From Bacteroidaceae bacterium (GTDB lineage: Bacteria > Bacteroidota > Bacteroidia > Bacteroidales > Bacteroidaceae), in assembly GCA_017546785.1 (NCBI GenBank), contig JAFYRW010000048.1, forward strand, positions 1 through 64,000: a DNA stretch of 64,000 nucleotides, read 5' to 3'. Below, in pieces: positions 1 to 64,000 of this stretch. Made by a program: the position numbers and the translations under genes. The stretch's first letter is position 1. Each line of letters begins with the position of its first letter. A model generated the notes under the pieces. The model worked only from the letters and a program-made list of their open reading frames with translations. It did not search any database and had not been told where the DNA came from.

Positions 1-37
1 AATAATCGGTTGCAAATAAAATTTGCAACCGATTATT
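1..37 (-). terminator. Intrinsic terminator after the glucosaminidase gene
   Basis: Positions 1-17 and 21-37 form a perfect 17-bp inverted repeat with a 3-nt loop. It lies directly beyond the stop codon of the leftward gene that ends at 38, where its terminator should be. The left edge of the window hides whether a T-tract follows on the minus strand. Confidence 0.8.
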
Positions 38-976
38 TTATCTGAGCCTTACTGCATCGCCCACCCGCAGTTCAACAAACTCCTTATATTGGGGATTCAT
101 CTTCATTATCTTTGAGAGCCTCACCCCATACTTTTGCGATATTGAATGCAGGCAGTCACCCGGCAGTGTCTTGTGGAAATAGTATGGACGCTTGGCCTTA
201 CTATTCTTCTTTTGCAGATATATTATATCACCCGCCTGTATCTTATAGTTTTTGTAAAGGTCGTTATACTTTATCAACTTACGGCGCGACACTCCTGTCT
301 CTTTGGCAAGCGAGGCGAATGTATCGCCATCGTCGGCAACCACATAATAAAGGTCGTTCGATTTATACACCGCACGCATAGAGACGCCCGACAGCTGCTG
401 AGCCGACAACTCTTTGGCAACCTTTTTTGTGGAGTATCTATCGTACTTATCGAGATTGTAACGCTCTATGAGGCTTATCAACTTTTGAGGATAGGCGGGG
501 TCCTCGGCGTAACCGGCCTTTTTCAGTCCCTTTGCCCACCCCTCATAATCGGTTATTTTAAGTTCGAACAGCGAGGAGTAGCGGCTGCGTCCCGTAAGAA
601 ATAGCGAGTGGTCCTCGTAGGAGCCGCGCGGATGGTCGTAGACTCTGAAATAGCAGGTACGTCCATTATCGAACGACGTTGTCTTTTCCCCTTTCCAGCT
701 TTTATCGGCCTTTATTCCAAAATGGTTGTTCGACTTTTTTGTCAGTTCACTATTGCCGGCACCCGACTCCAGCAGTCCCTGCGCAAGAGTGATGCTCGCC
801 GGAATTCTATATTTCTCCATCTGCTCCACCGCAAGAGGATAATATGTAAGCACGTAACGCTCGTAGGAGTCGCGCGCCTGAGAGACCTCATCGGAGAGCG
901 CTGTGCTGCTGCGCTGAGTGGTACAGGAGAATAATAACAGCACAAGAGAGAGTAATGGCAGTTTCTTCTTTATCAT
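38..976 (-). CDS. Exported N-acetylglucosaminidase lipoprotein with two LysM domains
   Basis: Predicted peptidoglycan hydrolase of the glucosaminidase (GH73-like) family, 312 residues. The N-terminus from MIKKKL is a lipoprotein-type signal (hydrophobic LLLFSC, lipid-anchored Cys at about residue 18). The catalytic domain follows at about 45-190, with the family segment ESGAGNSELTKKSNNHFGIK, where the Glu is the expected general acid. Two LysM repeats at about 210-260 and 265-312 should bind glycan strands. An upstream in-frame ATG at 1030 would put 18 extra residues ahead of a good signal peptide, so the start at 976 is preferred. It most likely works at the envelope during cell-wall remodelling. 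It has its own terminator and is divergent from cdd. Confidence 0.88.
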   Translation of the reverse strand: MIKKKLPLLSLVLLLFSCTTQRSSTALSDEVSQARDSYERYVLTYYPLAVEQMEKYRIPASITLAQGLLESGAGNSELTKKSNNHFGIKADKSWKGEKTTSFDNGRTCYFRVYDHPRGSYEDHSLFLTGRSRYSSLFELKITDYEGWAKGLKKAGYAEDPAYPQKLISLIERYNLDKYDRYSTKKVAKELSAQQLSGVSMRAVYKSNDLYYVVADDGDTFASLAKETGVSRRKLIKYNDLYKNYKIQAGDIIYLQKKNSKAKRPYYFHKTLPGDCLHSISQKYGVRLSKIMKMNPQYKEFVELRVGDAVRLR

Positions 977-1066
977 TGTAAATAAGTATTTCCGTTGCAC
1001 AAAATAAATGAAATAATTGCTTATGCGCAAGTATTTGCCTATCTTCGCCTAACTAATAAGCAGAAT

Positions 1067-1549
1067 ATGAGAGAGCTAATCTTGCAATCGAGAGTAAGCG
1101 TCTGCTCCTTTGATGAATTTTCCGAAGAGGACCGACAGCTAATAGATGCCGCACGAGAGGCTGCCACAAGAGGCTATGCCCCCTACTCACGCTTTAATGT
1201 AGGGGCGGCGGTGCGACTCATCGACGGCACAATAGTAACAGGCAACAATCAGGAGAATGCCGCCTACCCATCGGGAATATGCGCCGAGCGCACCGCACTA
1301 TTCTGGGCCGGCTCACAGCACCCCGACAAAGCAGTCGTCACGCTGGCAATAGCCGCACGCAACGACTGCGGAGAGCTTCCTGTACCTATCCCTCCTTGCG
1401 GAGCCTGCCGTCAGGTGATTCTCGAGACTGAGCAGCGCCACAATCGCCCTATGCGCATAATATTGTTCGGTACAAGAGAGAGCTATCTTATTGAGGATGG
1501 TTGCGAAGCGTTGCTTCCTCTGCGTTTCGACGCCGATTTTTTAGAATAG
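1067..1549 (+). CDS. cdd: Cytidine deaminase
   Basis: Pyrimidine salvage enzyme that deaminates cytidine/deoxycytidine to uridine/deoxyuridine in the cytoplasm; 160 residues, the normal length for the homotetrameric type. The zinc site is visible: C72-A73-E74 (catalytic Glu) and the PCGAC pair C111/C114. The N-terminal segment with NVGAAV and the later NAAYPSG stretch are also family features. I chose ATG 1067 over an upstream in-frame ATG at 995 because the domain begins right after it. It is the first gene of a short rightward run with the phosphatase gene (9-nt gap) and ruvC. Confidence 0.93.
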   Translation: MRELILQSRVSVCSFDEFSEEDRQLIDAAREAATRGYAPYSRFNVGAAVRLIDGTIVTGNNQENAAYPSGICAERTALFWAGSQHPDKAVVTLAIAARNDCGELPVPIPPCGACRQVILETEQRHNRPMRIILFGTRESYLIEDGCEALLPLRFDADFLE

Positions 1550-1558
1550 GAAAGAACA

Positions 1559-2038
1559 ATGAAAAACAGTAAAAAGATAATATTCGTGTGTCACGGCAAC
1601 ATTTGCCGTTCACCTATGGCCGAATTTGTGATGAAGCATCTTGTCGCAAAGGAGGGCCTCGAGAATGAATATACAATAGAGTCGGCAGCCACCAGCCGCG
1701 AGGAGATTGGCAACGGCATCTATCCGCCGGCGGCACATACTCTTGCACAGCACAATATTGAGTGCAAGGGACACAGAGCGCGTCAGTTTACCATCGACGA
1801 CTACAACATCAATGACATTGTGGTTGTTATGGAAGATTACAATGTACGCAACCTTTTGCGCATAATAGGATGCGACTGCGACAAGAAAGTGTGGAAACTG
1901 CTCGACTTTGTCGAAGAGACTCCCGCAAAATGTATGGGCAACGATATTTCCGACCCGTGGTATCACGGTAATTTCGACAAGACCTACAAGGAGATTCTTG
2001 CCGGATGCAAGGGCCTTGTAAAGTTCATCGGACAATGA
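1559..2038 (+). CDS. Low-molecular-weight protein-tyrosine phosphatase
   Basis: 159-residue cytosolic phosphatase of the LMW-PTP/arsenate-reductase-like fold. The P-loop CHGNICRS (nucleophile C11, phosphate-binding R17) is at the N-terminus and the general-acid loop SDPWYHGNF is near residue 131, both complete, so it should be active. Physiological substrates cannot be told from sequence. In capsule loci such enzymes dephosphorylate Wzc-type kinases, but no such genes are adjacent here. Its stop overlaps the ruvC start by 4 nt (ATGA), implying co-translation. Confidence 0.9.
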
Positions 2039-2616
2039 GTATACAAAAAGTCACACCCCCCTGCGACGACAGGGTGATTATGGGCATTGACCCTGGAACA
2101 AACATTATGGGTTATGCTTTTATAGGCGTGAACGGCAACCGTGCACGTCTTATTGCTATGGGTGTCATCGACCTTAGAAAGTGTAAGGACTCGTATATGA
2201 AATTGGGCGAGATTTTTACACGCGTGCAGGGGCTTATTGCATCGTTTCTTCCCGACGAGCTTGCCATAGAGGCCCCCTTCTTTGGAAAGAATGTGCAAAG
2301 TATGCTTAAATTGGGACGTGCGCAGGGAGTAGCCATTGCTGCGGCTATCAGCCGTCAAGTTCCTATACACGAATATGCACCGTTAAAGATTAAGATGGCA
2401 ATAACAGGCAACGGCTCGGCATCGAAAGAGCAGGTAGCCGATATGTTACGCCGGATGCTCAATATATCGAGCGATGAGATGCCTCATTTTATGGATGCCA
2501 CCGATGCTCTAGGAGCTGCCTTTTGCCATTTCATACAACGCGGAAAGCCAACGAGCGAGAAGAAATATTCGTCGTGGGCCGACTTTGCGGCAAAGAATCC
2601 CGGCAAGATTTCTTAA
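2035..2616 (+). CDS. ruvC: Crossover junction endodeoxyribonuclease RuvC
   Basis: Host Holliday-junction resolvase, 193 residues. It acts as a dimer with RuvAB branch migration to nick symmetric strands. Acidic active-site residues are visible: D19 in MGIDPGT, E79 in [10 protein letters not shown], and the C-terminal DATDALGAA cluster. The N-terminus has about ten residues more than usual before the first beta strand. The ATGA overlap with the phosphatase gene fixes the start at 2035. It ends 9 nt before the convergent PorE-like gene. Confidence 0.93.
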
Positions 2617-2625
2617 AAAAAGCCG

Positions 2626-4614
2626 TTACTCGTAGAGTCGGTAGGTTGTTCTCAGCACCTGAAATTCGGTGCGTCTGTTAAGCTGATGACAAATTTCCTG
2701 CTGTTCCTCGTCGGGAAGCGCCTTTATAAAAGCCTCATCAAGAATATCGCCCTCCTTTAGGAAAGGATACTCCTCGCATATTTTCTTTGTGGCGTTTTTG
2801 GGCTTTTCTTCGCCGTATCCTACGGGGGTGAGTCGCGCAGCATCTATTCCCTTGTCTATAAGATATTTTACCACCGACTCGGCACGTTCCTGAGACAATT
2901 TAAGGTTATACTCGTCGCGGCCTCTAAAGTCGCAATGCGAACTGAGTTCAATGGTTACATTGGGGTTAAGCTCAAGCATATTGACAAGCTCATCGAGCGA
3001 CGTTGCCGATTCAGCTGTCAATGTTGCCTTGTTGAATTCATAGAAGATATTCTCTATCAGCACGGGACGGGTAATAGTAGGCAGTTCAAAATTGAGATTA
3101 TACATTCGTCTGCCCTCGACTGAGTCGGTCTTAAGCTCTTGCATAGCATTAAGATAGCCTTTGCAGGTTCCCAAAAGCACATATTCCACTCCGGGATTCA
3201 CCCGCACGCTGTACGAGCCGTCGTTCATCACTCCGAAGCTGCTGTTTGTGCCGTCGTTGCCTATCATTCTTATTATGCCGTCGGGTAGTTCATAGCCATC
3301 TTTCTCGTATATCCAGCCACTGAGAATATGCACCGTCTCGGGGAGGAAGAAAGAGTATATGTGGTCCCAGCCGCGAGCATCGCCTCTGTTCGACGAAAAA
3401 TAACCGCGATAGAGTCCGGGAGCGAATGTTATTCCAAAATCATCGCCATTGGAATTTATCGGAGCCATCATATTGCTCACCTGCCACAGTGTGTCGCCCT
3501 GAAGCGTTGCGCAGAAAATATCGAGGCCGCCCATTCCCGGATAGCCGTTGGACGAGAAAAAAAGTTCCCCTTTGGGGCCGAACGAGGGAAAAAGTTCGTC
3601 GCAGTCGGTATTTATTCCTGCGCCAATATTCTCGACGATGCCCTCGAGACTCTTGTTCTTACCAATATAATAGCGCCAAATGTCGAACCCTCCTTGACCG
3701 CCCGACATATTAGAGGAGAAGTAGAGCCACTCGCTGTCGGGAGAGACTGCCGGATGGGCATACGACGAGAGGGTGTCAGAGGATATTATTATCTTTTCGG
3801 GGGCACCCCAAGCTGCGTCGCTGCGGGTACTGCGGTACAATTCTGCGTAACGGGGAAATTCAGGGTCGGTTGTGCAGCGTGTAAAATACATTACCTTACC
3901 GTCGGGAGTAAAGGCGCAGGCTCCATCCTCGAATTCGCTGTTAATCTCGGCGTCAATCTTTTCGGTCTTTTGCCATTTGCCATTCTCGTCGCGCTTATTC
4001 ATAAAAAAGTCGGCGCACTTTTGCCCTGTAATGCCACTTATCTCATCGCCTTTGGCCTCTTTGCGGGTAGAGGTAAACATTATCATTGTTGTATCGGCAC
4101 CTACATACGTTGGACAATAGTCGCTACGCTGGCCGTTAAGCTCGACAGCCTTTTTGACAATGTAACGGGTGGGATTCTTTTTCCACTCTTGCGACTGCAG
4201 GGCTGTCTGAAGGCCCATTTGTGCTATGTGGTCGTCAGAAACCTGCTCGAGATATTTCTCGTAGCTCTTTATGGCAGCCTTATATTCGCCACACTCCAAT
4301 TGCGCCGCTGCCAGAGAGCGGTAAAGCAGAGAATCGGGATATTTGTAACGAATAGCATTCTGATAAGATGCCGCCGCGCGCTGCGGATTATTCGAGCGGC
4401 GATAACATTCGGCCATTTTCCAAGCAACCTCTCCACGCTTCGCCTTGTCCTTTGCCGATATTTGAGTATAGGCTTTTCGATACTGTTTGGCTGCATCGAA
4501 ATATTCATTTATAGCAAACAGTTGCTCGCCTTTGCGTATAGCCTTACCGCTGCTGCACGAAACGGCAATCGTCAGTGCAACAAAGTAAATTATATATAGT
4601 GCTGTCCTTTTCAT
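2626..4614 (-). CDS. PorE-like TPR / beta-propeller / OmpA outer-membrane lipoprotein
   Basis: 662 residues. In order: a signal ending in a lipobox-like VSCSS (about residues 15-20), TPR-like helices (about 25-140), a PD40/WD40-type propeller with repeated 'YFSSN' blades (about 150-420), a small carboxypeptidase-regulatory-like beta domain (about 430-510), and an OmpA C-terminal peptidoglycan-binding domain (about 525-640, with SSHCDFRG and LSQERAESVVKYL). This order is that of PorE, a type IX secretion accessory lipoprotein that anchors the machinery to peptidoglycan in Bacteroidetes. The function is inferred from architecture, and other OmpA/PD40 proteins share it. An ATG nine bases upstream (4623) is an alternative start. 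Confidence 0.85.
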   Translation of the reverse strand: MKRTALYIIYFVALTIAVSCSSGKAIRKGEQLFAINEYFDAAKQYRKAYTQISAKDKAKRGEVAWKMAECYRRSNNPQRAAASYQNAIRYKYPDSLLYRSLAAAQLECGEYKAAIKSYEKYLEQVSDDHIAQMGLQTALQSQEWKKNPTRYIVKKAVELNGQRSDYCPTYVGADTTMIMFTSTRKEAKGDEISGITGQKCADFFMNKRDENGKWQKTEKIDAEINSEFEDGACAFTPDGKVMYFTRCTTDPEFPRYAELYRSTRSDAAWGAPEKIIISSDTLSSYAHPAVSPDSEWLYFSSNMSGGQGGFDIWRYYIGKNKSLEGIVENIGAGINTDCDELFPSFGPKGELFFSSNGYPGMGGLDIFCATLQGDTLWQVSNMMAPINSNGDDFGITFAPGLYRGYFSSNRGDARGWDHIYSFFLPETVHILSGWIYEKDGYELPDGIIRMIGNDGTNSSFGVMNDGSYSVRVNPGVEYVLLGTCKGYLNAMQELKTDSVEGRRMYNLNFELPTITRPVLIENIFYEFNKATLTAESATSLDELVNMLELNPNVTIELSSHCDFRGRDEYNLKLSQERAESVVKYLIDKGIDAARLTPVGYGEEKPKNATKKICEEYPFLKEGDILDEAFIKALPDEEQQEICHQLNRRTEFQVLRTTYRLYE

Positions 4615-4937
4615 TCTAAGCATTGCAATAATGGCAGATATGCGCGCGTACTTATAATAACTACAAATTCGGTCTTTTATTGTGTGCGGGGCGAAACAAC
4701 TCTTTTTTACACCTTTTAGACAACCTTAAATTTTATTTTGTTTTTTAGGCAATTGCAGCAAAAAGCGACATTAAGGAGCAAAAATACACACTTCTTAATT
4801 CTTGATTATTAGCTCTTTATAATATTTTCTTTATAATATTTTCTTTATAATATTTTCTTTATAATTTAGCAAAAAATTTTAGCCATAAAACAGCTATAAA
4901 AAACTATAGAACAACTAAAATTCCACTTTATTTTTTT
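4615..4937. promoter_or_regulatory. AT-rich divergent intergenic region
   Basis: 323 bp between the divergent PorE-like and glycosidase genes. It is very AT-rich, particularly 4,700-4,937. The only distinct structure is the 14-bp tandem repeat listed separately. No clear TAnnTTTG promoter was found, although promoters for both genes must lie here. Confidence 0.5.
4815..4867. repeat. 14-bp tandem repeat upstream of the sialidase/GH123 gene
   Basis: The unit CTTTATAATATTTT occurs three times exactly (4815, 4829, 4843) and then as a partial fourth copy. It ends about 70 bp before the start codon of the large secreted glycosidase. The unit contains TATAATA-like sequence, so a change in copy number could alter promoter spacing. 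That is inference. Confidence 0.85.
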
Positions 4938-7900
4938 ATGAAAAAATTATCATTTTTCTTGATTTTGTTGGTGACAAGCTGCTTAGTCTCTGTTGCACAG
5001 AACACAGACTACAGCGTATCGCACGGAGCGAACGTAAACATCACCCACGACACACACTACCCCAAGCAGGTAAGTATAGCGGGTACACACACCCAGAAGC
5101 AGGTGCTCAACAACATTGCATCGGCACCCGGTTGCGCTGCATATTTTGACAAGACAGCAACAGTGTTTACCGTAAAAGCCGGTGAGACCGTCACTCCCGA
5201 CATTGTAATAAACGGCGCTTGGATGCACGGTTACGTTTACGTAGACTGGAACAACAACAAGCAGTTCGACGTAAAGATTGAGGGAACAGGCCCCTACACA
5301 AAAGGATCGGGCAACGAGCTTATGTGCTGGTCGCTCTATGGACATAATACCGACGGCGACAGCGGCTGGAACAGCGACGGCGTTCAACTTAACGGCGGTA
5401 ACGTGCTTACACCCGGTTCGTTCAAGGTTCCCGCTGGACTCGAGGATGGCTCAACCTACCGTATGCGCTACAAGGTTGAGTGGAACAGCATAAATGCTGC
5501 CGGTGAGCCGGGAAACAAATTCATTACAGACGGTGGCTCTATAATTGACGTTACACTGAAAATATCGGGCACAGCCGAGGAAGGCGAGGAGATTGTTGCC
5601 GATTATCCTTTGGAGGATTACGAGGAGCCTCGAGTAGGCACAACACCCAACAGTTCAGTGTGGAACAAATTACCCGACGGACTACAGGCTACGTGGGGCT
5701 CACGCGACGTACACTACTCGTTGCACGAGGTTCCTCAGGATATTCAAAAGGACGAGACTACACTCTATGCGTGGCGAGGCGAGCGTGCCAACGTTCAGGC
5801 TGTGCTATATAGCAAGAGCGACCAGGGTACATTGTCGGTGCGTATGAGCGAATGGAAAAAGGACAACAAGGCAACAGGAATAAATGCTGCCGAGGCACGA
5901 TTCGTGAATTATGTAATAACAGACAATTTCGACGCTTGCGGCAACAATCCTATGACAGAGCCCGAGTGGTTGGTAGCCGATGTGATAAACATTGACAAGC
6001 CCCACACTGTACCTGCAATGGAGACACGCCCCGTGTGGTGTACTGTAGAGGTTCCCCGCGATGCAAAGGCCGGAACATATGTTTCTCTGTTGGAGATTGT
6101 GGACAGCAGCAACAAGGTAGTAAAGAGCCTCACATTGAACATAAATGTAGTGGACCGCACATTGCCCACCGTTGCCGAGCAGAAATTCCATCTTGACTTC
6201 TGGCAGCAGCCCTACTCTGTGAGCCGTTACCACAAGGTTGAGCGTTGGAGCAACGACCATATTGAGGCTCTGCGCCCCTATCTTAAGGCATTGGGACGCG
6301 CAGGACAGCGCACCGTTTCGGCAATTATGTTCTACGAGCCTTGGGGCGAACAGACTCATATTCCCGACCGCTTTGAGCCTATGGTTCAGACAACAAAGAA
6401 GAGCAACGGCGAGTGGGCATACGACTACACCGTATTTGACAAATATGTTGAATTGTGTGAGGAGTGCGGAATAAGCAAGCAGATTAACTGCTTCAGTATG
6501 GTTCCCTGGGATATGAGCTTCCGCTACTACGACGAGGCAAGCGACTCATACAAGAACATCACAACAACCACAGGCACTACCGTGTACCGCGAATTGTGGA
6601 CAAGCTTCTTGACTGCATTCAAAGAGCATCTTATAAAGAAAGGATGGTTCGAAAAGACCAATATTGCAATGGACGAGCGTGCCGAGAGTGATATGCTCAA
6701 CGCATATAATATTGCAAACTCTTTGGGATTCAAGATGGCATTGGCCGGAAACTACCACTCTTCGCTCTGCGACAAATTGCAGGACTTCTGCGTGGCATTG
6801 GGACAGGACAAGCTATTCACTGCCGACCAACTAGCATCGCGCAAGGCAAAGAATCAGGTAACGACTGTGTACACAAGCTGCTCTAACGCCGAGCCTAACA
6901 TATACACAAACTCCTACCCTGCCGAGGCAACCTTCCTGCCCATATACGCAGCAGCCAACAATATCGATGGCTACCTACACTGGGCGTGGATTAACTGGGA
7001 CGAGGACCCGCTTACTGACAGCCGTTACCGCAAGTTCGGTTCGGGCGACACATACTGCTACTATCCCAACCGTTCGAGCGTACGCTTCGAGCGTCTCATA
7101 GAGGGTATTCATCAGTACGAGAAGATTCAGATTCTTAGAGAGGAGTACAAGAACAATGCCGACAAGCTCAACACATTGAATGCATTGCTCTCTCGATTCG
7201 AGGGACACGGCGTTGCCGGCGAGCAGTGTGCAAAATATGTCAATGACATTGAGAATTACCTCAACGGATTAGACGTTGCCGTTCCCGAGCCTACCGACGT
7301 AACAACAGGATACTATCATATTATAGGAAAGGATGCTTCTCGTGCCGAGTATCTATACAACAATGCATTGCACAGCGGCAACGGCAACCGTTTCACATTG
7401 CAGTCAAATTCAGTGGTAAATACCAACAATGGTATATGGCACATTACAGTAAACGGCAACAAGCTCACCGTGAAGAACGGTGACGGTAACCCTATGGTAG
7501 CAGGAGCAAACTGGGGCAGCAGCGTCGATGGTACATTCAAAGAGCTTACAATTGGCAAGACCACCGATGTTGGCGAGTTCCGCTACTACTATTTTACCGA
7601 GGCGATAAACTGTACCAACGGTGGAGCGAACTTTAAATTGAACGGCGCCGACTTTATCACTACGTGGGCATCGGGTGGCGCAACAGCTGACGACAACCAG
7701 TGGCGATTCGAGACTGTAGACGTTGAAGGAATGAACATCTACGACGTTGCTATTGAGGCTGACAAGGATGTTTATGTAAGCTACACTCGTGGCGCAACAA
7801 CCGAGAATGCCTTCGACGGCGGATTCTTTATCACAGCAGGCGAGATTACAGCCGACGACCTTACCGTAAAGGTGGTAGGCAACATTGTAGAGGGTGCCGA

Positions 7901-9968
7901 CATTGAGGTTAAAGGAAAAAGCATCAAGGTATCCAATGTATCATTGGCTGCAACACCCGAAAAGATTGACCTTTTCAATACCAGCAAAGGCGACGGAGTA
8001 ATTCCTCCCTATCGTATCCCCGGAATCTCGACAACAAGGTCGGGACGACTGATAACAACAGCAGCGCGTCTAGTGTGCGGTACCGACCCGGGCTTTGGTC
8101 AGGTAGACGTAGTATGCCGCACAAGCGACGACCACGGAAAAACGTGGAGTCCTATTAGAGAAGTTGCAGTCGGCACAGGTATTACATCGGCTACAGAGAA
8201 TTATTTTGACACAGCATTCGGCGACCCCGCCGTTGTTGCCGACCGCACAAGCGACGAGATTGCCATTATTGCTGTTGCCGGCTGTACAGTGTATACCAAC
8301 GGCAATACCACACGTCAGAATCCTAACCTTGTAGCACTTATCATAAGCAAGGACAATGGCGAAACGTGGGAGAAACCCGTAGATATTACCGAGGGCATAT
8401 ACAGCCTTTTCGACAGCGGTAACCCCATTCAGGCAGCCTTTGTCGGCGGAGGAAAAGTATTCCAGAGCCGCTTGGTTAAGAAGGACAAATATTATCGTCT
8501 GTATGCAGCAATGTGCGCACGCCCCAACGGTAACCGCGTCATCTACTCCGATGACTTTGGTAGAACGTGGCAAGCACTCGGAGGAGCATCGGCACTGCCC
8601 GCTCCCGGCGGCGACGAGCCTAAATGCGAGGAGCTGCCCGACGGTAGAGTAATTCTGTCGAGCCGTGTAGGCGGTGGACGTATTTACAACATCTACACAT
8701 ACAGCAACACTCTCGAGGGTGAGGGTGAGTGGAGTACATCGGTAAAGAGTACTTTCGAGGGTTCGGGACACGGAGCAGGCGGCAACTCAACCAACGGAGA
8801 GATTCTTATTGTGCCTGTACAGCGTAACAGCGACAAGAAGGAGATGTATCTTGCACTGCAGTCTCTCCCCACAGGAAGCGGACGCTCAAACGTAGGTATC
8901 TTCTACAAGGAGCTTACCGACCTTAGCGACATTAACACTGTTGCAAACTTTGCGAAAGACTGGAACGGGTTCTACGAGGTAACCACCAAAGCATCGGCAT
9001 ATAGTTCTCTCGACCTACAGGCCGACGACAAGATTGGATTCATCTACGAGGAGACACTCACCGGCTGGGGCAAACGTCCTAATCCTGTATCGACAAGCTT
9101 TCCCACAGGAGCAGGAGAGCATAATTTCGATGGATTCGACAATATTTACGTTGCCTACACTCTAGAGTATATCACAAACGGCGAGTATAGCCTGAAGAGA
9201 AGCGTGAATCGTGGAGCATTCGTAAAGAGCTATCTTAACGCACTGACAGCCGAGGCAAAAGTATCGGACGAGATTAAGAATGGTGTCTACAATGCCATAA
9301 ACGCATTGGGCACAGAGCCTACTCCCGCACAGATTGACAATATATACACTCTTCTGGCATCGGACAAGCCTGCCGACCAGTGGGACGGCAAGATTCTCAC
9401 CTTTACCAACTTACAGAAGAACGGCACAGAGTACACATTGTACATTGACGGTAGCAACAAGCTCAATATAAGCAATTCGACAGCAGAGGAGCTTGGCGCC
9501 GACGCTGAGTTTCTGTGCAAGAAGGAGAAGAGCGGCAAATACAGCTTTTACAACGAGGGCAAAAGCCTCTATATGATATGGAGAGCAGGCAACAACTACG
9601 GCTACAACAACAATAGCGGAACGTTATCTACCTACAATGCCTCATACTGCGACTGGAGCATCAACGACGGCAGCGAGGGATTAGCCGACTCATACTATCT
9701 TATGAGCAAGAGAAACGACGGCTCAACCGACGGTGCGTTGATTATCCTCAGCAGTGGAGTGTTCGACTCTTGGTCGAGCGGCGTCGGATACACCGACAAT
9801 TACAGTAACCTTTTTCGTATCGACACAAGAATTGTCGAGACAGGAATTGAGGAGATTGCCGCCGCACGCCCTTTTGCTGAGAGGATATACGACCTTATGG
9901 GCCGCAAGGTAGAGCACCCCACCAAAGGAATTTATATTATAGACGGCAAAGTGGTATACATTAAGTAA
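4938..9968 (+). CDS. Secreted two-enzyme glycosidase: GH123-like hexosaminidase plus GH33 sialidase
   Basis: 1,676-residue exported protein. After a signal peptide (residues 1-20) comes a GEVED-like beta domain (about 60-210), then a DUF4091/GH123-like catalytic region (about 330-780) with the acidic motif MDERAES near 578, a link with lectin-like beta modules, and a GH33 sialidase propeller (about 1,020-1,420). The sialidase shows the arginine motif YRIPG and three Asp boxes (SDDHGKTW, SKDNGETW, SDDFGRTW). The last 30 residues (YDLMGRKV...KGIYIIDGK) resemble the short C-terminal sorting-type tails of secreted Bacteroidetes proteins. GH123 enzymes release beta-GalNAc and GH33 enzymes release terminal sialic acid, so the fusion should strip host glycans such as mucin or gangliosides. 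Cell-surface display or secretion is inferred. Confidence 0.88.
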   Translation: MKKLSFFLILLVTSCLVSVAQNTDYSVSHGANVNITHDTHYPKQVSIAGTHTQKQVLNNIASAPGCAAYFDKTATVFTVKAGETVTPDIVINGAWMHGYVYVDWNNNKQFDVKIEGTGPYTKGSGNELMCWSLYGHNTDGDSGWNSDGVQLNGGNVLTPGSFKVPAGLEDGSTYRMRYKVEWNSINAAGEPGNKFITDGGSIIDVTLKISGTAEEGEEIVADYPLEDYEEPRVGTTPNSSVWNKLPDGLQATWGSRDVHYSLHEVPQDIQKDETTLYAWRGERANVQAVLYSKSDQGTLSVRMSEWKKDNKATGINAAEARFVNYVITDNFDACGNNPMTEPEWLVADVINIDKPHTVPAMETRPVWCTVEVPRDAKAGTYVSLLEIVDSSNKVVKSLTLNINVVDRTLPTVAEQKFHLDFWQQPYSVSRYHKVERWSNDHIEALRPYLKALGRAGQRTVSAIMFYEPWGEQTHIPDRFEPMVQTTKKSNGEWAYDYTVFDKYVELCEECGISKQINCFSMVPWDMSFRYYDEASDSYKNITTTTGTTVYRELWTSFLTAFKEHLIKKGWFEKTNIAMDERAESDMLNAYNIANSLGFKMALAGNYHSSLCDKLQDFCVALGQDKLFTADQLASRKAKNQVTTVYTSCSNAEPNIYTNSYPAEATFLPIYAAANNIDGYLHWAWINWDEDPLTDSRYRKFGSGDTYCYYPNRSSVRFERLIEGIHQYEKIQILREEYKNNADKLNTLNALLSRFEGHGVAGEQCAKYVNDIENYLNGLDVAVPEPTDVTTGYYHIIGKDASRAEYLYNNALHSGNGNRFTLQSNSVVNTNNGIWHITVNGNKLTVKNGDGNPMVAGANWGSSVDGTFKELTIGKTTDVGEFRYYYFTEAINCTNGGANFKLNGADFITTWASGGATADDNQWRFETVDVEGMNIYDVAIEADKDVYVSYTRGATTENAFDGGFFITAGEITADDLTVKVVGNIVEGADIEVKGKSIKVSNVSLAATPEKIDLFNTSKGDGVIPPYRIPGISTTRSGRLITTAARLVCGTDPGFGQVDVVCRTSDDHGKTWSPIREVAVGTGITSATENYFDTAFGDPAVVADRTSDEIAIIAVAGCTVYTNGNTTRQNPNLVALIISKDNGETWEKPVDITEGIYSLFDSGNPIQAAFVGGGKVFQSRLVKKDKYYRLYAAMCARPNGNRVIYSDDFGRTWQALGGASALPAPGGDEPKCEELPDGRVILSSRVGGGRIYNIYTYSNTLEGEGEWSTSVKSTFEGSGHGAGGNSTNGEILIVPVQRNSDKKEMYLALQSLPTGSGRSNVGIFYKELTDLSDINTVANFAKDWNGFYEVTTKASAYSSLDLQADDKIGFIYEETLTGWGKRPNPVSTSFPTGAGEHNFDGFDNIYVAYTLEYITNGEYSLKRSVNRGAFVKSYLNALTAEAKVSDEIKNGVYNAINALGTEPTPAQIDNIYTLLASDKPADQWDGKILTFTNLQKNGTEYTLYIDGSNKLNISNSTAEELGADAEFLCKKEKSGKYSFYNEGKSLYMIWRAGNNYGYNNNSGTLSTYNASYCDWSINDGSEGLADSYYLMSKRNDGSTDGALIILSSGVFDSWSSGVGYTDNYSNLFRIDTRIVETGIEEIAAARPFAERIYDLMGRKVEHPTKGIYIIDGKVVYIK

Positions 9969-9990
9969 AGATTAAGTATCCACAAATAGA

Positions 9991-10030
9991 TAATGGTTCA
10001 GAATCTTAGGATTCTGAACCATTATTTTAT
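9991..10030 (+). terminator. Intrinsic terminator after the glycosidase gene
   Basis: A perfect 15-bp inverted repeat (9991-10005 with 10010-10024, loop TTAG) is followed by TTTTAT, 22 bp after the glycosidase stop. Confidence 0.9.
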
Positions 10031-10050
10031 ATAGTGCTATTTTGGCTTAT

Positions 10051-10089
10051 GCAACAAAAAAAAGAGAGATTCAAATGAACCTCTCTTTT
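10051..10089 (-). terminator. Terminator of the truncated tRNA-Pro gene
   Basis: On the minus strand the CCA end of the tRNA fragment is followed at once by a 9-bp hairpin (10081-10089 with 10060-10068), and then by an A-run at 10055-10063 that reads as a T-tract. This is the native host terminator, so the left flank is chromosomal. Confidence 0.75.
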
Positions 10090-10133
10090 GGTCGGGATGA
10101 CAAGATTCGAACTTGCGACCACACGCCCCCCAG
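10089..10133 (-). tRNA. 3' half of tRNA-Pro(GGG): left prophage attachment site
   Basis: Read on the minus strand, the segment holds an anticodon loop CTGGGGG (anticodon GGG), the 3' anticodon stem GCGTG, a T arm GCAAG-TTCGAAT-CTTGT, the 3' acceptor strand CATCCCG, A73 and encoded CCA. Upstream of the anticodon loop no complementary stem, D arm or 5' acceptor strand exists; the sequence there is unrelated and AT-rich. This is the displaced 3' end left when a phage integrates into a tRNA gene, with the intact tRNA rebuilt at the other end of the element, beyond this window. The crossover probably lies in or near the anticodon loop. Confidence 0.75.
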
Positions 10134-10216
10134 ACAACAAGAGATGTAATTTACACGTTTGATTATCAATATTTTATTTTATCAAAAAAAATCACTTTGC
10201 AAACATTCTGCAAACA

Positions 10217-10414
10217 TTATTCAAAAACAATATCGGAATGATGCCTTACTATATAGTCTCCCATCTCTCTCATCATCGCCGCGATTTCCGTTGCTGACGC
10301 CCCAATATCATGTAATAATGTTACCTCTTGCGTCTCATTAAATTTACCTTCTTCGAATCGAATCACTATCTTATTCTCTGTATCAGTGAAACACCCACCA
10401 GCCGGGTGTTTCAC
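10217..10414 (-). CDS. Small hypothetical protein at the left phage end
   Basis: 65 codons starting from GTG inside the stem of the hairpin at 10386-10414. The C-terminal half (SATEIAAMMREMGDYIVRHH) looks protein-like and amphipathic, but no known family was recognised. No ribosome-binding site or promoter was seen. It may be spurious. Confidence 0.3.
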   Translation of the reverse strand: MKHPAGGCFTDTENKIVIRFEEGKFNETQEVTLLHDIGASATEIAAMMREMGDYIVRHHSDIVFE

Positions 10415-10421
10415 TTTTTTG
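10386..10421 (+). terminator. Intrinsic terminator near the left phage end
   Basis: A perfect 11-bp inverted repeat (10386-10396 with 10404-10414, 7-nt loop) followed by six T. It would stop rightward transcription entering the phage from the chromosome, ahead of the small gene at 10478. Confidence 0.8.
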
Positions 10422-10452
10422 TAGTAAATATTTCATATATTCTATTTGTTAT

Positions 10453-10460
10453 TATCTTTG
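10453..10460 (+). promoter_or_regulatory. Bacteroidetes-type -7 element
   Basis: TATCTTTG matches the TAnnTTTG -7 consensus and sits 18 bp before the ATG at 10478, so the mRNA would have a very short leader. No clear -33 TTTG lies at the usual 19-21 bp spacing. Confidence 0.5.
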
Positions 10461-10477
10461 CACTAAATTTTAATTGT

Positions 10478-10651
10478 ATGTGGCAGAAAATTAAATTCTT
10501 CTTTCTCCGTCGTATGAGCGATGAGAAACTCCGTATGTGGTGCGTAGAGATGTCGGCCGGATTTGGCGGATTTGGCATCAATCTTGACAAAGCCAAAGAA
10601 CTCTACGATTTCATCACCGATAAAAAAGAGCCATCGGAACACAAAAGCTGA
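10478..10651 (+). CDS. Small basic hypothetical protein (57 aa)
   Basis: Starts at ATG 10478 just after a TAnnTTTG element. Residues 1-12 are basic and aromatic (MWQKIKFFFLRR); the rest is mixed and glycine-rich near the middle (GFGGFGIN). No family was recognised. Its last 38 bp overlap the 3' end of the convergent gene at 10614, so the two messages are antisense over that stretch. The position at the extreme phage end is where transfer or lysogeny accessory genes are common. Confidence 0.55.
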   Translation: MWQKIKFFFLRRMSDEKLRMWCVEMSAGFGGFGINLDKAKELYDFITDKKEPSEHKS

Positions 10652-10973
10652 CCTCTTGCAACTGACCCTCCCTTTCTTGAGTTCTTACATCCTTGTCGGC
10701 ACTTATAACCTTAATGTTACCGCCTACCTTTGTCGCGGTTTCCTCACTGCTGTCTATCTCTACTTTTACTCGGAACTCAACGAGTGACACAGGTATACCG
10801 CTTTTTATGTTGGTGTTAACTCTTGGGTTCATCGCAGGTATTCCTTGGTAATCGTAATTACCCATCGGCGCAATCTTTGCTTGAGAGCCGGCGGCACTCA
10901 ATTCCCTATCTGCATCCTGCACTCCTTTTGCTATCTGCAAGAGGGTCTCTTTTATGAATTCGTCTAAACGCAT
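10614..10973 (-). CDS. Small conserved-type phage protein, trypco2-like
   Basis: 119 residues from ATG 10973; a TTG start six codons upstream is less likely. The layout, an N-terminal helix (FIKETLLQIAKGVQDA), an 'NPRV' turn, a beta segment VEFRVKVEID and a final VSFCVPMAL strand, resembles a family of small proteins that often sit beside signalling or defence genes (tentatively trypco2-like). Function unknown. It is the last gene of the leftward lysogeny block and overlaps the convergent gene ending at 10651. Confidence 0.6.
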   Translation of the reverse strand: MRLDEFIKETLLQIAKGVQDADRELSAAGSQAKIAPMGNYDYQGIPAMNPRVNTNIKSGIPVSLVEFRVKVEIDSSEETATKVGGNIKVISADKDVRTQEREGQLQEVSFCVPMALFYR

Positions 10974-10980
10974 AGGATGT

Positions 10981-11787
10981 TTACATTTCAATCTCCGGAT
11001 GCACCTCGAGATACATATCTCTCAAGGGAAGGCTCAATATGGAGCATACATCAGATAATGTCAGTTCGTGCTTTTCTATTTGTCCTTCGCTGTTTTCCAT
11101 ATGCAACTCAGGGCAGTTATAGATGTAGTTCTTGATTTTATTAAATACATCTTCCTTTGATATTGATATACACGCCCAATATGACATCATTTGTACGTCG
11201 AGAGCAGTCTTGGGGTGTTCTTTATCCAACTTAGTGAATAGGGCGTCCTTGTTCGCCTTCAAGAATTCTGCTCCTTCAATCTCAGCATAAATTCTTTCTC
11301 CTAACTCCGTCAATACCTTTGGGCTTTTCTTTCTTCCGAATTTTCCTTCTGATCCTCGTGCCATAGCTACCCTTATGTCTGCTACTTCGATGTTTATATC
11401 CTTGATGTCGGATTTCAGTTCTCTGATGTTCTCAGTGTTACCAGTGCAGTTCGCGTGTTTTGTTTTTTCTTCAACTTGCAAAATCCCTCCGCTTAGTTTT
11501 TTTAGAATGTTGTCAACTTCTTTTAAAGTGGCTTTCAGTTCTCTGATGCTTTCGGTGTTATTAGAGCAGTTTGCATATTTTGTATTCTCTTCGATTAGCG
11601 ACACACCGGTATCGAGCGCAACAACTTTGTCGTTGAGCTTGTGCATTTCCTCTTTCTTTATTTTCCACACTGTGATAAAGACAGTTACCTTATAGATTAC
11701 CCAACTTATCAGCGAAAGTGTAAAGAATACAAAACTGAATGAGCCTGCATCGCTACTTAATATATCTTTTAATATATCGTACCACAT
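10981..11787 (-). CDS. Membrane-anchored coiled-coil protein of the lysogeny block
   Basis: 268 residues with one N-terminal membrane segment (about 16-40), a long helical region (about 45-150) and a soluble C-terminal part. The helical region contains a duplicated module: C-x-x-NTE-x-IRELK occurs at about 74-88 and 112-126, and the DNA repeats too (around 11,410-11,480 and 11,530-11,600). No family was recognised. Its position between the repressor and the attachment site, together with constitutive lysogenic expression, fits a role such as superinfection exclusion; this is inference. Confidence 0.7.
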   Translation of the reverse strand: MWYDILKDILSSDAGSFSFVFFTLSLISWVIYKVTVFITVWKIKKEEMHKLNDKVVALDTGVSLIEENTKYANCSNNTESIRELKATLKEVDNILKKLSGGILQVEEKTKHANCTGNTENIRELKSDIKDINIEVADIRVAMARGSEGKFGRKKSPKVLTELGERIYAEIEGAEFLKANKDALFTKLDKEHPKTALDVQMMSYWACISISKEDVFNKIKNYIYNCPELHMENSEGQIEKHELTLSDVCSILSLPLRDMYLEVHPEIEM

Positions 11788-11827
11788 AGTTTATTTTTTA
11801 CAAAGATATCATCTTCCTTTTCTAAAA

Positions 11828-12604
11828 TTACCTTCTTTTCCAAAAACCACCTACGATTTGCCATATGCCGTATATCTCTTCGGCTTTGAGGTATATGGGT
11901 GTTCTCTTTTCGTTCTCGGCTGTGAGGATGTAACTGCCGTCGCGTTCTCTTGTTAGGTATCTCAAGAGTGCGTGGGGTCTTATTGCGTCAACGACATAGG
12001 CTGTGCCGTCTGCTCTTGCATAGGACAGGTCGGGCAGTTTGCGAATCATCAAGAAGTGTCCTTCCTTAAACTCGGGTTCCATAGCACGGGTGTCTATCTC
12101 TATAGCGATAGCGTCGTTGCCGAAGAGTTGTGCAAGGTTGATGGTGCTCAGTTTCTCAGGGTTTCTCTTGACGAACTGCGCAAGGTTGGTGTCGGGTTGC
12201 AACATTATCTCGTGAGGTACTAATGGTGTCAATGCTGTTTCTGCGACCTCTATCACCTCTCCACAGTTGGGGCATTCTACCTCTACACCGTTTTCCTTTA
12301 CCTCTATTATCGCAGGCGTGTTGTGTTGTCCGTGACCGATGTGGCTGTTGTGGTTGCCATTGACGGTGATGTCGCCGGAGAAAGTGGAGGTGGTTTTTAG
12401 AGGATTGCCCTCTCCAAACAAAAGCCATTCTCTATTTAGTTCGGGAAATGCTCTAACAATGTCCTGCATTTTCTCTGGTCCAATACCTTTGCGGATGCTA
12501 TTTACATAGCCATTACCCATTCCGCAACGCTCTTCAAATGCTTTTTGCGTCAAGTGCATCATTTTAATAAACTGCACAAGTCTTTGTTTTACAGTACTTT
12601 CCAT
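11828..12604 (-). CDS. CI/LexA-like phage repressor with an apparently inactive S24 domain
   Basis: 258 residues. The N-terminal HTH (about 1-60; LTQKAFEERCGMGNGYVNSI) is of the type common in Bacteroidales phage repressors. A CPNCG zinc-knuckle-like segment lies near residue 110. The C-terminal half (about 150-258) aligns with S24 peptidase domains: IDTRAMEPEFKEG stands where active members have GxSMxP, so the nucleophilic Ser is Ala, and LRYL stands where the catalytic Lys (VKRL) is expected. The fold and dimerisation may remain, but RecA-stimulated self-cleavage should not. It is transcribed leftward from a region holding palindromic operator candidates and very likely represses the rightward early promoter. 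Confidence 0.85.
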   Translation of the reverse strand: MESTVKQRLVQFIKMMHLTQKAFEERCGMGNGYVNSIRKGIGPEKMQDIVRAFPELNREWLLFGEGNPLKTTSTFSGDITVNGNHNSHIGHGQHNTPAIIEVKENGVEVECPNCGEVIEVAETALTPLVPHEIMLQPDTNLAQFVKRNPEKLSTINLAQLFGNDAIAIEIDTRAMEPEFKEGHFLMIRKLPDLSYARADGTAYVVDAIRPHALLRYLTRERDGSYILTAENEKRTPIYLKAEEIYGIWQIVGGFWKRR

Positions 12605-12614
12605 AATTCACTTG

Positions 12615-12707
12615 TTTAGAATTAGTCTAAATAAAGAACTTTGTCCTAAAATGCCCTAAATTTCTCTAAAAAATATTTGCACACGTTAGAGCATTGCTCT
12701 ATCTTTG
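12615..12707 (+). promoter_or_regulatory. Early promoter and operator region between repressor and early genes
   Basis: A near-ideal Bacteroidetes promoter is present: TTTG at 12676-12679, 20-bp spacer, TATCTTTG at 12700-12707. A perfect palindrome TAGAGCA-T-TGCTCTA (12687-12701) covers the spacer and the first bases of the -7 box, ideal for blocking RNA polymerase. On the repressor side are TTTAGA-N5-TCTAAA (12615-12631) and three YCTAAA copies at 12645, 12655 and 12665, spaced 10 bp, one helical turn. These are candidate repressor sites controlling both directions. Confidence 0.75.
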
Positions 12708-12788
12708 CATCGTGATAAGTTTATTTATCCACTTATCGACACAAATATATAAACAAAATTATAAAAAACAATTGTATCAAACAAAACA

Positions 12789-13022
12789 ATGAAAAAAAAA
12801 GAAAAAGGACTATGGATAATAGGTTTCGATGATTGGGAGTACAGCACATCGGGCGGAGAAAAAATCCCCACCTTGATATACTGCTGGAAATACCTAACAG
12901 CCTGGGACTACCACAAAGGTTTCACAAAGCGATGCCTTGAATTATTTAAAAGGTTAATCAAGTGCTCCTTAAAACCCTCACAACTACCCTCGGGCAAGCG
13001 AAAACCAAGCTCGTCATTGTAG
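12789..13022 (+). CDS. First rightward early gene, hypothetical (77 aa)
   Basis: Begins about 75 nt downstream of the predicted early transcription start. Lysine-rich N-terminus, then WIIGFDDWEYSTSGGEKIP and an aromatic stretch. No family was recognised. The second half is fully antisense to the leftward ORF 12908-13138, and its C-terminus (PSQLPSGKRKPSSSL) looks low-complexity, so the true coding part may be shorter or the leftward ORF may be the real gene. Confidence 0.4.
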   Translation: MKKKEKGLWIIGFDDWEYSTSGGEKIPTLIYCWKYLTAWDYHKGFTKRCLELFKRLIKCSLKPSQLPSGKRKPSSSL

Positions 13023-13138
13023 GCATCACCTCCACGAGCATTGAGTTCTACCTTATGACACTTACCGCAGACAGGACAAGGCGTATTGCTCAACTCCTCT
13101 GCAAACTGAGACAACATAACAGAATCAATCATAATCAT
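12908..13138 (-). CDS. Small zinc-ribbon-like protein
   Basis: 76 residues. NTPCPVCGKCHKVELN is a compact CxxCxxC(H) metal-binding-type motif, followed by GDAYNDELGFRLPEGSCEGF and a basic helix. It has its own minus-strand promoter match just upstream, which favours it over the antisense rightward ORF. Function unknown. A leftward gene within the early region could act late or in lysogeny, and its mRNA would be antisense to the first early gene. Confidence 0.55.
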   Translation of the reverse strand: MIMIDSVMLSQFAEELSNTPCPVCGKCHKVELNARGGDAYNDELGFRLPEGSCEGFKEHLINLLNNSRHRFVKPLW

Positions 13139-13159
13139 TAACTTTTTAATTGAACACTA

Positions 13160-13189
13160 CAAAGGTAATGATTACCCCCGGAAAACAAA
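13160..13189 (-). promoter_or_regulatory. Leftward Bacteroidetes-type promoter
   Basis: On the minus strand TACCTTTG (plus 13160-13167) is preceded by TTTG (plus 13186-13189) with an 18-bp spacer. It is placed to transcribe the zinc-ribbon-like gene starting at 13138. Confidence 0.5.
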
Positions 13190-13218
13190 ACGCATAGTCG
13201 GTGGCGCGACTCCGGGGG
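13175..13218 (+). promoter_or_regulatory. GC-rich stem-loop in the leader of gene 13245
   Basis: CCCCCGGA (13175-13182) pairs with TCCGGGGG (13211-13218). An inner stem AGTCG/CGACT (13196-13200 with 13207-13211) sits inside. There is no T-tract, so it is more likely an mRNA leader structure or processing site than a terminator. It also overlaps the leftward promoter. Confidence 0.5.
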
Positions 13219-13244
13219 ACAACTTAACCAATAAAAAAAAGAGA

Positions 13245-13448
13245 ATGGCAAAAAAAGAAGAACAGTACGTAGTAAACGTGCGTGGAACCCTATTCAAGAT
13301 GAAATTAAATTCCAAAGTCACATTCCCAGCGAACCGAGCAGGCACGATTCGAACCACTTGCAGCCTCCTCAATCTTCAAACAGGAAAAAAGTTTAAGACA
13401 CATACCTCGCGCGAGGATATGACAATTACAGTTACCCGCATAAAATAG
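13245..13448 (+). CDS. Small basic hypothetical protein (67 aa)
   Basis: Lysine/threonine-rich protein with alternating hydrophobic strands (YVVNVRGTLFKMKL, MTITVTRI), suggesting a small beta fold that may bind nucleic acid. Clear start after an A-rich leader. Function unknown. Member of the early operon, 4 bp before the next small gene. Confidence 0.65.
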   Translation: MAKKEEQYVVNVRGTLFKMKLNSKVTFPANRAGTIRTTCSLLNLQTGKKFKTHTSREDMTITVTRIK

Positions 13449-13452
13449 CACT

Positions 13453-13608
13453 ATGATACGAAGAAAATCCACCCCTAAAATATCAAGAGAACGCGCCATC
13501 CAAATAGCGATGAACCACAACGCCATACCTCGTGGCATAGCCGAGAGATACACCGACAGCGAACTAAAAGAAGTATTACGACAACTCAAATTAAAGGCAG
13601 ATTTCTAA
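13453..13608 (+). CDS. Very small basic protein (51 aa)
   Basis: Reads MIRRKSTPKISRERAIQIAM and continues to KADF. Strongly basic N-terminus, then an amphipathic helix ending in DSELKEVLRQLKLK. Packed 4 bp after the preceding gene and 2 bp before the next, as expected for real phage early genes. Function unknown. Confidence 0.6.
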   Translation: MIRRKSTPKISRERAIQIAMNHNAIPRGIAERYTDSELKEVLRQLKLKADF

Positions 13609-13610
13609 TT

Positions 13611-13787
13611 ATGGCACAACTCATCATATCTATCCTAACCCTCGCGGGGATAATCCTCACCGGGGCAGCCCACGCCCTTGCCGGCAATATACAAGGATTT
13701 GGATATATCCTACTGGCAATATTCATATTCCTCGGTTTAGTCATCTGTCGCACCGCTTGGCAGGAATACAAAGAAGAGAGACAATGA
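13611..13787 (+). CDS. Small two-helix membrane protein (58 aa)
   Basis: Two hydrophobic segments (about residues 4-22 and 30-47) joined by a short glycine/asparagine turn, then a charged tail (QEYKEERQ). It could insert as a hairpin in the inner membrane. It lies in the early operon rather than the lysis cluster, so a holin role is not favoured. Overlaps the next gene by 4 nt (ATGA). Confidence 0.65.
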   Translation: MAQLIISILTLAGIILTGAAHALAGNIQGFGYILLAIFIFLGLVICRTAWQEYKEERQ

Positions 13788-13930
13788 ACTGCACCACCTG
13801 TCCCAACGCCCACAACGGACTCAACGGACGCTATTGTGACAAACTGAAAATATATGTTGAATACCGCAAAAACAATCCACTATGTGCACTGAATGCCCCA
13901 CTATCAGCCTCAACGCAAGGCTCAAAGTAA
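13784..13930 (+). CDS. Small cysteine-rich protein (48 aa)
   Basis: Starts with MNCTTCPNAHNGLNGRYC, a Cx2Cx11C pattern with another Cys further on, suggesting one bound zinc. Start coupled to the previous gene through ATGA. Its last 49 bp overlap the excisionase-like gene in another frame. No family recognised. Confidence 0.55.
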   Translation: MNCTTCPNAHNGLNGRYCDKLKIYVEYRKNNPLCALNAPLSASTQGSK

Positions 13931-14070
13931 AGGACGTCGCAGAGCAACTGCAGGTCTCAAGAAGGATGGTACAGAAGTACATCACCTCAGGCGAACTTAA
14001 AGCTCACGTAGTAGGTAACTCCTACAGAGTGTTCGGCAGAGACCTAATCAAGTTCTGGAACACACACTAA
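13882..14070 (+). CDS. Excisionase/MerR-type helix-turn-helix protein
   Basis: 62 residues. LKVKDVAEQLQVSRRMVQKYI is a winged HTH of the HTH_17/MerR type, followed by the wing GELKAHVVGNSYRVFGRDLIKFW. This is the standard architecture of phage excisionases and small DNA-binding regulators. Whether it bends attachment-site DNA for excision or regulates early genes cannot be settled here; no integrase is adjacent. It ends right where the structured non-coding region begins. Confidence 0.8.
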   Translation: MCTECPTISLNARLKVKDVAEQLQVSRRMVQKYITSGELKAHVVGNSYRVFGRDLIKFWNTH

Positions 14071-14140
14071 GGGTGGCAATGGAGATGCGAGCGTTTATCT
14101 CTCCCACCGCCCGTATCGGGGTTCGACTCCCCACCACCCA
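14071..14140 (+). tRNA. tRNA-like element, probably not a functional tRNA
   Basis: The ends pair as GGGTGG (14071-14076) with CCACCC (14134-14139), and a T arm GGGG-TTCGACT-CCCC lies at 14118-14132. The middle folds as one long hairpin (GGAGAT...ATCTCTCC) rather than D and anticodon arms, and no anticodon loop could be found. Length is only 70 nt. It is either a decayed tRNA or a tRNA-mimic domain of the larger RNA. Confidence 0.4.
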
Positions 14141-14441
14141 CAAGCAAACGATCATTGACATATTGGACAAATTAAGGATACACCGGAAAGCGAAAGGCAA
14201 TAAGAGTCACATCCGCGCCTCCGCTTGGCCGAAGCAATCCTGTCGGGATGGGCACGATTGTCAGCAAAGCCCACCCTAAAGCAAGCAGGGGAAGATGCTT
14301 GCAGAGTTTTGAAATTCTCCCTTCGGGGATACAAGTATATGACTCCGCAGTCGATAGCGTGGAGTCCACAGCCCTTGAGACACGCTTCAAAATTGTAAAA
14401 AGTCTCAGTAAGCGCCACCATCGGAACGCGCAAGGGCACCA

Positions 14442-14521
14442 CGGTCGCACAAGCAAATGTTTTTTTAGTGTGATAGTTTTTTGTTTAAATGGTTTATAAG
14501 TAGTTTTTCGCTGTGCGACCG
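14442..14521 (+). repeat. 10-bp inverted repeat bounding an AT-rich 60-nt loop
   Basis: CGGTCGCACA (14442-14451) is perfectly complementary to TGTGCGACCG (14512-14521). The enclosed sequence is T-rich and low in structure. This is the strongest single stem inside the structured region. Confidence 0.75.
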
Positions 14522-14667
14522 CCCCCACAGCGCCGGCACAGAATCAATTAAAAGTATTAGAGTCAGTAATTAGCATTCTCCTGTCGGCGCACCCCACACC
14601 CAAGTCGTGAGATTCGGACCCATAGTATTTTGATTTTATTATTTTCGGCGGCCACGTGCCGCCACAC

Positions 14668-14748
14668 GGACGCAATGCCTGTCGGAGGCACATTTTAATC
14701 ACCTAATTTTGCATTTCATCAGGAGGTTCGAGCCCTCGGCGTCCACCA
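14668..14748 (+). tRNA. tRNA-like element with encoded CCA
   Basis: GGACGC (14668-14673) pairs with GCGTCC (14739-14744), followed by A and CCA. A D-arm-like GCC-TGTCGGA-GGC (14677-14689) and a T arm GAGG-TTCGAGC-CCTC (14723-14737) are present. The 30 nt between them do not form an anticodon stem, and the T stem is only 4 bp. It is the better of the two tRNA-like units but still lacks an anticodon. Confidence 0.45.
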
Positions 14749-14785
14749 GCGTAATAGCTGATTCAATTTTTTCGTATATCATTTT

Positions 14786-14824
14786 AGTACCCTTCGTTGT
14801 GAAACGCGGGGTACTTTCATTTTT
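14786..14824 (+). terminator. Intrinsic terminator after the structured region
   Basis: AGTACCC (14786-14792) pairs with GGGTACT (14809-14815), followed by TT, CA and TTTTT. It lies between the tRNA-like end and the next gene, so it would define the 3' end of the non-coding transcript or attenuate the operon. Confidence 0.65.
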
Positions 14825-14846
14825 AAAACCCAAAAAACAACTCAAT

Positions 14847-15095
14847 ATGTGTACAGTATGTAATGGATACCCGGGCTGCCCTGTCTGCACAGAGGTCCCC
14901 GACGAAGTGCCCTGCCCCGAATGCGGTGGTAGCGGCAAAGAGCGTTACTATCGCTATATCGAAGACAACGACGACTGGGAAGAAGTCAGTCAAGCAATTT
15001 ACGATACTCTCCCCGATGGAGAACGCGAATCCGACCCCTGTCCCTACTGTCAAGGTAGCGGCCTAATCTTTAATACACACGACCCCTATGATTAG
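14847..15095 (+). CDS. Small DnaJ-type zinc-finger protein (82 aa)
   Basis: Contains CNGYPGCPVC and two CxxCxGxG-type repeats, CPECGGSGK (residues 23-31) and CPYCQGSGL (65-73), as in the cysteine-rich domain of DnaJ but without a J domain. It probably binds two zinc ions and may act as a binding module. ATG 14847 is the first start that keeps the first Cys pair. Overlaps the next gene by 8 nt. Confidence 0.7.
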   Translation: MCTVCNGYPGCPVCTEVPDEVPCPECGGSGKERYYRYIEDNDDWEEVSQAIYDTLPDGERESDPCPYCQGSGLIFNTHDPYD

Positions 15096-15252
15096 CATCA
15101 GCAACTCCACCGCCGAAGAAATTAAGATAGTCCTCGGCGACCTCCGCCGAATGGCCTGGGGTCTCCCCGGGAACAGAGCAGCCAATATGCGCCGCCGCGC
15201 CAAGCTCATCATTGAATACATAGAAAAGAAAGAAACAACCAAAACCAAATAA
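15088..15252 (+). CDS. Small basic hypothetical protein (54 aa)
   Basis: Two predicted helices (AEEIKIVLGDLRRMAW and AANMRRRAKLIIEYIEKK) separated by a Gly-Leu-Pro-Gly turn; strongly basic. Start inside the 3' end of the preceding gene, stop 2 bp before the next. Function unknown; the helical hairpin could be a nucleic-acid-binding or partner-binding module. Confidence 0.6.
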   Translation: MISISNSTAEEIKIVLGDLRRMAWGLPGNRAANMRRRAKLIIEYIEKKETTKTK

Positions 15253-15254
15253 TT

Positions 15255-15428
15255 ATGTCAAACGTAAAGAAAGAATTAAATGAGTTCACCAAAGAAGAGC
15301 TCATTGAGCTTGTCGAAAAGAAAGAGCGCGAGCTTAAAGTCACAAACGACTGCTATTTACACCTCATCAAGGAGCGCGACAAGCTCCTCAAAAAGTTAGA
15401 AACCCTTAAAAACATTATTGAATTATGA
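15255..15428 (+). CDS. Small coiled-coil protein (57 aa)
   Basis: Almost entirely helical heptad pattern (ELIELVEKKERELKVT, LIKERDKLLKKLETLKNII). The stop overlaps the start of the ATPase gene (ATGA), suggesting tight co-expression, perhaps as a small partner of the recombination module. No family recognised. Confidence 0.6.
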   Translation: MSNVKKELNEFTKEELIELVEKKERELKVTNDCYLHLIKERDKLLKKLETLKNIIEL

Positions 15429-16357
15429 GCCTTATCAAGAAATCCAACGAATTAGTATTGCCAAGCACCATTAAGATGATGCTTTACGGCCAGGCAGGTA
15501 TGCGCAAGACTACAACTGCATTGTCCGCACCGGCACCCCTGTTGCTTGACTTTGACAACGGAGTTAAGCGTGTTAACATGTCCCACCTTGACGGAGTGGA
15601 CATCGTACAGATAACATCATGGGACGATGTAGATGAAGTCCTCAAGGAAGACCTCTCTGCCTATAAGACCATTATTGTTGACACCATCGGCAAAATGCTT
15701 GACTTCATCATTTCCAAAAAGTGCGGCACACGCCAGCCACAAGTTAGAGATTGGAGTGGCATTAACCAGGAGTTCCAGAACTTTGTACGAAACATTTCTA
15801 ATCTCAATAAGAATGTGATATTCGTTGCCCACCGCGACACTCGCAAGGAGGGTGATTCTACAGTGTTTATTCCGGCACTCCGTGAAAAGTCATACAATTC
15901 TATTGTTACAGAACTCGACCTTCTCGGCTACATGGAAGCACGCAACGAGAACGGCCGCGTAAAAGCAACTGTAACCTTTGACCCCACGGAGCGTAACGAC
16001 GGCAAGAACACATGCAATCTCCCAGCAGTGATGGAGATACCCACCATCCTTGACGCACAAGGCAACCCCACCGGCGAGAATGACTTTATTACTCGCAAAG
16101 TACTTAAACCTTACTTTGCTATGCTTGCGGTAAAACAGGAGGAGCAGAAAAAGTATAATGCACTTATTGAGGATATCAAGGATAATATTGCATTGATTAC
16201 CGATGCCGAGTCGGCCAATGATTTCGCATCGCGCATTGATGCGTTCGAGCACATTGGGAATTCAAAACCCAAAGCGCGTGAACTCTTTGCAAGGAAGGTT
16301 GGCGAGCTGAATCTTGTCTATAATAAAGAGACGAAGAAATATGCCGATGCAGTATAA
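15425..16357 (+). CDS. Sak4-like RecA-fold ATPase (phage recombination)
   Basis: 310 residues of the AAA_24/phage nucleotide-binding family. Walker A GQAGMRKTT at about residues 22-30, Walker B-like KTIIVDTIGK at about 80-89, and the RecA-like segment NKNVIFVAHRD at about 128-138. Sak4 proteins are shortened RecA/RadA paralogues that act with an SSB in single-strand annealing or strand exchange. The next genes encode a nuclease and an SSB-like protein, which together make a complete phage recombination set. Residues beyond about 220 are helical and less conserved. Confidence 0.85.
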   Translation: MSLIKKSNELVLPSTIKMMLYGQAGMRKTTTALSAPAPLLLDFDNGVKRVNMSHLDGVDIVQITSWDDVDEVLKEDLSAYKTIIVDTIGKMLDFIISKKCGTRQPQVRDWSGINQEFQNFVRNISNLNKNVIFVAHRDTRKEGDSTVFIPALREKSYNSIVTELDLLGYMEARNENGRVKATVTFDPTERNDGKNTCNLPAVMEIPTILDAQGNPTGENDFITRKVLKPYFAMLAVKQEEQKKYNALIEDIKDNIALITDAESANDFASRIDAFEHIGNSKPKARELFARKVGELNLVYNKETKKYADAV

Positions 16358-17099
16358 CTTCTATGCAACACTCCTGGACGCATATCAGTCTTACCTTGAT
16401 AGCGACAAGATATGGGAGAATTATTGGGGGTGGAGCGAGAATCCTCCCCACACTCCCGAGGAGTTCCGACAACTGCAATTTCAGTCACTCATTGATAAGA
16501 TCAACCGTGTGCCATTCGACAGCGAAGCGGCTGACCGTGGTACTGCTTTCAACGAGTTGATTGATTGCATTAACGACAGTAAGGATAGCGACAAAATAAC
16601 ATATGACCTTGCATACAATCTTGATAACACTCCGGCCGCATATATCGTAGGGTACAACAACAGGACGTTCACTTTTCCATATTGGATATGCTTGGAGCTT
16701 GTAGGTTATTTCACCGACGCTGTAGCACAGCAGTATGTCGAGGCCAAGCTGCCTACCAAGTATGGTGTTGTCAAGTTGTATGGTTACATTGACGAACTGA
16801 TGCCGGATTCAGTACATGACATCAAGACCACCGGTAGTTATTCGGTAGGCAAGTTCAAGGGCAACTGGCAACACCTTGTTTATCCTTACTGCCTGCACCG
16901 CGATGGCTGTAATATCAGTCGCTTCGAGTATAACATTGTAGAGTTTAGTGGTAAAAATTCCTGCAATATCTATACAGAACTATACAACTACGATGATGAG
17001 CGCGATACAACGCGGCTTAAAGAGTTCTGCGAGGACCTGATATGCTTCCTCAACGACCACAAAGAACTAATAACCAATCAAAAAATATTCAACAAATGA
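16341..17099 (+). CDS. PD-(D/E)XK family nuclease
   Basis: 252 residues. The motif PDSVHDIKTT (about 153-162) supplies the Asp and the (D/E)xK pair, and QHLVYPYCL about 20 residues later is the typical downstream Gln motif of the Cas4/RecB/lambda-exonuclease-like fold. It probably resects DNA ends to make substrate for the neighbouring ATPase and SSB-like protein. The start overlaps the ATPase gene by 17 bp; ATG 16347 is an alternative. Confidence 0.75.
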   Translation: MPMQYNFYATLLDAYQSYLDSDKIWENYWGWSENPPHTPEEFRQLQFQSLIDKINRVPFDSEAADRGTAFNELIDCINDSKDSDKITYDLAYNLDNTPAAYIVGYNNRTFTFPYWICLELVGYFTDAVAQQYVEAKLPTKYGVVKLYGYIDELMPDSVHDIKTTGSYSVGKFKGNWQHLVYPYCLHRDGCNISRFEYNIVEFSGKNSCNIYTELYNYDDERDTTRLKEFCEDLICFLNDHKELITNQKIFNK

Positions 17100-17407
17100 G
17101 CAGCTTATTCGGCAGTATCTGCCTCACGGACATACCCCGCGAGCAGATGAAGAAAGTAATGTGTAAGGATGGCAAAGAGAGAATCTTTGTTAACATCTTT
17201 ATCGGTGAGAAGAAGACGCCATCAACCTTTGACGGCAAAACCTACACCCACTCGGTGAGTTGCGCTCCCAAGAAGGAGGAGCGCAAGGAGGGTGTGAACT
17301 ATTTTATCGGTGACTTGCAAACGTATAATCCGCAACCTAACACTCCATCGGCCGCAGAGATTGAAGCTGCGCCATGTGTGAGTGATTTAGATGATCTTCC
17401 TTTTTAA
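17096..17407 (+). CDS. SSB-like protein with an acidic C-terminal tip
   Basis: 103 residues. A compact beta-rich body (SICLTDIPREQM, IFVNIFIGEKK, THSVSCAPKK) is followed by a disordered Pro/Ala/Glu linker and the tail SDLDDLPF. That tail closely resembles the conserved DDDIPF tip by which SSB recruits repair proteins. The body is not an obvious canonical OB fold by eye, so single-strand binding is inferred from the tail and from the Sak4/nuclease context. ATGA overlap with the nuclease gene. Confidence 0.65.
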   Translation: MSSLFGSICLTDIPREQMKKVMCKDGKERIFVNIFIGEKKTPSTFDGKTYTHSVSCAPKKEERKEGVNYFIGDLQTYNPQPNTPSAAEIEAAPCVSDLDDLPF

Positions 17408-17410
17408 TCT

Positions 17411-17848
17411 ATGATCTACGACCTTAACAACGAATACGAAGCCCCCAAGTTCAAGGGCAAGGTAGAGAAACTTCTGCAAGAAGGTGCAACGGTGGAGTTG
17501 AAGAAGATTCACCCCAAGAGATCGCTTGCCCAGAACAACTACCTCCATCTTATCCTGGGGTTCTTCGGTTCGGAGTATGGGTTGTCGATTGAGGAGGTGA
17601 AACTTGACATCTTCAAGAGAGAATGTAACGCAGACCTCTTCAAGCGGTCGCACGACAACAAAAAAGGCGTGAGGATAGAATTCCTTCGCTCGACTGCCGA
17701 ACTCACAACAGCGGAGATGACAACGGCTATCGAGAGGTTCAGGAATTGGAGTGCGGCGGTTGCAGGGATATACTTACCATCGGCAAATGAACATGAATTT
17801 CTTTTACATTGTAGAAGAGCAATTGAGGAGAATAGAGAATTTATATGA
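17411..17848 (+). CDS. ninB: NinB-like recombination protein
   Basis: 145 residues. The segment KRSLAQNNYLHLILGFF matches the characteristic start of NinB/Orf-type proteins of lambdoid phages, which bind single-stranded DNA and replace RecFOR functions. The C-terminal helical part (MTTAIERFRNWSAAVAGIYL) is also family-like. It lies between the SSB-like gene and ninG, as in lambda nin regions. Overlaps ninG by 4 nt. Confidence 0.75.
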   Translation: MIYDLNNEYEAPKFKGKVEKLLQEGATVELKKIHPKRSLAQNNYLHLILGFFGSEYGLSIEEVKLDIFKRECNADLFKRSHDNKKGVRIEFLRSTAELTTAEMTTAIERFRNWSAAVAGIYLPSANEHEFLLHCRRAIEENREFI

Positions 17849-18282
17849 CATTTTGGAAGAAGAAAACAGCGGGCAGTAGTGAGTACACGAAAGCCCGCGA
17901 CAGGGCAGATAAATGGATGTCAAAATACATCCGCTTGAGGGATGCTGATGCGAACGGCTACGGCCGTTGTATCAGTTGTGGCAAACTCGTTCATTGGAGC
18001 GAGGCTGATAATGGGCATTTTATTAACCGAGGTCACTTGAACACAAGATATGATGAACAAAATTGCAATCTTCAATGTACGAAATGCAACAGATTTGACG
18101 AAGGTAACAACGAGGGCTACCGCCGGGGATTGATTGCCAAGTACGGCGAGGACGTAGTAAATCATCTTTACATCAAAAAGCACCTCTTCCGCAAGTATTC
18201 TGTGTTCGAGTTGAAGGCTATTGCCGATGATTTCAAGAAGAGGTTTAACGAACTTACAAAGATAAAGAACTGGAAAAAGTAA
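17845..18282 (+). CDS. ninG: NinG/Rap-like recombination endonuclease
   Basis: 145 residues. CISCGK (about residue 42) and LQCTKCNRFDEGN (about 75) form the zinc-binding HNH-like core, and NGHFINRGH is the conserved central motif. NinG (Rap) of lambda cleaves branched DNA such as Holliday and D-loop junctions. It probably resolves recombination intermediates made by the upstream genes. Ends with ATG overlap into the replication gene. Confidence 0.88.
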   Translation: MTFWKKKTAGSSEYTKARDRADKWMSKYIRLRDADANGYGRCISCGKLVHWSEADNGHFINRGHLNTRYDEQNCNLQCTKCNRFDEGNNEGYRRGLIAKYGEDVVNHLYIKKHLFRKYSVFELKAIADDFKKRFNELTKIKNWKK

Positions 18283-19229
18283 TGGCAAAGAAAGGACTTG
18301 ACTACTTTTCGTTTGATGTCAATTTTTTTGACAACGACAAGGTAGCCCTTATTGAAGCTGAGTTTGGAATGAAAGGAGTTTTTATCCTATTAAAACTCCT
18401 TTGTAAAATTTACAGCGAAGGCTACTACTGCGAGTGGGGCGAAGACCAATGTCTGCTCTTTACATCGCGTAAGTTAAAGCCGAGCATCCCTGACTTGACA
18501 GCCAAGTTTACACAGCAGGTGGTCGAGTCGCTTGTAAAGAGGAATTTTTTCAATAAAGATCTCTACGATAAACACAGCATTTTAACGTCGAGAAATATAC
18601 AAGAGCGCTATTACGAGGTCGCAAAAAGAAGACAGAAAAACGACTTTGACACGGCGTTTTGGTTACTCACAAACAATAAAAATGTTGACAGAAATGCAGA
18701 AAATGTTGACAGAAACGCAGAAAATGTTGACATTTTTTCGCAAAGGAAAGTAAAGGAAAGTAAAGTAAAAGAAAGTAAATATAATCTTCCTCAAGAAGAT
18801 ATAAATTATAATAACTCTAATACGCACACGCGAGGAGGAGGAAAGAATTTATATTTCGAGTTAGGGAAATGGGCGCATATACGCGAGGATGTATGGGATG
18901 CTGTTGCGATTAGCGGTTTTTTTCAGAACGAGTACACACAGTACTACCACGAATGGCTGCAGCTTAGCGAGGAACAAAAGCGCGACTACTCCCTAAAGGA
19001 CCTCAACCTATACCTGCGCAGTCAGTGCGGAGAGTTAAACACCGACCGGTACCACGCCATCTGTTGGTGCAAGGAGAACCTCTCCGATCTCGACTACCGC
19101 GAGATTTACGGCTTTGTGGTCGCCAAACCCCAAGCCCTCACCGAGCTCCTTTTCTGCATTCGGGAAATCCGAAAAGGCAAAATCGCCCAACCCGGAGCAT
19201 TTATACTATCCAAATTACGCAAGATTTAA
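18282..19229 (+). CDS. Phage replication protein with Lin1244/DUF4373 N-domain and internal iterons
   Basis: 315 residues. The N-terminal domain (about 1-115: DYFSFDVNFFDNDKVALIEA) belongs to the Lin1244/Lin1753-like DUF4373 family found in replication initiators of Bacteroidetes and Firmicutes phages. A low-complexity linker (about 130-165) encoded by direct repeats follows, then a C-terminal helical domain. The repeats and the following AT-rich stretch make an origin inside the gene likely, as in lambda O. No helicase loader follows directly. Confidence 0.75.
   Translation: MAKKGLDYFSFDVNFFDNDKVALIEAEFGMKGVFILLKLLCKIYSEGYYCEWGEDQCLLFTSRKLKPSIPDLTAKFTQQVVESLVKRNFFNKDLYDKHSILTSRNIQERYYEVAKRRQKNDFDTAFWLLTNNKNVDRNAENVDRNAENVDIFSQRKVKESKVKESKYNLPQEDINYNNSNTHTRGGGKNLYFELGKWAHIREDVWDAVAISGFFQNEYTQYYHEWLQLSEEQKRDYSLKDLNLYLRSQCGELNTDRYHAICWCKENLSDLDYREIYGFVVAKPQALTELLFCIREIRKGKIAQPGAFILSKLRKI
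18679..18830 (+). other. Candidate phage replication origin (iterons plus AT-rich block)
   Basis: AAAATGTTGACA is repeated at 18679, 18700 and 18721, exact 21-bp spacing (two helical turns), with intervening GAAATGCAG or GAAACGCAG. Next come reiterated GGAAAGTAAA-like repeats (about 18,743-18,780) and a stretch of about 45 bp that is almost all A/T. Iterons beside an unwinding region within the initiator gene are the lambda O arrangement. No biochemical evidence. Confidence 0.55.
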
Positions 19230-19244
19230 CTTTACAACTTAGTT

Positions 19245-19790
19245 ATGAACCCAATAGAATTTTTAGAAAAAAATGGAATCAATCCGCATCACCTCCGCAC
19301 TCATTTACCACAAGGGCCAGCACTCCCAAACTGTAAAACTCAATATTATCACCAAAATCGAACAGTTAGAGAACGCCCGTCAGCTCCTCCGCCAGCAATA
19401 CCACAGCAACGAGATTCTGCTAACCTATCACTCCTTGATAGATTCCTCGCAGCCAAAGGATGGAGTAGCAATGGAAAAACGCAATACGCCCCATTAGTCC
19501 CCTATCTCCTTGCCGACCTCGTAATGCTCACCCACGACGAGTACCTCAAGGACACCCTCAGCGGCAAAGCAATGCACCACTGCGTATTTGCAAACGAATA
19601 CCATAAAAAGAAAGACAGCCTCATCCTCTCAGCCCGGGACCGCCAAGGCAACCGCATAGAGACCGTCGAAGTAAATACCAAGACATTCCAGGTTGTCCAG
19701 TCCCGAGGAATACGCAACCAAAACACCGCACATCACAACGAGATAATCAATTTAGTAAACCAAAATATGCACCTAATACAAGCAGTATGA
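19245..19790 (+). CDS. PcfJ-like domain protein
   Basis: 181 residues. The C-terminal part (about 105-165) has the PcfJ-like pattern: KAMHHCVFANEY, LILSARDRQGNRIETVEV and VVQSRGIRNQ. PcfJ-like proteins occur in phages and conjugative elements, and their biochemical role is unknown. Residues about 15-60 are Pro/Gln-rich and unlike the rest, and another 74-codon ORF (19273-19497) overlaps that stretch in a second frame. Confidence 0.65.
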   Translation: MNPIEFLEKNGINPHHLRTHLPQGPALPNCKTQYYHQNRTVRERPSAPPPAIPQQRDSANLSLLDRFLAAKGWSSNGKTQYAPLVPYLLADLVMLTHDEYLKDTLSGKAMHHCVFANEYHKKKDSLILSARDRQGNRIETVEVNTKTFQVVQSRGIRNQNTAHHNEIINLVNQNMHLIQAV

Positions 19791-22300
19791 ATAAATACCT
19801 TCAATTCCTAAAAAACAAAATGGCTATAAGCCACAACACAGGCTTCGACATAAGTGACAGCGATTTGACGCCCTCGCTTTTCCCCCACGTAAAAGACACT
19901 GTAAAATGGGCAATCAAAGGCGGTTGCCGTGCAATATTCTCATCGTTCGGAATGCAAAAGACCGTAACACAGATAGAGATACTCCGCATCATCATAAAAC
20001 ACAAAGGCGGTAAAGCACTTATCGTCTGTCCTAAAAGAGTAGTGCAGGAATTTACCTCCCAAGCCGAAAAGCACCTCAATCTCAAAGTCACATACGTCAA
20101 GACAATGCAAGAGGTAAAAAACTGTGAGACCGACATAATGATAACCAACTACGAACGAGTTCGCGATGGAGAAGCCGGCATAAGAATAGAACCTGGATAT
20201 TTCACCGCAACATCCCTCGATGAAGCCAGCGTACTTCGCGGTTACGGTACCAAGACATATCAAGAGTTTCTTCCATTGTTCCGCGACGTTCAATATCGCT
20301 TTGTAGCCACAGCCACGCCGTCGCCCAACCGTTATAAAGAACTCATTCACTATGCAGGTTATCTCGGCGTAATGGACACAGGTCAAGCTCTCACACGCTT
20401 TTTTCAGCGCGACAGCACCAAAGCCAACAACCTCACCCTCTACCCACACAAAGAAAACGAATTCTGGATATGGGTTTCAACGTGGGGGCTGTTCCTGACC
20501 AAGCCAAGCGATTTGGGATACCCCGATGACGGTTACATATTACCAGAACTACGCATACACGAAGAAGTGGTTTCCGTTGATAACAGCACGGCCGGCACAG
20601 ATAGATACGGTCAAGTAAAGATGTTCCGAGATGCAGCCCTCTCACTACAAGATGCAGCTCGCGAAAAGCGAGACAATATAGACAGCAAAGTAGAAAGAGT
20701 TCTCGAAATAATCAGCCGCCCCGAAAACAAAGACAGCCATTTCCTGTTGTGGCACGACCTCGAGAATGAACGACACGCACTCTGCAAGGCCATACCCGAA
20801 TGCAAAGCTGTTTACGGTTCGCAGGACGATGACGAAGCTGACCGAATAATCGAAGACTTCAAAGAAGGTCGTTTGAAGTACCTCGCCGCAAAACCCGAAA
20901 TGCTCGGCGAAGGTCTCAACTTCCAATACCATTGCCACAAAGCAATTATGTTCATCGACTACCGTTTCAACGACAAGTTCCAAGCAGTAGCCCGCATCCA
21001 CCGTTTTATGCAGCAGCACCCGGTTGACTTATATCTTGTGTACAGCGAAAGCGAGCAAGAGATATACAAAGTCTTTATGCAAAAATGGGACCAGCACAAC
21101 CGAATGGTAGAGAAGATGACGGCCATAGTCCGAGAGAACGGTTTGAACACGATACAGGCCGAAGAGAAATTACAACGATGGATGTTCGCCAAGCGCGAAG
21201 AACGTAAGAGCGAGCTCTACACCGCCATCAACAACGACAATGTTCTTGAATGTATGACAATGCCCGACAACTCCGTCGACCTTGTTGTTACCAGTATACC
21301 ATTTTCAAACCATTACGAATACACCCCAACGTATAACGATTTCGGCCATAACGAAGATAACGATAAATTCTTTGAGCAGATGGACTTTCTCACCCCGCAA
21401 CTTTTGCGAGTGTTGAAGCCCGGCCGTTTAGCCTGCATCCACGTAAAAGACAGAGTTCTGTTCGGCAACGCCACAGGTGACGGAATGCCAACCATCGACC
21501 CATTCAGCGAAATGACAGTCTTTCACTATCTTAAACACGGTTTCCGTTATATGGGTAGAATTACCGTTGACACGGATGTTGTTCGGGAAAATAACCAGAC
21601 ATATCGTTTGGGTTATACGGAGATGTGCAAAGACGGTACCAAGATGGGAGTAGGCTGTCCGGAATATGTGTTGCTGTTCCGCAAGTTACCAAGCGACACA
21701 AGTAGAGCTTACGCCGACATTCCTGTCACAAAAGACAAAAACGAATATTCACTTGCACGTTGGCAGATAGACGCTCACGCAAGCTGGAAAAGCAATGGCA
21801 ACACCCTCATACCAAGCGAGCAGTTACGTTCAATGGATATAGACAAAATACGCCACCTGTTCCGCGAATACTCAAAAGACAACATCTACAACTTCGAGCG
21901 GCATTTAGCCCTTGCCGAAGAGTTGGAACAACTTGGTAAACTCCCTAAAACCTTTATGGCCATTGACCCAGTGAGCCACAAGGAACATATTTGGGATGAT
22001 GTAGTTAGAATGCGCACGCTTAATTGCAGGCAGACGCAGAAGAAGCGACAGATGCATGTTTGCCCTTTGCAGTTGGATATTGTGGAACGTTTGATAGAGC
22101 GATATTCTAACAAAGGCGATGTTGTGTTTGACCCTTTTGGCGGAATACAAACCGTTCCCTATTGCGCTATCAAACTCGGCCGCAGAGGACTATCCACCGA
22201 ACTCAATTACGACTATTGGAAAGATGGTTTAACCTACCTACGAGAAGCCGAGATAGAAACAACAGCACCAACATTATTTGATTTTTTTGAAGCAGTATGA
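19787..22300 (+). CDS. SNF2-like helicase fused to a DNA methyltransferase
   Basis: 837 residues. The first half is a superfamily 2 translocase: motif I FGMQKT (54-59, unusual loop), motif II DEAS (145-148), motif III TATP (175-178) and motif VI QAVARIHRFMQQ (about 400). The second half is an amino-methyltransferase: catalytic motif TSIPF near 501 (usual form SPPY/DPPY), then a target-recognition-like region, then the SAM-binding DPFGG near 782, the beta-class order. No nuclease domain is visible. It may modify phage DNA while translocating, for instance to evade host restriction; an active restriction role is unlikely without a nuclease. Overlaps both neighbours by 4 nt. Confidence 0.85.
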   Translation: MNKYLQFLKNKMAISHNTGFDISDSDLTPSLFPHVKDTVKWAIKGGCRAIFSSFGMQKTVTQIEILRIIIKHKGGKALIVCPKRVVQEFTSQAEKHLNLKVTYVKTMQEVKNCETDIMITNYERVRDGEAGIRIEPGYFTATSLDEASVLRGYGTKTYQEFLPLFRDVQYRFVATATPSPNRYKELIHYAGYLGVMDTGQALTRFFQRDSTKANNLTLYPHKENEFWIWVSTWGLFLTKPSDLGYPDDGYILPELRIHEEVVSVDNSTAGTDRYGQVKMFRDAALSLQDAAREKRDNIDSKVERVLEIISRPENKDSHFLLWHDLENERHALCKAIPECKAVYGSQDDDEADRIIEDFKEGRLKYLAAKPEMLGEGLNFQYHCHKAIMFIDYRFNDKFQAVARIHRFMQQHPVDLYLVYSESEQEIYKVFMQKWDQHNRMVEKMTAIVRENGLNTIQAEEKLQRWMFAKREERKSELYTAINNDNVLECMTMPDNSVDLVVTSIPFSNHYEYTPTYNDFGHNEDNDKFFEQMDFLTPQLLRVLKPGRLACIHVKDRVLFGNATGDGMPTIDPFSEMTVFHYLKHGFRYMGRITVDTDVVRENNQTYRLGYTEMCKDGTKMGVGCPEYVLLFRKLPSDTSRAYADIPVTKDKNEYSLARWQIDAHASWKSNGNTLIPSEQLRSMDIDKIRHLFREYSKDNIYNFERHLALAEELEQLGKLPKTFMAIDPVSHKEHIWDDVVRMRTLNCRQTQKKRQMHVCPLQLDIVERLIERYSNKGDVVFDPFGGIQTVPYCAIKLGRRGLSTELNYDYWKDGLTYLREAEIETTAPTLFDFFEAV

Positions 22301-22689
22301 ACACCATCCGCAAACGCGCCCACGCCTATGCCGAGGCGCATCAAAATAAATCCAATGGCATCAGCCTTATGCGTGCCTATGTAGCCGGTGCCACCGACGA
22401 ACGCAAGCAAATCAAAGTATTCATCAGTGGCAAGGTAAGCGGTCTCGACCGCCGTACCGTCCTTAATAATTTCATCACCGCCGACCGTCATCTACACGCA
22501 CTCGGCTATACCAGCATCAACCCCATCCACCTCTGCCGATACCATTGGTCGTGGCTGCGCTGTATGATAGTCTGCCTATGGCATCTCACCTTTTGCGACA
22601 GAATTTACCAATTATCAAATTGGCGCGACAGTCGAGGAGCGCGCATAGAGTACAAATGGGCGAAGTTTTTAGGCAAAAGATTTTTATAA
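22297..22689 (+). CDS. DUF4406 nucleoside deoxyribosyltransferase-like protein
   Basis: 130 residues. From residue about 38 the pattern KVFISGKVSGLD, NF, LGYTSINPIH and WRDSRGARIEYKWAKFLG fits DUF4406, a Rossmann-like relative of nucleoside 2-deoxyribosyltransferases common in phages. The first 37 residues (RKRAHAYAEAH...) form an extra N-terminal segment. Possible role in nucleotide metabolism. It closes the operon before the strong promoter at 22734. Confidence 0.75.
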   Translation: MNTIRKRAHAYAEAHQNKSNGISLMRAYVAGATDERKQIKVFISGKVSGLDRRTVLNNFITADRHLHALGYTSINPIHLCRYHWSWLRCMIVCLWHLTFCDRIYQLSNWRDSRGARIEYKWAKFLGKRFL

Positions 22690-22733
22690 CTATGTTATAA
22701 CCAAAACCTCGTGAAAAAATAAATACAAAAACA

Positions 22734-22765
22734 TTTGGCAGAATAGAACAGCAGAGCTATATTTG
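22734..22765 (+). promoter_or_regulatory. Strong Bacteroidetes-type promoter of antirepressor locus 1
   Basis: TTTG at 22734-22737, 20-bp spacer, TATATTTG at 22758-22765. Predicted start near 22770-22772. It gives the antirepressor gene its own promoter inside the early operon. Confidence 0.8.
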
Positions 22766-22769
22766 CAGC

Positions 22770-22824
22770 GACTACTTATCGAAACGGCAAGCGGAAGCCT
22801 GCCAACTTGCAGGCAATTTTTTTT
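22770..22824 (+). ncRNA. Short terminated leader RNA, C4-like, locus 1
   Basis: About 55 nt from the predicted start to a terminator (GCCTGC 22797-22802 with GCAGGC 22809-22814, then eight T). Its first 19 nt (22770-22788) are complementary to 22963-22980 in the leader of the downstream antirepressor: GACTAC pairs with GTAGTC and CGAAACGGC with GCCGTTTCG, with a small internal loop that could add G.U pairs. This resembles the P1/P7 C4 antisense RNA, made from the same transcript as the antirepressor it controls. Confidence 0.6.
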
Positions 22825-22923
22825 GCTTGTTTGTGCTAAATATAGCTATTGCTACCCCCGAGCGGAGATGTTAATGCACTCCCTGCCTGTATGGTGAAGG
22901 ACATCGGGAAAGGGCAATAATAT

Positions 22924-23036
22924 ATGGCGTCTAACCCCATGTGGAGTGTTAATGCACCCACAGCCGTTTCGGTGGTAGTCAATGGGAAGTGGACGCCATT
23001 CTTCTGTCCTATGATGCCAATAAAATTGACTACATT
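22924..23036 (+). promoter_or_regulatory. Interleaved-stem leader controlling antirepressor 1
   Basis: ATGGCGTC (22924-22931) pairs with GACGCCAT (22992-22999), and GTAGTCAAT (22975-22983) pairs with ATTGACTAC (23025-23033), which ends 3 nt before the start codon at 23037. The two stems interleave, so they form a pseudoknot or alternative folds. A hairpin (22940-22962) and the C4-like target (22963-22980) lie inside. The second stem would hide the translation start region. Confidence 0.6.
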
Positions 23037-23786
23037 ATGGCACAAACAAATTCTATTCAAGTTTTCAATTCGCCCCAATTCGGGCAAGTTCGTACCGCAG
23101 GTACAAGTGACAACCCCCTTTTCTGCCTCGCAGATTTATGCAAGGCGTTGGATTTACATCCAAATGTTGTAAAGCAACGACTTACAAAGGATGTATGTTC
23201 AACATACCCCCTTGAAACAGCAGGCGGAATTCAGCAAGCAAACTTTGTCAACGAAGACGGTCTGTACGATGTAATCCTCGACAGCCGCAAGCCCGAAGCC
23301 AAACAATTCCGCAAGTGGGTAACAAGTGAGGTTCTCCCCTCAATCCGCAAGACAGGCGGATACTCTGTTCAACAGCTCTCCCGCAAGGAACTCCTTCAGT
23401 TGGCCCTCGAAGCCGAAGAAGAGAAAGAACGCCTACAACTTGTGAATATCGAGCAAGAGCATCAACTCAAGCTCCAAGCCCCAAAGGTAGAATACCACGA
23501 CAAGGTATTATCTTCCGAAGGTTACCTTACCGTCAATATGATAGCCGACTGCTTGGGTATCTCTGCAATCAAACTCAACAAACTGCTCTGCGAATGGGAT
23601 GTGCAATATTACGAGAGCAAGACCTACCACCTCAAAGCCAAATACCGCGATAAAGGTTATGTAGTCCACCGTCCGCACCCCTATGTCGATAGTCAAGGCA
23701 ACATCAAGACCCGACAGCAGATGTACTGGACCGAACTCGGTAAGCAGTTTATTCTCGATTTGTATAACAAGAAAATGGCAGCGTAA
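23037..23786 (+). CDS. Bro-N / KilAC phage antirepressor
   Basis: 249 residues. The N-terminal Bro-N domain (about 1-110; LADLCKALDLHPNVVKQRL, WVTSEVLPSIRKTGGY) is followed by a helical linker (about 118-150) and a KilAC domain (about 155-249; YLTVNMIADCLGISAIKLNKLL). Such proteins bind or displace phage repressors and can induce prophages independently of RecA, which matters here because the repressor seems non-cleavable. The leader shows elaborate RNA-level control. The frame stays open upstream to a GTG at 22989, but ATG 23037 starts the domain. Confidence 0.88.
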   Translation: MAQTNSIQVFNSPQFGQVRTAGTSDNPLFCLADLCKALDLHPNVVKQRLTKDVCSTYPLETAGGIQQANFVNEDGLYDVILDSRKPEAKQFRKWVTSEVLPSIRKTGGYSVQQLSRKELLQLALEAEEEKERLQLVNIEQEHQLKLQAPKVEYHDKVLSSEGYLTVNMIADCLGISAIKLNKLLCEWDVQYYESKTYHLKAKYRDKGYVVHRPHPYVDSQGNIKTRQQMYWTELGKQFILDLYNKKMAA

Positions 23787-23788
23787 CT

Positions 23789-24052
23789 ATGGAAAAGAAT
23801 GTATTTCAAAAAGCTAAAGAGTACGGTTTGATTGACGGATATATCCCAGTGAACAGTCCCTCATTTATGGTTGATTACTTCAGGCATATGGCCGATTCTG
23901 CAAGCAAAGAAGAAGACCTTCAGCAAGTGGCATCAATATTCAGAGATGCGGCGGCTATCATTGAGTTGCACACCCAGCATATGGAGATGATAGTCAATGC
24001 CTACGAAGGAGACAACCCACCTCGCAAAATCGAGGTCCTGGGTAAAGCATAA
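23789..24052 (+). CDS. Hypothetical phage protein (87 aa)
   Basis: Mostly helical, acidic protein (KEEDLQQVASIFRDAAAIIEL). Two bp after the antirepressor stop, hence probably co-transcribed from the locus-1 promoter. No family recognised. Confidence 0.6.
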   Translation: MEKNVFQKAKEYGLIDGYIPVNSPSFMVDYFRHMADSASKEEDLQQVASIFRDAAAIIELHTQHMEMIVNAYEGDNPPRKIEVLGKA

Positions 24053-24077
24053 TTTATTCATTGGGGAGGGAAAAGCA

Positions 24078-24239
24078 ATGAGTAAGTTACAGATTGAGAT
24101 GGACGCTAAGAACCGCGCCTACGCATTCATCATAGCATCGGGGTTGTTCCATAAGTTCGCAGAGTTCTGCGATATGACGGCAGACCTCAATCCACACGAA
24201 TTATGTATCAATATGCTTGCAATGCAGGCACAGCAGTAA
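24078..24239 (+). CDS. Small hypothetical protein (53 aa)
   Basis: ATG 24078 is preceded by GGGGAGGG, an unusually good Shine-Dalgarno for this genome. Helical with two Cys. Last gene before the terminator at 24245. Function unknown. Confidence 0.6.
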   Translation: MSKLQIEMDAKNRAYAFIIASGLFHKFAEFCDMTADLNPHELCINMLAMQAQQ

Positions 24240-24244
24240 CAACC

Positions 24245-24279
24245 AAGAGCCGCGAGATTTATTCTTACGGCTCTTTTTT
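24245..24279 (+). terminator. Intrinsic terminator ending the antirepressor-1 unit
   Basis: AAGAGCCG (24245-24252) pairs perfectly with CGGCTCTT (24268-24275), followed by T residues to 24279. It closes the transcript begun at 22770. Confidence 0.85.
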
Positions 24280-24303
24280 ACTCCCCTAAAAAACTCAAAC
24301 AAC

Positions 24304-24540
24304 ATGCTTATAGATAAAGAAGAACCTAAAAACAAGAGCCGGGATTTATTATTTGGTTCTTTGCTAATTTTGGATAGTGTAAAGAAGATTGGTAATACAT
24401 TAGGTTGGCTGTCGGCTAAACCGAAAATTGTTGTTCCCGAAGAGAGTGAGAACAGTTTTCCGCCTTCACCTTTCCGCTTTCACATTGAGTATATGACAGA
24501 AGAGGAAGTAATGAAATATTTAATATCAACAAAACAATGA
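24304..24540 (+). CDS. Hypothetical phage protein (78 aa)
   Basis: Charged N-terminus, central hydrophobic stretch (LLFGSLLILDSV), Pro-rich linker and acidic tail (EYMTEEEVMKYL). No family recognised. Overlaps the MazG-like gene by 4 nt. Confidence 0.55.
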   Translation: MLIDKEEPKNKSRDLLFGSLLILDSVKKIGNTLGWLSAKPKIVVPEESENSFPPSPFRFHIEYMTEEEVMKYLISTKQ

Positions 24541-24923
24541 AAGACAAAATAATCAACGAGGCACGTCGCGCCTGCGGCAGTGGTGCCCGCGCCATAGGCT
24601 TCGAGTTAGGCGCCGAATGGGTATTAACCCAAATCCTCCACATCAACGACCTTGCCCGGCAAGCATTTGACACAGCCATCATCAGGGGCAAGACAAATAA
24701 AGACCTCTCGCACAACGACACCTTCTTCGGCATCCTCGAAGAACTGAAAGAGTTCCGCCAGGCGAGCGAGGTCACCAAGAGTGAACACCTGCCGGAATAT
24801 ACCGAAGCCCAGGAAGAGTTGGCGGATGTACTTATCTGTTGCCTCACCGAGCTTCACCGCCGAGGCACCAACATCGAAGAGATTTTAAAAGCAAAGATTG
24901 ACTTTAACAAAACGATAGTATGA
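24537..24923 (+). CDS. MazG-like nucleotide pyrophosphohydrolase
   Basis: 128-residue all-alpha NTP-PPase-like protein. The metal-binding pattern is visible: EELKEFRQASE and, about 30 residues later, EELADVLI (ExxD). Family members hydrolyse (d)NTPs to monophosphates, and phage versions may remove damaged nucleotides or alter alarmone/nucleotide pools. Coupled by 4-nt overlaps to both neighbours. Confidence 0.75.
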   Translation: MKDKIINEARRACGSGARAIGFELGAEWVLTQILHINDLARQAFDTAIIRGKTNKDLSHNDTFFGILEELKEFRQASEVTKSEHLPEYTEAQEELADVLICCLTELHRRGTNIEEILKAKIDFNKTIV

Positions 24924-25810
24924 GTAATTTGTTTGCGCTCGAATTGGAGAACACTGCTATTTCTCGAATACGGAAATTTGCGACAATAGCAAACACCTTG
25001 GGATTTGAGATTGCGCTCGGGTTTTCCGGTGGTAAAGATAGCCAGGTTACTTATGACCTGTGTAAGCGTGCAGGGATACCGTTTAAAGCCTATTACAATG
25101 TTGCCTTTGAGAGTGCAACGACAAGGAAGTTTATTCGCGAGAATTACTCCGATGTCATCTGGCGCAGAGATCATAAGTTCGGTTTTATTGAAAACATAGG
25201 CAAGAATCATCAAGGTTTGTTACCGACGGTAGAATGTGCTTACTGTTGTGCCGATTACAAGCACAACCCAAAGTATGTGGATAAATGCTCTATCGTTGGG
25301 GTGCGCAAGGCTGAAAGCGCCGCGCGTTCATCAAGGACAGCCATCAGCTTCAAAAACAAGACAACCAAGAAGCGAATGGCTAAGGCTGTAGGTCAGTACT
25401 TTATAGAGAACTGCCAAAGCGTAGGAACAGCAAGCGTAATTCAATTATTGCCTATTGTTGATTGGATGGACGGTGAAGTCTGGGATTATATACACCGCCA
25501 CAACTTACCCATCAATTCAGAGTATAAAACGGCAAAAAGGGTAGGATGTATCGTTTGTCCGAAGCGAAATTTTACTCACAATTATAAAAGCCTGCTCCGT
25601 TATCCCAAGTTGATAGACGCATTCATTCGTGCTAAAGAAAAATCTCCGCGTTGCGACTGGATGATAACATCTGATAATGTTGATTATTCCAATGATAAGG
25701 TTTATTACATCTGCCGTTGGTTGAACAGGTCGTTTAGGACATTCAGTAAGAGACAGGAAAAAGAATACGAATTAGTCAAACAAGCATACATTAAGAAACA
25801 CAATGAGTAA
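24920..25810 (+). CDS. PAPS-reductase-like PP-loop protein
   Basis: 296 residues. PP-loop SGGKDS at about 36-41; cysteine pairs CAYCC (about 108) and CIVCPKR (about 212) probably hold a metal or Fe-S cluster; the C-terminus is basic and aromatic. Architecture is close to phage PAPS-reductase/DndC-type ATP-pyrophosphatases. Possible roles are sulfur transfer to tRNA or DNA, or sulfur metabolism. No dnd partners are nearby, so phosphorothioation is not supported. Confidence 0.75.
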   Translation: MSNLFALELENTAISRIRKFATIANTLGFEIALGFSGGKDSQVTYDLCKRAGIPFKAYYNVAFESATTRKFIRENYSDVIWRRDHKFGFIENIGKNHQGLLPTVECAYCCADYKHNPKYVDKCSIVGVRKAESAARSSRTAISFKNKTTKKRMAKAVGQYFIENCQSVGTASVIQLLPIVDWMDGEVWDYIHRHNLPINSEYKTAKRVGCIVCPKRNFTHNYKSLLRYPKLIDAFIRAKEKSPRCDWMITSDNVDYSNDKVYYICRWLNRSFRTFSKRQEKEYELVKQAYIKKHNE

Positions 25811-26087
25811 ACCATATTGCGGAGAGTGTAATTTCTTCTCCCACGAGAGCATAGACGGTTACGGCCAGTGCGATGTAACCGGCCGAGAGCAACAATGCAG
25901 CGACCAATGCACACTTTGTTATAAGACGATGACAGCAAAGCAAGCAGAAACCGTATTGCACCACTATCAAAAGTGGCGTAGAGGTGGAAAAGGCGAAATG
26001 CCACCTCCCTATGTAATAGGTCAAGCAATAGACCGGGCAATAATACACTTGAGAGAGCCGAGAAAATGGAAAGTGTGTAAACCTTAA
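25803..26087 (+). CDS. Cysteine-rich hypothetical protein (94 aa)
   Basis: N-terminal Cys array (CGECNFF, GQCDVTGREQQCSDQCTLC) suggests two zinc sites; the C-terminal half is helical and basic. Overlaps the preceding gene by 8 nt. No function recognised. Confidence 0.6.
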   Translation: MSKPYCGECNFFSHESIDGYGQCDVTGREQQCSDQCTLCYKTMTAKQAETVLHHYQKWRRGGKGEMPPPYVIGQAIDRAIIHLREPRKWKVCKP

Positions 26088-26090
26088 ATA

Positions 26091-26138
26091 CTTGTAGATA
26101 TTTCAAGTTTCTACAAGAATTTACATAAAATCTACAAG
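26091..26138 (+). repeat. CTTGTAGA/TCTACAAG inverted repeat with an extra copy
   Basis: CTTGTAGA (26091-26098) pairs with TCTACAAG (26110-26117), and a second TCTACAAG is at 26131-26138, just before the gene at 26143. The same 8-mer forms the terminator at 44056-44087. A weak terminator, or a binding site. Confidence 0.6.
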
Positions 26139-26142
26139 AATT

Positions 26143-26373
26143 ATGCAAGTATTTATAATTGGCACACCTCTGGAAACTGCAATAGCATTAGACCCATTGC
26201 GCCTGAATAAGCAGATTGTAGAGTGTCAGCAGATATTGGATGCGCTCAATGGCGATATTGAGAACGATTTTGTCGTAGTGTGCGGTCTTGATGATAGTCG
26301 TTGGAACGCATCAAAAGAGGTCATAGGTAACATTCACGACAACCCAGAGCTGCTGAAAGGAGGTGCGGAATGA
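26143..26373 (+). CDS. N-terminal remnant of a pyrimidine-dimer-glycosylase-like protein
   Basis: 76 residues. The opening MQVFIIGTPLETAIALDPLR and the LNKQIVECQQIL that follows match the conserved N-terminus of pyrimidine-dimer DNA glycosylase family proteins (LDxxRLxKQrvExxQIL). The usual downstream half with the HP/W motifs is absent, and the rest is short and acidic. It may be a shortened paralogue with another function. Overlaps the next gene by 4 nt. Confidence 0.5.
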   Translation: MQVFIIGTPLETAIALDPLRLNKQIVECQQILDALNGDIENDFVVVCGLDDSRWNASKEVIGNIHDNPELLKGGAE

Positions 26374-26654
26374 GTAAACATCATTGGAATAAAGATGTTC
26401 CATACGACACGATAATAAGGGTACTTCTAAAGAAAATTAAAAGCCAAGAAGAAGAGATAGAAGATTTGAAAAAGGAGAACATCGAAATAAATGTGGATAG
26501 AGTAATCAAGTCTTTTAGAAAATCCCTTGACTTGACACAGCATCAAATATTGCAATTAAAGTTGAACCCTTATTACTTATCACAAGTCCGAGAGAATTTG
26601 AATTTAAAGAACCAAATCAATAAACTAAAGCGTAATGAAAAATTGTCCTTTTGA
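26370..26654 (+). CDS. Coiled-coil hypothetical protein (94 aa)
   Basis: Highly charged helices (KKIKSQEEEIEDLKKENIEI; NLNLKNQINKLKRNEK). Overlaps the next gene by 20 bp and is coupled by ATGA to the previous one. Function unknown. Confidence 0.55.
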   Translation: MSKHHWNKDVPYDTIIRVLLKKIKSQEEEIEDLKKENIEINVDRVIKSFRKSLDLTQHQILQLKLNPYYLSQVRENLNLKNQINKLKRNEKLSF

Positions 26655-26856
26655 GGCTTGGCAGTTGATACAAGCAAGAGAAATATTAAAGTGGGTTAGA
26701 GATAACACTAATTTTGGTATAAATAGCATACAACTTGTAGAGATTATTGAAGATTTGCTTTTCAATATCGCGCACAACAAGTTAGGTCTTAAACCTATCA
26801 GTAAATGTACTATACAAGAACTACAAGAAGAACTTAATAAAAGATTAGGAAAATGA
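26635..26856 (+). CDS. Hypothetical phage protein (73 aa)
   Basis: Helical protein (AREILKWVRDNTNFGINSIQ; TIQELQEELNKRLGK). ATGA overlap with the next gene. No family recognised. Confidence 0.55.
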   Translation: MKNCPFEAWQLIQAREILKWVRDNTNFGINSIQLVEIIEDLLFNIAHNKLGLKPISKCTIQELQEELNKRLGK

Positions 26857-27179
26857 GCAATGGATTTGATATACCAAGCAATACGCATTTAGGTAATTCA
26901 CACGATTATTGGAAAGCGCCACAAAAGAATAGCAAACAAATAGTTATACAGCCTATGGAATGGGTAAAGATTGAGCGCGATGAGAGCGGGTTTGCAACAG
27001 AGGAGTGCTTGGATAAGATGTTTTCACATCTGCCAGTGGTACTACACTACAATAAAATGGGTGGAGGATACGATGTCTTAAATCCGCAAACAGAAAGTCT
27101 AAAAAAGTATTTTCGAGTGGGTGTGAAAACAAGCAAGACTTACACCCATTATTTATCAATACCGAAGTTGGAAGAATGA
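26853..27179 (+). CDS. Hypothetical phage protein (108 aa)
   Basis: Mixed alpha/beta, rich in Lys, Asn and Tyr; PMEWVKIERDESGFATEECL looks like a small recognition domain of phage hypothetical proteins. ATGA overlaps on both sides. Function unknown. Confidence 0.55.
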   Translation: MSNGFDIPSNTHLGNSHDYWKAPQKNSKQIVIQPMEWVKIERDESGFATEECLDKMFSHLPVVLHYNKMGGGYDVLNPQTESLKKYFRVGVKTSKTYTHYLSIPKLEE

Positions 27180-27403
27180 GCAATGTGAAAGTCCTTATAA
27201 AAGAGAAGCTAAACCAGTTAAGCAAAGAAGAGTTGGTTGATGCACTCGCAGATGTTTGCGCTATATATGTAACAGCAAACATCACTACACAATTAAGCAG
27301 TGCTAATTGCATTCAGCAGTGTGTGAATAATGTACAGACAAACCTACAGCAAGTCGATAATGTGTTAACACAAAGGTTGAATATTAACTTTAGGAAATTA
27401 TGA
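27176..27403 (+). CDS. Hypothetical phage protein (75 aa)
   Basis: Starts SNVKVLIKEKLNQLSKEELV; the rest is helical with a Gln/Asn-rich C-terminal half (CVNNVQTNLQQVDNVL). Overlaps the next small gene by 4 nt. Function unknown. Confidence 0.55.
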   Translation: MSNVKVLIKEKLNQLSKEELVDALADVCAIYVTANITTQLSSANCIQQCVNNVQTNLQQVDNVLTQRLNINFRKL

Positions 27404-27540
27404 CAGTAAAGGAACTTAAAGAAGCTCTGGCGAATGTGCCCGATGATGCAGAGGTGTTCAAATATATAACAGAGAAAAGTCTTGTAAACGTAAATGGTGT
27501 AAATTACGAAGAAGATATCAACATTTTTGAAATAGATTGA
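27400..27540 (+). CDS. Very small acidic protein (46 aa)
   Basis: MTVKELKEALANVPDDAEVF is a common opening of small phage proteins; the rest is acidic and ends in NIFEID. Start coupled to the previous stop. Two bp separate it from the next ATG. Confidence 0.55.
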   Translation: MTVKELKEALANVPDDAEVFKYITEKSLVNVNGVNYEEDINIFEID

Positions 27541-27542
27541 TT

Positions 27543-27815
27543 ATGACTCTACAAGAGAAAATAGACAAGTTGCCGTTGTGTATACCGCATTGGGATGAGT
27601 TGGATTATTATTTACGCATAGAAGTAACTGAAGAAGAAGTTTGTGTAAAATATGTGGCAGTTGAATTTGAGTTCATTGAAGTTGCCGAGGAATTTACATT
27701 ATTCGAAGTGTGCAATCAAAGTAAAGCCTACAATATCTCTCAACGCCTTGAAGATGTTGTTGACCGAGCATTGAAAGTAATTGAAAACAAAGAATGGGAA
27801 TTATGGAAAGTGTAA
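27543..27815 (+). CDS. Acidic hypothetical protein (90 aa)
   Basis: Very acidic, beta-rich middle (YLRIEVTEEEVCVKYVAVEF) and a C-terminal helix. High negative charge would suit a protein or DNA mimic, but no family was recognised. Overlaps the next gene by 13 bp. Confidence 0.55.
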   Translation: MTLQEKIDKLPLCIPHWDELDYYLRIEVTEEEVCVKYVAVEFEFIEVAEEFTLFEVCNQSKAYNISQRLEDVVDRALKVIENKEWELWKV

Positions 27816-27988
27816 TTAAATGGCAGACGGGAGTTCCAACAAAAAAAGGTAGATACATATTAAGTATAAAGGGAGGAAAAATAGATATGGATAACTGGTC
27901 TATCTATACAAAAAAATGGTATCACTACAATAATAATTATGTCGTTGCTTGGTGTCCTTTAAGTGAAATTGAACCTTATAAAGAGTAG
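27803..27988 (+). CDS. DUF551-like small protein (61 aa)
   Basis: WQTGVPTKKGRYILSIKGGK, W..W and VVAWCPLSEIEPYKE match DUF551-type phage proteins, which share a W-x-GxPxxxGxY start and a final W-x-P motif. Function unknown. ATG 27803 is preferred to ATG 27794 because the family starts near W. Ends in TAG, showing that amber is a normal stop here. Confidence 0.65.
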   Translation: MESVIKWQTGVPTKKGRYILSIKGGKIDMDNWSIYTKKWYHYNNNYVVAWCPLSEIEPYKE

Positions 27989-27990
27989 TT

Positions 27991-28425
27991 ATGAACGAAG
28001 ATTTTGTACCTTTTGAGTTGGCGGTAAAACTCAAGGAGAAAGGGTTTAAAGAGCAGTGTATTGCATATTATTGGGAAAAGATAAATGAACATACACCCTC
28101 TTTTTTAGTCGAAGATAATATGCCAGAAGATGGTCTTAATATATTAGATTTATTAAGCAACCATAATCGGGCAGAGTGGAGTCCTTTTATTGATGCTCCC
28201 ACAATCTCACAAGTCTTGAAGTGGTTGAGGGAGGAGAAGAATATATTTATTGTCATTGCAGCTAATCCAACACTTTCGACTAAAGATAAGATAGCGTATT
28301 ACTATCAAGTTTATTCTAACAGCAACGGTGTAACGAGTGATTATTACGAAAGCGAAGAGTGTTACACACAATGGGAAGATTGTGCGATAGATTCTATTAA
28401 ATATGTACTTGATAATTTGATATAG
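27991..28425 (+). CDS. Conserved-type Bacteroidales phage protein (144 aa)
   Basis: FVPFELAVKLKEKGF at the N-terminus, APTISQVLKWLREEKNI in the middle and AIDSIKYVLDNLI at the C-terminus form a pattern recurrent in Bacteroidales phages, of unknown function. It precedes the structured RNA at 28432. Confidence 0.65.
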   Translation: MNEDFVPFELAVKLKEKGFKEQCIAYYWEKINEHTPSFLVEDNMPEDGLNILDLLSNHNRAEWSPFIDAPTISQVLKWLREEKNIFIVIAANPTLSTKDKIAYYYQVYSNSNGVTSDYYESEECYTQWEDCAIDSIKYVLDNLI

Positions 28426-28431
28426 AAACAC

Positions 28432-28634
28432 AAACAACAACAGGTATGGTGTTAAGACACACCGTCTCCTAATGCGAAAATATGTGTAATCACAGGAGAC
28501 TAAGTTGCACTATGTGCGTAATTCAAATGTAACTTTGGGGTAATGGCGAAAAAGAGGTAGTAGCCATCTAAGCAGTTCGTCCGAAACTTGGTGACTATAA
28601 ACTATGATACAAACCTCCCTGTTGTTGTTTTTTA
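28432..28634 (+). ncRNA. About 200-nt structured RNA closed by a 13-bp end stem
   Basis: AAACAACAACAGG (28432-28444) is perfectly complementary to CCTGTTGTTGTTT (28618-28630), with further T to 28632. Inside are GGTGT/ACACC (28448/28459), GTCTCCT/AGGAGAC (28464/28494) and a GCAC-TAT-GTGC hairpin near 28507. No ORF of note spans it. The closing stem plus T-tract looks like a combined end stem and terminator of a discrete small RNA. No promoter was seen immediately upstream, so it may be processed from the operon transcript. Confidence 0.6.
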
Positions 28635-28646
28635 ATTTGATTTAAT

Positions 28647-29009
28647 ATGGAACTAAAATTTAACAGCCAAATCTGCACAACAAGGGAACAGAGCCAACGC
28701 CTTTTAGATTTGGGATTGAAACCCGAAACAGCGGATATGAGCCTAACGGTAGTATGTGGCGCAGAAATTGCACAATGGGTGGGAGAACTAAATAATCTCG
28801 GCAATATCAAAGTAAACGGCATTAGCGTTCCAAACGAAGAGGTTGAGAACATTCCCGCTTGGAGTCTACATAGGTTAATAGAATTGTATTCAGATGTAGA
28901 GGACACTTCTTTTTTGTGTATAAAAGATGTTTCTTATAAGTTGCTAATTTTCTGTATTGAAAAGGCAATTCATTGTGGTGCATTTAACAAAGAATACTTA
29001 AACGAATAA
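28647..29009 (+). CDS. Conserved-type phage protein (120 aa)
   Basis: CTTREQSQRLLDLGLKPETA and NIPAWSLHRLIELYSDV form a pattern often seen in small Bacteroidales phage proteins; function unknown. First gene after the structured RNA. Confidence 0.65.
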   Translation: MELKFNSQICTTREQSQRLLDLGLKPETADMSLTVVCGAEIAQWVGELNNLGNIKVNGISVPNEEVENIPAWSLHRLIELYSDVEDTSFLCIKDVSYKLLIFCIEKAIHCGAFNKEYLNE

Positions 29010-29011
29010 AT

Positions 29012-29200
29012 ATGAACGAAATTAGCATAATAATCAACGGAGTGAGGTATGATGCGGCAACCCCTCGATACGACGTTAGTTGTAACGAGTGCGATTTGGC
29101 TGACTTTTGCCAAAAAGCAGAGATGCACAGTTATACTTGCCTTGCTTTAATAGGCGTATACAGATGTTTCAAGAAATCCGATAAAAAGTTTGAGAAATGA
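29012..29200 (+). CDS. Small Cys-containing protein (62 aa)
   Basis: CNECDLADFCQKA plus a later Cys suggest a metal site; ISIIINGVRYDA forms an N-terminal beta hairpin. Overlaps the next gene by 4 nt. Function unknown. Confidence 0.6.
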   Translation: MNEISIIINGVRYDAATPRYDVSCNECDLADFCQKAEMHSYTCLALIGVYRCFKKSDKKFEK

Positions 29201-29424
29201 TAAAACCGATAGAAATAATTTGGGAGGTTGAAATTGCTGATAACGGAGCGATTATAAGACAACCACAACACGATGGCTCCACTATTGTTGAGGTTGCGGA
29301 GCTGAATGGTAATAACGAAAATAGAGTAGAAGCTAAGCTCGGCAAGTTGCTATACATCGAACTGCTCAACGAGCTAACAAGTAGCAATAAACACAAGGTA
29401 ACAATAACAATTGAAGCGCTATGA
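29197..29424 (+). CDS. Hypothetical phage protein (75 aa)
   Basis: Beta-rich (IEIIWEVEIADNGAIIRQP), ends with KHKVTITIEAL. Overlaps both neighbours by 4 nt. No family recognised. Confidence 0.55.
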   Translation: MIKPIEIIWEVEIADNGAIIRQPQHDGSTIVEVAELNGNNENRVEAKLGKLLYIELLNELTSSNKHKVTITIEAL

Positions 29425-29783
29425 AAACCCTACACTTGCCACTGAAAGCGAAGTGGTACGAAATGATTGAAAGCCTAATTAAAGGCGCAGAATACCGAGA
29501 TATAACAGCGTATTGGATTGTTCGTTTGTTTAGAGATGAAAACGGTCGCAAAATAACAAGGCTGACTGCTAATTTCTTGGCGAGTAATATCGAAATTCTT
29601 AAATGGTGGATAGAGTCGGGGAAATTGGTATTTAAGCCTTTTGATTTTGTCAAATTCTCCTACGGCTACACAAAGCGAACAATGACATTCGAGATAGAGA
29701 GTATAACAATCGGTAAAGGAAAGCCCGAATGGGGCGCACCAACCGAAGATGTGTTTATAATTAAACTTGGAAAGAGAGTATGA
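29421..29783 (+). CDS. ASCH-domain-like protein (120 aa)
   Basis: Opens with LHLPLKAKWYEMIESLIKGAEYR, resembling the ASCH start in which a helix ending in K/G-x-E-x-R lines the RNA-binding cleft; FVKFSYGYTKRTMTFEIESI and a GKPEWG motif follow. ASCH/EVE proteins bind RNA or modified bases. Phage role unknown. Coupled by 4-nt overlaps. Confidence 0.65.
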   Translation: MKTLHLPLKAKWYEMIESLIKGAEYRDITAYWIVRLFRDENGRKITRLTANFLASNIEILKWWIESGKLVFKPFDFVKFSYGYTKRTMTFEIESITIGKGKPEWGAPTEDVFIIKLGKRV

Positions 29784-29938
29784 CGACAGACGAAGCAAAG
29801 AAAGGACTGATGGTAGTCCACAGGGATAGCCCCATCGGAGAAACGCACGAACATTTTTACAGCGTATCAAGTGTAAATAGAGTGATTGAAAAATTGGTAA
29901 ACAAAATCAATGAGCTTGAAAATAGAATTAAGTTATGA
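29780..29938 (+). CDS. Small hypothetical protein (52 aa)
   Basis: TTDEAKKGLMVVHRDSPIGE then a C-terminal helix SVNRVIEKLVNKINELENRI, a coiled-coil-type oligomerisation tail. Overlaps the following disrupted gene by 4 nt. Confidence 0.55.
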   Translation: MTTDEAKKGLMVVHRDSPIGETHEHFYSVSSVNRVIEKLVNKINELENRIKL

Positions 29939-30138
29939 CAATCGAAACAAAGTACAACATCGGGGATGAGGTGTAGTTTAACCTCGAGGGCAAACCAAAA
30001 AAGATGAAAGTGTCCAACATCTTTATAAACCTTTCAGGCGTGCAAGTACTTGAGTTGAAAGCGGAAAGGATAATAGTATATACAAGTCCACTTTCTGTTT
30101 TTCCCACCAAAGAAGAACTATTAAAGAGTTTAATATGA
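29935..30138 (+). pseudogene. Small gene interrupted by an in-frame TAG
   Basis: The frame from ATG 29935 reads TIETKYNIGDEV, then TAG (29974-29976), then FNLEGKPKKMKVSNIFI and on to a TGA at 30138 that overlaps the next ATG. The conserved overlaps at both ends and the natural-looking continuation show one gene of 67 codons. The position after GDEV is usually aromatic, so TGG to TAG is a likely single change. Either inactivated or read through. Confidence 0.65.
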
Positions 30139-30278
30139 AAGCCTATGAATCCCCCCCTTACAGAATAGCCCATTCCACTTTTAACGGTGAAACACTCTGG
30201 GCGGTTGAGAAATGGCAACCCGAAGTAGAAGACTACGGAATAGTCCAAATCTTCACCTCCCAACTCAAAGCAGAATAA
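30135..30278 (+). CDS. Small hypothetical protein (47 aa)
   Basis: SPPYRIAHSTFNGETLWAVE, with a Trp-rich compact body. Start overlaps the stop of the disrupted gene. No family recognised. Confidence 0.5.
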   Translation: MKAYESPPYRIAHSTFNGETLWAVEKWQPEVEDYGIVQIFTSQLKAE

Positions 30279-30332
30279 CATCTATCAACCCTCCAGCGAG
30301 GAGGTAATATTAACCTTTAAAAATAAATCATT

Positions 30333-30800
30333 ATGTTAAATGCAATCGGAGGAGCCTTTGCCGGCACTCCAAGTTTAAACAGCTTTAATAGCAAAGCCGA
30401 AGTAATCAAGTGGGCCATTGAGTTCACCTCAACAACCGATGACAAGTACAACAAGGTACCCGACTATGACAAGGCGCAGGCAATGTACGAGTTCGTCTGT
30501 AAGAACGTCGCCCTGCCCGATGTTCCTGCCGACCCACAAAGAGAGTTCTTCAAGGAACTCAAGGGAATCATCGACAAGGAATTGGCAAAGAAAAATAAAG
30601 AAGAGGCAATACCTCTTCCCGGGTCCAACCCTCTTGTTCCCATAAGTAATAAGATAAGAAAAATCTTGTACGACAACAATTTCAAAGCTTTTAAAGGAGA
30701 AGCCTCCACAGATTACAGCAAAGACATATTCCGCCTTGATGGCGATGGCGAATATCTTGAACTCATCATCACTCACTCCATCTGCCCCAAGGCAGACTAA
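30333..30800 (+). CDS. Last gene of the rightward operon, hypothetical (155 aa)
   Basis: N-terminal GGAFAGTPSLNSFNSKAEVI, helical middle with Lys/Glu runs, C-terminal beta segment (YLELIITHSICPKAD). No family recognised. Separated by 54 bp from the previous gene and followed by a terminator, so it may be expressed separately. Confidence 0.6.
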   Translation: MLNAIGGAFAGTPSLNSFNSKAEVIKWAIEFTSTTDDKYNKVPDYDKAQAMYEFVCKNVALPDVPADPQREFFKELKGIIDKELAKKNKEEAIPLPGSNPLVPISNKIRKILYDNNFKAFKGEASTDYSKDIFRLDGDGEYLELIITHSICPKAD

Positions 30801-30804
30801 CAAA

Positions 30805-30842
30805 TTCCCCTGCCCATCCTCACGGATAGGTAGGGGAACAAC
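30805..30842. terminator. Hairpin between convergent phage transcription units
   Basis: TTCCCCT (30805-30811) pairs with AGGGGAA (30832-30838), with an inner ATCC-TCAC-GGAT stem. It lies between the rightward early operon and the leftward late operon, so it can serve as terminator, though the T-tract is poor. Confidence 0.6.
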
Positions 30843-30875
30843 CATTTATTAACCTAATTATGACAAACAAAAAAA

Positions 30876-31334
30876 TCAAATACCCATTGTAGCAGCCCTT
30901 CTACGCACCTTATTCCCCAGAGCAGTAACCCCATTCATAGCCTCGCGAATATTCAATCTCAAAGCCTCTCTCAAAGACGCATCCGCCCATTCAGGTCTGA
31001 TATTCATCATCCAAAGTCTACGAGCCTCATACACGATATATAGTCTAACAGCCTCTTTCAGTACTGCGAGCAAATGCTCTCGTCCAGCACGCAAAGGCTC
31101 TATAGTAAAGTTCAGAGCATCATCCTTATACTCGCATCTGAACACCACCCTGTTAGCATTCGCCATCAGTAGCACATCATTCACCGCCCCTCGAATGTAG
31201 AACATCATCACATCCTGCGTATCTTTGCCACTTTGAACGAACACAGCACTTTCATCCCCATTCTTCGATGCCTCTCCGCGATACCAATTCTTAATATCTA
31301 TCTCCCTTAACAGGTCCTCTATATAAATAATCAT
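30876..31334 (-). CDS. Last gene of the leftward late operon, hypothetical (152 aa)
   Basis: Helical protein (REHLLAVLKEAVRLYIVYEA) with a basic C-terminus (GNKVRRRAATMGI). The same gene pair, this and its upstream neighbour, looks like a head- or tail-associated pair by position, but no family was recognised. Overlaps its upstream neighbour by 4 nt. Confidence 0.6.
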   Translation of the reverse strand: MIIYIEDLLREIDIKNWYRGEASKNGDESAVFVQSGKDTQDVMMFYIRGAVNDVLLMANANRVVFRCEYKDDALNFTIEPLRAGREHLLAVLKEAVRLYIVYEARRLWMMNIRPEWADASLREALRLNIREAMNGVTALGNKVRRRAATMGI

Positions 31335-31720
31335 AACGGTTTCTCCCTTCTACTAAGAATATCCTTTATCACCATCAGCGCCTCATTTGCCGCCTCAATA
31401 AATTTCTCCCCCGTACCATTCAGTTCATACCACTTAGCAATGGTATAGTTAGTGAGGAAGCTCTCCGCCAATTCATTTATATCCTCGCTCCGATCCAGCC
31501 AGTTCTCCGGCATTGCGTATTCGAGTCCACCTTTGGAGTAGCGTCCAAGAGCCGCTACCAATCTTCTCCTGCCCTCAGTGATGAATCGCGACAACATACC
31601 TTCGTTGTCGCTTGTCGCCACCGCGTTTTCATCACCCCTCTGTACTGCCGCGTTCGCCGTCAAACGATACACCTCGGTAAACACCTGCGAATCAATTATA
31701 TCAATGCTATACATCTTCAT
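31331..31720 (-). CDS. Hypothetical late protein (129 aa)
   Basis: YSIDIIDSQVFTEVYRLTAN, then LSRFITEGRRRLVAALGRY and a helical C-terminus. Start at ATG 31720 or 31714. Helical adaptor-like composition, function unknown. Confidence 0.6.
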   Translation of the reverse strand: MKMYSIDIIDSQVFTEVYRLTANAAVQRGDENAVATSDNEGMLSRFITEGRRRLVAALGRYSKGGLEYAMPENWLDRSEDINELAESFLTNYTIAKWYELNGTGEKFIEAANEALMVIKDILSRREKPL

Positions 31721-31808
31721 ACCCCAAAGATACACCCTGCTCCATAATCTCCTCTACCAAATCATTACGAATTAAGCAGAACTCCCAATAAGGCACCTCG
31801 TCGAGCAC
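31707..31808 (-). CDS. Possible 33-residue ORF with GTG start
   Basis: Reads VLDEVPYWEFCLIRNDLVEE and continues to GYEDV. Natural-looking composition, but the GTG start lies inside the 12-bp hairpin at 31804-31835. It could be the tail of a decayed longer gene. Confidence 0.3.
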   Translation of the reverse strand: MLDEVPYWEFCLIRNDLVEEIMEQGVSLGYEDV

Positions 31809-31835
31809 CCCGAGTGTATATTTACTCGGGGTGCT
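31804..31835 (-). terminator. 12-bp perfect hairpin after gene 31840-32337
   Basis: AGCACCCCGAGT (31804-31815) pairs with ACTCGGGGTGCT (31824-31835), 8-nt loop. It begins 4 bp past the stop of the upstream leftward gene. No T-tract, so it may act as an RNA-stabilising or processing structure rather than a full terminator. Confidence 0.55.
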
Positions 31836-31839
31836 ACTA

Positions 31840-32337
31840 TTACAGTTCAAAGTACTCACGAATGAACTTCGGCCTATCAATATCCTTAAGATTCTCCACC
31901 GCCATAGCATAGAAGAACTTAGGCATCTCCGTTTCCGGCACGAATTCCTTTGCGCTATTATAGTTATCACTATATCGCATATTCGCCGTGGCCCACAGCG
32001 CATAGCAGTTATAGTATGGTTTCTCGTACATCTTACCACCGAGTCCCTCCACCGCATTTTTGAACGTCTCGTAGTTCCAGTGTGGTCCTCTCATACCATT
32101 TTGGTTTACCAGCTTCGCTGTTATCTCCTCCGCCTCGCGTTTCGATAAGAAGTTATTCCACTGCATAGCCTCCAGCTTATCCAGCCAGCACTGTGCCTCT
32201 TTCGGAGCAATCTCCGTCATTTTCTTGAACGCCCATCTCTCCGCGTTCCCAAATGCAATCATCTTATCTCTGTTTCCCGAGGTCGCCATATCCTCATACA
32301 GTTCCTCGTATCTTTCTATAATCTCATTCATAATCAT
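31840..32337 (-). CDS. Hypothetical late protein (165 aa)
   Basis: Helical, acidic protein (EIIERYEELYEDMATS; KMTEIAPKEAQCWLDKLE; NENGMRGPHWN-like segment NQNGMRGPHWNYETFKNAVE). The pattern recurs in Bacteroidales phages beside head/tail genes; function unknown. Overlaps upstream gene by 4 nt. Confidence 0.65.
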   Translation of the reverse strand: MIMNEIIERYEELYEDMATSGNRDKMIAFGNAERWAFKKMTEIAPKEAQCWLDKLEAMQWNNFLSKREAEEITAKLVNQNGMRGPHWNYETFKNAVEGLGGKMYEKPYYNCYALWATANMRYSDNYNSAKEFVPETEMPKFFYAMAVENLKDIDRPKFIREYFEL

Positions 32338-32762
32338 TCAGTTTTAACAATGTAAAAATCCTCCTCAGCTAATGGCAGGTTCAGCTCCAACAACCTCTTT
32401 AGTCGTTTTAAATCCGACTCCTCAATAACAAGGAACCCATCAGCCAGAGAAAGCTCCCCATTCTCAATAGCCCTATCCACAATCCCGTGCGCCATAGCAG
32501 GCAAAGAAGAATCATCCACCATAGCAAGATACCTATTAAGGAATGGAGAAATCAGCATATCGCTCACCCCACCAATCACCGGAGCGAGGTCCTTCATAAT
32601 CGAATAATTAGGCGACACAATCCCCAGATTCTTAATCCAATTCTCCGCCATACCAAGAACAGGAATCGACGCCACCTTTCCCTGCACAATCTGTCCAACA
32701 AGCGGCTGCGACCAATGGCTAATCACCGCACTTAGAATTTGCCCGTTACTATACATACTCAT
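32334..32762 (-). CDS. Hypothetical late protein (142 aa)
   Basis: SNGQILSAVISHWSQPLVGQ, hydrophobic N-terminal part (VIGGVSDMLISPFL), then an acidic C-terminus (SDLKRLKRLLELNLPLAEED). Probably a membrane- or DNA-ejection-associated helical protein; no family recognised. ATG 32756 is an alternative start. Confidence 0.6.
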   Translation of the reverse strand: MSMYSNGQILSAVISHWSQPLVGQIVQGKVASIPVLGMAENWIKNLGIVSPNYSIMKDLAPVIGGVSDMLISPFLNRYLAMVDDSSLPAMAHGIVDRAIENGELSLADGFLVIEESDLKRLKRLLELNLPLAEEDFYIVKTE

Positions 32763-32813
32763 ACGTTTAAAGGTTAATGAGCAGGGCAATTACGCCCTAC
32801 TCATCTCACTCAC

Positions 32814-33320
32814 TTACTGCCCCGCAGTTGTAGTCGCAGGAGTCACATTCACATTACCCCAACCCGGGCAAATGCTCGCGTTTGGAACAACAAGTTTCGT
32901 CAAGCCCATAAGCTGAGCAATCTGACCCTTGATACACTCAACTGCCGCTGTATTCACGCCATTGTAAACAGCCTGCTGCAAGTTGATAGCGTTCTGCTCG
33001 TCCTTCATCGCACCAATCTTGTTGTTGAGTCGCTCATACACATCAGCAATCTTGCTGTCAGTGTAAATGTTACTCTCCAGCAACGCAATCTTGCCATCTT
33101 TAGCCGCAAGCTCCTGCATCATAGCAGCCTCATAGCGGCTCACCGGAGTATCCTCGCGGTTAGGACAACCACCATTGTTGCGGCCAAAGCCACCAAGGAT
33201 GTTGTTCGCGTTAAGACCGAGGAACGAAGCAATGCCCGCCGATGCACCCACAGTGTTGTAGTTACCCTGTCCTTGTCCTGTCACGTGATACTCGTGACCA
33301 TCTGCACCTTTCACTTTCAT
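32814..33320 (-). CDS. Glycine-rich / coiled-coil virion-type protein (168 aa)
   Basis: N-terminal Gly/Asn-rich region (LGLNANNILGGFGRNNGGC), a parallel coiled coil in the middle (ELAAKDGKIALLESNIYTDS...YERLNNKIGAM), and a C-terminal PGWGNVNVTPA tail. Similar proteins sit among virion genes of Bacteroidales and Clostridia phages. A fibre- or tail-needle-like structural role is inferred only from shape. Confidence 0.65.
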   Translation of the reverse strand: MKVKGADGHEYHVTGQGQGNYNTVGASAGIASFLGLNANNILGGFGRNNGGCPNREDTPVSRYEAAMMQELAAKDGKIALLESNIYTDSKIADVYERLNNKIGAMKDEQNAINLQQAVYNGVNTAAVECIKGQIAQLMGLTKLVVPNASICPGWGNVNVTPATTTAGQ

Positions 33321-33474
33321 AATAATATAGTTTTTTTAGTTTCCCGGCACCATTACCGGACGTGGCAAAGTTCACAATTCAGCACCCCCTATCATAGTAC
33401 ATCGCAACACCCTCACAACAACTTCATAACTACAGCGCAACAACTTCGCAACAGGGCAAAAAAAAGATGCAGCC

Positions 33475-33771
33475 TCATCGGCTACACCCCTTATTCTTTA
33501 GCGCATCAATGCAATGTCGCACAGTCCACGGCGCATTTGCCTCGTTATATCTGTTGCGTATCAGACACACACTGCAACGCCTCATCTTCTGTGTCAGTTC
33601 AGCAATGTCGTGGTCGCTGAACCCCATACTGTTAAGCGTCATCACAAGCGATGTGCGAGCCTCAACACACTCAGCACAGTTGCACTTAAACATCCTCTCT
33701 TCTGTGAGCCCGAACCTGTCGAGCACCTCAGCAAGCACCTCATTATAAACTTGCTGTTTCTCTTTGTTCAT
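33475..33771 (-). CDS. Small DnaA-domain-IV-like HTH protein (98 aa)
   Basis: TSLVMTLNSMGFSDHDIAEL and the helix after it resemble the DNA-binding helices of DnaA domain IV, with Cys pairs (KCNCAEC; RCSVC) that may bind zinc. Could regulate late genes. Start at ATG 33771; earlier starts extend into unrelated sequence. A T8 run past a small hairpin (about 33,465-33,490) may terminate it. Confidence 0.55.
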   Translation of the reverse strand: MNKEKQQVYNEVLAEVLDRFGLTEERMFKCNCAECVEARTSLVMTLNSMGFSDHDIAELTQKMRRCSVCLIRNRYNEANAPWTVRHCIDALKNKGCSR

Positions 33772-33855
33772 AGTTGTAAAATTAAGTTGACATAACAATA
33801 TATAGCTATAGCACGACAACCATTATGCCGCGCTATCACATTATATGTAGCCGAA

Positions 33856-34263
33856 TTACTTCTTCAGCTTGCGAAACAAAATATAAAGATTATAAAAAAC
33901 GATGAACGCCAATATAGCAATAGCAGCCCTGCCAACGCTCATTGAAAGAGACTCCCAGGGCGTAAATTCGCGTTCAACAGTGCGCACCACAGTAGTAGTA
34001 TCGCACACACTCTTATATAAAGTATCGCGCACAATTCTATCTCTGTAGACGTTATGCCAACGATTCAAAAAGACAGTATCAGCCGAGGAGTAGACAAATA
34101 CACTATCCTTAATGTAGACACTGTCTCTCTCATATTTATTAGAATACACGCTGTCGAGCTTTACGCTCTCCACCGGCACATATTTCACTGTCGAGCAAGC
34201 AAATATCGCTGTGCACACACACAACGCCGCCAGCGCCATTATAATAACGTGTAGATATTTCAT
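33856..34263 (-). CDS. Spanin-like lipoprotein with a C-terminal membrane helix (135 aa)
   Basis: N-terminal signal with lipobox-like AIFAC near residue 22; a periplasmic beta/coil region rich in Val and Asp; a C-terminal membrane segment (AIAILAFIVFYNLYILF) and basic end. Being tethered at both ends is the logic of unimolecular spanins, which fuse inner and outer membranes at lysis. It follows the lysozyme gene by 1 nt. Confidence 0.65.
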   Translation of the reverse strand: MKYLHVIIMALAALCVCTAIFACSTVKYVPVESVKLDSVYSNKYERDSVYIKDSVFVYSSADTVFLNRWHNVYRDRIVRDTLYKSVCDTTTVVRTVEREFTPWESLSMSVGRAAIAILAFIVFYNLYILFRKLKK

Positions 34264-34264
34264 A

Positions 34265-34705
34265 TTATTCCCATTCAAACATCTGTGCCTCCCACTCCCT
34301 GCGTTTCACAAGTCCCGGGAGAACTACCCCCTTAGAGTACACCCATCTGCGGAACTCATCAGGAATAGACGGTTCGTCAACATCCTTCAGAATCTTTTTT
34401 CTCAGCGTCGAGTTCTGGAAATTCCCTATACCCAGGTTAAACAAGAAGTCCACCAGCGCGTCCCACTGCCCCTGCGTAATATCCTCCGCATACGGCTCCT
34501 TTGCCAGGAACTGCTCAAAATATTCAATATCCTGTTCAAGAAATTTCTCAGCAGTACGTCTATCTATCTGCTGTCCCTCTTTCACCCCCTTAGTATGTCC
34601 ATAACCAATGGTCCACACCCCGGCAGAGCATTTATAGCTTCTCAATCTCAGCCCCTCGAACTCCTTCAGACGTTCCAGAGCATAATCACTCATTCTCATA
34701 ATCAA
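34265..34705 (-). CDS. Phage lysozyme (GH24 endolysin)
   Basis: 146 residues. LKEFEGLRLRSYKCSAGVWT then IGYGHTKG is the GH24/T4-lysozyme active site: catalytic Glu in EG, then Cys in the position often taken by Asp, then Thr. No signal peptide, so it needs a holin or export. Clustered with the holin-like and spanin-like genes as a lysis cassette. Confidence 0.92.
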   Translation of the reverse strand: MIMRMSDYALERLKEFEGLRLRSYKCSAGVWTIGYGHTKGVKEGQQIDRRTAEKFLEQDIEYFEQFLAKEPYAEDITQGQWDALVDFLFNLGIGNFQNSTLRKKILKDVDEPSIPDEFRRWVYSKGVVLPGLVKRREWEAQMFEWE

Positions 34706-35094
34706 TATCCGCTTTGTGGTTCTCTTTTACCACATTTCTTCACTTCACACAATTTTTTCGCTCTCTCTTCTCGCAAGTCACCTATTGTTTCCTCCTTCTT
34801 TAATAATGCAGAGTTAAGCTCCTTAACCTGTAGTGTCAGCTCGTGGAATTTTTGCGACAGCTCGTGATACCTGTCATCCTTCTGCGATAGCAGCTTATCT
34901 TTCTCCTCGATGCGTTGGTCTTTAATCAGCAGTCGCTCGTTAGCATAGTCAATTTGCTTTTGATACTTTTCAAACTCCGCATCATCAGCCTTTGTCTCCG
35001 CCATACGAGCATTCTGCTTCCGAGTAAACACCCACTTTATAAACTCAAAACCGCCAAGCGCAGTAAGAATTAAGCCTATATCACTCCAATTCAT
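34702..35094 (-). CDS. Holin/Rz-like membrane coiled-coil protein (130 aa)
   Basis: One N-terminal membrane helix (IGLILTALGGFEFIKWVF), then a long charged coiled coil (about 30-110). Located directly before the lysozyme gene. Topology suits an inner-membrane spanin or a one-helix holin; which one is uncertain. Coupled to the lysozyme gene by 4-nt overlap. Confidence 0.7.
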   Translation of the reverse strand: MNWSDIGLILTALGGFEFIKWVFTRKQNARMAETKADDAEFEKYQKQIDYANERLLIKDQRIEEKDKLLSQKDDRYHELSQKFHELTLQVKELNSALLKKEETIGDLREERAKKLCEVKKCGKREPQSGY

Positions 35095-35680
35095 AATAAT
35101 CCAACATCAAATATTGTGCTTTGCAATTCTCTTTGTAATCGCAGTTATACTCCTCAGCGTGGTACAAAGGCAAAGGCAAATAATCCACATACGAGCTTGC
35201 GTAATTCTTAGCCCAACCAAGAGTCCAGTAATGCTCCTCGCAACTAATAGATATACCACTATTGTAAGGATATTCCTTAGAACCCTCAATCCACGTGTAG
35301 AGGAGTTTTACAGCGTAATCCTTGTGATATATCTTAGCAAGCATTTTCGACAGCTCTCTGAACTCCTCACAAGGTTGTCCCAAGAAAAGGTTGTCATCAA
35401 GGTAAAGTTGGAAATAAATGGGATTCTCCTTAGTGGCGTATTTCTCAAATAGAGCCAACGCATCGTTAAGTTTCTCCTTGTAGATAGCAAGACCGTGAGA
35501 GAATACCCACTCACCTTTATACTTAGTCACCTGTAGATTGAATAGCCTTACACCATCCTCGAGCTGTTCTTTAATGCTCTTGTCTTGACAGCGAGAGGTA
35601 AGGTGGATAAACCACCCGAACAACCACTGCCACCATACCAATTTACCTCCTGTTGCGCTGTTATGTGTGCCGTAAATCAT
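35081..35680 (-). CDS. PI-PLC X-domain-like phosphodiesterase (199 aa)
   Basis: IYGTHNSATGGKLVWW carries the first catalytic His and Asn of phosphatidylinositol-specific phospholipase C-like enzymes, EQLEDGVRLFNLQV the next acidic strand, and WVFSHGLAIYK the second His. Such proteins occur in Bacteroidales phage lysis regions. Target may be lipid or a phosphodiester-linked envelope component. A strong AGGAGG 10-15 nt upstream fixes the start at 35680, not 35719. Confidence 0.75.
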   Translation of the reverse strand: MIYGTHNSATGGKLVWWQWLFGWFIHLTSRCQDKSIKEQLEDGVRLFNLQVTKYKGEWVFSHGLAIYKEKLNDALALFEKYATKENPIYFQLYLDDNLFLGQPCEEFRELSKMLAKIYHKDYAVKLLYTWIEGSKEYPYNSGISISCEEHYWTLGWAKNYASSYVDYLPLPLYHAEEYNCDYKENCKAQYLMLDYYELE

Positions 35681-35868
35681 AATTCTTTCTCCTCCTGTTC
35701 TTTTAGCCACTGTTTCCACGCTGCAATCTCATCTTCTGTGGCTACTCGGTAATGCTCGTTTGTTGCCGAAACTCCTTTACCCTCTCTAAAGAACACTCGT
35801 TCTTCTATAGGTAAATTATCAATATTCTGTGTGTAGTACACACCATCTTTTTTCTCTAATGTATTCAT
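35677..35868 (-). CDS. Small hypothetical protein (63 aa)
   Basis: KKDGVYYTQNIDNLPIEERV, then an acidic helix (DEIAAWKQWLKEQEEKEL). Between the receptor-binding protein and the PLC-like gene, so perhaps a fibre chaperone. Function unknown. Confidence 0.6.
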   Translation of the reverse strand: MNTLEKKDGVYYTQNIDNLPIEERVFFREGKGVSATNEHYRVATEDEIAAWKQWLKEQEEKEL

Positions 35869-35879
35869 AATTTATAATT

Positions 35880-37706
35880 TTAAGCTGAAACTAAAGTTAT
35901 AAATGGTTTACTAGATAATGCTGCCTCAATTTCTGGCTCGCCATTCATTCTTCCGTAAGCGTTAGGATGTAGAGTAATTGTTATAGCTGTTGTCGCGACA
36001 GAATTGTTAATCACATAAAGAATAGATTTTTTAGAAATAAGTGGACAATCACTTAAAGATAAATTATATTTTAGCTGATGTATCTTTACAGTTTTTAATA
36101 ATTTACAGTTATAAAATCCATTACTCACAGCCGACTCAAATCTAAAACGACCTAATATGTGTATAACTTTAAACATATTCCCAAATACATTATCAGGGTT
36201 TTTTGTACTTACGATACTATATTCACCTTTATCGAAATTTATAACTTCTAATTCACAATCTCTCGCATAATAATAACCATCTAACTCAGTAGTAGTATTT
36301 ATAGAAGTTAGTGTTCTATTTGTTCTAAATTTACGTGTATGTAAGAAATATTTAATAGTTAAAGTATTACCGTGATTATATATCTCCAGCATTTGTTTTT
36401 CGGTAATATCACCTAAGCCATTCAAGTAGTAGTGCCCTGCACGATGAACACAATATTGCTCATTGTGTCGAATGTTACCCAAAAGGTCAGTCAGTATAAC
36501 TTTATATACGCCATTGTCTATAACGTATTTATATGTAGTACCACCTTGAACTATAGTCTTTACATCACTCGCACTGACGTTGAGTATATCTTGATTATCT
36601 ACATAATCAGCCCAAGGTGTAGTTTTTACAATATCTACTCCTGTATCGTTGTACTCTGCACCAGCAGCTACAAATAGAGCACGTAAGGCATTGCCACCGC
36701 TTGTCTGAGGCACAGCAACCAACTTCTCATTTTCCACCCTCAGCCCATCGCCAATATTTAATGTTAGTTTACCGTCTTTCTGCGCCAAAGGAGCTTGCGC
36801 CTCAATAGCAGCAGGACCACCGCCAACACTCTCCCATTCAGTCCAATTACCAAATTCATCTCTCTTACGTTTAGCCACCTCAATAGTTGCATCAAGTTTA
36901 AGAGAATATTTTAATTGACTAATCGATTGCGATACACCAAGAGGGCCAGCAACAGAATAATTGTTTAAAACTATAAGTACAAAAGTATCGTAGAAACTAC
37001 CCACAGCAGTAGGGGAGCCGTCGGTTAACACACCACTATAAATACCATTATCTACTAAATTATCAAGTGTAGTAACTTGTCCCACCTCAATATTAGTCTG
37101 CAGTTTCCCCCAAGGTTTCCAATGTCCCTCTTGTGAGCTACGGACATACACATTACCCTCGCCACCCGCATTATTGTTAAGCGTTAGCACTTGCGTAACA
37201 ACCTTATTACCGCCATTATCATCAGTCGTTAAAACCGTCAATCTCGCAGCAATAACACCCTCATTCAATATAGGAACATTATCACCCTTTTTGCGAACAC
37301 CCCTAATACTATACACACCATCAGTTATATAGTCATTCAGGTTGCTACCGTCTGGCCAATCAACATCTGGCACATCGCCACCCTGCGGCAAATTCTCTGC
37401 CTCGCTGAACTCAATCGAATATCCTCTACAGCTAATTGTAGTACCCTCGCCCATACAAGGAATAGTGAAGCCGGTATATCCGCTCACCACCACTTCACGT
37501 ACACCATCAAGAATCACTGCACGACACTTAAGGGCACCACGTCCCACTATGTCAGTATCAATACACGCATAATACTCAGGGCCATTATCATACGCAAACA
37601 GCAAATCCCCCTTCTCAAAATGCAAGGCCCTATCTCGCTCCACATAAAAGTCAAACGAGCAATCCACCTTTTCAATACCCTTAATCCTAAGAATCAATCC
37701 AATCAT
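35880..37706 (-). CDS. Receptor-binding tail protein with knob-like repeats and LRR-type C-terminus
   Basis: 608 residues. Residues about 1-110 form a BppU-like baseplate-binding domain. Two knob-type repeats follow (about 125-200: DYITDGVYSIRG...NVYVRSSQEGHWKPWG; about 205-300: DNLVDNGIYSGV...GNWTEWES), as in phage/pyocin fibres. The C-terminal third has BspA-like leucine-rich segments (FYNCKLLKTVKIHQLKYNLS). The DNA for residues about 330-608 is more AT-rich than the rest, suggesting exchange of the receptor-binding tip. Confidence 0.75.
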   Translation of the reverse strand: MIGLILRIKGIEKVDCSFDFYVERDRALHFEKGDLLFAYDNGPEYYACIDTDIVGRGALKCRAVILDGVREVVVSGYTGFTIPCMGEGTTISCRGYSIEFSEAENLPQGGDVPDVDWPDGSNLNDYITDGVYSIRGVRKKGDNVPILNEGVIAARLTVLTTDDNGGNKVVTQVLTLNNNAGGEGNVYVRSSQEGHWKPWGKLQTNIEVGQVTTLDNLVDNGIYSGVLTDGSPTAVGSFYDTFVLIVLNNYSVAGPLGVSQSISQLKYSLKLDATIEVAKRKRDEFGNWTEWESVGGGPAAIEAQAPLAQKDGKLTLNIGDGLRVENEKLVAVPQTSGGNALRALFVAAGAEYNDTGVDIVKTTPWADYVDNQDILNVSASDVKTIVQGGTTYKYVIDNGVYKVILTDLLGNIRHNEQYCVHRAGHYYLNGLGDITEKQMLEIYNHGNTLTIKYFLHTRKFRTNRTLTSINTTTELDGYYYARDCELEVINFDKGEYSIVSTKNPDNVFGNMFKVIHILGRFRFESAVSNGFYNCKLLKTVKIHQLKYNLSLSDCPLISKKSILYVINNSVATTAITITLHPNAYGRMNGEPEIEAALSSKPFITLVSA

Positions 37707-38269
37707 TGTAACATATTAGTAGCAATATCACTCAATCTCTGTTTCCCCGCATCATCGCCAAAGAAACCCATCACAATAGCCGCAGCCATATAACACACCG
37801 CAGTAGCCTCCTTAGCACTCGCCGCCAATCCCTCCGCAGAGTCATACGCCTTGTTATATACGAATTTCACCGGTCCGGTCTCCCCTGGTTCCTCGTTAAG
37901 CATTCCATCATATATATATACTATCGGGCTATTCACCCCCGGCTTAGTATATTCATTTCTCGACATAATAAACTCATTCGAGTTCACATCCGTCAATCTC
38001 GTCACCGGTCGTTTCCAAGCGCGATCCTTCGCCCACAGCAACGAAATAAATTTAAGATACTCAACATCGCCATCCTCGAACGTAAAGTCACTTATCGACC
38101 TCACATTCACCTCATACCCATTGTTCGCCAATAGAACAACAGCATCAGCAACAGCAGTCTCTATATAATTATCAAGCAAAACACGGTCGGTAGCAATAGA
38201 CAGCCCATCGCTACCCCCGTGTTCATTCAATACATCTCTAACCTTTTGTACTACCTCCTCGTGTGTCAT
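37703..38269 (-). CDS. Probable head-tail adaptor protein (188 aa)
   Basis: Helical N-terminus (EEVVQKVRDVLNEHGG), LLDNYIETAVADAVVLLANN, and a hydrophobic C-terminus (EATAVCYMAAAIVMGFFG). Position after the capsid and a small head gene, plus length, fit a connector/adaptor protein. Overlaps both neighbours by 4 nt. Confidence 0.6.
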   Translation of the reverse strand: MTHEEVVQKVRDVLNEHGGSDGLSIATDRVLLDNYIETAVADAVVLLANNGYEVNVRSISDFTFEDGDVEYLKFISLLWAKDRAWKRPVTRLTDVNSNEFIMSRNEYTKPGVNSPIVYIYDGMLNEEPGETGPVKFVYNKAYDSAEGLAASAKEATAVCYMAAAIVMGFFGDDAGKQRLSDIATNMLQ

Positions 38270-38658
38270 GACCAGTTAGGAAAGTTTATGCCCTTTTTCT
38301 CTGCCTGTTCAAGCACCGCAGCCTTGTTCTGCAACACCTCTACCGGCACACCTCTCTCAATCAGGTACTGACGCGCCTGCTGCATGGTCTTCACCTTTGA
38401 TTCAGGTGTTTCAACCACAGCTGGAACATCCTCCACAATCTGCTCTTTGAGAACCTTTATTGCACCACTCTTGAAGTCAGGATGACTCTCAATCACCTTC
38501 TGCTCAAAAGCATTTCTTGATGTGTAGGTCGCTGGTCGCACAGCCGCAGAGTCGATTGCACCTCCACTGAATGTAATGGTCATAGTCGCCTTGCCAAGTT
38601 TAAACGAGACAAAACGCTCCACCACACCGTATATACCATATTTAACAATCTTACTCAT
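38266..38658 (-). CDS. Small head-associated protein (130 aa)
   Basis: Beta-rich N-terminus (VERFVSFKLGKATMTITFSG), a linker, and a C-terminal helical LEM/HeH-like segment (ARQYLIERGVPVEVLQNKAA). It may be a head decoration or completion protein by position. Function inferred. Confidence 0.55.
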   Translation of the reverse strand: MSKIVKYGIYGVVERFVSFKLGKATMTITFSGGAIDSAAVRPATYTSRNAFEQKVIESHPDFKSGAIKVLKEQIVEDVPAVVETPESKVKTMQQARQYLIERGVPVEVLQNKAAVLEQAEKKGINFPNWS

Positions 38659-38705
38659 AATATTTAATTTAAAAAGAGGGGAGGGATTATCCTCCCCTCA
38701 GTTGT

Positions 38706-40304
38706 TTACGCTACAAAACCTTCGCTGTACTCAATCCATGCGCTACCGGTCCAGGTAACAACATCGCCGTTCTTGAACTTGCCGGCATCAGCAGTCAAGA
38801 TAACAACATCATTGATGTTGGGGTTAGATGGCAATGTATTTGCCGATGTCACGGTTGCTGCACCAGGAATAGAGCTTGTTGCCTTCGCGCCGTTCACCCA
38901 GATGTGTGAATAGCCCTTCAAGCAGAGACAGTCGATTGTCATCACAATCTCACGCTTAGCCTCCTCGCCCTGAACATTCTCAGTCTTGTTGTCCTCGTTC
39001 TTCATGTAGTAACGTACCAAGCCCTCCTCATCGATGAGAGCACCACAGTTGGTGTAACCGAGAGCGTCCAAAGTTGGGTCGTGAACAAGAGCAATGTCAC
39101 CGAATACAGTGTGAATTGCAGAACACTCAATGCCGAAGACCTTCTCCTTACTGTAGTTCACATTCTTGTACAATGTGAGATCTATCTGCTGGATGTCGTT
39201 GAGCAACTGCTTGCCAAGCAACCAAACCGCCTTCTTGGTAGCATTGAAACCTGTAAACTTCACCATAGACAGATTGATGAGGTCACCGAAAGTAATCTTT
39301 GACGCAAGGTCATACTGACGTTTGAACTGCCAACGGATACCCTTTGAGAAGTAGTCCCACTGATAGCCCATTGACGAATCCATTGCCTGCACCTTGAATT
39401 TACCGGGCTGGCCAACCCACGCTGTACGGCAGCTCTCAAGACGGAACTGGCGGAGAACAGCCTCTGCAATCTGCGACTCGCTGAACTGAATACGCTTCTT
39501 CTGCGCAGCAAAGTAATCGCTCACAATGCTGTTGCAGAGCTGTTTCTGCAAGTACAGACGCTCAGGCACAGGAGTAACAGTGTTAGGAGCAATAAACTTC
39601 TGAGTCTCGTACGCTGCCGAAGAGAGAAGAATAACCTCGGTTCCTACAGGAATTGTCGGTACTGTGCAATACTCGTCCGAAGCATTGTTCTTTGGACCGT
39701 TCACCGCCATTGCAATAGGAGCCTCATTTGCACTGTTCTTACCCACAAAGAAGAGCATGAGGTCTGTGCCTGGAAGCTCAACCTGGCCTGTAGGGTCGTA
39801 ACCGTTTACACCCTTACAGATGGCAGTGTAATACTCCTGGAAGATACGTCTGTCCTCATTGTCGAAAGGAATCTCTGCACGGGTCGCCTTCGCACCGGTG
39901 TACGCTGCATTGGTGTAAGCCTTTGAGCGCTTCTCGTCAATCATGTAATGGTCAACCTCAAAAGAGTTCACACGCACCTGACGCTTTACTCTGCGTTTGA
40001 TGGTGTCAATGACACTCTCGTCGCTTGCCACCTGTGTAATCTGGTCGTCAATGTCCGCCTCGACAAGGTCTCCCATCTCACTCATGTTGCTTACGGTAGT
40101 CGCCTCGCCTGGAGCCTGTGTAGGAAGACCGGCTTTACCACCGGTTGCATTCAACGCACCTTCACCATTTTCGGGAATACCCACAGCCGCCACCGCACAC
40201 ATCACACCAGTCTCAGTGTCACCAAAGAACATCAAGACCGCACTCACAACATACAGCAACGCCATCAAGGGATGCTGTTTGAAAAAATTAAAAACTTTCT
40301 TCAT
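38706..40304 (-). CDS. Major capsid protein with an N-terminal hydrophobic helix
   Basis: 532 residues between the scaffold and adaptor genes, so best assigned as major capsid. Residues 1-43 are unusual: a basic start and a hydrophobic helix (LMALLYVVSAVLMFF), like a signal anchor. The central region (about 90-450) has capsid-like segments (AILRQFRLESCRTAWVG-like, GDIALVHDPTLDALGY). The last 70 residues form an added beta module (GDVVTWTGSAWIEYSEGF), often seen in surface-exposed capsid insertions. The N-terminal arm may be removed during maturation. Confidence 0.75.
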   Translation of the reverse strand: MKKVFNFFKQHPLMALLYVVSAVLMFFGDTETGVMCAVAAVGIPENGEGALNATGGKAGLPTQAPGEATTVSNMSEMGDLVEADIDDQITQVASDESVIDTIKRRVKRQVRVNSFEVDHYMIDEKRSKAYTNAAYTGAKATRAEIPFDNEDRRIFQEYYTAICKGVNGYDPTGQVELPGTDLMLFFVGKNSANEAPIAMAVNGPKNNASDEYCTVPTIPVGTEVILLSSAAYETQKFIAPNTVTPVPERLYLQKQLCNSIVSDYFAAQKKRIQFSESQIAEAVLRQFRLESCRTAWVGQPGKFKVQAMDSSMGYQWDYFSKGIRWQFKRQYDLASKITFGDLINLSMVKFTGFNATKKAVWLLGKQLLNDIQQIDLTLYKNVNYSKEKVFGIECSAIHTVFGDIALVHDPTLDALGYTNCGALIDEEGLVRYYMKNEDNKTENVQGEEAKREIVMTIDCLCLKGYSHIWVNGAKATSSIPGAATVTSANTLPSNPNINDVVILTADAGKFKNGDVVTWTGSAWIEYSEGFVA

Positions 40305-40332
40305 CTTTTAAAAAACAATTATGTTAAACAAA

Positions 40333-41064
40333 TCACGCATTCAACGCCTTGGCAAGCAGAGAATTCATCGGTTTTTTCGGTTTCTCCACCTGGTGTACAC
40401 TCTGAGAACCCAGACCTTTAGGCATTCCGTCATCAGGTTTTGCACGCATCTCATTGATATTCGTATTGCGTCCCTTTATCTCTCCCGCTTGGAACGCATC
40501 TTCTGTATCCTTGTCATAGTCCACTGCCTTCTCTAAACGCTCAAACACCTCATTCTCCGCTTCACCATCCATCACAGGAATAATAATAGAGTCGAGAATC
40601 TTCAGTCTATACACCTCTGCATTCTTGCCCTTACCCTCAAAATAGGCATCCATAGCATCAAAGAACGCATTCATTTTACTATCGAATGCCTCTTTGTTTT
40701 TTGCCACCATATCCTTCTCCTCGTTAAAGGCATTCTCTGCCGCCATAATCTCGTCATATTCAGGAGTGCCCTCCTGTGCTTCAAGAAACTTACGGCCGAA
40801 ATGTCGCACCAATGCAGCACCTCCATTGCCACCGTTTACAATCTCCGCGAACACCTGCGCCAACTTAGGGTTATCTTGCATACCCTGAACAAGTCTCACG
40901 TTCATCTCCCTCTGTTCGCGCAGAAGGTCAAGCGCCATTTGGTCCACATCCCCGGTGCGTTTCTCCTCTGGCAGTATCTCATTCAATAAAGACTCCAATT
41001 CCTGCCTTGCGGTAGTATCTCCTACAGGTTCAGTGTTAATAATTTCTATTTTCTCCTCTTCCAT
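40333..41064 (-). CDS. Probable scaffolding protein (243 aa)
   Basis: Acidic, largely helical (MEEEKIEIINTEP; LDLLREQREMNVRLVQGMQ) with a basic C-terminus (HQVEKPKKPMNSLLAKALNA), the usual composition of scaffolds whose basic tail binds capsid. Directly upstream of the capsid gene. ATG 41064 chosen over 41124. Confidence 0.65.
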   Translation of the reverse strand: MEEEKIEIINTEPVGDTTARQELESLLNEILPEEKRTGDVDQMALDLLREQREMNVRLVQGMQDNPKLAQVFAEIVNGGNGGAALVRHFGRKFLEAQEGTPEYDEIMAAENAFNEEKDMVAKNKEAFDSKMNAFFDAMDAYFEGKGKNAEVYRLKILDSIIIPVMDGEAENEVFERLEKAVDYDKDTEDAFQAGEIKGRNTNINEMRAKPDDGMPKGLGSQSVHQVEKPKKPMNSLLAKALNA

Positions 41065-41207
41065 AATTATAAAATATTTCCCCAAAGGAAAGGAAATAAC
41101 CCCACCCCCTTTGTGCGAAATCATTACTAAGAATTACAGAATTATTATTTTCTTATAATATCATTGAAAAAGATTGTTAAAACGCGCACACGCACGCATT
41201 AAAGCAT

Positions 41208-41215
41208 TACATTTG
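41208..41215 (+). promoter_or_regulatory. Candidate promoter of the terminase unit
   Basis: TACATTTG fits TAnnTTTG and is followed by CATCG as in the early promoter at 12700. It lies 33 bp before the first terminase-unit gene. No good -33 box was seen. Confidence 0.5.
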
Positions 41216-41247
41216 CATCGCAGAAAGGGAGAGTCTGCCCATTTATT

Positions 41248-41622
41248 ATGCAATACAGCTCCCTTCTCATTCAAGACTTAGATGCCGCCTACACCTCCAT
41301 CAGCAATCATTACAGGCTCAATGGCATCTTCAAGACCCGTCGTCAGATATGCGACATCATATCACAATCCCCTGCCCCCCGTCTCTACATAACCCCCGAA
41401 TACGCATCACGTATTCTCAAGGCCTTCCCCAAGTACAGCGCCCGCCGATATGGTTCCACCGGTAAACACCGCGAACTCTACGAACGCTATCGCTCTTTAC
41501 CTCCCGAGGAGCGAAATATCGACGGCATCATTAAAATCATCAACCAGCCAGCGCCCAGTTTCTATCTAAGTTCCACATACATCTACATCTTACTTTACCG
41601 AATCTATGATAGAAGAAAATAA
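41248..41622 (+). CDS. Protein upstream of the terminase, possible small subunit (124 aa)
   Basis: LNGIFKTRRQICDIISQSPA and ASRILKAFPKYSARR suggest a small HTH-like basic protein. By position it may be the small terminase subunit, but no clear family match was seen. Overlaps terL by 17 bp. Confidence 0.55.
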   Translation: MQYSSLLIQDLDAAYTSISNHYRLNGIFKTRRQICDIISQSPAPRLYITPEYASRILKAFPKYSARRYGSTGKHRELYERYRSLPPEERNIDGIIKIINQPAPSFYLSSTYIYILLYRIYDRRK

Positions 41623-43555
41623 ACGCCGTCTCTCGCTCATTAACGCCCCCTACAACCCCATAACAGGCGAAGGCAGTCCAATCCCAAGAACGCTTGTAGA
41701 AATCCACGACAGCCCATTACCCCAGATGTGGCTCCCCAACGATATGCTCCTTGACCCCACTATCCAGTCCGTCATCGAGCACGGCTTCCATTGGCACATA
41801 AGGAAAGCCGGCCTGCCCGTCAACGACAAGACAATCAATAAATTTTGGGAAGATTTTTCACGAATAAGGAATAAATACGATTACGAATGGTACGCCCGTA
41901 TGTGCCAAACCATACAAGACAAGGAAACCCTCAAAGAAGTACCCTTCGTCCTGTGGCAACCACAAAGGAAATACCTCAAGGAACTCGAAAGTCTGCGACT
42001 ATCAGGCAAGGCAATAGACATCATCCTTTTGAAAGCCCGTCAGTGGGGAGGTTCGACCCTTACACAATTATATATGCAATGGTTGCAAGTATGCGTTTTC
42101 CCGGGAATAAACTCCGTCATCTGCGGAGATATCGAGAACCAGTCACGCATCGTTGCCGGTATGCTCTCACGAACTGTCAACAACACCCCACAATGGGTAT
42201 TGGGATGTAACATCAAGGAAGCACCCTATAAAGGCTCAACCTCAACCCGAGAAATCAAGCCCATCGGCTCACGCTACACAATAGGCTCAGCGCAGAAACC
42301 CGATAAAGTCCGTTCCGAAAACGTCTCCCTCGCCCACCTCACCGAGGTCGGCTTGTGGAAAGAGACCAAAGGAAAGAAACCCGAAGACCTTGTGCAAGCA
42401 ATCTTCGGAACCTGCTTAGGTGGTCCCGGCACGATGAAAGTCCTTGAGTCCACTGCAAAAGGAGTAGGAAACTATTTCCACAGAACTTGGAAAGGCGCAA
42501 CCACCACCAAAAAAGAAGAAAGAAACAACTTTCATCCGGTCTTTATTCCGTGGTTCGATATACCGCTGTACAGCAAACCGATAGAAGACTACGAAGCCTT
42601 CATCGCCACAATGACCGAGCGCGAGCACGAACTCTTTAAACTTGGCGCAACCCTCGAAGCAATAAACTGGTACAGAGACAAGAAGAAAGAAATCTCCGAC
42701 GAGTGGCGTCTCTCAAGCGAGTTCCCCTCCACCCCAACCGAAGCCTTCCAATCCACCGGCCGCAGAGTCTTCCGTATGGAATACGTCAAGACCACACGCG
42801 AGAGCTGCATTGCCCCTTGGTGGACAGGCGATGTCGATGGCGACTACCTTAATTGTAAATTCGTCAAGGGAACAGGCAATCTCGAAATATGGTATATGCC
42901 CGACCTCGATACCCCAATGCGAGATAGATACGTAGTCAGTGTCGATGTCGGTGGAGTCGGTGACAAGAGCGACTACTCTTGTATTAGAGTCTTTGATCGA
43001 TACTCAATGATAGAAGCCGGCATCCCCGAGATAGTCGCCCAATGGTACGGCCACATCGAGCACGACAAATTAGCGTGGAAATCAGCACAGATAGCCCATT
43101 TGTACGGCGACGCACTGTTAGTCATCGAGGCCAACACCCTCGAGACCGCAGGAACCGAAGGCAACCACTTCGAGTACATCTTGAACGAGATTGCCGACCA
43201 TTACTCCAACCTCTATTCACGCACCAGCGAGATAGAAATCAAGCAAGGCCGCCCCCGTAGGTGGGGCTTCCACACCAACAGCTCAACAAAACCGTTGGTC
43301 ATCAACTACCTCATCAAAGCCCTGCGTGACGGTCTCTACATCGAGCACTGCTCAAGCACCTGCGACGAGTTGGATTTATACGAATTCAAAGAGAACGGCA
43401 AGGAAATGGGAGCAGTCGAAGGCAACCACGACGACCGCGTTATGGCCACCGCCATCGGCCTTTGGGTATGCTACAACTACCCATTGCCTGTTGCAATAAA
43501 TAAACTCAACCCATCAAGAAAAAAGACACGCATAATCAGCGAAGCAAGCATTTAA
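41606..43555 (+). CDS. terL: Terminase large subunit
   Basis: 649 residues. ATPase: Walker A-like KARQWGGST (about 143-151) and a Walker B-like region ENVSLAHLTEVGLW (about 236-249). C-terminal RNase H-like nuclease: VVSVDVGGVGDKSDYS (first Asp, about 446), LVIEANT (about 510) and NHDDRVMATAIGLW (about 612). It translocates DNA into the prohead and cuts concatemers. Transcribed opposite to the capsid genes, a less common layout. Confidence 0.92.
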   Translation: MIEENKRRLSLINAPYNPITGEGSPIPRTLVEIHDSPLPQMWLPNDMLLDPTIQSVIEHGFHWHIRKAGLPVNDKTINKFWEDFSRIRNKYDYEWYARMCQTIQDKETLKEVPFVLWQPQRKYLKELESLRLSGKAIDIILLKARQWGGSTLTQLYMQWLQVCVFPGINSVICGDIENQSRIVAGMLSRTVNNTPQWVLGCNIKEAPYKGSTSTREIKPIGSRYTIGSAQKPDKVRSENVSLAHLTEVGLWKETKGKKPEDLVQAIFGTCLGGPGTMKVLESTAKGVGNYFHRTWKGATTTKKEERNNFHPVFIPWFDIPLYSKPIEDYEAFIATMTEREHELFKLGATLEAINWYRDKKKEISDEWRLSSEFPSTPTEAFQSTGRRVFRMEYVKTTRESCIAPWWTGDVDGDYLNCKFVKGTGNLEIWYMPDLDTPMRDRYVVSVDVGGVGDKSDYSCIRVFDRYSMIEAGIPEIVAQWYGHIEHDKLAWKSAQIAHLYGDALLVIEANTLETAGTEGNHFEYILNEIADHYSNLYSRTSEIEIKQGRPRRWGFHTNSSTKPLVINYLIKALRDGLYIEHCSSTCDELDLYEFKENGKEMGAVEGNHDDRVMATAIGLWVCYNYPLPVAINKLNPSRKKTRIISEASI

Positions 43556-43560
43556 TTTTG

Positions 43561-43568
43561 TATATTTG
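43561..43568 (+). promoter_or_regulatory. -7 element after the terminase gene
   Basis: TATATTTG preceded by TTTTG, in the context TTTTGTATATTTGCAG, which recurs on the minus strand at 44939. It lies 18 bp upstream of ATG 43586. Confidence 0.5.
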
Positions 43569-43585
43569 CAGAAATCAGAAGCCTT

Positions 43586-43762
43586 ATGACCATAGAATAA
43601 GCAAGAAAAGTTTGGGCGCAACGCTCTATGGAATTTCGCCAACGAGTAAAAGACAGCGGCCTCACAGCCGATGAATACTGCGAACGAGAGCGAAAGAAAA
43701 TAGAACAGGCAAAATTAACCCCTTGGCAATATTTTAAGAAATGGCTAAACTTGAAATGGTAG
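43586..43762 (+). pseudogene. Small gene interrupted by an in-frame TAA
   Basis: The frame from ATG 43586 reads MTIE, TAA (43598-43600), ARKVWAQRS and then MEFRQRVKDSGLTADEY to a TAG at 43762. Initiation at the internal ATG 43628 would give 44 residues, but the codons between the TAA and that ATG look coding, and the promoter spacing fits ATG 43586. So a change such as GAA to TAA is likely. A 7-bp stem (CCATAGA 43590-43596 with TCTATGG 43625-43631) covers the internal start. Confidence 0.55.
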
Positions 43763-43875
43763 AAAGCGAAGAAGCTAAACGAGAGATTTTAGAGACCATC
43801 GACAAACTATGTGCGCAGCCACTTGATTACAATACGGTGGTTCAGGAACTTGACTATATAACCAGACATACATAA
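43741..43875 (+). CDS. Small acidic protein (44 aa)
   Basis: MAKLEMVESEEAKREILETI and a tail ending in ITRHT. The start lies within the preceding frame (22-bp overlap). Helical; function unknown. Confidence 0.5.
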   Translation: MAKLEMVESEEAKREILETIDKLCAQPLDYNTVVQELDYITRHT

Positions 43876-43882
43876 GATTGTT

Positions 43883-44087
43883 TATAGGCGAGAAGCCTAT
43901 ATCATTACATCGCCAAATGTTTAAATCTTATTCCCATACTGCAAACAGTATCGGTTTCGGGGAGCGGTACACCATAGACGTGTGTCGCTCCCTGCGTTTT
44001 CACCCTAAATCAGTGGTACACTTACCACCGTTTTTGGTGGTAAACACCTAAAGTTCTTGTAGATGTTTGAAGAATCTACAAGTTTTT
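43883..44087 (+). ncRNA. About 200-nt intergenic region with four perfect hairpins and a terminator
   Basis: TATAGGC/GCCTATA (43883/43895), ATACTG-CAAA-CAGTAT (43936-43951), GGGAGCG/CGCTCCC (43960-43966 with 43986-43992, inner ACAC/GTGT), TTACCACC/GGTGGTAA (44022/44036), and the terminator at 44056-44082. No gene is present. The regular succession of hairpins suggests a small RNA or a heavily structured 3' UTR. Confidence 0.45.
44056..44087 (+). terminator. Intrinsic terminator of the terminase unit
   Basis: CTTGTAGAT (44056-44064) pairs with ATCTACAAG (44074-44082), followed by TTTTT. It ends rightward transcription facing the leftward accessory genes. Confidence 0.85.
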
Positions 44088-44143
44088 ATACAAAAAAGCG
44101 TGACGGTGTGTCACGCCTTCATCCTTATAAAACCCTACGAGTA

Positions 44144-44542
44144 TTATTTAGTTTCCGATACAACTTCATTTATTATCGTTCCCGCAGCGTCCGGAGTAAG
44201 CGCACCGTACGCAACAAGCAACATCATAATCGAAAAAAGAACCACCAAAGCCGTAACCCAATTGTCGCGCTGGTATATCCTCACAAGTATAGCAATTACC
44301 CCAGCCATACCAAGCGCAACTATTGCCACGGGAACCTGTATTGCAGGAGCAAAACAAGGGACATACCACAAAAAGCAAAGCAACGCAATATAGGCAATCC
44401 CTAACCACACAAACGTCCTATATCCAAACTTCGCCTTTCTTGGGGATTTAAGTAGCCCTGAAAGTTCGCAATCCGAAGCCTTCAGGAACTCCAAAATATC
44501 ATTAGAGTCCCCCTTGATACCTTTTATCTCAAGTTCACCCAT
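44144..44542 (-). CDS. Membrane protein of the accessory island (132 aa)
   Basis: Soluble N-terminal part (ILEFLKASDCELSGLLKS) then three or four membrane segments between residues 44 and 122. No family recognised. Overlaps its upstream gene by 8 nt, so probably one unit. Confidence 0.65.
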   Translation of the reverse strand: MGELEIKGIKGDSNDILEFLKASDCELSGLLKSPRKAKFGYRTFVWLGIAYIALLCFLWYVPCFAPAIQVPVAIVALGMAGVIAILVRIYQRDNWVTALVVLFSIMMLLVAYGALTPDAAGTIINEVVSETK

Positions 44543-44918
44543 TGTTCTTTCTTTTATCCATTACAGCATCAACCACCGCCCGCACATCCTTGACAGCCAT
44601 ATCCTCAGTCCATTGATCCGCATCATTGTTCTTTATTATAATAATGTAATTTTTGGAAAGAATAACAGATGTGCCCGGTACGTTCCCCGGACTCTCCTCG
44701 CCCTTGAATAAATTGGTTCTTCTCATAGCCTCCTGTAAGGTGGGCGATACACTTCTGTATTCATCTTTCGTCTGCATACCAATACCCAACTCACCCACAA
44801 TGACAGAGCCGCTATCATAAGGATATACTGTAAACAGCAACCCCACACCGCTTCTCATCATTGGCGAGAACAACCTTCTGAAATTATTCAAGTAATTTAT
44901 AACCTTCTTATCCTGCAT
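44535..44918 (-). CDS. Hypothetical accessory protein (127 aa)
   Basis: LLFTVYPYDSGSVIVGELGI and TSVILSKNYIIIIKNNDADQ suggest a beta-rich cytosolic protein, perhaps partner of the membrane protein downstream. Low GC relative to virion genes. No family recognised. Confidence 0.6.
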   Translation of the reverse strand: MQDKKVINYLNNFRRLFSPMMRSGVGLLFTVYPYDSGSVIVGELGIGMQTKDEYRSVSPTLQEAMRRTNLFKGEESPGNVPGTSVILSKNYIIIIKNNDADQWTEDMAVKDVRAVVDAVMDKRKNNG

Positions 44919-44938
44919 ATCTAAAACAGTTTATACTG

Positions 44939-44946
44939 CAAATATA
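44939..44946 (-). promoter_or_regulatory. Leftward -7 element of the accessory island
   Basis: Minus strand TATATTTG, preceded by TTTTTG and followed by CAG, the same context as at 43561. It is 21 bp upstream of ATG 44918. Confidence 0.55.
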
Positions 44947-45090
44947 CAAAAATCTCATTTATATTGTTTGCTCTTTTGTCACAAACACAATTTTCCCCGA
45001 TTTTCTTGCACGTAAAAAATAGAAACACATGAAATAAAAATGAGCGTTGCTATGTTTGTGTATTAATATTACTCCCTTCGAGCTGTGTTA

Positions 45091-45942
45091 CTATCTGCGT
45101 TTTATAGTGTAGCAATCTTCCAGTCTTTGTGTGTTGAATGGAATGGCCACATACCACAATAGGAATGTTAAAATTTCATTCTTGTAAACTTCGTTTATCA
45201 TTGATATTTGCCAGGATTCAATTAACATGAATTGGCTCATGTAGTTTAAAAACCACCACCCGAGAGCAACAAGTCCCATCGCTATAAGTGGAACAAATAC
45301 GATATTTCCAAACGTCGGACAATTTTTAGAATTATTTTTTAACCTGAATGAAATAACCCAACCGATCAATAATGCAGCCATCGACACACGTAACACCGAT
45401 ACATTGGCTATTCCGTAAAGTTCTCCCATTGTCAGCATTTTCACACCTTCTTGAATAAGTAAAAATATTATCAAGAAAATGACAAGTGCAAAATTACTGT
45501 TGTATAGTTTATTATTTAGCGGCCTTTTCTCATATATAATATACTTGAGCTTCTTTTTGGATTCAAAACCCTGAATATCGGAAAATTCTCCATTCCAACA
45601 CCATTCAAACATATCATCAAAACAAGCCACAAACAATCCTTTATCCCATACCTCTTTTGCAAAATCGTTGTTTCTGTTAGTAGCCAGAAACCACATCTCC
45701 TCCTTTTGCTTTATCTGTGTCTTCATTTTTTCTTTCATAGGTTGCAAAAGTTTTCTCATTTCCGCCTTATTGTTCGCCTTTTCGTATGCGCCCTCTTCAG
45801 CAACCTTACACATTAACCTTGCAAAAGATACATCATTTATACTCTTGTCACCGTTTATAAATGCCTCTAAATCTATCGTGTTTACCAGCTGTGTTTTTTC
45901 ATCAACTGTCACCTGTGTTCTTTTATCTTCAAGCATATCCAT
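45091..45942 (-). CDS. Membrane protein with cytosolic N-terminal half (283 aa)
   Basis: Residues 1-145 are soluble and charged (EKMKTQIKQKEEMW, FDDMFEWCWNGEF). Four membrane segments follow (about 153-170, 185-203, 215-235, 255-272). No family recognised. AT-rich DNA, its own transcription direction and location between virion modules mark it as a phage accessory gene; superinfection exclusion or defence is possible but not shown. Confidence 0.65.
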   Translation of the reverse strand: MDMLEDKRTQVTVDEKTQLVNTIDLEAFINGDKSINDVSFARLMCKVAEEGAYEKANNKAEMRKLLQPMKEKMKTQIKQKEEMWFLATNRNNDFAKEVWDKGLFVACFDDMFEWCWNGEFSDIQGFESKKKLKYIIYEKRPLNNKLYNSNFALVIFLIIFLLIQEGVKMLTMGELYGIANVSVLRVSMAALLIGWVISFRLKNNSKNCPTFGNIVFVPLIAMGLVALGWWFLNYMSQFMLIESWQISMINEVYKNEILTFLLWYVAIPFNTQRLEDCYTIKRR

Positions 45943-46024
45943 ACACTGTAATAATATCCTCCGTCTTAAATATCGCTACAATAGGAGCGCCAATAAAACG
46001 TAAGATGTTTTCATACTTATACAT
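45929..46024 (-). CDS. Possible 31-residue leader ORF
   Basis: MYKYENILRFIGAPIVAIF then KTEDIITVYGYA. It overlaps the start of the membrane-protein gene by 14 bp, so translation could be coupled. Short, but natural in composition. Confidence 0.4.
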   Translation of the reverse strand: MYKYENILRFIGAPIVAIFKTEDIITVYGYA

Positions 46025-46035
46025 TTTTCAAAGTT

Positions 46036-46440
46036 TTATTCATAATTATTCTTTTTTTCTACATATTGTTGAAATCTCATCGCCATATTTTGCATATACA
46101 TTTCTACAGGCACACCTTGTTTGTGCGCTTTGGTAACGATGGAGTTCTCGTTAGTTAGCTCAAAATGAAGCTCTTTTATTTTTTCATTTGAAGGATTTTC
46201 GCCTTTATACGTTATATACATATTATACATAGGCATCACTTCAGGGTCTATTACAATCCTTAGACCTATTGTATTATAAGGTGTAATTTCCCAATCATCT
46301 AAAGAATTGATAACATCGCATACGCTTCTATCAATGTTTAATAATCTTTGAATATCGCGTATTCTTTTTGTGTCAGGGTCAAAGAATACAAACCACAATA
46401 ATACAACCACAACGACAGTGGCAAGAATAAACCAAATCAT
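46036..46440 (-). CDS. Single-pass membrane protein (134 aa)
   Basis: N-terminal helix (MIWFILATVVVVVLLWFVFF), then a soluble domain with IRDIQRLLNIDRSVCDVINS and a C-terminal basic helix. No family recognised. First gene of the leftward accessory group. Confidence 0.6.
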   Translation of the reverse strand: MIWFILATVVVVVLLWFVFFDPDTKRIRDIQRLLNIDRSVCDVINSLDDWEITPYNTIGLRIVIDPEVMPMYNMYITYKGENPSNEKIKELHFELTNENSIVTKAHKQGVPVEMYMQNMAMRFQQYVEKKNNYE

Positions 46441-46514
46441 AATTTGGTGCGTTTTTTATTTCCGCAAGTTTACTTTATTTATAAATATCCCCCAAACAAT
46501 TTTTAACAAATTTT

Positions 46515-46528
46515 CAAGGCAAGCCTTG
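46515..46528. promoter_or_regulatory. Palindrome between divergent accessory units
   Basis: CAAGGC-AA-GCCTTG is a perfect inverted repeat just upstream of the -33 box of the second antirepressor promoter, and lies on the 5' side of the leftward gene at 46440. Candidate operator. Confidence 0.45.
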
Positions 46529-46553
46529 CTTTTGCAAATTTCCCCCCTTTTTG

Positions 46554-46584
46554 TTTGCCGTTTCAAAAAGAGTGCCTATATTTG
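46554..46584 (+). promoter_or_regulatory. Strong promoter of antirepressor locus 2
   Basis: TTTG at 46554-46557, 19-bp spacer, TATATTTG at 46577-46584. Predicted start about 46589-46592. Confidence 0.8.
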
Positions 46585-46589
46585 CGGTG

Positions 46590-46650
46590 CTCAATAATTC
46601 ATAGATGCAGGCAAGGCTTCTATGGAACTCCGTAGGAGTTTTATTTTTTT
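46590..46650 (+). ncRNA. Short terminated leader RNA, C4-like, locus 2
   Basis: About 60 nt ending in AACTCC-GTA-GGAGTT (46626-46640) and a T-tract. The DNA segment 46586-46605 is complementary to 46732-46751 over 20 positions (18 Watson-Crick, two G.U); about 16 of these lie inside the predicted RNA. The target is directly upstream of the antirepressor start and itself pairs with the start codon region. Same design as locus 1. Confidence 0.6.
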
Positions 46651-46691
46651 GCCGAAGACATATAGAAATTGTTATACCTATATTAAAGTAT

Positions 46692-46793
46692 AGCACACGA
46701 ACAGGGAGGATACGGAAACGCCCTCACACATTCTATGGATTGTTGAGCACCTGTGACCGTGTGCTTTTTGTTTTTATATCATGCTCAACAATC
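46692..46793 (+). promoter_or_regulatory. Interleaved-stem leader controlling antirepressor 2
   Basis: AGCACACG (46692-46699) pairs with CGTGTGCT (46758-46765), and GATTGTTGAGCA (46738-46749) pairs with TGCTCAACAATC (46782-46793), which begins at the second base of the ATG. The stems interleave as in locus 1. The 12-bp stem would bury the start codon; binding of the short RNA to 46732-46751 would compete with it. Confidence 0.6.
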
Positions 46794-47548
46794 AAGTTCA
46801 AATCTTCCAGTACAATGGAAGTCCTGTTTCTTTTGAGAAAGGAGACAGTGTAATGGTCAATGCGACCGAAATGGCAAAAGCGTTTGACAAAACCACAAAA
46901 GATTGGTTACGCACAAAGTCAGCAGAAGAGTTTATAACCTCATTATCAGCCGTTAGGCAGATTTGCCCATCGGCTCTTGTTCAAGTAGTTAAGGGCGGTA
47001 ACGGAGAGCAAGGCACTTGGATGCACGAAGATGTTGCCCTTGAATTTGCCCGTTGGCTCTCTCCTGCATTCTCCATCTGGTGCAACGACCACATCAAAGA
47101 ACTCCTCACCACCGGTGTAACCACCGCCTCCGACGACGATGCCGCCATAGCCCACGCAATGGACATCCTACAAAAGCGTTTGGAGCAAGCCAAAGCCGAG
47201 AAACAGTTACTCGAAGCCAAGGCCCAAGAGCAAGAGCGCGTCATCAAGGAGCAGGCCCCACAGGTAGAGTACTATCAAAAAGTCCTCAACAGCGAAAGCA
47301 CCTACACCGTCACCCAAATAGCCAAAGAGTTCGGCTGGGGACCACAGACCCTCAACCGCAAGCTCAAGGAACTCGGCGTACAGTACAAGCAGAACGACCA
47401 ATGGATACTCAAAGCCAAGTACCAGAACAAAGGCTACACCGACACCATCACGCGCGAGCACAAAGACCACCTCGGCCGTCAGCGCACCTCCCTACAAACC
47501 GTATGGCGCGAGTCCGGACGCCAATTCATACACTCACTATTCGATTAA
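46781..47548 (+). CDS. KilA-N / KilAC antirepressor
   Basis: 255 residues. KilA-N domain at about 8-105 (VMVNATEMAKAFDKTTKDWL; WMHEDVALEFARWLSPAFSI), coiled linker at 125-160, KilAC domain at 170-255 (YTVTQIAKEFGWGPQTLNRKL). A DNA-binding phage regulator of the Ant type, different at its N-terminus from the Bro-N protein at 23037 but with a related C-terminus. Leader control as described. Confidence 0.88.
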   Translation: MLNNQVQIFQYNGSPVSFEKGDSVMVNATEMAKAFDKTTKDWLRTKSAEEFITSLSAVRQICPSALVQVVKGGNGEQGTWMHEDVALEFARWLSPAFSIWCNDHIKELLTTGVTTASDDDAAIAHAMDILQKRLEQAKAEKQLLEAKAQEQERVIKEQAPQVEYYQKVLNSESTYTVTQIAKEFGWGPQTLNRKLKELGVQYKQNDQWILKAKYQNKGYTDTITREHKDHLGRQRTSLQTVWRESGRQFIHSLFD

Positions 47549-47581
47549 ACGACACTCAACAAATCAAAAAATCAAACTACT

Positions 47582-47791
47582 ATGGATACAAAACAAAAAG
47601 AAACAATACAGAACGTCAAGGACATCGCCAACAGCATCAAGGAGAGCGAACTCCTCTGCACCACATCAAACATACTCTTCTGTTACGAGAACAATCGTCT
47701 CGACGACGAAGACCTCTACCGTCTCTCGCGCGACATTCTCTCCCTCGTCAGCGATGTAATCATCCTCCGCGACGAAATCAACCGAGTTTAG
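47582..47791 (+). CDS. Small helical protein (69 aa)
   Basis: QNVKDIANSIKESELLCTTS and DEDLYRLSRDILSLVSDVII form helices. Co-transcribed with the KilA-N gene (33-bp gap) and followed by a terminator. Function unknown; perhaps a partner or modulator. Confidence 0.6.
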   Translation: MDTKQKETIQNVKDIANSIKESELLCTTSNILFCYENNRLDDEDLYRLSRDILSLVSDVIILRDEINRV

Positions 47792-47805
47792 CATAGGTAT
47801 AACAA

Positions 47806-47840
47806 AAGGGGCAGCCACATCGGTTGCCCCTTCACTTTTA
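47806..47840 (+). terminator. Intrinsic terminator ending antirepressor unit 2
   Basis: AAGGGGCA (47806-47813) pairs with TGCCCCTT (47825-47832), followed by CACTTTTATTTT. Confidence 0.85.
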
Positions 47841-47905
47841 TTTTAAACCCATTCCAAATAACAAATAAATACTGAAATAACATTTCAATATCTTAAGAAT
47901 ATACC

Positions 47906-47913
47906 TATATTTG
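47906..47913 (+). promoter_or_regulatory. Promoter of C4-like locus 3
   Basis: TATATTTG followed by CAATG. The -33 region (TTTC at 47883-47886) is a weaker match with a 19-bp spacer. Predicted start about 47918-47920. Confidence 0.65.
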
Positions 47914-47918
47914 CAATG

Positions 47919-48002
47919 AATTTACAAGTAAACGCTGCACCTCCTTTCGCGCAGCACCCTCTCGAGAGAATAAACCCAGTGGTAGGACACTGGGTTTTGT
48001 TT
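47919..48002 (+). ncRNA. Short terminated leader RNA, C4-like, locus 3
   Basis: About 83 nt ending in a 9-bp hairpin (47973-47981 with 47988-47996) plus T-rich tail. It carries three segments complementary to the downstream mRNA: 47917-47929 with 48074-48086 (13 bp, early codons; the first base or two may precede the start), 47938-47946 with the Shine-Dalgarno 48050-48058 (9 bp), and 47979-47990, the terminator loop and flanks, with 48216-48227 in the 3' terminator loop (12 bp). The first two are collinear and would span the start codon. Confidence 0.65.
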
Positions 48003-48049
48003 TGCATTCCTACGGCAAAACAACCAACAGACCGCAAGGTCAAAAAAGG

Positions 48050-48058
48050 AAGGAGGTG
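48050..48058 (+). promoter_or_regulatory. Very strong Shine-Dalgarno of the 43-aa gene
   Basis: AAGGAGGTG, 9 nt before ATG 48068; unusually complete for Bacteroidales. It is the target of the C4-like segment CACCTCCTT (47938-47946). Confidence 0.75.
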
Positions 48059-48067
48059 TAATGTGCG

Positions 48068-48199
48068 ATGGAAACTTGTAAATTCATAAATGGACAACTA
48101 TGCAAAGTTATTTTTGCTAAGTATATCCGCAAAGGCGGTAAAATCATTTATCCCAAAAACGGCAGAGCCTTTAGGTTCTATGTTCCCGTAGCGGACTAA
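48068..48199 (+). CDS. 43-residue basic protein under antisense control
   Basis: METCKFINGQLCKVIFAKYI, followed by RKGGKIIYPKNGRAFRFYVP and VAD. Basic and beta-like, with no membrane helix, so not a typical type I toxin. Strong ribosome-binding site; its start region is complementary to the preceding short RNA. By analogy with the other two loci it may act on the lysis-lysogeny switch or on a host target. No family recognised. Confidence 0.6.
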   Translation: METCKFINGQLCKVIFAKYIRKGGKIIYPKNGRAFRFYVPVAD

Positions 48200-48207
48200 T
48201 CCATTAT

Positions 48208-48240
48208 GTGCGGACGTGTCCTACCACCTCCGCACTTTTC
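48208..48240 (+). terminator. Intrinsic terminator of locus 3
   Basis: GTGCGGA (48208-48214) pairs with TCCGCAC (48229-48235), then TTTTCTTTT. Its loop holds GTGTCCTACCAC (48216-48227), complementary to the loop of the first terminator of this locus. Confidence 0.85.
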
Positions 48241-48242
48241 TT

Positions 48243-49088
48243 TTACCTCAACTTGTTCACCGCAAACCCGGCATCAACCAGCAGTTCTGCCACAGAAACC
48301 CATCCCTCAATGTTACCCGCAAAAGCAATAGCAAAATACTTATACTGCTTACTCCTGCTCATCGACGTCACAAGATCCCTTCTCACCACATCCGTAGGCT
48401 CATTACCATTCATTGACGGATACTCCTTGCCCGTAATACACACAAACTCAGCCCCATCATTCGAGCCCAGCACATAAAAGTTGAAATGCCCTTTAAAGGT
48501 ACATCTAAGCGCCGCCTGTCGCAACCTTTTATAATCATTCGTACCCGCTTTCACAGGTCTTGTAATAGCCACCACAGGCCCACTATTTACACCCTCAGCG
48601 AAGGTATATCTCCAATAGTCGCCATACACAATCAGTTCCTTGCCACCCAACACCGCATATTCGAGTTTCACATCCCTCACATACCAGCTCTGCGACTCCA
48701 ACGAATACACATAGCTATAAGCATAGTCGGGGTTAAATAGAAACACCTCTTTATATAAGTAATCATATCCCAGTCGCGCATTCTTCAGGTAATCCCTAAA
48801 CCTCACCGGTTTAACAGGCGGTATTCCCGCCCTTCCGAAAATATGTTCATAAATAGGACAGTCCGACATCAGCGGTCGTTCCCCATCGAGCGCAGTCGAT
48901 AGCTCTACCACCTGTCCGCCACTTATCGCCATCACACCGGCATCAGTAGTAAACACCACACCGCCCGACACCGGGCACACCCCACCATTGCATATCTCAC
49001 GTGCAAAGGGAGCCTGCGACACATACGCCCCTCTTCCCGAGGTATCTACTCCCATAGCCCATATACCATCAGTCGTAAATACAAACAA
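48243..49088 (-). pseudogene. C-terminal fragment of the frameshifted tail protein
   Basis: About 281 codons whose only upstream start is TTG (49086-49088). The sequence FVFTTDGIWAMGVDTSGRGA continues the end of the upstream gene if one base is restored near 49094-49099, giving SYPLFVFTTDG. C-terminal part is beta-rich (VCPVSGGVVFTTDAGVMAIS; SWYVRDVKLEYAVLGG). Probably the C-terminal domain of a virion tail or stabilisation protein. Confidence 0.65.
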
Positions 49089-51097
49089 CGGATACTGTCA
49101 AACTGTCCTGTTGATACAGCCTCCGCATTGCTCGCCATACCTACAATCTCACCCTCAAACTTATACGTCTGCGCCGTCGGGAAATAGAAAGGATTATCTA
49201 CTGCCGATACACGCAAAACATAATCTGTACCCTTATCCACCACAGTCGTAATATCCACCGAGAAATCCTTAACCCCTTTTGAGCCATCCTCATACGTTTC
49301 CCACTCCACATCAGCATCATAGAATTCCGTTATTCCGGTCTCTATTTTCTCAAACTCAGTATAAGGAACCCCATCCACAGGATTAGTTCTGTTGCTCTGT
49401 ACCCTTATAGTGAACACATCACCCTCCTGTGGCGTACCTTGAATATCCACAAGAGCGGTATTAAAAGCGTCCCAATATTCGTCAAATCTCTGCCATCTCC
49501 ACGTCAGCCCCGTACCTTCCCCCGCAGTCCTGTAAACAACAGTGTACGAAGCATTCGTCGCCCCTATAGAAGATATCATATCCGCCTTGCTAATAATCTC
49601 TACACCGTAGCTTAACGAATGCGTTATGGTAACATCATAAATGTTGGCATACAGAGCATACAAGAAATACGCCATATCCTTATATGTATGTTTCACCAAA
49701 TCAAAAGATTTTCTATATAGCGCAGACCTCGTGAAACCGTTCCTATTCGACTCTTTCTTATGCACATACACATCCATCTTGTTAGCCCTCGAATCCGGGT
49801 ACGTCAGTAACGCCGATATATTAGGAGCACTATACTGCTCAAATCCGCTGCTTAGCGTCTGTGACACTTTTACCACTCCATTCTCCGTCATCAAGTGAGT
49901 AACCGTAATAACCTTCTTAACATCAGTACCACTATTATTGCAATTAAAATACGAGATACCGGCATAGCCCCTATTCAGCAGTTTGCTCACGTTCGCAACG
50001 TGCAATCTCGAATTATACACCATCGACTTCTCCGCGAACAATTTATGCGCATTATTATAGTCAGTCAGCACCTCTTGCGTTGCAAGGAACGAGGGAGAAG
50101 TCTCCTTCACCTCTCTTATTATATTACCCTCCAAGTCATATTCAGCAATTAAAAAAAACGAGCTATTCAGCATATCATCAGCAATCTCTTTATGCTCTTT
50201 GAGTGTATAATACTCAAATTTTCTTTCGCCCGTCCCTATCTCGCTAACCTTCTTCACAGGCAACGAACCGCTCGTAAACACACACACCCCCACAACAATA
50301 TTCTCCCATTCCGTCAAGTCGTACGGAGCCAATTTAATAGTCGGAATAAACCCCATCACCGAAGCATTATATTCGCTCATAGTATCAACGCTTTTGGCAT
50401 ACCAAGCGAAATTTCCCAATCCCCCTTGTGCATCATTAGTGTTATCCGCGCTCCCGAAGTCATTAGCATAATATATAGGCGAATACGAAGCATACGACCC
50501 ATCAAAAAGTTTAAGAGCTACTCTAAATTCAGCTCTATCCACATAAGCCGCACTTTTGTATATCTCGCTAAGACACTCATTAAGGTATCCCATCGCAACC
50601 ACTCTGTTATAGAGATCATACTTTCCCGCATTGCTCGCATTTATGGCATTTACATAATACTTGTCAGGCGCAGTCGAAACAGCCTTTCTAACCCTCTTCA
50701 ACGTCATCTTCATCTCCGGCACCTCTGGTATCTCCCCCAAGAACACATACTCCTCGTTCCTATATATAGAATACAGCACATTATCCTCGGTGTACATTAC
50801 CACAATATTACCCATCACCTCAAAGTCCTTCACCGCGAAGCCATTGTTAATATACGTCTCCGTTCCCGCCACACGCAGTGCGCCATCAGCGCGTAGCTCC
50901 AGCAGTCTCTCCCCGTGCCACTTAGCCTTTTTCACTCCCCCCTGAATCTGCGTATTCTCTTTCGAGGGGTAGGCGGTTCGCACCAGCTCCCCGCCCCTAT
51001 TCCTCATATTAACAAGTATCGCCATCTCGCCATCTGCGGCCGCCCCATCATCAGGGACATTCGTCATACCCTTAAAAGATAAACTCATCTTTTCCAT
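49046..51097 (-). CDS. Tail/stabilisation protein, N-terminal 683 codons before a frameshift
   Basis: Starts MSLSFKGMTNVPDDGAAADG after MEK; continues with propeller-like beta repeats (GNIVVMYTEDNVLYSIYRNE). Position directly after the portal gene and beta-propeller-like composition suit a P22 gp10-like tail stabilisation protein. The last residues after TGQFDS are out of frame with the natural continuation in the next ORF. Full length would be about 945 residues. A true mutation, assembly error or programmed shift cannot be separated here. Confidence 0.65.
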   Translation of the reverse strand: MEKMSLSFKGMTNVPDDGAAADGEMAILVNMRNRGGELVRTAYPSKENTQIQGGVKKAKWHGERLLELRADGALRVAGTETYINNGFAVKDFEVMGNIVVMYTEDNVLYSIYRNEEYVFLGEIPEVPEMKMTLKRVRKAVSTAPDKYYVNAINASNAGKYDLYNRVVAMGYLNECLSEIYKSAAYVDRAEFRVALKLFDGSYASYSPIYYANDFGSADNTNDAQGGLGNFAWYAKSVDTMSEYNASVMGFIPTIKLAPYDLTEWENIVVGVCVFTSGSLPVKKVSEIGTGERKFEYYTLKEHKEIADDMLNSSFFLIAEYDLEGNIIREVKETSPSFLATQEVLTDYNNAHKLFAEKSMVYNSRLHVANVSKLLNRGYAGISYFNCNNSGTDVKKVITVTHLMTENGVVKVSQTLSSGFEQYSAPNISALLTYPDSRANKMDVYVHKKESNRNGFTRSALYRKSFDLVKHTYKDMAYFLYALYANIYDVTITHSLSYGVEIISKADMISSIGATNASYTVVYRTAGEGTGLTWRWQRFDEYWDAFNTALVDIQGTPQEGDVFTIRVQSNRTNPVDGVPYTEFEKIETGITEFYDADVEWETYEDGSKGVKDFSVDITTVVDKGTDYVLRVSAVDNPFYFPTAQTYKFEGEIVGMASNAEAVSTGQFDSIRCLYLRLMVYGLWE

Positions 51098-51100
51098 AAT

Positions 51101-53062
51101 TTACGCCTTTTGAATAATACCATCCATAGCCCCGGCATTGCTATTATCCATTGCCATAGCCATTTGTTCATTTCGCGGAGCATACTGCTGCATAGCCTGC
51201 ATCACCTCCTGCTGTGCCTGTTCATCACGTTTCACGCTCTCTAAGATTTTCGCAGCGAACGGATACGAGCTGTTCTCCAGTAGCGTATTCAGACGTATCG
51301 CCCCACTCTGGAACAACTGCATAAGGAAGTCGTTAGCCATCATCTGGTAAGCAGGCGTATTATTACCGTCAGTAATAGCAAGGTCAATTTCCGCATTCTT
51401 CACCTTCTCGGGGTTATACCGTTTCGCCTCCTCCGAGTAGTCCTTGCCCGCAATATTCAAGTACACATTATCATTATAGAACTGCTGTATCGTTTTCATA
51501 ACAATAACATCCCTTCTTCTCTTGAAGGCATTCATAGCCCCGAATAATCCTTTAAGGTTCAGCGACGAGTTCTGCGTCTGCATAGCATACAACGAACTCG
51601 GTGTACCCGCCTTAGGCGCCTGTCCCTGCATAGCTGAATTCACACCCGAAATTTCATTTATCAACTTCAGCTGCAAGTTCAGCAACTCATAATCTCCAGC
51701 TGTCGATGCCGCACCATTCAGTTGGTGCACCACATCCCTTACATTCACACCCTGCTTAGGCTTTACGAAGAGAACACCATTGTAACGCACATACTCATCT
51801 ACAATCTCCTCTCTCGTCATCGAATCAAAAGCATCTTCATTTATTATTAGCAGGCCCTTCGAGCTCGCACTTCTGATAAAGTCAATCATCATAGCAGTAC
51901 GGTTAATACTCCTCTGCTGGTCAATGAACTGCTCCACGAAGTTATACAATCTACCTTTCACAAAGTGCAGCACCCCCAGCACAAAGTTGTGTCCCCCGTG
52001 CCAATAAGGGCTATCCCCTTTTGCCAAGCAATGTCCCCAAGGCGTCAGGTATCTATACACCCATTTTCTCTCCGTCGCCTCCTCATAGTCAATGTATAGA
52101 ATATCCTCCTCGTCCACACCATTAGCTCGTGCCTCCTCTCTTCTCAGTCTGTTAATCTCGTCGAGTCTGCCTTTCTCCTTTTTCTCCACATAACCATATT
52201 CACCTTTCAGATTATCGTGGAAGAATATCGCCGGTCTGTTCTCCAGTCTCCAGCCAAGAATCACCCTGCACATATCCGGGTGCGTCGGAGTATAGAATCC
52301 CATATTCTTCAGCTTATCCCCGTTCAGCGCATACGAATCACGATAAATATACCCATTATTACCATATATACGTTTCAGTTCCTCCTCCGATACATATTTG
52401 CCAAAGTTCGCTATAACATCATCAATAGACATATCATAAATCTCGCCGATTCTGCTTATATCCCACGTGCGCACATCTTCGAACGACGTGTCAAAGAACA
52501 CCCTCGTTTGGTTCACCGGATACACCCACACATCATTTTTGTTCCCCTTTGCAGGATTCACGCCATACTCTATGCGTTGCACCATCAGTCCGCTCGTGCA
52601 CGCCGACTTAAGCGATGCCACGTCCACCTCAGTAATCTCGTTAAGGTCGTGCACATACTCAATAGCCACCGTCATCATCTCTCCTAATTTAGCCTCACGT
52701 TGGTCTCTCACAGCACATACAGGCTTCGTTGTTGCAGTTCTCAGCTGTCCCTCGATGTTATTCAATATCGGAGCAATCATATTATTCTTCAAAGGAACCT
52801 TACCCTGTTTCATAATCAGTTCCCTCTCCGTTATCACGTTACCCGTATCCGGGTCCTTAACCAAGTCCCCCCATTGGTCGTCCCACGCATACATCGTCGA
52901 ACGCCTATCCTTACGTCTCATCTCCTCCAGCGAGAACCAATCATTAGCAAACTGCTCCAGAGCCTGCAAATCCTCGTCATTCACAGTCAAACTCGTTTTC
53001 TTTTGGGCAACCGTATTCTTACGGTCGCCCTTTGCACGTTTCAAGAATTTATTCATATTCAT
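51101..53062 (-). CDS. Portal protein (P22-like)
   Basis: 653 residues. Typical portal segments: WDDQWGDLVKDPDTG, NNMIAPILNNIEGQLR, FVEQFIDQQRSINRTAMMID, and the long helical C-terminus ending in a Met/Gln/Asn-rich tail. P22-like portals form the dodecameric DNA entry ring and the tail docking site in short-tailed phages. No tape-measure or tail-tube gene was seen in the window, consistent with a podovirus-like virion. Overlaps the giant gene by 14 bp. Confidence 0.85.
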   Translation of the reverse strand: MNMNKFLKRAKGDRKNTVAQKKTSLTVNDEDLQALEQFANDWFSLEEMRRKDRRSTMYAWDDQWGDLVKDPDTGNVITERELIMKQGKVPLKNNMIAPILNNIEGQLRTATTKPVCAVRDQREAKLGEMMTVAIEYVHDLNEITEVDVASLKSACTSGLMVQRIEYGVNPAKGNKNDVWVYPVNQTRVFFDTSFEDVRTWDISRIGEIYDMSIDDVIANFGKYVSEEELKRIYGNNGYIYRDSYALNGDKLKNMGFYTPTHPDMCRVILGWRLENRPAIFFHDNLKGEYGYVEKKEKGRLDEINRLRREEARANGVDEEDILYIDYEEATERKWVYRYLTPWGHCLAKGDSPYWHGGHNFVLGVLHFVKGRLYNFVEQFIDQQRSINRTAMMIDFIRSASSKGLLIINEDAFDSMTREEIVDEYVRYNGVLFVKPKQGVNVRDVVHQLNGAASTAGDYELLNLQLKLINEISGVNSAMQGQAPKAGTPSSLYAMQTQNSSLNLKGLFGAMNAFKRRRDVIVMKTIQQFYNDNVYLNIAGKDYSEEAKRYNPEKVKNAEIDLAITDGNNTPAYQMMANDFLMQLFQSGAIRLNTLLENSSYPFAAKILESVKRDEQAQQEVMQAMQQYAPRNEQMAMAMDNSNAGAMDGIIQKA

Positions 53063-56000
53063 TTATCAGTTTTACAGCATCAGCCCTTAATTTACGAATT
53101 TCCATCATATATCTATCGCATTCGTCAGGATTATTCTCCATTCTTTTTTTTCTCTTGGAAATACCATCCTCGCAGCGTTTCAGCTTGCGCCATATCTCGA
53201 ACTCTTTCGAATACGCATTAGTATATTTAGACCTATTTTCACTCTGCTTAGCCCCATCTATAATAGGCTTGATAGACCTCTGGAACTCATTGATAATATT
53301 CACATCTCTCGCATCACCGTATGTCTCACGCACACCATATTCCGAATCATCTCTCTCTGTCAGCATCAGATATCCACTCATCGGATCATCGGCCAGAGTC
53401 TCCATTCTCGTCACCAATTCCCTCTTCATCGCATATATCCGTTTGTCTATCTCGTCCGAGAGAGTATAATCCTTCATATTACGTGCCGCATCTTTCTCCT
53501 CATACAGTTCCTTGAGTCTCTTCTGACCATCATTGAATATGTCTATTCTCAGCAGCTCACCCCTGTTCTCCATCTCTTGGAGTTTACTTAGGGCCTCTAC
53601 GTCACCATTCTTAATCAAGCCCTTCACCGTCTTCTCCGTGTCGTAGTCTCTTCCTACCACCTCAAAGAAATTCTGATAAGCCTTCTCCCAGTCGCGTCGT
53701 GTTCTCTCTCCCGGCTCCGCCTCATATTTCTCCAACGACTGATAGAAAGCATTCGCAATAGGCACATTCTTAAATTCCGCATACTCCTCATCGCCCCCAA
53801 TCCATTGCGCAGTCTTTATCAGCTCGTTAGCAGTAGAATACATACCACCCAGATAACTCTTCACAATATGCTCAATGCTCGATGGGGTAATGAATTCACC
53901 CAACTGTTCATCAAAGAAATTACGCTCATAGTCACCCGATAGAATATCCGATACCATCTGATACACCTTAGCAGTGCCCCTCTTACCTCTTAGTCTCTCC
54001 GGCAAATGCTTGTTGAAATCCGAAGCATTATGTATCCTGTTCCCCGCAAAATCCTTGTTCAACAAAATCTCAGGAAAGAATTTCATCGCGTCAGGAGACA
54101 AGTTCATCGCCAGCGCCTCACCTATATTATCTCCCGGTGCCCAGCCCTCCATAGGGTTCAACGGCAGAATCTGAGCAAACGAGTTAATAACATCAGCAGT
54201 AACATTATCATATTTCGAGTGTCCGTTGATGGCCGATGTTATCACCTCACCCAAAGAGTAAAGCACCCTTGCCTCGTGCGAGAGAGGAATCTTCACCACA
54301 CCATTGCTAAGAGGGATACACAAGTTCGCTCTGCGTGTAAAGTCCGACAAGTTATAATAATTATTCAGAGCCTCGTCATCGTCTCCACCCAACAAGTCAT
54401 ACACCACATTCCAAATTACAGGCAAAGCAGCACCCAGCGCCAGTTCTGTAGCCCACACCATCGCCATACGCTTAGGATATTTACGTGTAAGCTCAACACG
54501 TCTTACCAAGCTCTGCACCGCAGGATTCAGGAACATAAACAGCTTTCTCGCCTCCAGGTTACCGGCCGCTCCGCTACCCTTTCGGTTGAAGTTCACCGAA
54601 ACATTCTTCGCATCCACCACACTCTGTAGCACCGACAATCCATTCTTTCTCGACGTCATATATGCAGCGAATCGGCATACATTCTCCACACCCCTGTTCG
54701 CAAACTCAACAAGATTCTGCGCACTCTCCAGCGCACCCTTCGACATATCCAGCACACTCTTCGCCTTAATATTGTCATTTATCTTCTTCTCGTACTCCTG
54801 AATCGAAATCATTGCCGAATAACCCGTCTCACCGCCATTCTCAAGGAACTCCTTGAAATAACGATGCATCTCATTATTCATATCCAACTCATTCTTCTCA
54901 TACAAACGGAACATTCTATGAATCTCAGGCATTATATTCATCACATTGCCAGAGAATTTCTTAGCAACAGATACGCCATACTTAGCAAAGAAATACACCG
55001 TCGATTCCTGAATATCTCTCACACCATTCGTTACCACGAACTTAGGCGAATATCCTGTAACCATCTTAGCGCGGAATCTGTTAATCGCATCAGTCACATT
55101 GAAAAATTTATTCGTATCCTGCTCCATCAACAGGCCATTCATAGCCTGCGCCAATCGAGGCGATCCATTCACATACACCGTGTACTCACGTCCGTTACGC
55201 ATCACCGACACCGCGTGCTGGCTCTTATACCATTTATCCAGCGACTTATATTTCAGCTCCACGCCCTGGCGCTTTCTCGTTACCTCTCCTTTCTTCTCTC
55301 TCTCCTTACATCTCTCCTCAAAGGCCTTCACCTCGGCTGCAATCTGCTCATTAGACATAGCATCGTTGATATTCGGATATATAGGAGAATACTCATTGTT
55401 ATCCCCCTTCTCGTACCACGCCTCACCAACAGAGAGCAAGTTCGTCTTATATAGCAGAGCACAGTTCAGCAGACGCTGTTTCGCCAGGTTCTTATTACCG
55501 AATACAATCTCCGAGTTCGCAATATTAAGCATCGTTGCAAATATATTATCCGCCTCCGACCAACGGCCCTTCGCCCCTTTCTGTGCACTATTCAGCACCG
55601 ATTTCTGTTCACTCACATAGTCATACATCTCATCAGCCGTCGTCTCAGTGAATCCACGTAAAGGAACATAATACTGATACCTCTGCACATTAGCATCGAA
55701 CACCTCCTTGCTTATTCTACCACTCTCCAGCGCCTCATTCTGCGAGAAACCGTTAATATCGCCAATATGTTTCCATAGCGTTTTGGTGTCCTCCTCTCCC
55801 AGTTCAGCCTCCATCTTCGCTACATACGCGACAGCAGCCTTTCTCAGGTCCGCATATTTCACCTTCTTATCAGGAGCGAATATCGCAGTAAATCCAGAAT
55901 AGTCCTTTATCATCGCTCCGAACGACGCCGCCAGCGCATCAAGCTCATTCTGTTGCTCTATCCAGCTCTTTCCATTAGTAAGTATAGCACCCTTACGCTT

Positions 56001-59000
56001 CTTATACGCCTCGTATGCTTCTGCGTTGAACACCTTCTTACCATCTACCACATCATACATCGCCTCCTTAACAGCCATCTCCCTGTTACGTTCAATACCG
56101 TGTTTAGCATTGGCATATCTCTCAAGGTCCTTTTCGCTAATGTCCTTATCTGTCAGAATTCTACCTAAGAACTTAAGGAATGGATTCATCAGCTGCACCT
56201 CAAATCGGTCCATCTTATTTCTATTGCGCGATGGCACCGTATTCGTGAAGTTAAAGAAATCCGCAGTGTCCACTATCACGCGGCCCACCTCCTTTTGAAT
56301 CTCCTCTTGTGCCACCTTCATCGAGCGAGTAGCATCAATCCATCCCTCTTTGAATTGGTTCCATATACCCTCCACACGTTGGTCATATCTATTGGAGAGT
56401 CCATCGTTTGCAACCTCTCTGAATCTATTAGCCCTATCACCCGTATTCGTTTTATCCTCCATAGCAATATCCTCAATCTCCGCTATAGGTCCACGTTGCA
56501 GGCGATTATAGCTCTTCCACAGCATATAACGAAGCTCGCCATCCGACACATTCACATTAGCGAATCGTCTAAAGAAATCGCGTAACCACTGTTTAATAGC
56601 ATTCCACACCCCACTGTAGCCATCGAACCCACGTTCAGCCAAAGAAGCAATATACTCCTCGGTGCATTCTCTCAGAGTCATCGCCCTGCCCTCGCGTATA
56701 GAGCTAAGGAAACGATAATCAATAGCATGCTTCATCTCAGGCGCAGCATTCTCATACACAAAGTCAAGGAAACCATCGAACGCCTCACCCATCACACCAC
56801 GCAAGCCTTTATGCCCCACAAGTTCGTGTAGCGCAGTCTCTATCGCATCATCAAGCGAAATGTTGTTAGGCAGCACAATAACCACCTCACCGGTTTTAGT
56901 GTCATACCAACCCTTAGCCTTTTTCTGTCTCTCGTCAAGGCCTGCGGTGTCCTCAATAATCTTTATCGGAGTATTCAGCTTCTCGCCAAGGGAGTTTATT
57001 GCCCCCTTAGTCATTGCCACCTCATCGCCATCCTGTTGCGAAAGAATTTCCTCTGTTGCTTGCTCGTTCGCAGATTTTGAATTACCTTTGTCGGCAGAAG
57101 GAGCATTTGAATCATTTGTCCGTGCGCTTGATTGCGTGTCGCCTATTGGCATCTGCGGGGTTTGATTCGATGCTTTTTTGTTTGTATAAAAGTCATTAAA
57201 GACCTCACCCTTCTCTTTCACCTCGGTAACTACTGTATATCTTGTTCCGTTACCATCAGTCAAACGATAAACAGCAAGTTTTGTATTTCCTCGCTTATTC
57301 TCTGTTCTTTCTCCATTAGCAAGTATCTCAGGAATAAGCAGAATATCATCAGTTGTTATTGCACCGCTACCGGTATTATAGTGTCGGTACAGCGAATGTT
57401 TAGTACCTGCGTGCGCCTCATTACCCTGTCGCATAACAACCTTTCTCTCGTTGCCCTCTTTTGTCTTGACAGAAATTGTCAAATTATCAGCCTTGCCGCC
57501 GAACACATCAGCAACAACTCTCTGTTCAGGCGATAATTCTCTTGCGTCAAGCTCCGAGGCCACCTGTGCCATACGCGCATCAACGCGGCTACCCATCATC
57601 GCACTTGTCCCTTGGTTATCAAACAAGAATATCTGATCCTCCTTTGCCACATCTGCTGTCTCCTCGGCAAGAGAGTTTCTGCGCTCCTCGGGAGTCATAC
57701 CCATACGCTCCTGAACATTGCGGCTCTCCACCTCACCGGCAGTACGCTTGTATTGTTCAAAGGCAGAAGGCATATTCTCATAATCCTCCACAAGAGCATC
57801 GATATTCTCATACCCGTATTTTCTTGCCACCTTCTGCAAATTCTCGGCATATCCCTCTTTCACCGACATCTCGGTATAAGGAATCTTCTTATTAAGCGCA
57901 TCGCGCAGGCTCTGCACATCACTAATAGCACTGCCATTCAGCAGGTCGCCATTCGTCATAAAGTTAAGACTATCCAACACAGCACCGCGCACGTCGGCAA
58001 AACGTTCTACGTTCGAACCCAAGGCAAACCCTTCAATATGCTGCACAGCGTGCTGTATCTCGTGGTTAAGCGTAGAGGTCAGCTTGTCAATACTCTCTCT
58101 GCGGTTGAATCGTATAACCTTATCATCGTAGTTATGCGATCCCACCGTGCCGGGCTCCATCTCCTCGAAAGTAACGTAATACTCTCTCAGCCCAGGATAA
58201 GCATCAAACAACGCCTCATCATCAACCAGCTTGTCGAGTCTCACAGTGGCATCAATATCCACTCTACCCTTTTCAATGAATCCCGCAACAGGATACCTCT
58301 TGTTATCGTTAAGGCCAAACAGTTGTGCCTCGCGGTTCACCTTCGCATCCTCTGTCTCGTACCTCCATTTACCGTCGGCACCACGCTCCCAACCCGTAGC
58401 AAGTTTAATGGTCTTGGCATCTTTGCCTCGGCTCTCCATATACTTTGCATTCGTCAGGTTGCTTATTCTGTTACCTATCTCTCTCTCTTTCTCACCCATC
58501 AAGTCAGCAACAATGCCCTCAACAGTATCAGTGCTCATTGTATGGTACTCATTAAGCACACGCCCCGTATTTGTTACCGAATGGTCCGACAGTCTTATCT
58601 TCTTAAGCACCTCACCACTTTTCGAGCGAACAATAATGTAGTTCGACATTCCGAACGATGTTCTGCTCTTCGATATTGTTGTATCGAATCCACGCTCATT
58701 AAGTGCCTCGGCCAATTCCTCGGTTCGGGTGTTCATCTTCTCCTCACGCTGCTCGGTGCTTACCCCTCTTCTTGGCGTAAAGTTAAAGTCTCCATTCTCC
58801 TCCTCTCTGCGGTCAAGACTCCTTGCGCCCTTCTCGCCAATGAACATTCCCTCCATCGGGCTGTTCTCAACATTAGGGTTCACACCCTCGTAGAAGTCAC
58901 CAATAACACTATCGACAAACTCTATCCACGCAGGGGCATCACTCTCAAGCTCGCCTTTTACAGGCATACCAAGCAACTCCTTGACTTTGTTCCAAAAGTC

Positions 59001-62000
59001 GCTCAGAGCCTGCTTCACACTCTCCCAGCCGGCAATCTTCTTAATCTTCTCTATAACATTCCTCTCGGCTTCAATATCAGCCTGGGCACGCTCCATAGCT
59101 CGGCGGTAGTTCTCCGCACCACTCAAACGAGAGAGAACCTCACTCGCCACGCGGTTATCATCGTTCCAAATGTCGCGGTAAGCCTCGTCAGCCATCACCT
59201 CGGCCCACACCTGCGATAGTTTCATAGCTCCTACTATCTCAGTCCACAGCTCGGGATTGCGCTGTTCCACTGCACTTGCCCACAGGTGAGTGTACTCGTG
59301 AACAGGAGTGTTAGGGTTAACACCATCGGGAGTCAGGTATATCTTGCCATCCACTGCCCAACCATAAACCGTACCATTGGATGTGCGAAGGAACTCAACG
59401 CGGTCGGTTATCTGCGCGTCGTTCTCATTGAAGATGACATAATTCCTTGCGCCATCAGCACGACCACCAGTTGTAGCATTGGCCGGGTAACTGATACCCA
59501 CAAAGCCCATATCACTTAAGAATAGGCTTGCCTGCTTGTCACCGCCAAGAGCATCGGATAATTCAGCATACAAATCCTTACCTTTGGCATTTATATTCAA
59601 AACAGCTATCTTGTCATCACGCGAATAAGCAAGATGATTCATCTCGGGTTCAATCTCAAACCCAATGCTTTGCAGACCATTTGCTATACGCTCTTGTATC
59701 TCGCCATTTATACGTTCCTCCCAGTGCAGATAATTACTACCGTTATCGTCGGGGATTTCAACTGTGTAGAGGTTTGCCTTTACCTTTGACTCGGGCAAGA
59801 ACTTACCTGTCTCTATAATCTTTATTTGAGCCTTGACGCGCTTCTTGTCGCTCCAACTTTCATTAAGAAGATTTCTTAATTCTTCAAGTGCAGCATTTTT
59901 ATCCCCGTTGTTTGAAGCTAAGGTTTGTCTTGCAAGATTGTTTATAATCGCATTTTCCTTATGTTTTTCTGAGATGTTTTTATCTCGCATTGTTGAAGCA
60001 TAAGTTCTTCCAATACCCTCAACCTCGGTCACATAAGTACCCCAGCCATAGGCCTGTGCACCCTCGCCTGTACCCATAAACGAATGGTCAAACTTGTCAA
60101 ACTTCGCACCGCTGCCGTGGAAAACAGTCATCATTTCGGGAATATTAACCTCCTCACGCTGTGCAAGCCCGGTGTTATCCTTATACTCTCCACTGTAAAG
60201 AGCCTGCTTGATGGATTTAAGTATCTCTACAAGCGGCTTGCCTTCAGCCTTACTGATTTTCTTATCAGAGTAGAAGAATTCAACCAAATGCGCATCACCG
60301 TCGTTTGTGATACCAGCGTTAGGTTTACGCGATATTACTATACTAATGCCATTGTTTATACCTGCATTATCATAGTTTGACACCTTTACATTGTGGTCTG
60401 CTAAACGTATTCTAACAGGAATTCCATTCACAGTTACAATATCTGCATACTCACTTTTACTACCGTGACGTACAGCGCGTAAAATTCGGGCAACATCTCC
60501 AATGAAAGTTTTTGCAGAATTCCCCTTATTTTCATACTCGGCTATTGCATTATCAATATCTTTTAGTATATTTGCACCATCATCACTTGAAATGACAGTG
60601 CCTTTGAAAGAAGATTCGTCTTCCGGTAGCGCGGTTTCAGGTGATTTTCTTTTTTGCATCTCTGCAAGTTCCAGCATATCATTTACCTGCTCCTCGGTAG
60701 CCATCACCACCTCAACGCCAGTCTTTGCAAGCGCGTTCATAGTCTCCTTGGTAGCACGCTCAAAAGCCTCTGTTCCCTCGTCAAGGAACAAAGTACCTTG
60801 TTGCAGTTCTGCTTGTGTGGTATTCGTTTCATTGTCTGCTAATTTCTGTAAAGCTCCTTCTAAACCATCAAAAGCGTGTTCGTTGCCAAGCGCCTCAACA
60901 GTATATTCGTTTGCATCGCTCAAAATATCTTTTAAGCGCAGCACAATTTCATCGTGCCAATCTTCAATCCCAGCCCAACCATCGAACTTGGAGACAATCT
61001 CCCTTTGCGCATCATTAGGCTCTTTACCGCTCTCAAGCAACTGCTTCACTGTTTCTATGGCAGCAAAGTTATTCTTTATACGTTCCTCAATTTCACTTTT
61101 TACCGATTCCTCAATCTCCTTTTTACGCTTCTTAAGAGCCTTCTCAATGTAGTCGAACGCCTTGTAGTTGGGATTCTCCTTGTACCCTTTACGGTTTCCC
61201 GCCTTTATAGCATCTTTATTCCCCTGCATACTTCTTATGGTGCTATCCAGCGCAGGAATATCGGCAGGTAACAACTTGCTCAGATAGTCATTGAATCTAC
61301 CCTCCCACTCTTTCATCGCCTCGGCATCACCCTCTGTAATAGCCTTGCTGTAGTCGCTCACTCTCGGGGGCAACCCTATACGCTGTTGGCGTTCATCGGC
61401 TACACGGTTCTGCTCCCTTAGCTCTTCTATTACATCTTTTTCGCCCCCGTTTTCGGCAATTTCGCCACTTTCTTGTAAATTCTCTTGCGAATTAGCAGAT
61501 TGTATTGTACTTTCGTCGGTAGAAACGGTAGGCTCACCGTTGGGTTCTGTGGTAGAAATGCCGCTCTTCTCTTCCACAGAAAGCGAAGAGCCTGTCGAAA
61601 TGGCATTGTTCGGTTGTTGAGGTTCGGTCTTAGCAACCGTTTCTTTTTTATTAGAATACCCCTTCCGAAACACACCGCCACTATTAACATTCCAATAGGA
61701 ACCATCACGAGATAATTCTATAAACAACGTATTATCGTGCTTATCAGTGACTTGAATAAGATAGGTGATGCTTTGTATATTATCTCGACGTTTGCCGACA
61801 CGGATATTATTCTCATCATAGTTTTGAGCAACAAAAGACACAAAATCTTTTACCGATTCAAATCCGGCATTTTTTATTTGTTCACCGTGATTTGCTTCGA
61901 TATGAAGAAGACCATAACCTTTACCATTCTCGTCTTGATATCCCTCACTCAGTTTTATAGGTGCAGCCGGTAGCCCCGTATTGTCGGTAATCTCGCCAAA

Positions 62001-64000
62001 TGTAGTAGTACCATTAGAGGAGACAACAAAAGGAAGCCCATTCTCATCAACCTCACCTGATAACAACACGCCTCTCTGTCCGGGAGCGTTTCCATCCTCG
62101 GCAACCATTTCGAGATTATCCTCGGATTGGTTGTTCGGTCTTTCCAAACCACCACTTTCCTCCTTGGTTTTTGCTCTCCACTCTTGGTGAACATTGTCGT
62201 TTACAAGCAAATTCTCTTCCAAAAAGTCCATCGCCTGCTCCACAGTAATCTTGCCTTCTTTAACCGCGTCAAGGACTTTATACAAAGCGTCAAGAACAGC
62301 GACGCCAGCTTTAGTATTGTGTGCTGTAGAAACAATCGCATCGTGCAACTGCTCTTTAGTTCCCTTTGCTTCAAAGACAGCTCTTGCCTTCTTTCTTATA
62401 ATTTCAGCTTGGACATGAGATAAGTCCTCTGTAACATCAGCAGTATTGCGTCTATTACTAATTACACCAACAGGAGGTTCGCCTACTCCTATAATACCGG
62501 CATCCTGCAATGCAACTCGATAGCCAGGAACGCCCTGTTCTACCGGTGCAACCTCTGCGGTCTCTGTAACCACTGCTGATGGCTCTTCCTCAACAGGTGC
62601 ACTCTCAACAACAGGAGCCTGTGTTTCCTCAGCAACGGGAGAAGCCTCCGCAACCTCACTAACACTCTCTTGTGGAGCAAGCAAAGATTTCACGCTCTCC
62701 CAATAAGCAATCTGCTCATCCATCTCAAGAGCCTCAATAGGGTCGGCCTTCTCCTGTGCCGCCTGAATATTCGCAATATACTTGTCAGCAGTAGCAATCT
62801 GCTTTGCAACATCGTCAGTCAATAGCTGGATATACTCCGCAGTCACCGCAGGCTCAACCTTTGTAAACTGCTTCTTCTTGCCCTCAATAGGAATCAACGC
62901 CTCAAGTTCCGCTCTTCGCGCCTTCTTGTCAACCACAGGAGCAACAGAGTTATTCTCCTGTTCAACCGACACAGCAGCACCGTTTTCTGCTGTCACATTT
63001 CCGTTTTCAGCCGGCGCACCCTGCTGTTCATTTACCTCCAGCTCAGCATTCAACTCGCTATCTATCTCCATATGTTTTGCAGCCTTCAAATCCTCCGCGC
63101 TCTCGGTATTAACAGCTGCTGTAAAGTTCTTTGCCGCCACCTGCTCGGTGTGTTCGTCGGGGAATGTTATATACAGCGCGTCCGACGAAGCATCATAGTC
63201 CACCGTGCCGTTATCATTCAGCACCACGTTACCACCGGTAATGAACACCTCCTCGCCATTATAAATAGTAGAATACACATTGCCATCTACCTTGTTAGCA
63301 TTCTTGTCAATGCTCTTATCCACCTCAGCATATTTCTCCTCTCGTCTATCCTGAATGCTCGCACGCATACCCTCTACAAAAGCCTTTTCCCTCTTATAGT
63401 TGTTTATCGCTTGCAGAGTCTGTTCATCACCCATAGCCAACTCCTCAGCCGAATGCTCTCTAAGGAACAACTCTATATCCGCCTCGCTACCCCAACCTAA
63501 ACGGCTACGCATCTCCTCCTCCGCTCTCTGCAGTGCAGTTCTCGCCACCTGCCTATTCTCAGGTGTCGGCTCAGTCTCTGTGCCTTGCGTGAATGCAGCC
63601 TCCAGTTCGGCATCCTCCTCTGTTGCCAACACATCGAGCACCGACGTAGATACATCACTCTTAAGTTTCGCAGCGGCATATTTCATTATAGCTGTCTTTT
63701 GTTCTTTGGGTAGCTCCGACTCATCTACATACTTCAATATAGCATTCATAGTCGCCTCGTCAGCATTATCCAACGCATCTATATACTCAGCAGCATCTTC
63801 ACCCATCAACTCCTCAACCACTCTTCTTGCGCGATTCAACTCTCTACCCATTCTATATCTCTCGGTGTAGTATCCTCCCACCGCTCCCGCGGTCTGAACA
63901 GCACCCATTGTTACACCCGGAGCGAGCACAGCCAAGAATGTCGTAGCAAGGTTATCCCTGTCGAACACATCTTTTATCTCCTGATCGCCTACGAATACAG
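53049..64000 (-). CDS. Giant polyvalent virion protein, 5' end outside the window
   Basis: At least 3,649 codons; the frame is open to the right edge (VFVGDQEIKDVF precedes a GTG at 63968), so the true start lies beyond. Counting from GTG 63968: acidic helical region 1-450; a nuclease-toxin-like (PBECR-type) domain about 680-770; an ADP-ribosyltransferase-like domain about 1,280-1,460 (VFHGSGAKFDKF...NYVIFNEND); zincin motifs HEYTH (1,557), HEIQH (1,969) and HELVGH (2,381); a second nuclease-like domain about 2,180-2,260 (KHSLYRHYNTGSG); large helical LPD-type region about 2,900-3,250 with hydrophobic helices. Such polyvalent proteins are thought to be injected with phage DNA to protect it or alter the host. 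Confidence 0.8.
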   Translation of the reverse strand, partial: VFVGDQEIKDVFDRDNLATTFLAVLAPGVTMGAVQTAGAVGGYYTERYRMGRELNRARRVVEELMGEDAAEYIDALDNADEATMNAILKYVDESELPKEQKTAIMKYAAAKLKSDVSTSVLDVLATEEDAELEAAFTQGTETEPTPENRQVARTALQRAEEEMRSRLGWGSEADIELFLREHSAEELAMGDEQTLQAINNYKREKAFVEGMRASIQDRREEKYAEVDKSIDKNANKVDGNVYSTIYNGEEVFITGGNVVLNDNGTVDYDASSDALYITFPDEHTEQVAAKNFTAAVNTESAEDLKAAKHMEIDSELNAELEVNEQQGAPAENGNVTAENGAAVSVEQENNSVAPVVDKKARRAELEALIPIEGKKKQFTKVEPAVTAEYIQLLTDDVAKQIATADKYIANIQAAQEKADPIEALEMDEQIAYWESVKSLLAPQESVSEVAEASPVAEETQAPVVESAPVEEEPSAVVTETAEVAPVEQGVPGYRVALQDAGIIGVGEPPVGVISNRRNTADVTEDLSHVQAEIIRKKARAVFEAKGTKEQLHDAIVSTAHNTKAGVAVLDALYKVLDAVKEGKITVEQAMDFLEENLLVNDNVHQEWRAKTKEESGGLERPNNQSEDNLEMVAEDGNAPGQRGVLLSGEVDENGLPFVVSSNGTTTFGEITDNTGLPAAPIKLSEGYQDENGKGYGLLHIEANHGEQIKNAGFESVKDFVSFVAQNYDENNIRVGKRRDNIQSITYLIQVTDKHDNTLFIELSRDGSYWNVNSGGVFRKGYSNKKETVAKTEPQQPNNAISTGSSLSVEEKSGISTTEPNGEPTVSTDESTIQSANSQENLQESGEIAENGGEKDVIEELREQNRVADERQQRIGLPPRVSDYSKAITEGDAEAMKEWEGRFNDYLSKLLPADIPALDSTIRSMQGNKDAIKAGNRKGYKENPNYKAFDYIEKALKKRKKEIEESVKSEIEERIKNNFAAIETVKQLLESGKEPNDAQREIVSKFDGWAGIEDWHDEIVLRLKDILSDANEYTVEALGNEHAFDGLEGALQKLADNETNTTQAELQQGTLFLDEGTEAFERATKETMNALAKTGVEVVMATEEQVNDMLELAEMQKRKSPETALPEDESSFKGTVISSDDGANILKDIDNAIAEYENKGNSAKTFIGDVARILRAVRHGSKSEYADIVTVNGIPVRIRLADHNVKVSNYDNAGINNGISIVISRKPNAGITNDGDAHLVEFFYSDKKISKAEGKPLVEILKSIKQALYSGEYKDNTGLAQREEVNIPEMMTVFHGSGAKFDKFDHSFMGTGEGAQAYGWGTYVTEVEGIGRTYASTMRDKNISEKHKENAIINNLARQTLASNNGDKNAALEELRNLLNESWSDKKRVKAQIKIIETGKFLPESKVKANLYTVEIPDDNGSNYLHWEERINGEIQERIANGLQSIGFEIEPEMNHLAYSRDDKIAVLNINAKGKDLYAELSDALGGDKQASLFLSDMGFVGISYPANATTGGRADGARNYVIFNENDAQITDRVEFLRTSNGTVYGWAVDGKIYLTPDGVNPNTPVHEYTHLWASAVEQRNPELWTEIVGAMKLSQVWAEVMADEAYRDIWNDDNRVASEVLSRLSGAENYRRAMERAQADIEAERNVIEKIKKIAGWESVKQALSDFWNKVKELLGMPVKGELESDAPAWIEFVDSVIGDFYEGVNPNVENSPMEGMFIGEKGARSLDRREEENGDFNFTPRRGVSTEQREEKMNTRTEELAEALNERGFDTTISKSRTSFGMSNYIIVRSKSGEVLKKIRLSDHSVTNTGRVLNEYHTMSTDTVEGIVADLMGEKEREIGNRISNLTNAKYMESRGKDAKTIKLATGWERGADGKWRYETEDAKVNREAQLFGLNDNKRYPVAGFIEKGRVDIDATVRLDKLVDDEALFDAYPGLREYYVTFEEMEPGTVGSHNYDDKVIRFNRRESIDKLTSTLNHEIQHAVQHIEGFALGSNVERFADVRGAVLDSLNFMTNGDLLNGSAISDVQSLRDALNKKIPYTEMSVKEGYAENLQKVARKYGYENIDALVEDYENMPSAFEQYKRTAGEVESRNVQERMGMTPEERRNSLAEETADVAKEDQIFLFDNQGTSAMMGSRVDARMAQVASELDARELSPEQRVVADVFGGKADNLTISVKTKEGNERKVVMRQGNEAHAGTKHSLYRHYNTGSGAITTDDILLIPEILANGERTENKRGNTKLAVYRLTDGNGTRYTVVTEVKEKGEVFNDFYTNKKASNQTPQMPIGDTQSSARTNDSNAPSADKGNSKSANEQATEEILSQQDGDEVAMTKGAINSLGEKLNTPIKIIEDTAGLDERQKKAKGWYDTKTGEVVIVLPNNISLDDAIETALHELVGHKGLRGVMGEAFDGFLDFVYENAAPEMKHAIDYRFLSSIREGRAMTLRECTEEYIASLAERGFDGYSGVWNAIKQWLRDFFRRFANVNVSDGELRYMLWKSYNRLQRGPIAEIEDIAMEDKTNTGDRANRFREVANDGLSNRYDQRVEGIWNQFKEGWIDATRSMKVAQEEIQKEVGRVIVDTADFFNFTNTVPSRNRNKMDRFEVQLMNPFLKFLGRILTDKDISEKDLERYANAKHGIERNREMAVKEAMYDVVDGKKVFNAEAYEAYKKRKGAILTNGKSWIEQQNELDALAASFGAMIKDYSGFTAIFAPDKKVKYADLRKAAVAYVAKMEAELGEEDTKTLWKHIGDINGFSQNEALESGRISKEVFDANVQRYQYYVPLRGFTETTADEMYDYVSEQKSVLNSAQKGAKGRWSEADNIFATMLNIANSEIVFGNKNLAKQRLLNCALLYKTNLLSVGEAWYEKGDNNEYSPIYPNINDAMSNEQIAAEVKAFEERCKEREKKGEVTRKRQGVELKYKSLDKWYKSQHAVSVMRNGREYTVYVNGSPRLAQAMNGLLMEQDTNKFFNVTDAINRFRAKMVTGYSPKFVVTNGVRDIQESTVYFFAKYGVSVAKKFSGNVMNIMPEIHRMFRLYEKNELDMNNEMHRYFKEFLENGGETGYSAMISIQEYEKKINDNIKAKSVLDMSKGALESAQNLVEFANRGVENVCRFAAYMTSRKNGLSVLQSVVDAKNVSVNFNRKGSGAAGNLEARKLFMFLNPAVQSLVRRVELTRKYPKRMAMVWATELALGAALPVIWNVVYDLLGGDDDEALNNYYNLSDFTRRANLCIPLSNGVVKIPLSHEARVLYSLGEVITSAINGHSKYDNVTADVINSFAQILPLNPMEGWAPGDNIGEALAMNLSPDAMKFFPEILLNKDFAGNRIHNASDFNKHLPERLRGKRGTAKVYQMVSDILSGDYERNFFDEQLGEFITPSSIEHIVKSYLGGMYSTANELIKTAQWIGGDEEYAEFKNVPIANAFYQSLEKYEAEPGERTRRDWEKAYQNFFEVVGRDYDTEKTVKGLIKNGDVEALSKLQEMENRGELLRIDIFNDGQKRLKELYEEKDAARNMKDYTLSDEIDKRIYAMKRELVTRMETLADDPMSGYLMLTERDDSEYGVRETYGDARDVNIINEFQRSIKPIIDGAKQSENRSKYTNAYSKEFEIWRKLKRCEDGISKRKKRMENNPDECDRYMMEIRKLRADAVKLINEYE

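What the first reader, a model, noticed from the sequence alone, without database searches (positions are those of the whole stretch)
47906..48240. Locus 3: terminated leader RNA complementary at three places to the mRNA it precedes
The short RNA (about 47919-48002) can pair with the Shine-Dalgarno of the next gene (9 bp, 47938-47946 with 48050-48058) and with codons 3-7 (13 bp, 47917-47929 with 48074-48086) in one antiparallel, collinear duplex across the start codon. The loops of its terminator and of the gene's 3' terminator are complementary over 12 nt. Three independent matches in 330 bp are hard to ascribe to chance. In P1/P7, C4 RNA is cut from the same transcript as ant and pairs at two sites to block it; this looks like a Bacteroidales counterpart controlling a 43-residue protein.
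Basis: partly seen in the sequence, partly recalled or inferred. Interest (0 to 1): 0.85.

Follow-up and report, generated by a model that had tools for sequence, protein, structure and literature searches.

The report
Self-antisense leader RNA in Bacteroidota prophages
A prophage gene for a 43-residue protein is preceded by what looks like its own short antisense RNA, and related loci in other Bacteroidota keep the matching segments complementary while their sequence changes, which points to a real RNA switch that I could not find described, controlling a protein of unknown function.

Summary
The leader (about 47914-48002) matches codons 3-7 (14 nt, one more than reported), the Shine-Dalgarno (9 nt) and, loop to loop, the 3' terminator (12 nt). 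Of 41 contexts of related small genes, 23 (window included) have such a leader by my reading. In a swap test of 19, picked by eye, 18 leaders pair best with their own gene (mean -35.9 against -18.9 kcal/mol; 0 of 20,000 permutations as good). Terminator loops are cognate too (0 of 20,000); in three exceptions both loops instead match neighbouring spacer segments. No Rfam family matches the leader, though a real c4-2 RNA lies 1.2 kb upstream, so it works like C4 without being a member. Most likely one promoter makes a terminated antisense RNA and, by read-through, an mRNA whose start is sequestered, silencing a basic, predicted all-beta protein. Transcription, action in trans and the protein's role are untested. 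Against: base-by-base comparison of seven related pairs shows more broken pairs (31) than two-sided compensations (6), and 18 contexts lack a clear leader.

The parts
47906..47913 (+). promoter -7 box TATATTTG (Bacteroidota type TAnnTTTG; consensus recalled)
   Evidence: Present in the sequence; an exact TAnnTTTG box precedes the leader in 17 of 19 loci, near misses in L108 and L114. Boxes were chosen by hand where several fitted; no chance expectation was computed
47914..48002 (+). leader RNA region (short antisense RNA; true 5' and 3' ends not known)
47916..47929 (+). segment a1, antisense to codons 3-7
   Evidence: 14-nt exact complement of 48074-48087
47938..47946 (+). segment b1, anti-Shine-Dalgarno
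   Evidence: 9-nt exact complement of 48050-48058
47972..47997 (+). terminator-like hairpin T1; 47979-47990 complementary to T2
   Evidence: hairpin -15.7 kcal/mol followed by a T-rich tract
48000..48020 (+). mid hairpin with loop TCCTAC (48008-48013), also complementary to the T1 loop
   Evidence: T1 x mid over 22 loci: 1 of 20,000 permutations as good
48050..48058 (+). segment b2, Shine-Dalgarno AAGGAGGTG
48068..48199 (+). small gene, 43 residues, basic, predicted all-beta
   Evidence: relatives
48074..48087 (+). segment a2, codons 3-7, target of a1
48208..48235 (+). 3' terminator-like hairpin T2; 48216-48227 complementary to T1

Best explanation
One promoter makes a terminated antisense leader RNA of about 85 nt and, when polymerase reads through its terminator T1, an mRNA for a small basic beta-strand protein. 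The leader pairs with the Shine-Dalgarno and first codons, in cis within the read-through RNA and in trans as the free short RNA. Its terminator loop kisses the loop of the 3' terminator T2, or both loops kiss neighbouring segments of the spacer, tying leader and mRNA 3' end together. The net effect is translational silencing with locus-specific recognition, until the leader is lost by processing or decay. The unit is a self-contained insert, a 'moron', carried mostly by prophages. Shown: the complementarity, its conservation through sequence change, a promoter-like box, two terminator-like hairpins, gene context. Inferred: transcription, trans action, repression, release.
For: Swap test over 19 leader-type loci: own target best for 18 of 19 leaders and own leader best for 16 of 19 targets, mean -35.9 against -18.9 kcal/mol, 0 of 20,000 permutations as good; first 30 nt of the leader x codons 1-8 alone -17.3 against -6.0. 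T1 x T2 loops: cognate run sum 115, best of 20,000 permutations 99, shuffled-loop mean 68.9 +/- 3.8, 19 loci; with three later loci 128 against 113, 22 loci; a run of 5 or more in 16 of 22. Three loci without a T1 x T2 match (L109, L124, L138) have T1 x mid and T2 x mid runs of 7-9 nt, the anti-T2 segment lying before the anti-T1 segment in all three (read). In 19 of 19 predicted folds of the read-through RNA 12-33 of 36 nt around the start pair with the leader. Four loci met after the idea was formed (L123, L124, L126, L138) have start-region runs of 11-15 nt. Context.
Against: No expression data. Leader-type loci, promoter boxes and several hairpins were picked by eye before the tests. Base by base, seven related pairs show 31 broken, 15 one-sided and 6 two-sided pairs; the swapped duplex is weaker than both own duplexes in 5 of 7 pairs, not in L049/L075 (one direction) and L026/L128 (nearly identical). 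Duplex energy: L043 has 3 and L063 has 9 of 100 shuffles as low, and in L114 the best duplex uses another upstream stretch; L063 has three foreign targets at least as good as its own. Exact runs exceed all 60 shuffles in 16 of 23 leader-type contexts, not all. L039, L049 and L073 have T1 x T2 runs of only 4 (L049: 6 with G-U; L073: 9-nt T1 x mid). In L138 the two spacer matches overlap by 3 nt, and the T2 of L109 has a poor T tract. L126 shows no terminator in the leader (by eye). T1 tails are no poorer in T than T2 tails. RNAalifold found no shared structure in 11 aligned leaders. In 4 of 19 folds, the window's included, the start is not less accessible with the leader than without it. Eighteen of 41 contexts lack a clear leader.
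Confidence: 0.72

Rival explanations
1. Cis-only control: the leader is just part of the mRNA and sequesters the start; T1 is an attenuator and the short RNA has no role of its own.
For: Leader and start pair in cis in all 19 predicted read-through folds; L126 keeps the pairing without a visible terminator.
Against: A terminator-like hairpin between leader and gene is found in the 22 other leader-type loci (19 by script; 3 set by hand), which would make short RNA; the T1 loop is kept complementary to the 3' terminator or spacer in most of them.
Confidence: 0.18
2. Toxin-antitoxin-like addiction or abortive cassette: ToxIN-like layout (RNA, terminator, gene) but with an antisense antitoxin; loss or arrest of transcription frees the mRNA. 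Overlaps with the best explanation.
For: Layout promoter-RNA-terminator-ORF-terminator; carried by viral contigs and a plasmid; strict silencing predicted.
Against: Protein is basic and not hydrophobic (highest 17-residue Kyte-Doolittle mean 0.87 in 23 members); no PADLOC match in 22 members; 18 contexts lack a clear leader.
Confidence: 0.22
3. IsrK-like activation: the short RNA turns on a read-through mRNA that is inactive by itself.
For: Same promoter-terminator-read-through layout as Gifsy-1 IsrK, whose downstream ORF has 45 codons (passages of PMC4825925).
Against: Here the RNA covers the ribosome site and first codons, so binding in trans replaces one block by another.
Confidence: 0.06
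4. Chance or a DNA-level inverted repeat without RNA function.
For: Shine-Dalgarno complements are easy to find (5' UTR-only test: 6 of 19); breaks outnumber two-sided changes in related pairs.
Against: Swap and loop permutation tests; 16 of 23 leader-type but 0 of 18 other contexts exceed all 60 shuffles.
Confidence: 0.02

Closest known systems
C4 antisense RNA of phages P1/P7 (Rfam clan CL00128, incl. c4-2 RF02944)
   Same: RNA and target in one prophage region, on one strand; complementary segments at the ribosome site of the gene downstream; sequence-specific recognition (P1/P7: passages of PMC12197685, otherwise recall)
   Different: No Rfam match; target is a 43-residue protein without ANT domain; terminator loop pairs with the 3' terminator
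IsrK of prophage Gifsy-1 (PMC4825925, passages)
   Same: One promoter, short terminated RNA plus read-through mRNA, inactive long RNA, pairing between them, small downstream ORF
   Different: IsrK pairs with the 3' part of orf45 and activates; here the start site is covered, which predicts repression
ToxIN-type (type III) toxin-antitoxin loci
   Same: RNA, intrinsic terminator and protein gene under one promoter (passages of PMC4147584)
   Different: ToxI is a repeat RNA that binds the protein; here no tandem repeat and the RNA is antisense to the mRNA
hok/sok-like type I toxin-antitoxin
   Same: Antisense silencing of a small-protein mRNA; mRNA end-pairing (passages and reference titles in PMC4147584)
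   Different: Antisense comes from the same strand; protein is basic and not hydrophobic, toxicity unknown

Membership tests
C4 antisense RNA | Match to a C4-clan covariance model | tested here: not met
   Only 46692-46767 matches c4-2; 13 relatives' loci have no gathering-level match; no C4-clan match to the leader up to E 5
C4 antisense RNA | Segments complementary to the ribosome-site region of a gene downstream on the same strand | tested here: met
C4 antisense RNA | Target operon encodes an antirepressor | tested here: not met
   No antirepressor match for the 43-residue protein in Pfam and no NCBIfam match
C4 antisense RNA | RNA cut from the ant transcript and active in trans | not testable with these tools
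   needs RNA experiments
IsrK-type dual RNA | Short RNA ended by a terminator that a longer mRNA reads through | tested here: inconclusive
   Layout fits; no transcript data
IsrK-type dual RNA | Short RNA activates translation | not testable with these tools
   the pairing site predicts the opposite
Type III toxin-antitoxin (ToxIN) | Tandem-repeat antitoxin RNA | tested here: not met
   Tandem Repeats Finder, score 30 or more, finds none in 47880-48240; relatives not scanned
Type III toxin-antitoxin (ToxIN) | RNase toxin | tested here: inconclusive
   No family match of any use in Pfam, NCBIfam or PADLOC, which does not exclude one
Type I toxin-antitoxin | Small hydrophobic toxin (feature recalled) | tested here: not met
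   pI 9.6-12.0, GRAVY -1.16 to -0.02 in 23 members
Type I toxin-antitoxin | Toxicity relieved by the antisense RNA | not testable with these tools
   needs experiments
Prophage moron | Own promoter and terminator | tested here: inconclusive
   Promoter-like box and T2 hairpin present; activity not shown
Prophage moron | Orientation independent of flanking genes | tested here: inconclusive
   Nearest ORFs of 80 or more codons: both on the opposite strand in 11 of 23 loci, the right-hand one opposite in 17 of 23, both on the same strand in 3 of 23; window itself: left same, right opposite

The most novel reading that the evidence does not exclude
A class of self-antisense prophage cassettes spread over the Bacteroidota: each locus has private recognition (start segment and terminator-loop code), so a resident copy silences only its own kind, as an immunity or addiction module. 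The leader terminator and the mRNA 3' terminator kiss directly or through a two-part adaptor in the spacer, an RNA arrangement that my searches did not meet elsewhere.
Probability: 0.3. Interest if true: 0.88.

Novelty: new variant of a known kind. Interest (0 to 1): 0.72.

Why it matters
My impression (recall) is that little is known of antisense control in Bacteroidota phages; four literature searches aimed at such a layout listed no paper whose title or abstract describes it, while a fifth listed IsrK, which shares part of it. The 23 leader-type loci are natural sequence swaps, so specificity, cis against trans action and the purpose of terminator kissing can be tested directly. The work also points to an uncharacterised small protein family that seems to be kept under tight translational control.

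Full report
What was claimed and checked. All three are there, the first being 14 nt rather than 13. The leader-to-start duplex is the strongest of 72 ORFs scored in the window, and its 14-nt run is the only one above 10 nt. The window is a stretch of contig C6 of a 2.0-Mb genome. A P22-like portal and, by reading only, terminase-like and lysozyme-like genes show that this part is a prophage.

Relatives. The 43-residue protein has relatives of the form FCRYIxKNGKxIYPKxxxFxF. They came from 399 family genomes (14 genomes at E <= 0.1, four other places kept as relatives; 5 genomes at E <= 1e-4), 393 order genomes (12 at E <= 0.01, four other places kept), viral contigs, the species-level genome collection (14 loci), one Parabacteroides plasmid and 395 class genomes (3 at E <= 1e-5); the window's own genome is included in each of these genome counts. 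Many are one locus fetched several times. Forty-one contexts, a few of them close relatives such as L042 and L046, were scored for complementarity: 23 have a leader by my reading and 18 do not. L128 is a near-copy of L026 and L093 of L049, and neither was counted. Among the 18, L066 and L135 may hold a degenerate leader by eye (L066 duplex: 3 of 100 shuffles as low). Leader-type loci whose record names a host are Bacteroidota: Polaribacter, Hallella, Tamlana, Bacteroides, Parabacteroides and unnamed Bacteroidota MAGs.

Conservation through change. Leader and gene start differ between loci but stay matched. For 19 leader-type loci the swap test gave -35.9 kcal/mol for own pairs and -18.9 for foreign pairs; 18 of 19 leaders and 16 of 19 targets prefer their own partner, and no permutation of 20,000 was as good. 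The signal does not rest on Shine-Dalgarno sequences: the first 30 nt against codons 1-8 gives -17.3 against -6.0, while the 5' UTR alone is far less specific (6 of 19). Leader-type loci and promoter boxes were chosen by eye beforehand, so the test measures specificity, not prevalence. Against 100 shuffles the duplex of 19 of 21 leader-type entries (two duplicates included) is matched at most once; L043 is matched 3 times and L063 9 times, and in L114 the best duplex uses another stretch. Exact runs beat all 60 shuffles in 16 of 23 leader-type and 0 of 18 other contexts. Base by base, seven related pairs gave 31 broken, 15 one-sided and 6 two-sided changes under a global alignment, so classical compensatory change is scarce; yet both partners form strong duplexes of their own, and swapping weakens them in 5 of 7 pairs. 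My reading is that pairs are re-formed in shifted register, which is inference.

Terminator kissing. T1 and T2 loops are cognate: sum of exact runs 115, best permutation 99 of 20,000, 19 loci; with L123, L124 and L138 added 128 against 113, 22 loci. Sixteen of 22 have a T1 x T2 run of 5 or more. Hairpins came from a script except T2 of L049, L108 and L109, T1 of L027, and both of L123, L124 and L138, which I set by hand. The T1 loop also matches the spacer between T1 and the Shine-Dalgarno (1 of 20,000 permutations as good). L109, L124 and L138, whose T1 and T2 loops do not match, have 7-9 nt matches of each loop to neighbouring parts of the spacer, overlapping by 3 nt in L138; T2 x mid is weak over all loci (478 of 20,000), and T2 of L109 has a poor T tract. 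L039 and L049 stay weak (L049 has 6 pairs with G-U). L126 has a leader but no visible terminator in it.

Mechanism. A TAnnTTTG box lies just before the leader in 17 of 19 loci, with near misses in L108 and L114; no chance rate was computed. In all 19 predicted read-through RNAs the leader covers part of the start region (12-33 of 36 nt), though in 4 folds, the window's among them, the start is on average not less accessible than without the leader. The short RNA would bind the same sites in trans. I therefore favour translational silencing with release when the leader is lost. Transcription, trans action and release are inferred.

The protein. It is basic (pI 9.6-12.0) and not hydrophobic, and predicted as a small all-beta fold (pLDDT 90.4, pTM 0.56) without a known match. 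L123, which has a leader, and the leaderless relatives L115, L118, L119 and L130 carry paired cysteines like a zinc ribbon (reading). In L118 and L119 the ribosome site looks hidden by a local hairpin (reading), so tight translational control may be a theme of the family.

Context. Nearest ORFs of 80 or more codons lie on the opposite strand on both sides in 11 of 23 leader-type loci and on the right in 17 of 23; in 3 of 23 both are on the same strand. L026 sits between a phage lysozyme and a holin, L103 beside a glucosaminidase. In the window the left neighbour on the same strand is the KilA-N/ANT antirepressor with its c4-2 RNA.

What is known. C4, IsrK, ToxIN and hok/sok each share part of this layout (passages of PMC12197685, PMC4825925, PMC4147584 and PMC2864571; abstract and outline of PMC12373285). 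None of these texts, as far as I saw them, combines a same-strand antisense leader with terminator-loop kissing. Nine literature searches ran in an open-access library, and I saw only their top listings, so 'undescribed' is a limited claim.

Noticed in passing
window 46692-46767 and 46781-47548: A c4-2 RNA (RF02944, 44.6 bits) with a 12-nt match across the start of a KilA-N/ANT antirepressor gene: a second antisense leader close to the first.
   Followed up: partly
window 48061-48081: A six-codon ORF (ATG ... TAA) overlaps the start of the 43-codon gene in another frame and lies closer to the Shine-Dalgarno.
   Followed up: no
L118, L119 (viral contigs), upstream of the small ORF: Zinc-ribbon-like relatives with an XRE-like regulator nearby (by reading); a local hairpin such as GTTCTCC ... 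GGAGAAC in L119 could hide the ribosome site.
   Followed up: no
L039 (viral contig), start of the small ORF: The reading frame has ATA where an ATG is expected, yet the leader match covers it.
   Followed up: no
L104 and L107 (viral contigs): Leaderless relatives, two in tandem in L107, beside a BRO-N-like gene and a large AAA-type ATPase (names from reading, not searched).
   Followed up: no
L122: A relative with an in-frame TGA inside the conserved core and no leader; looks like a decayed copy.
   Followed up: no
L132, about 4660-4690 and 4890-4910 of the reverse strand: No clear start-region leader, but an upstream hairpin loop is complementary to the 3' terminator loop over 7 nt (by eye).
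   Followed up: no
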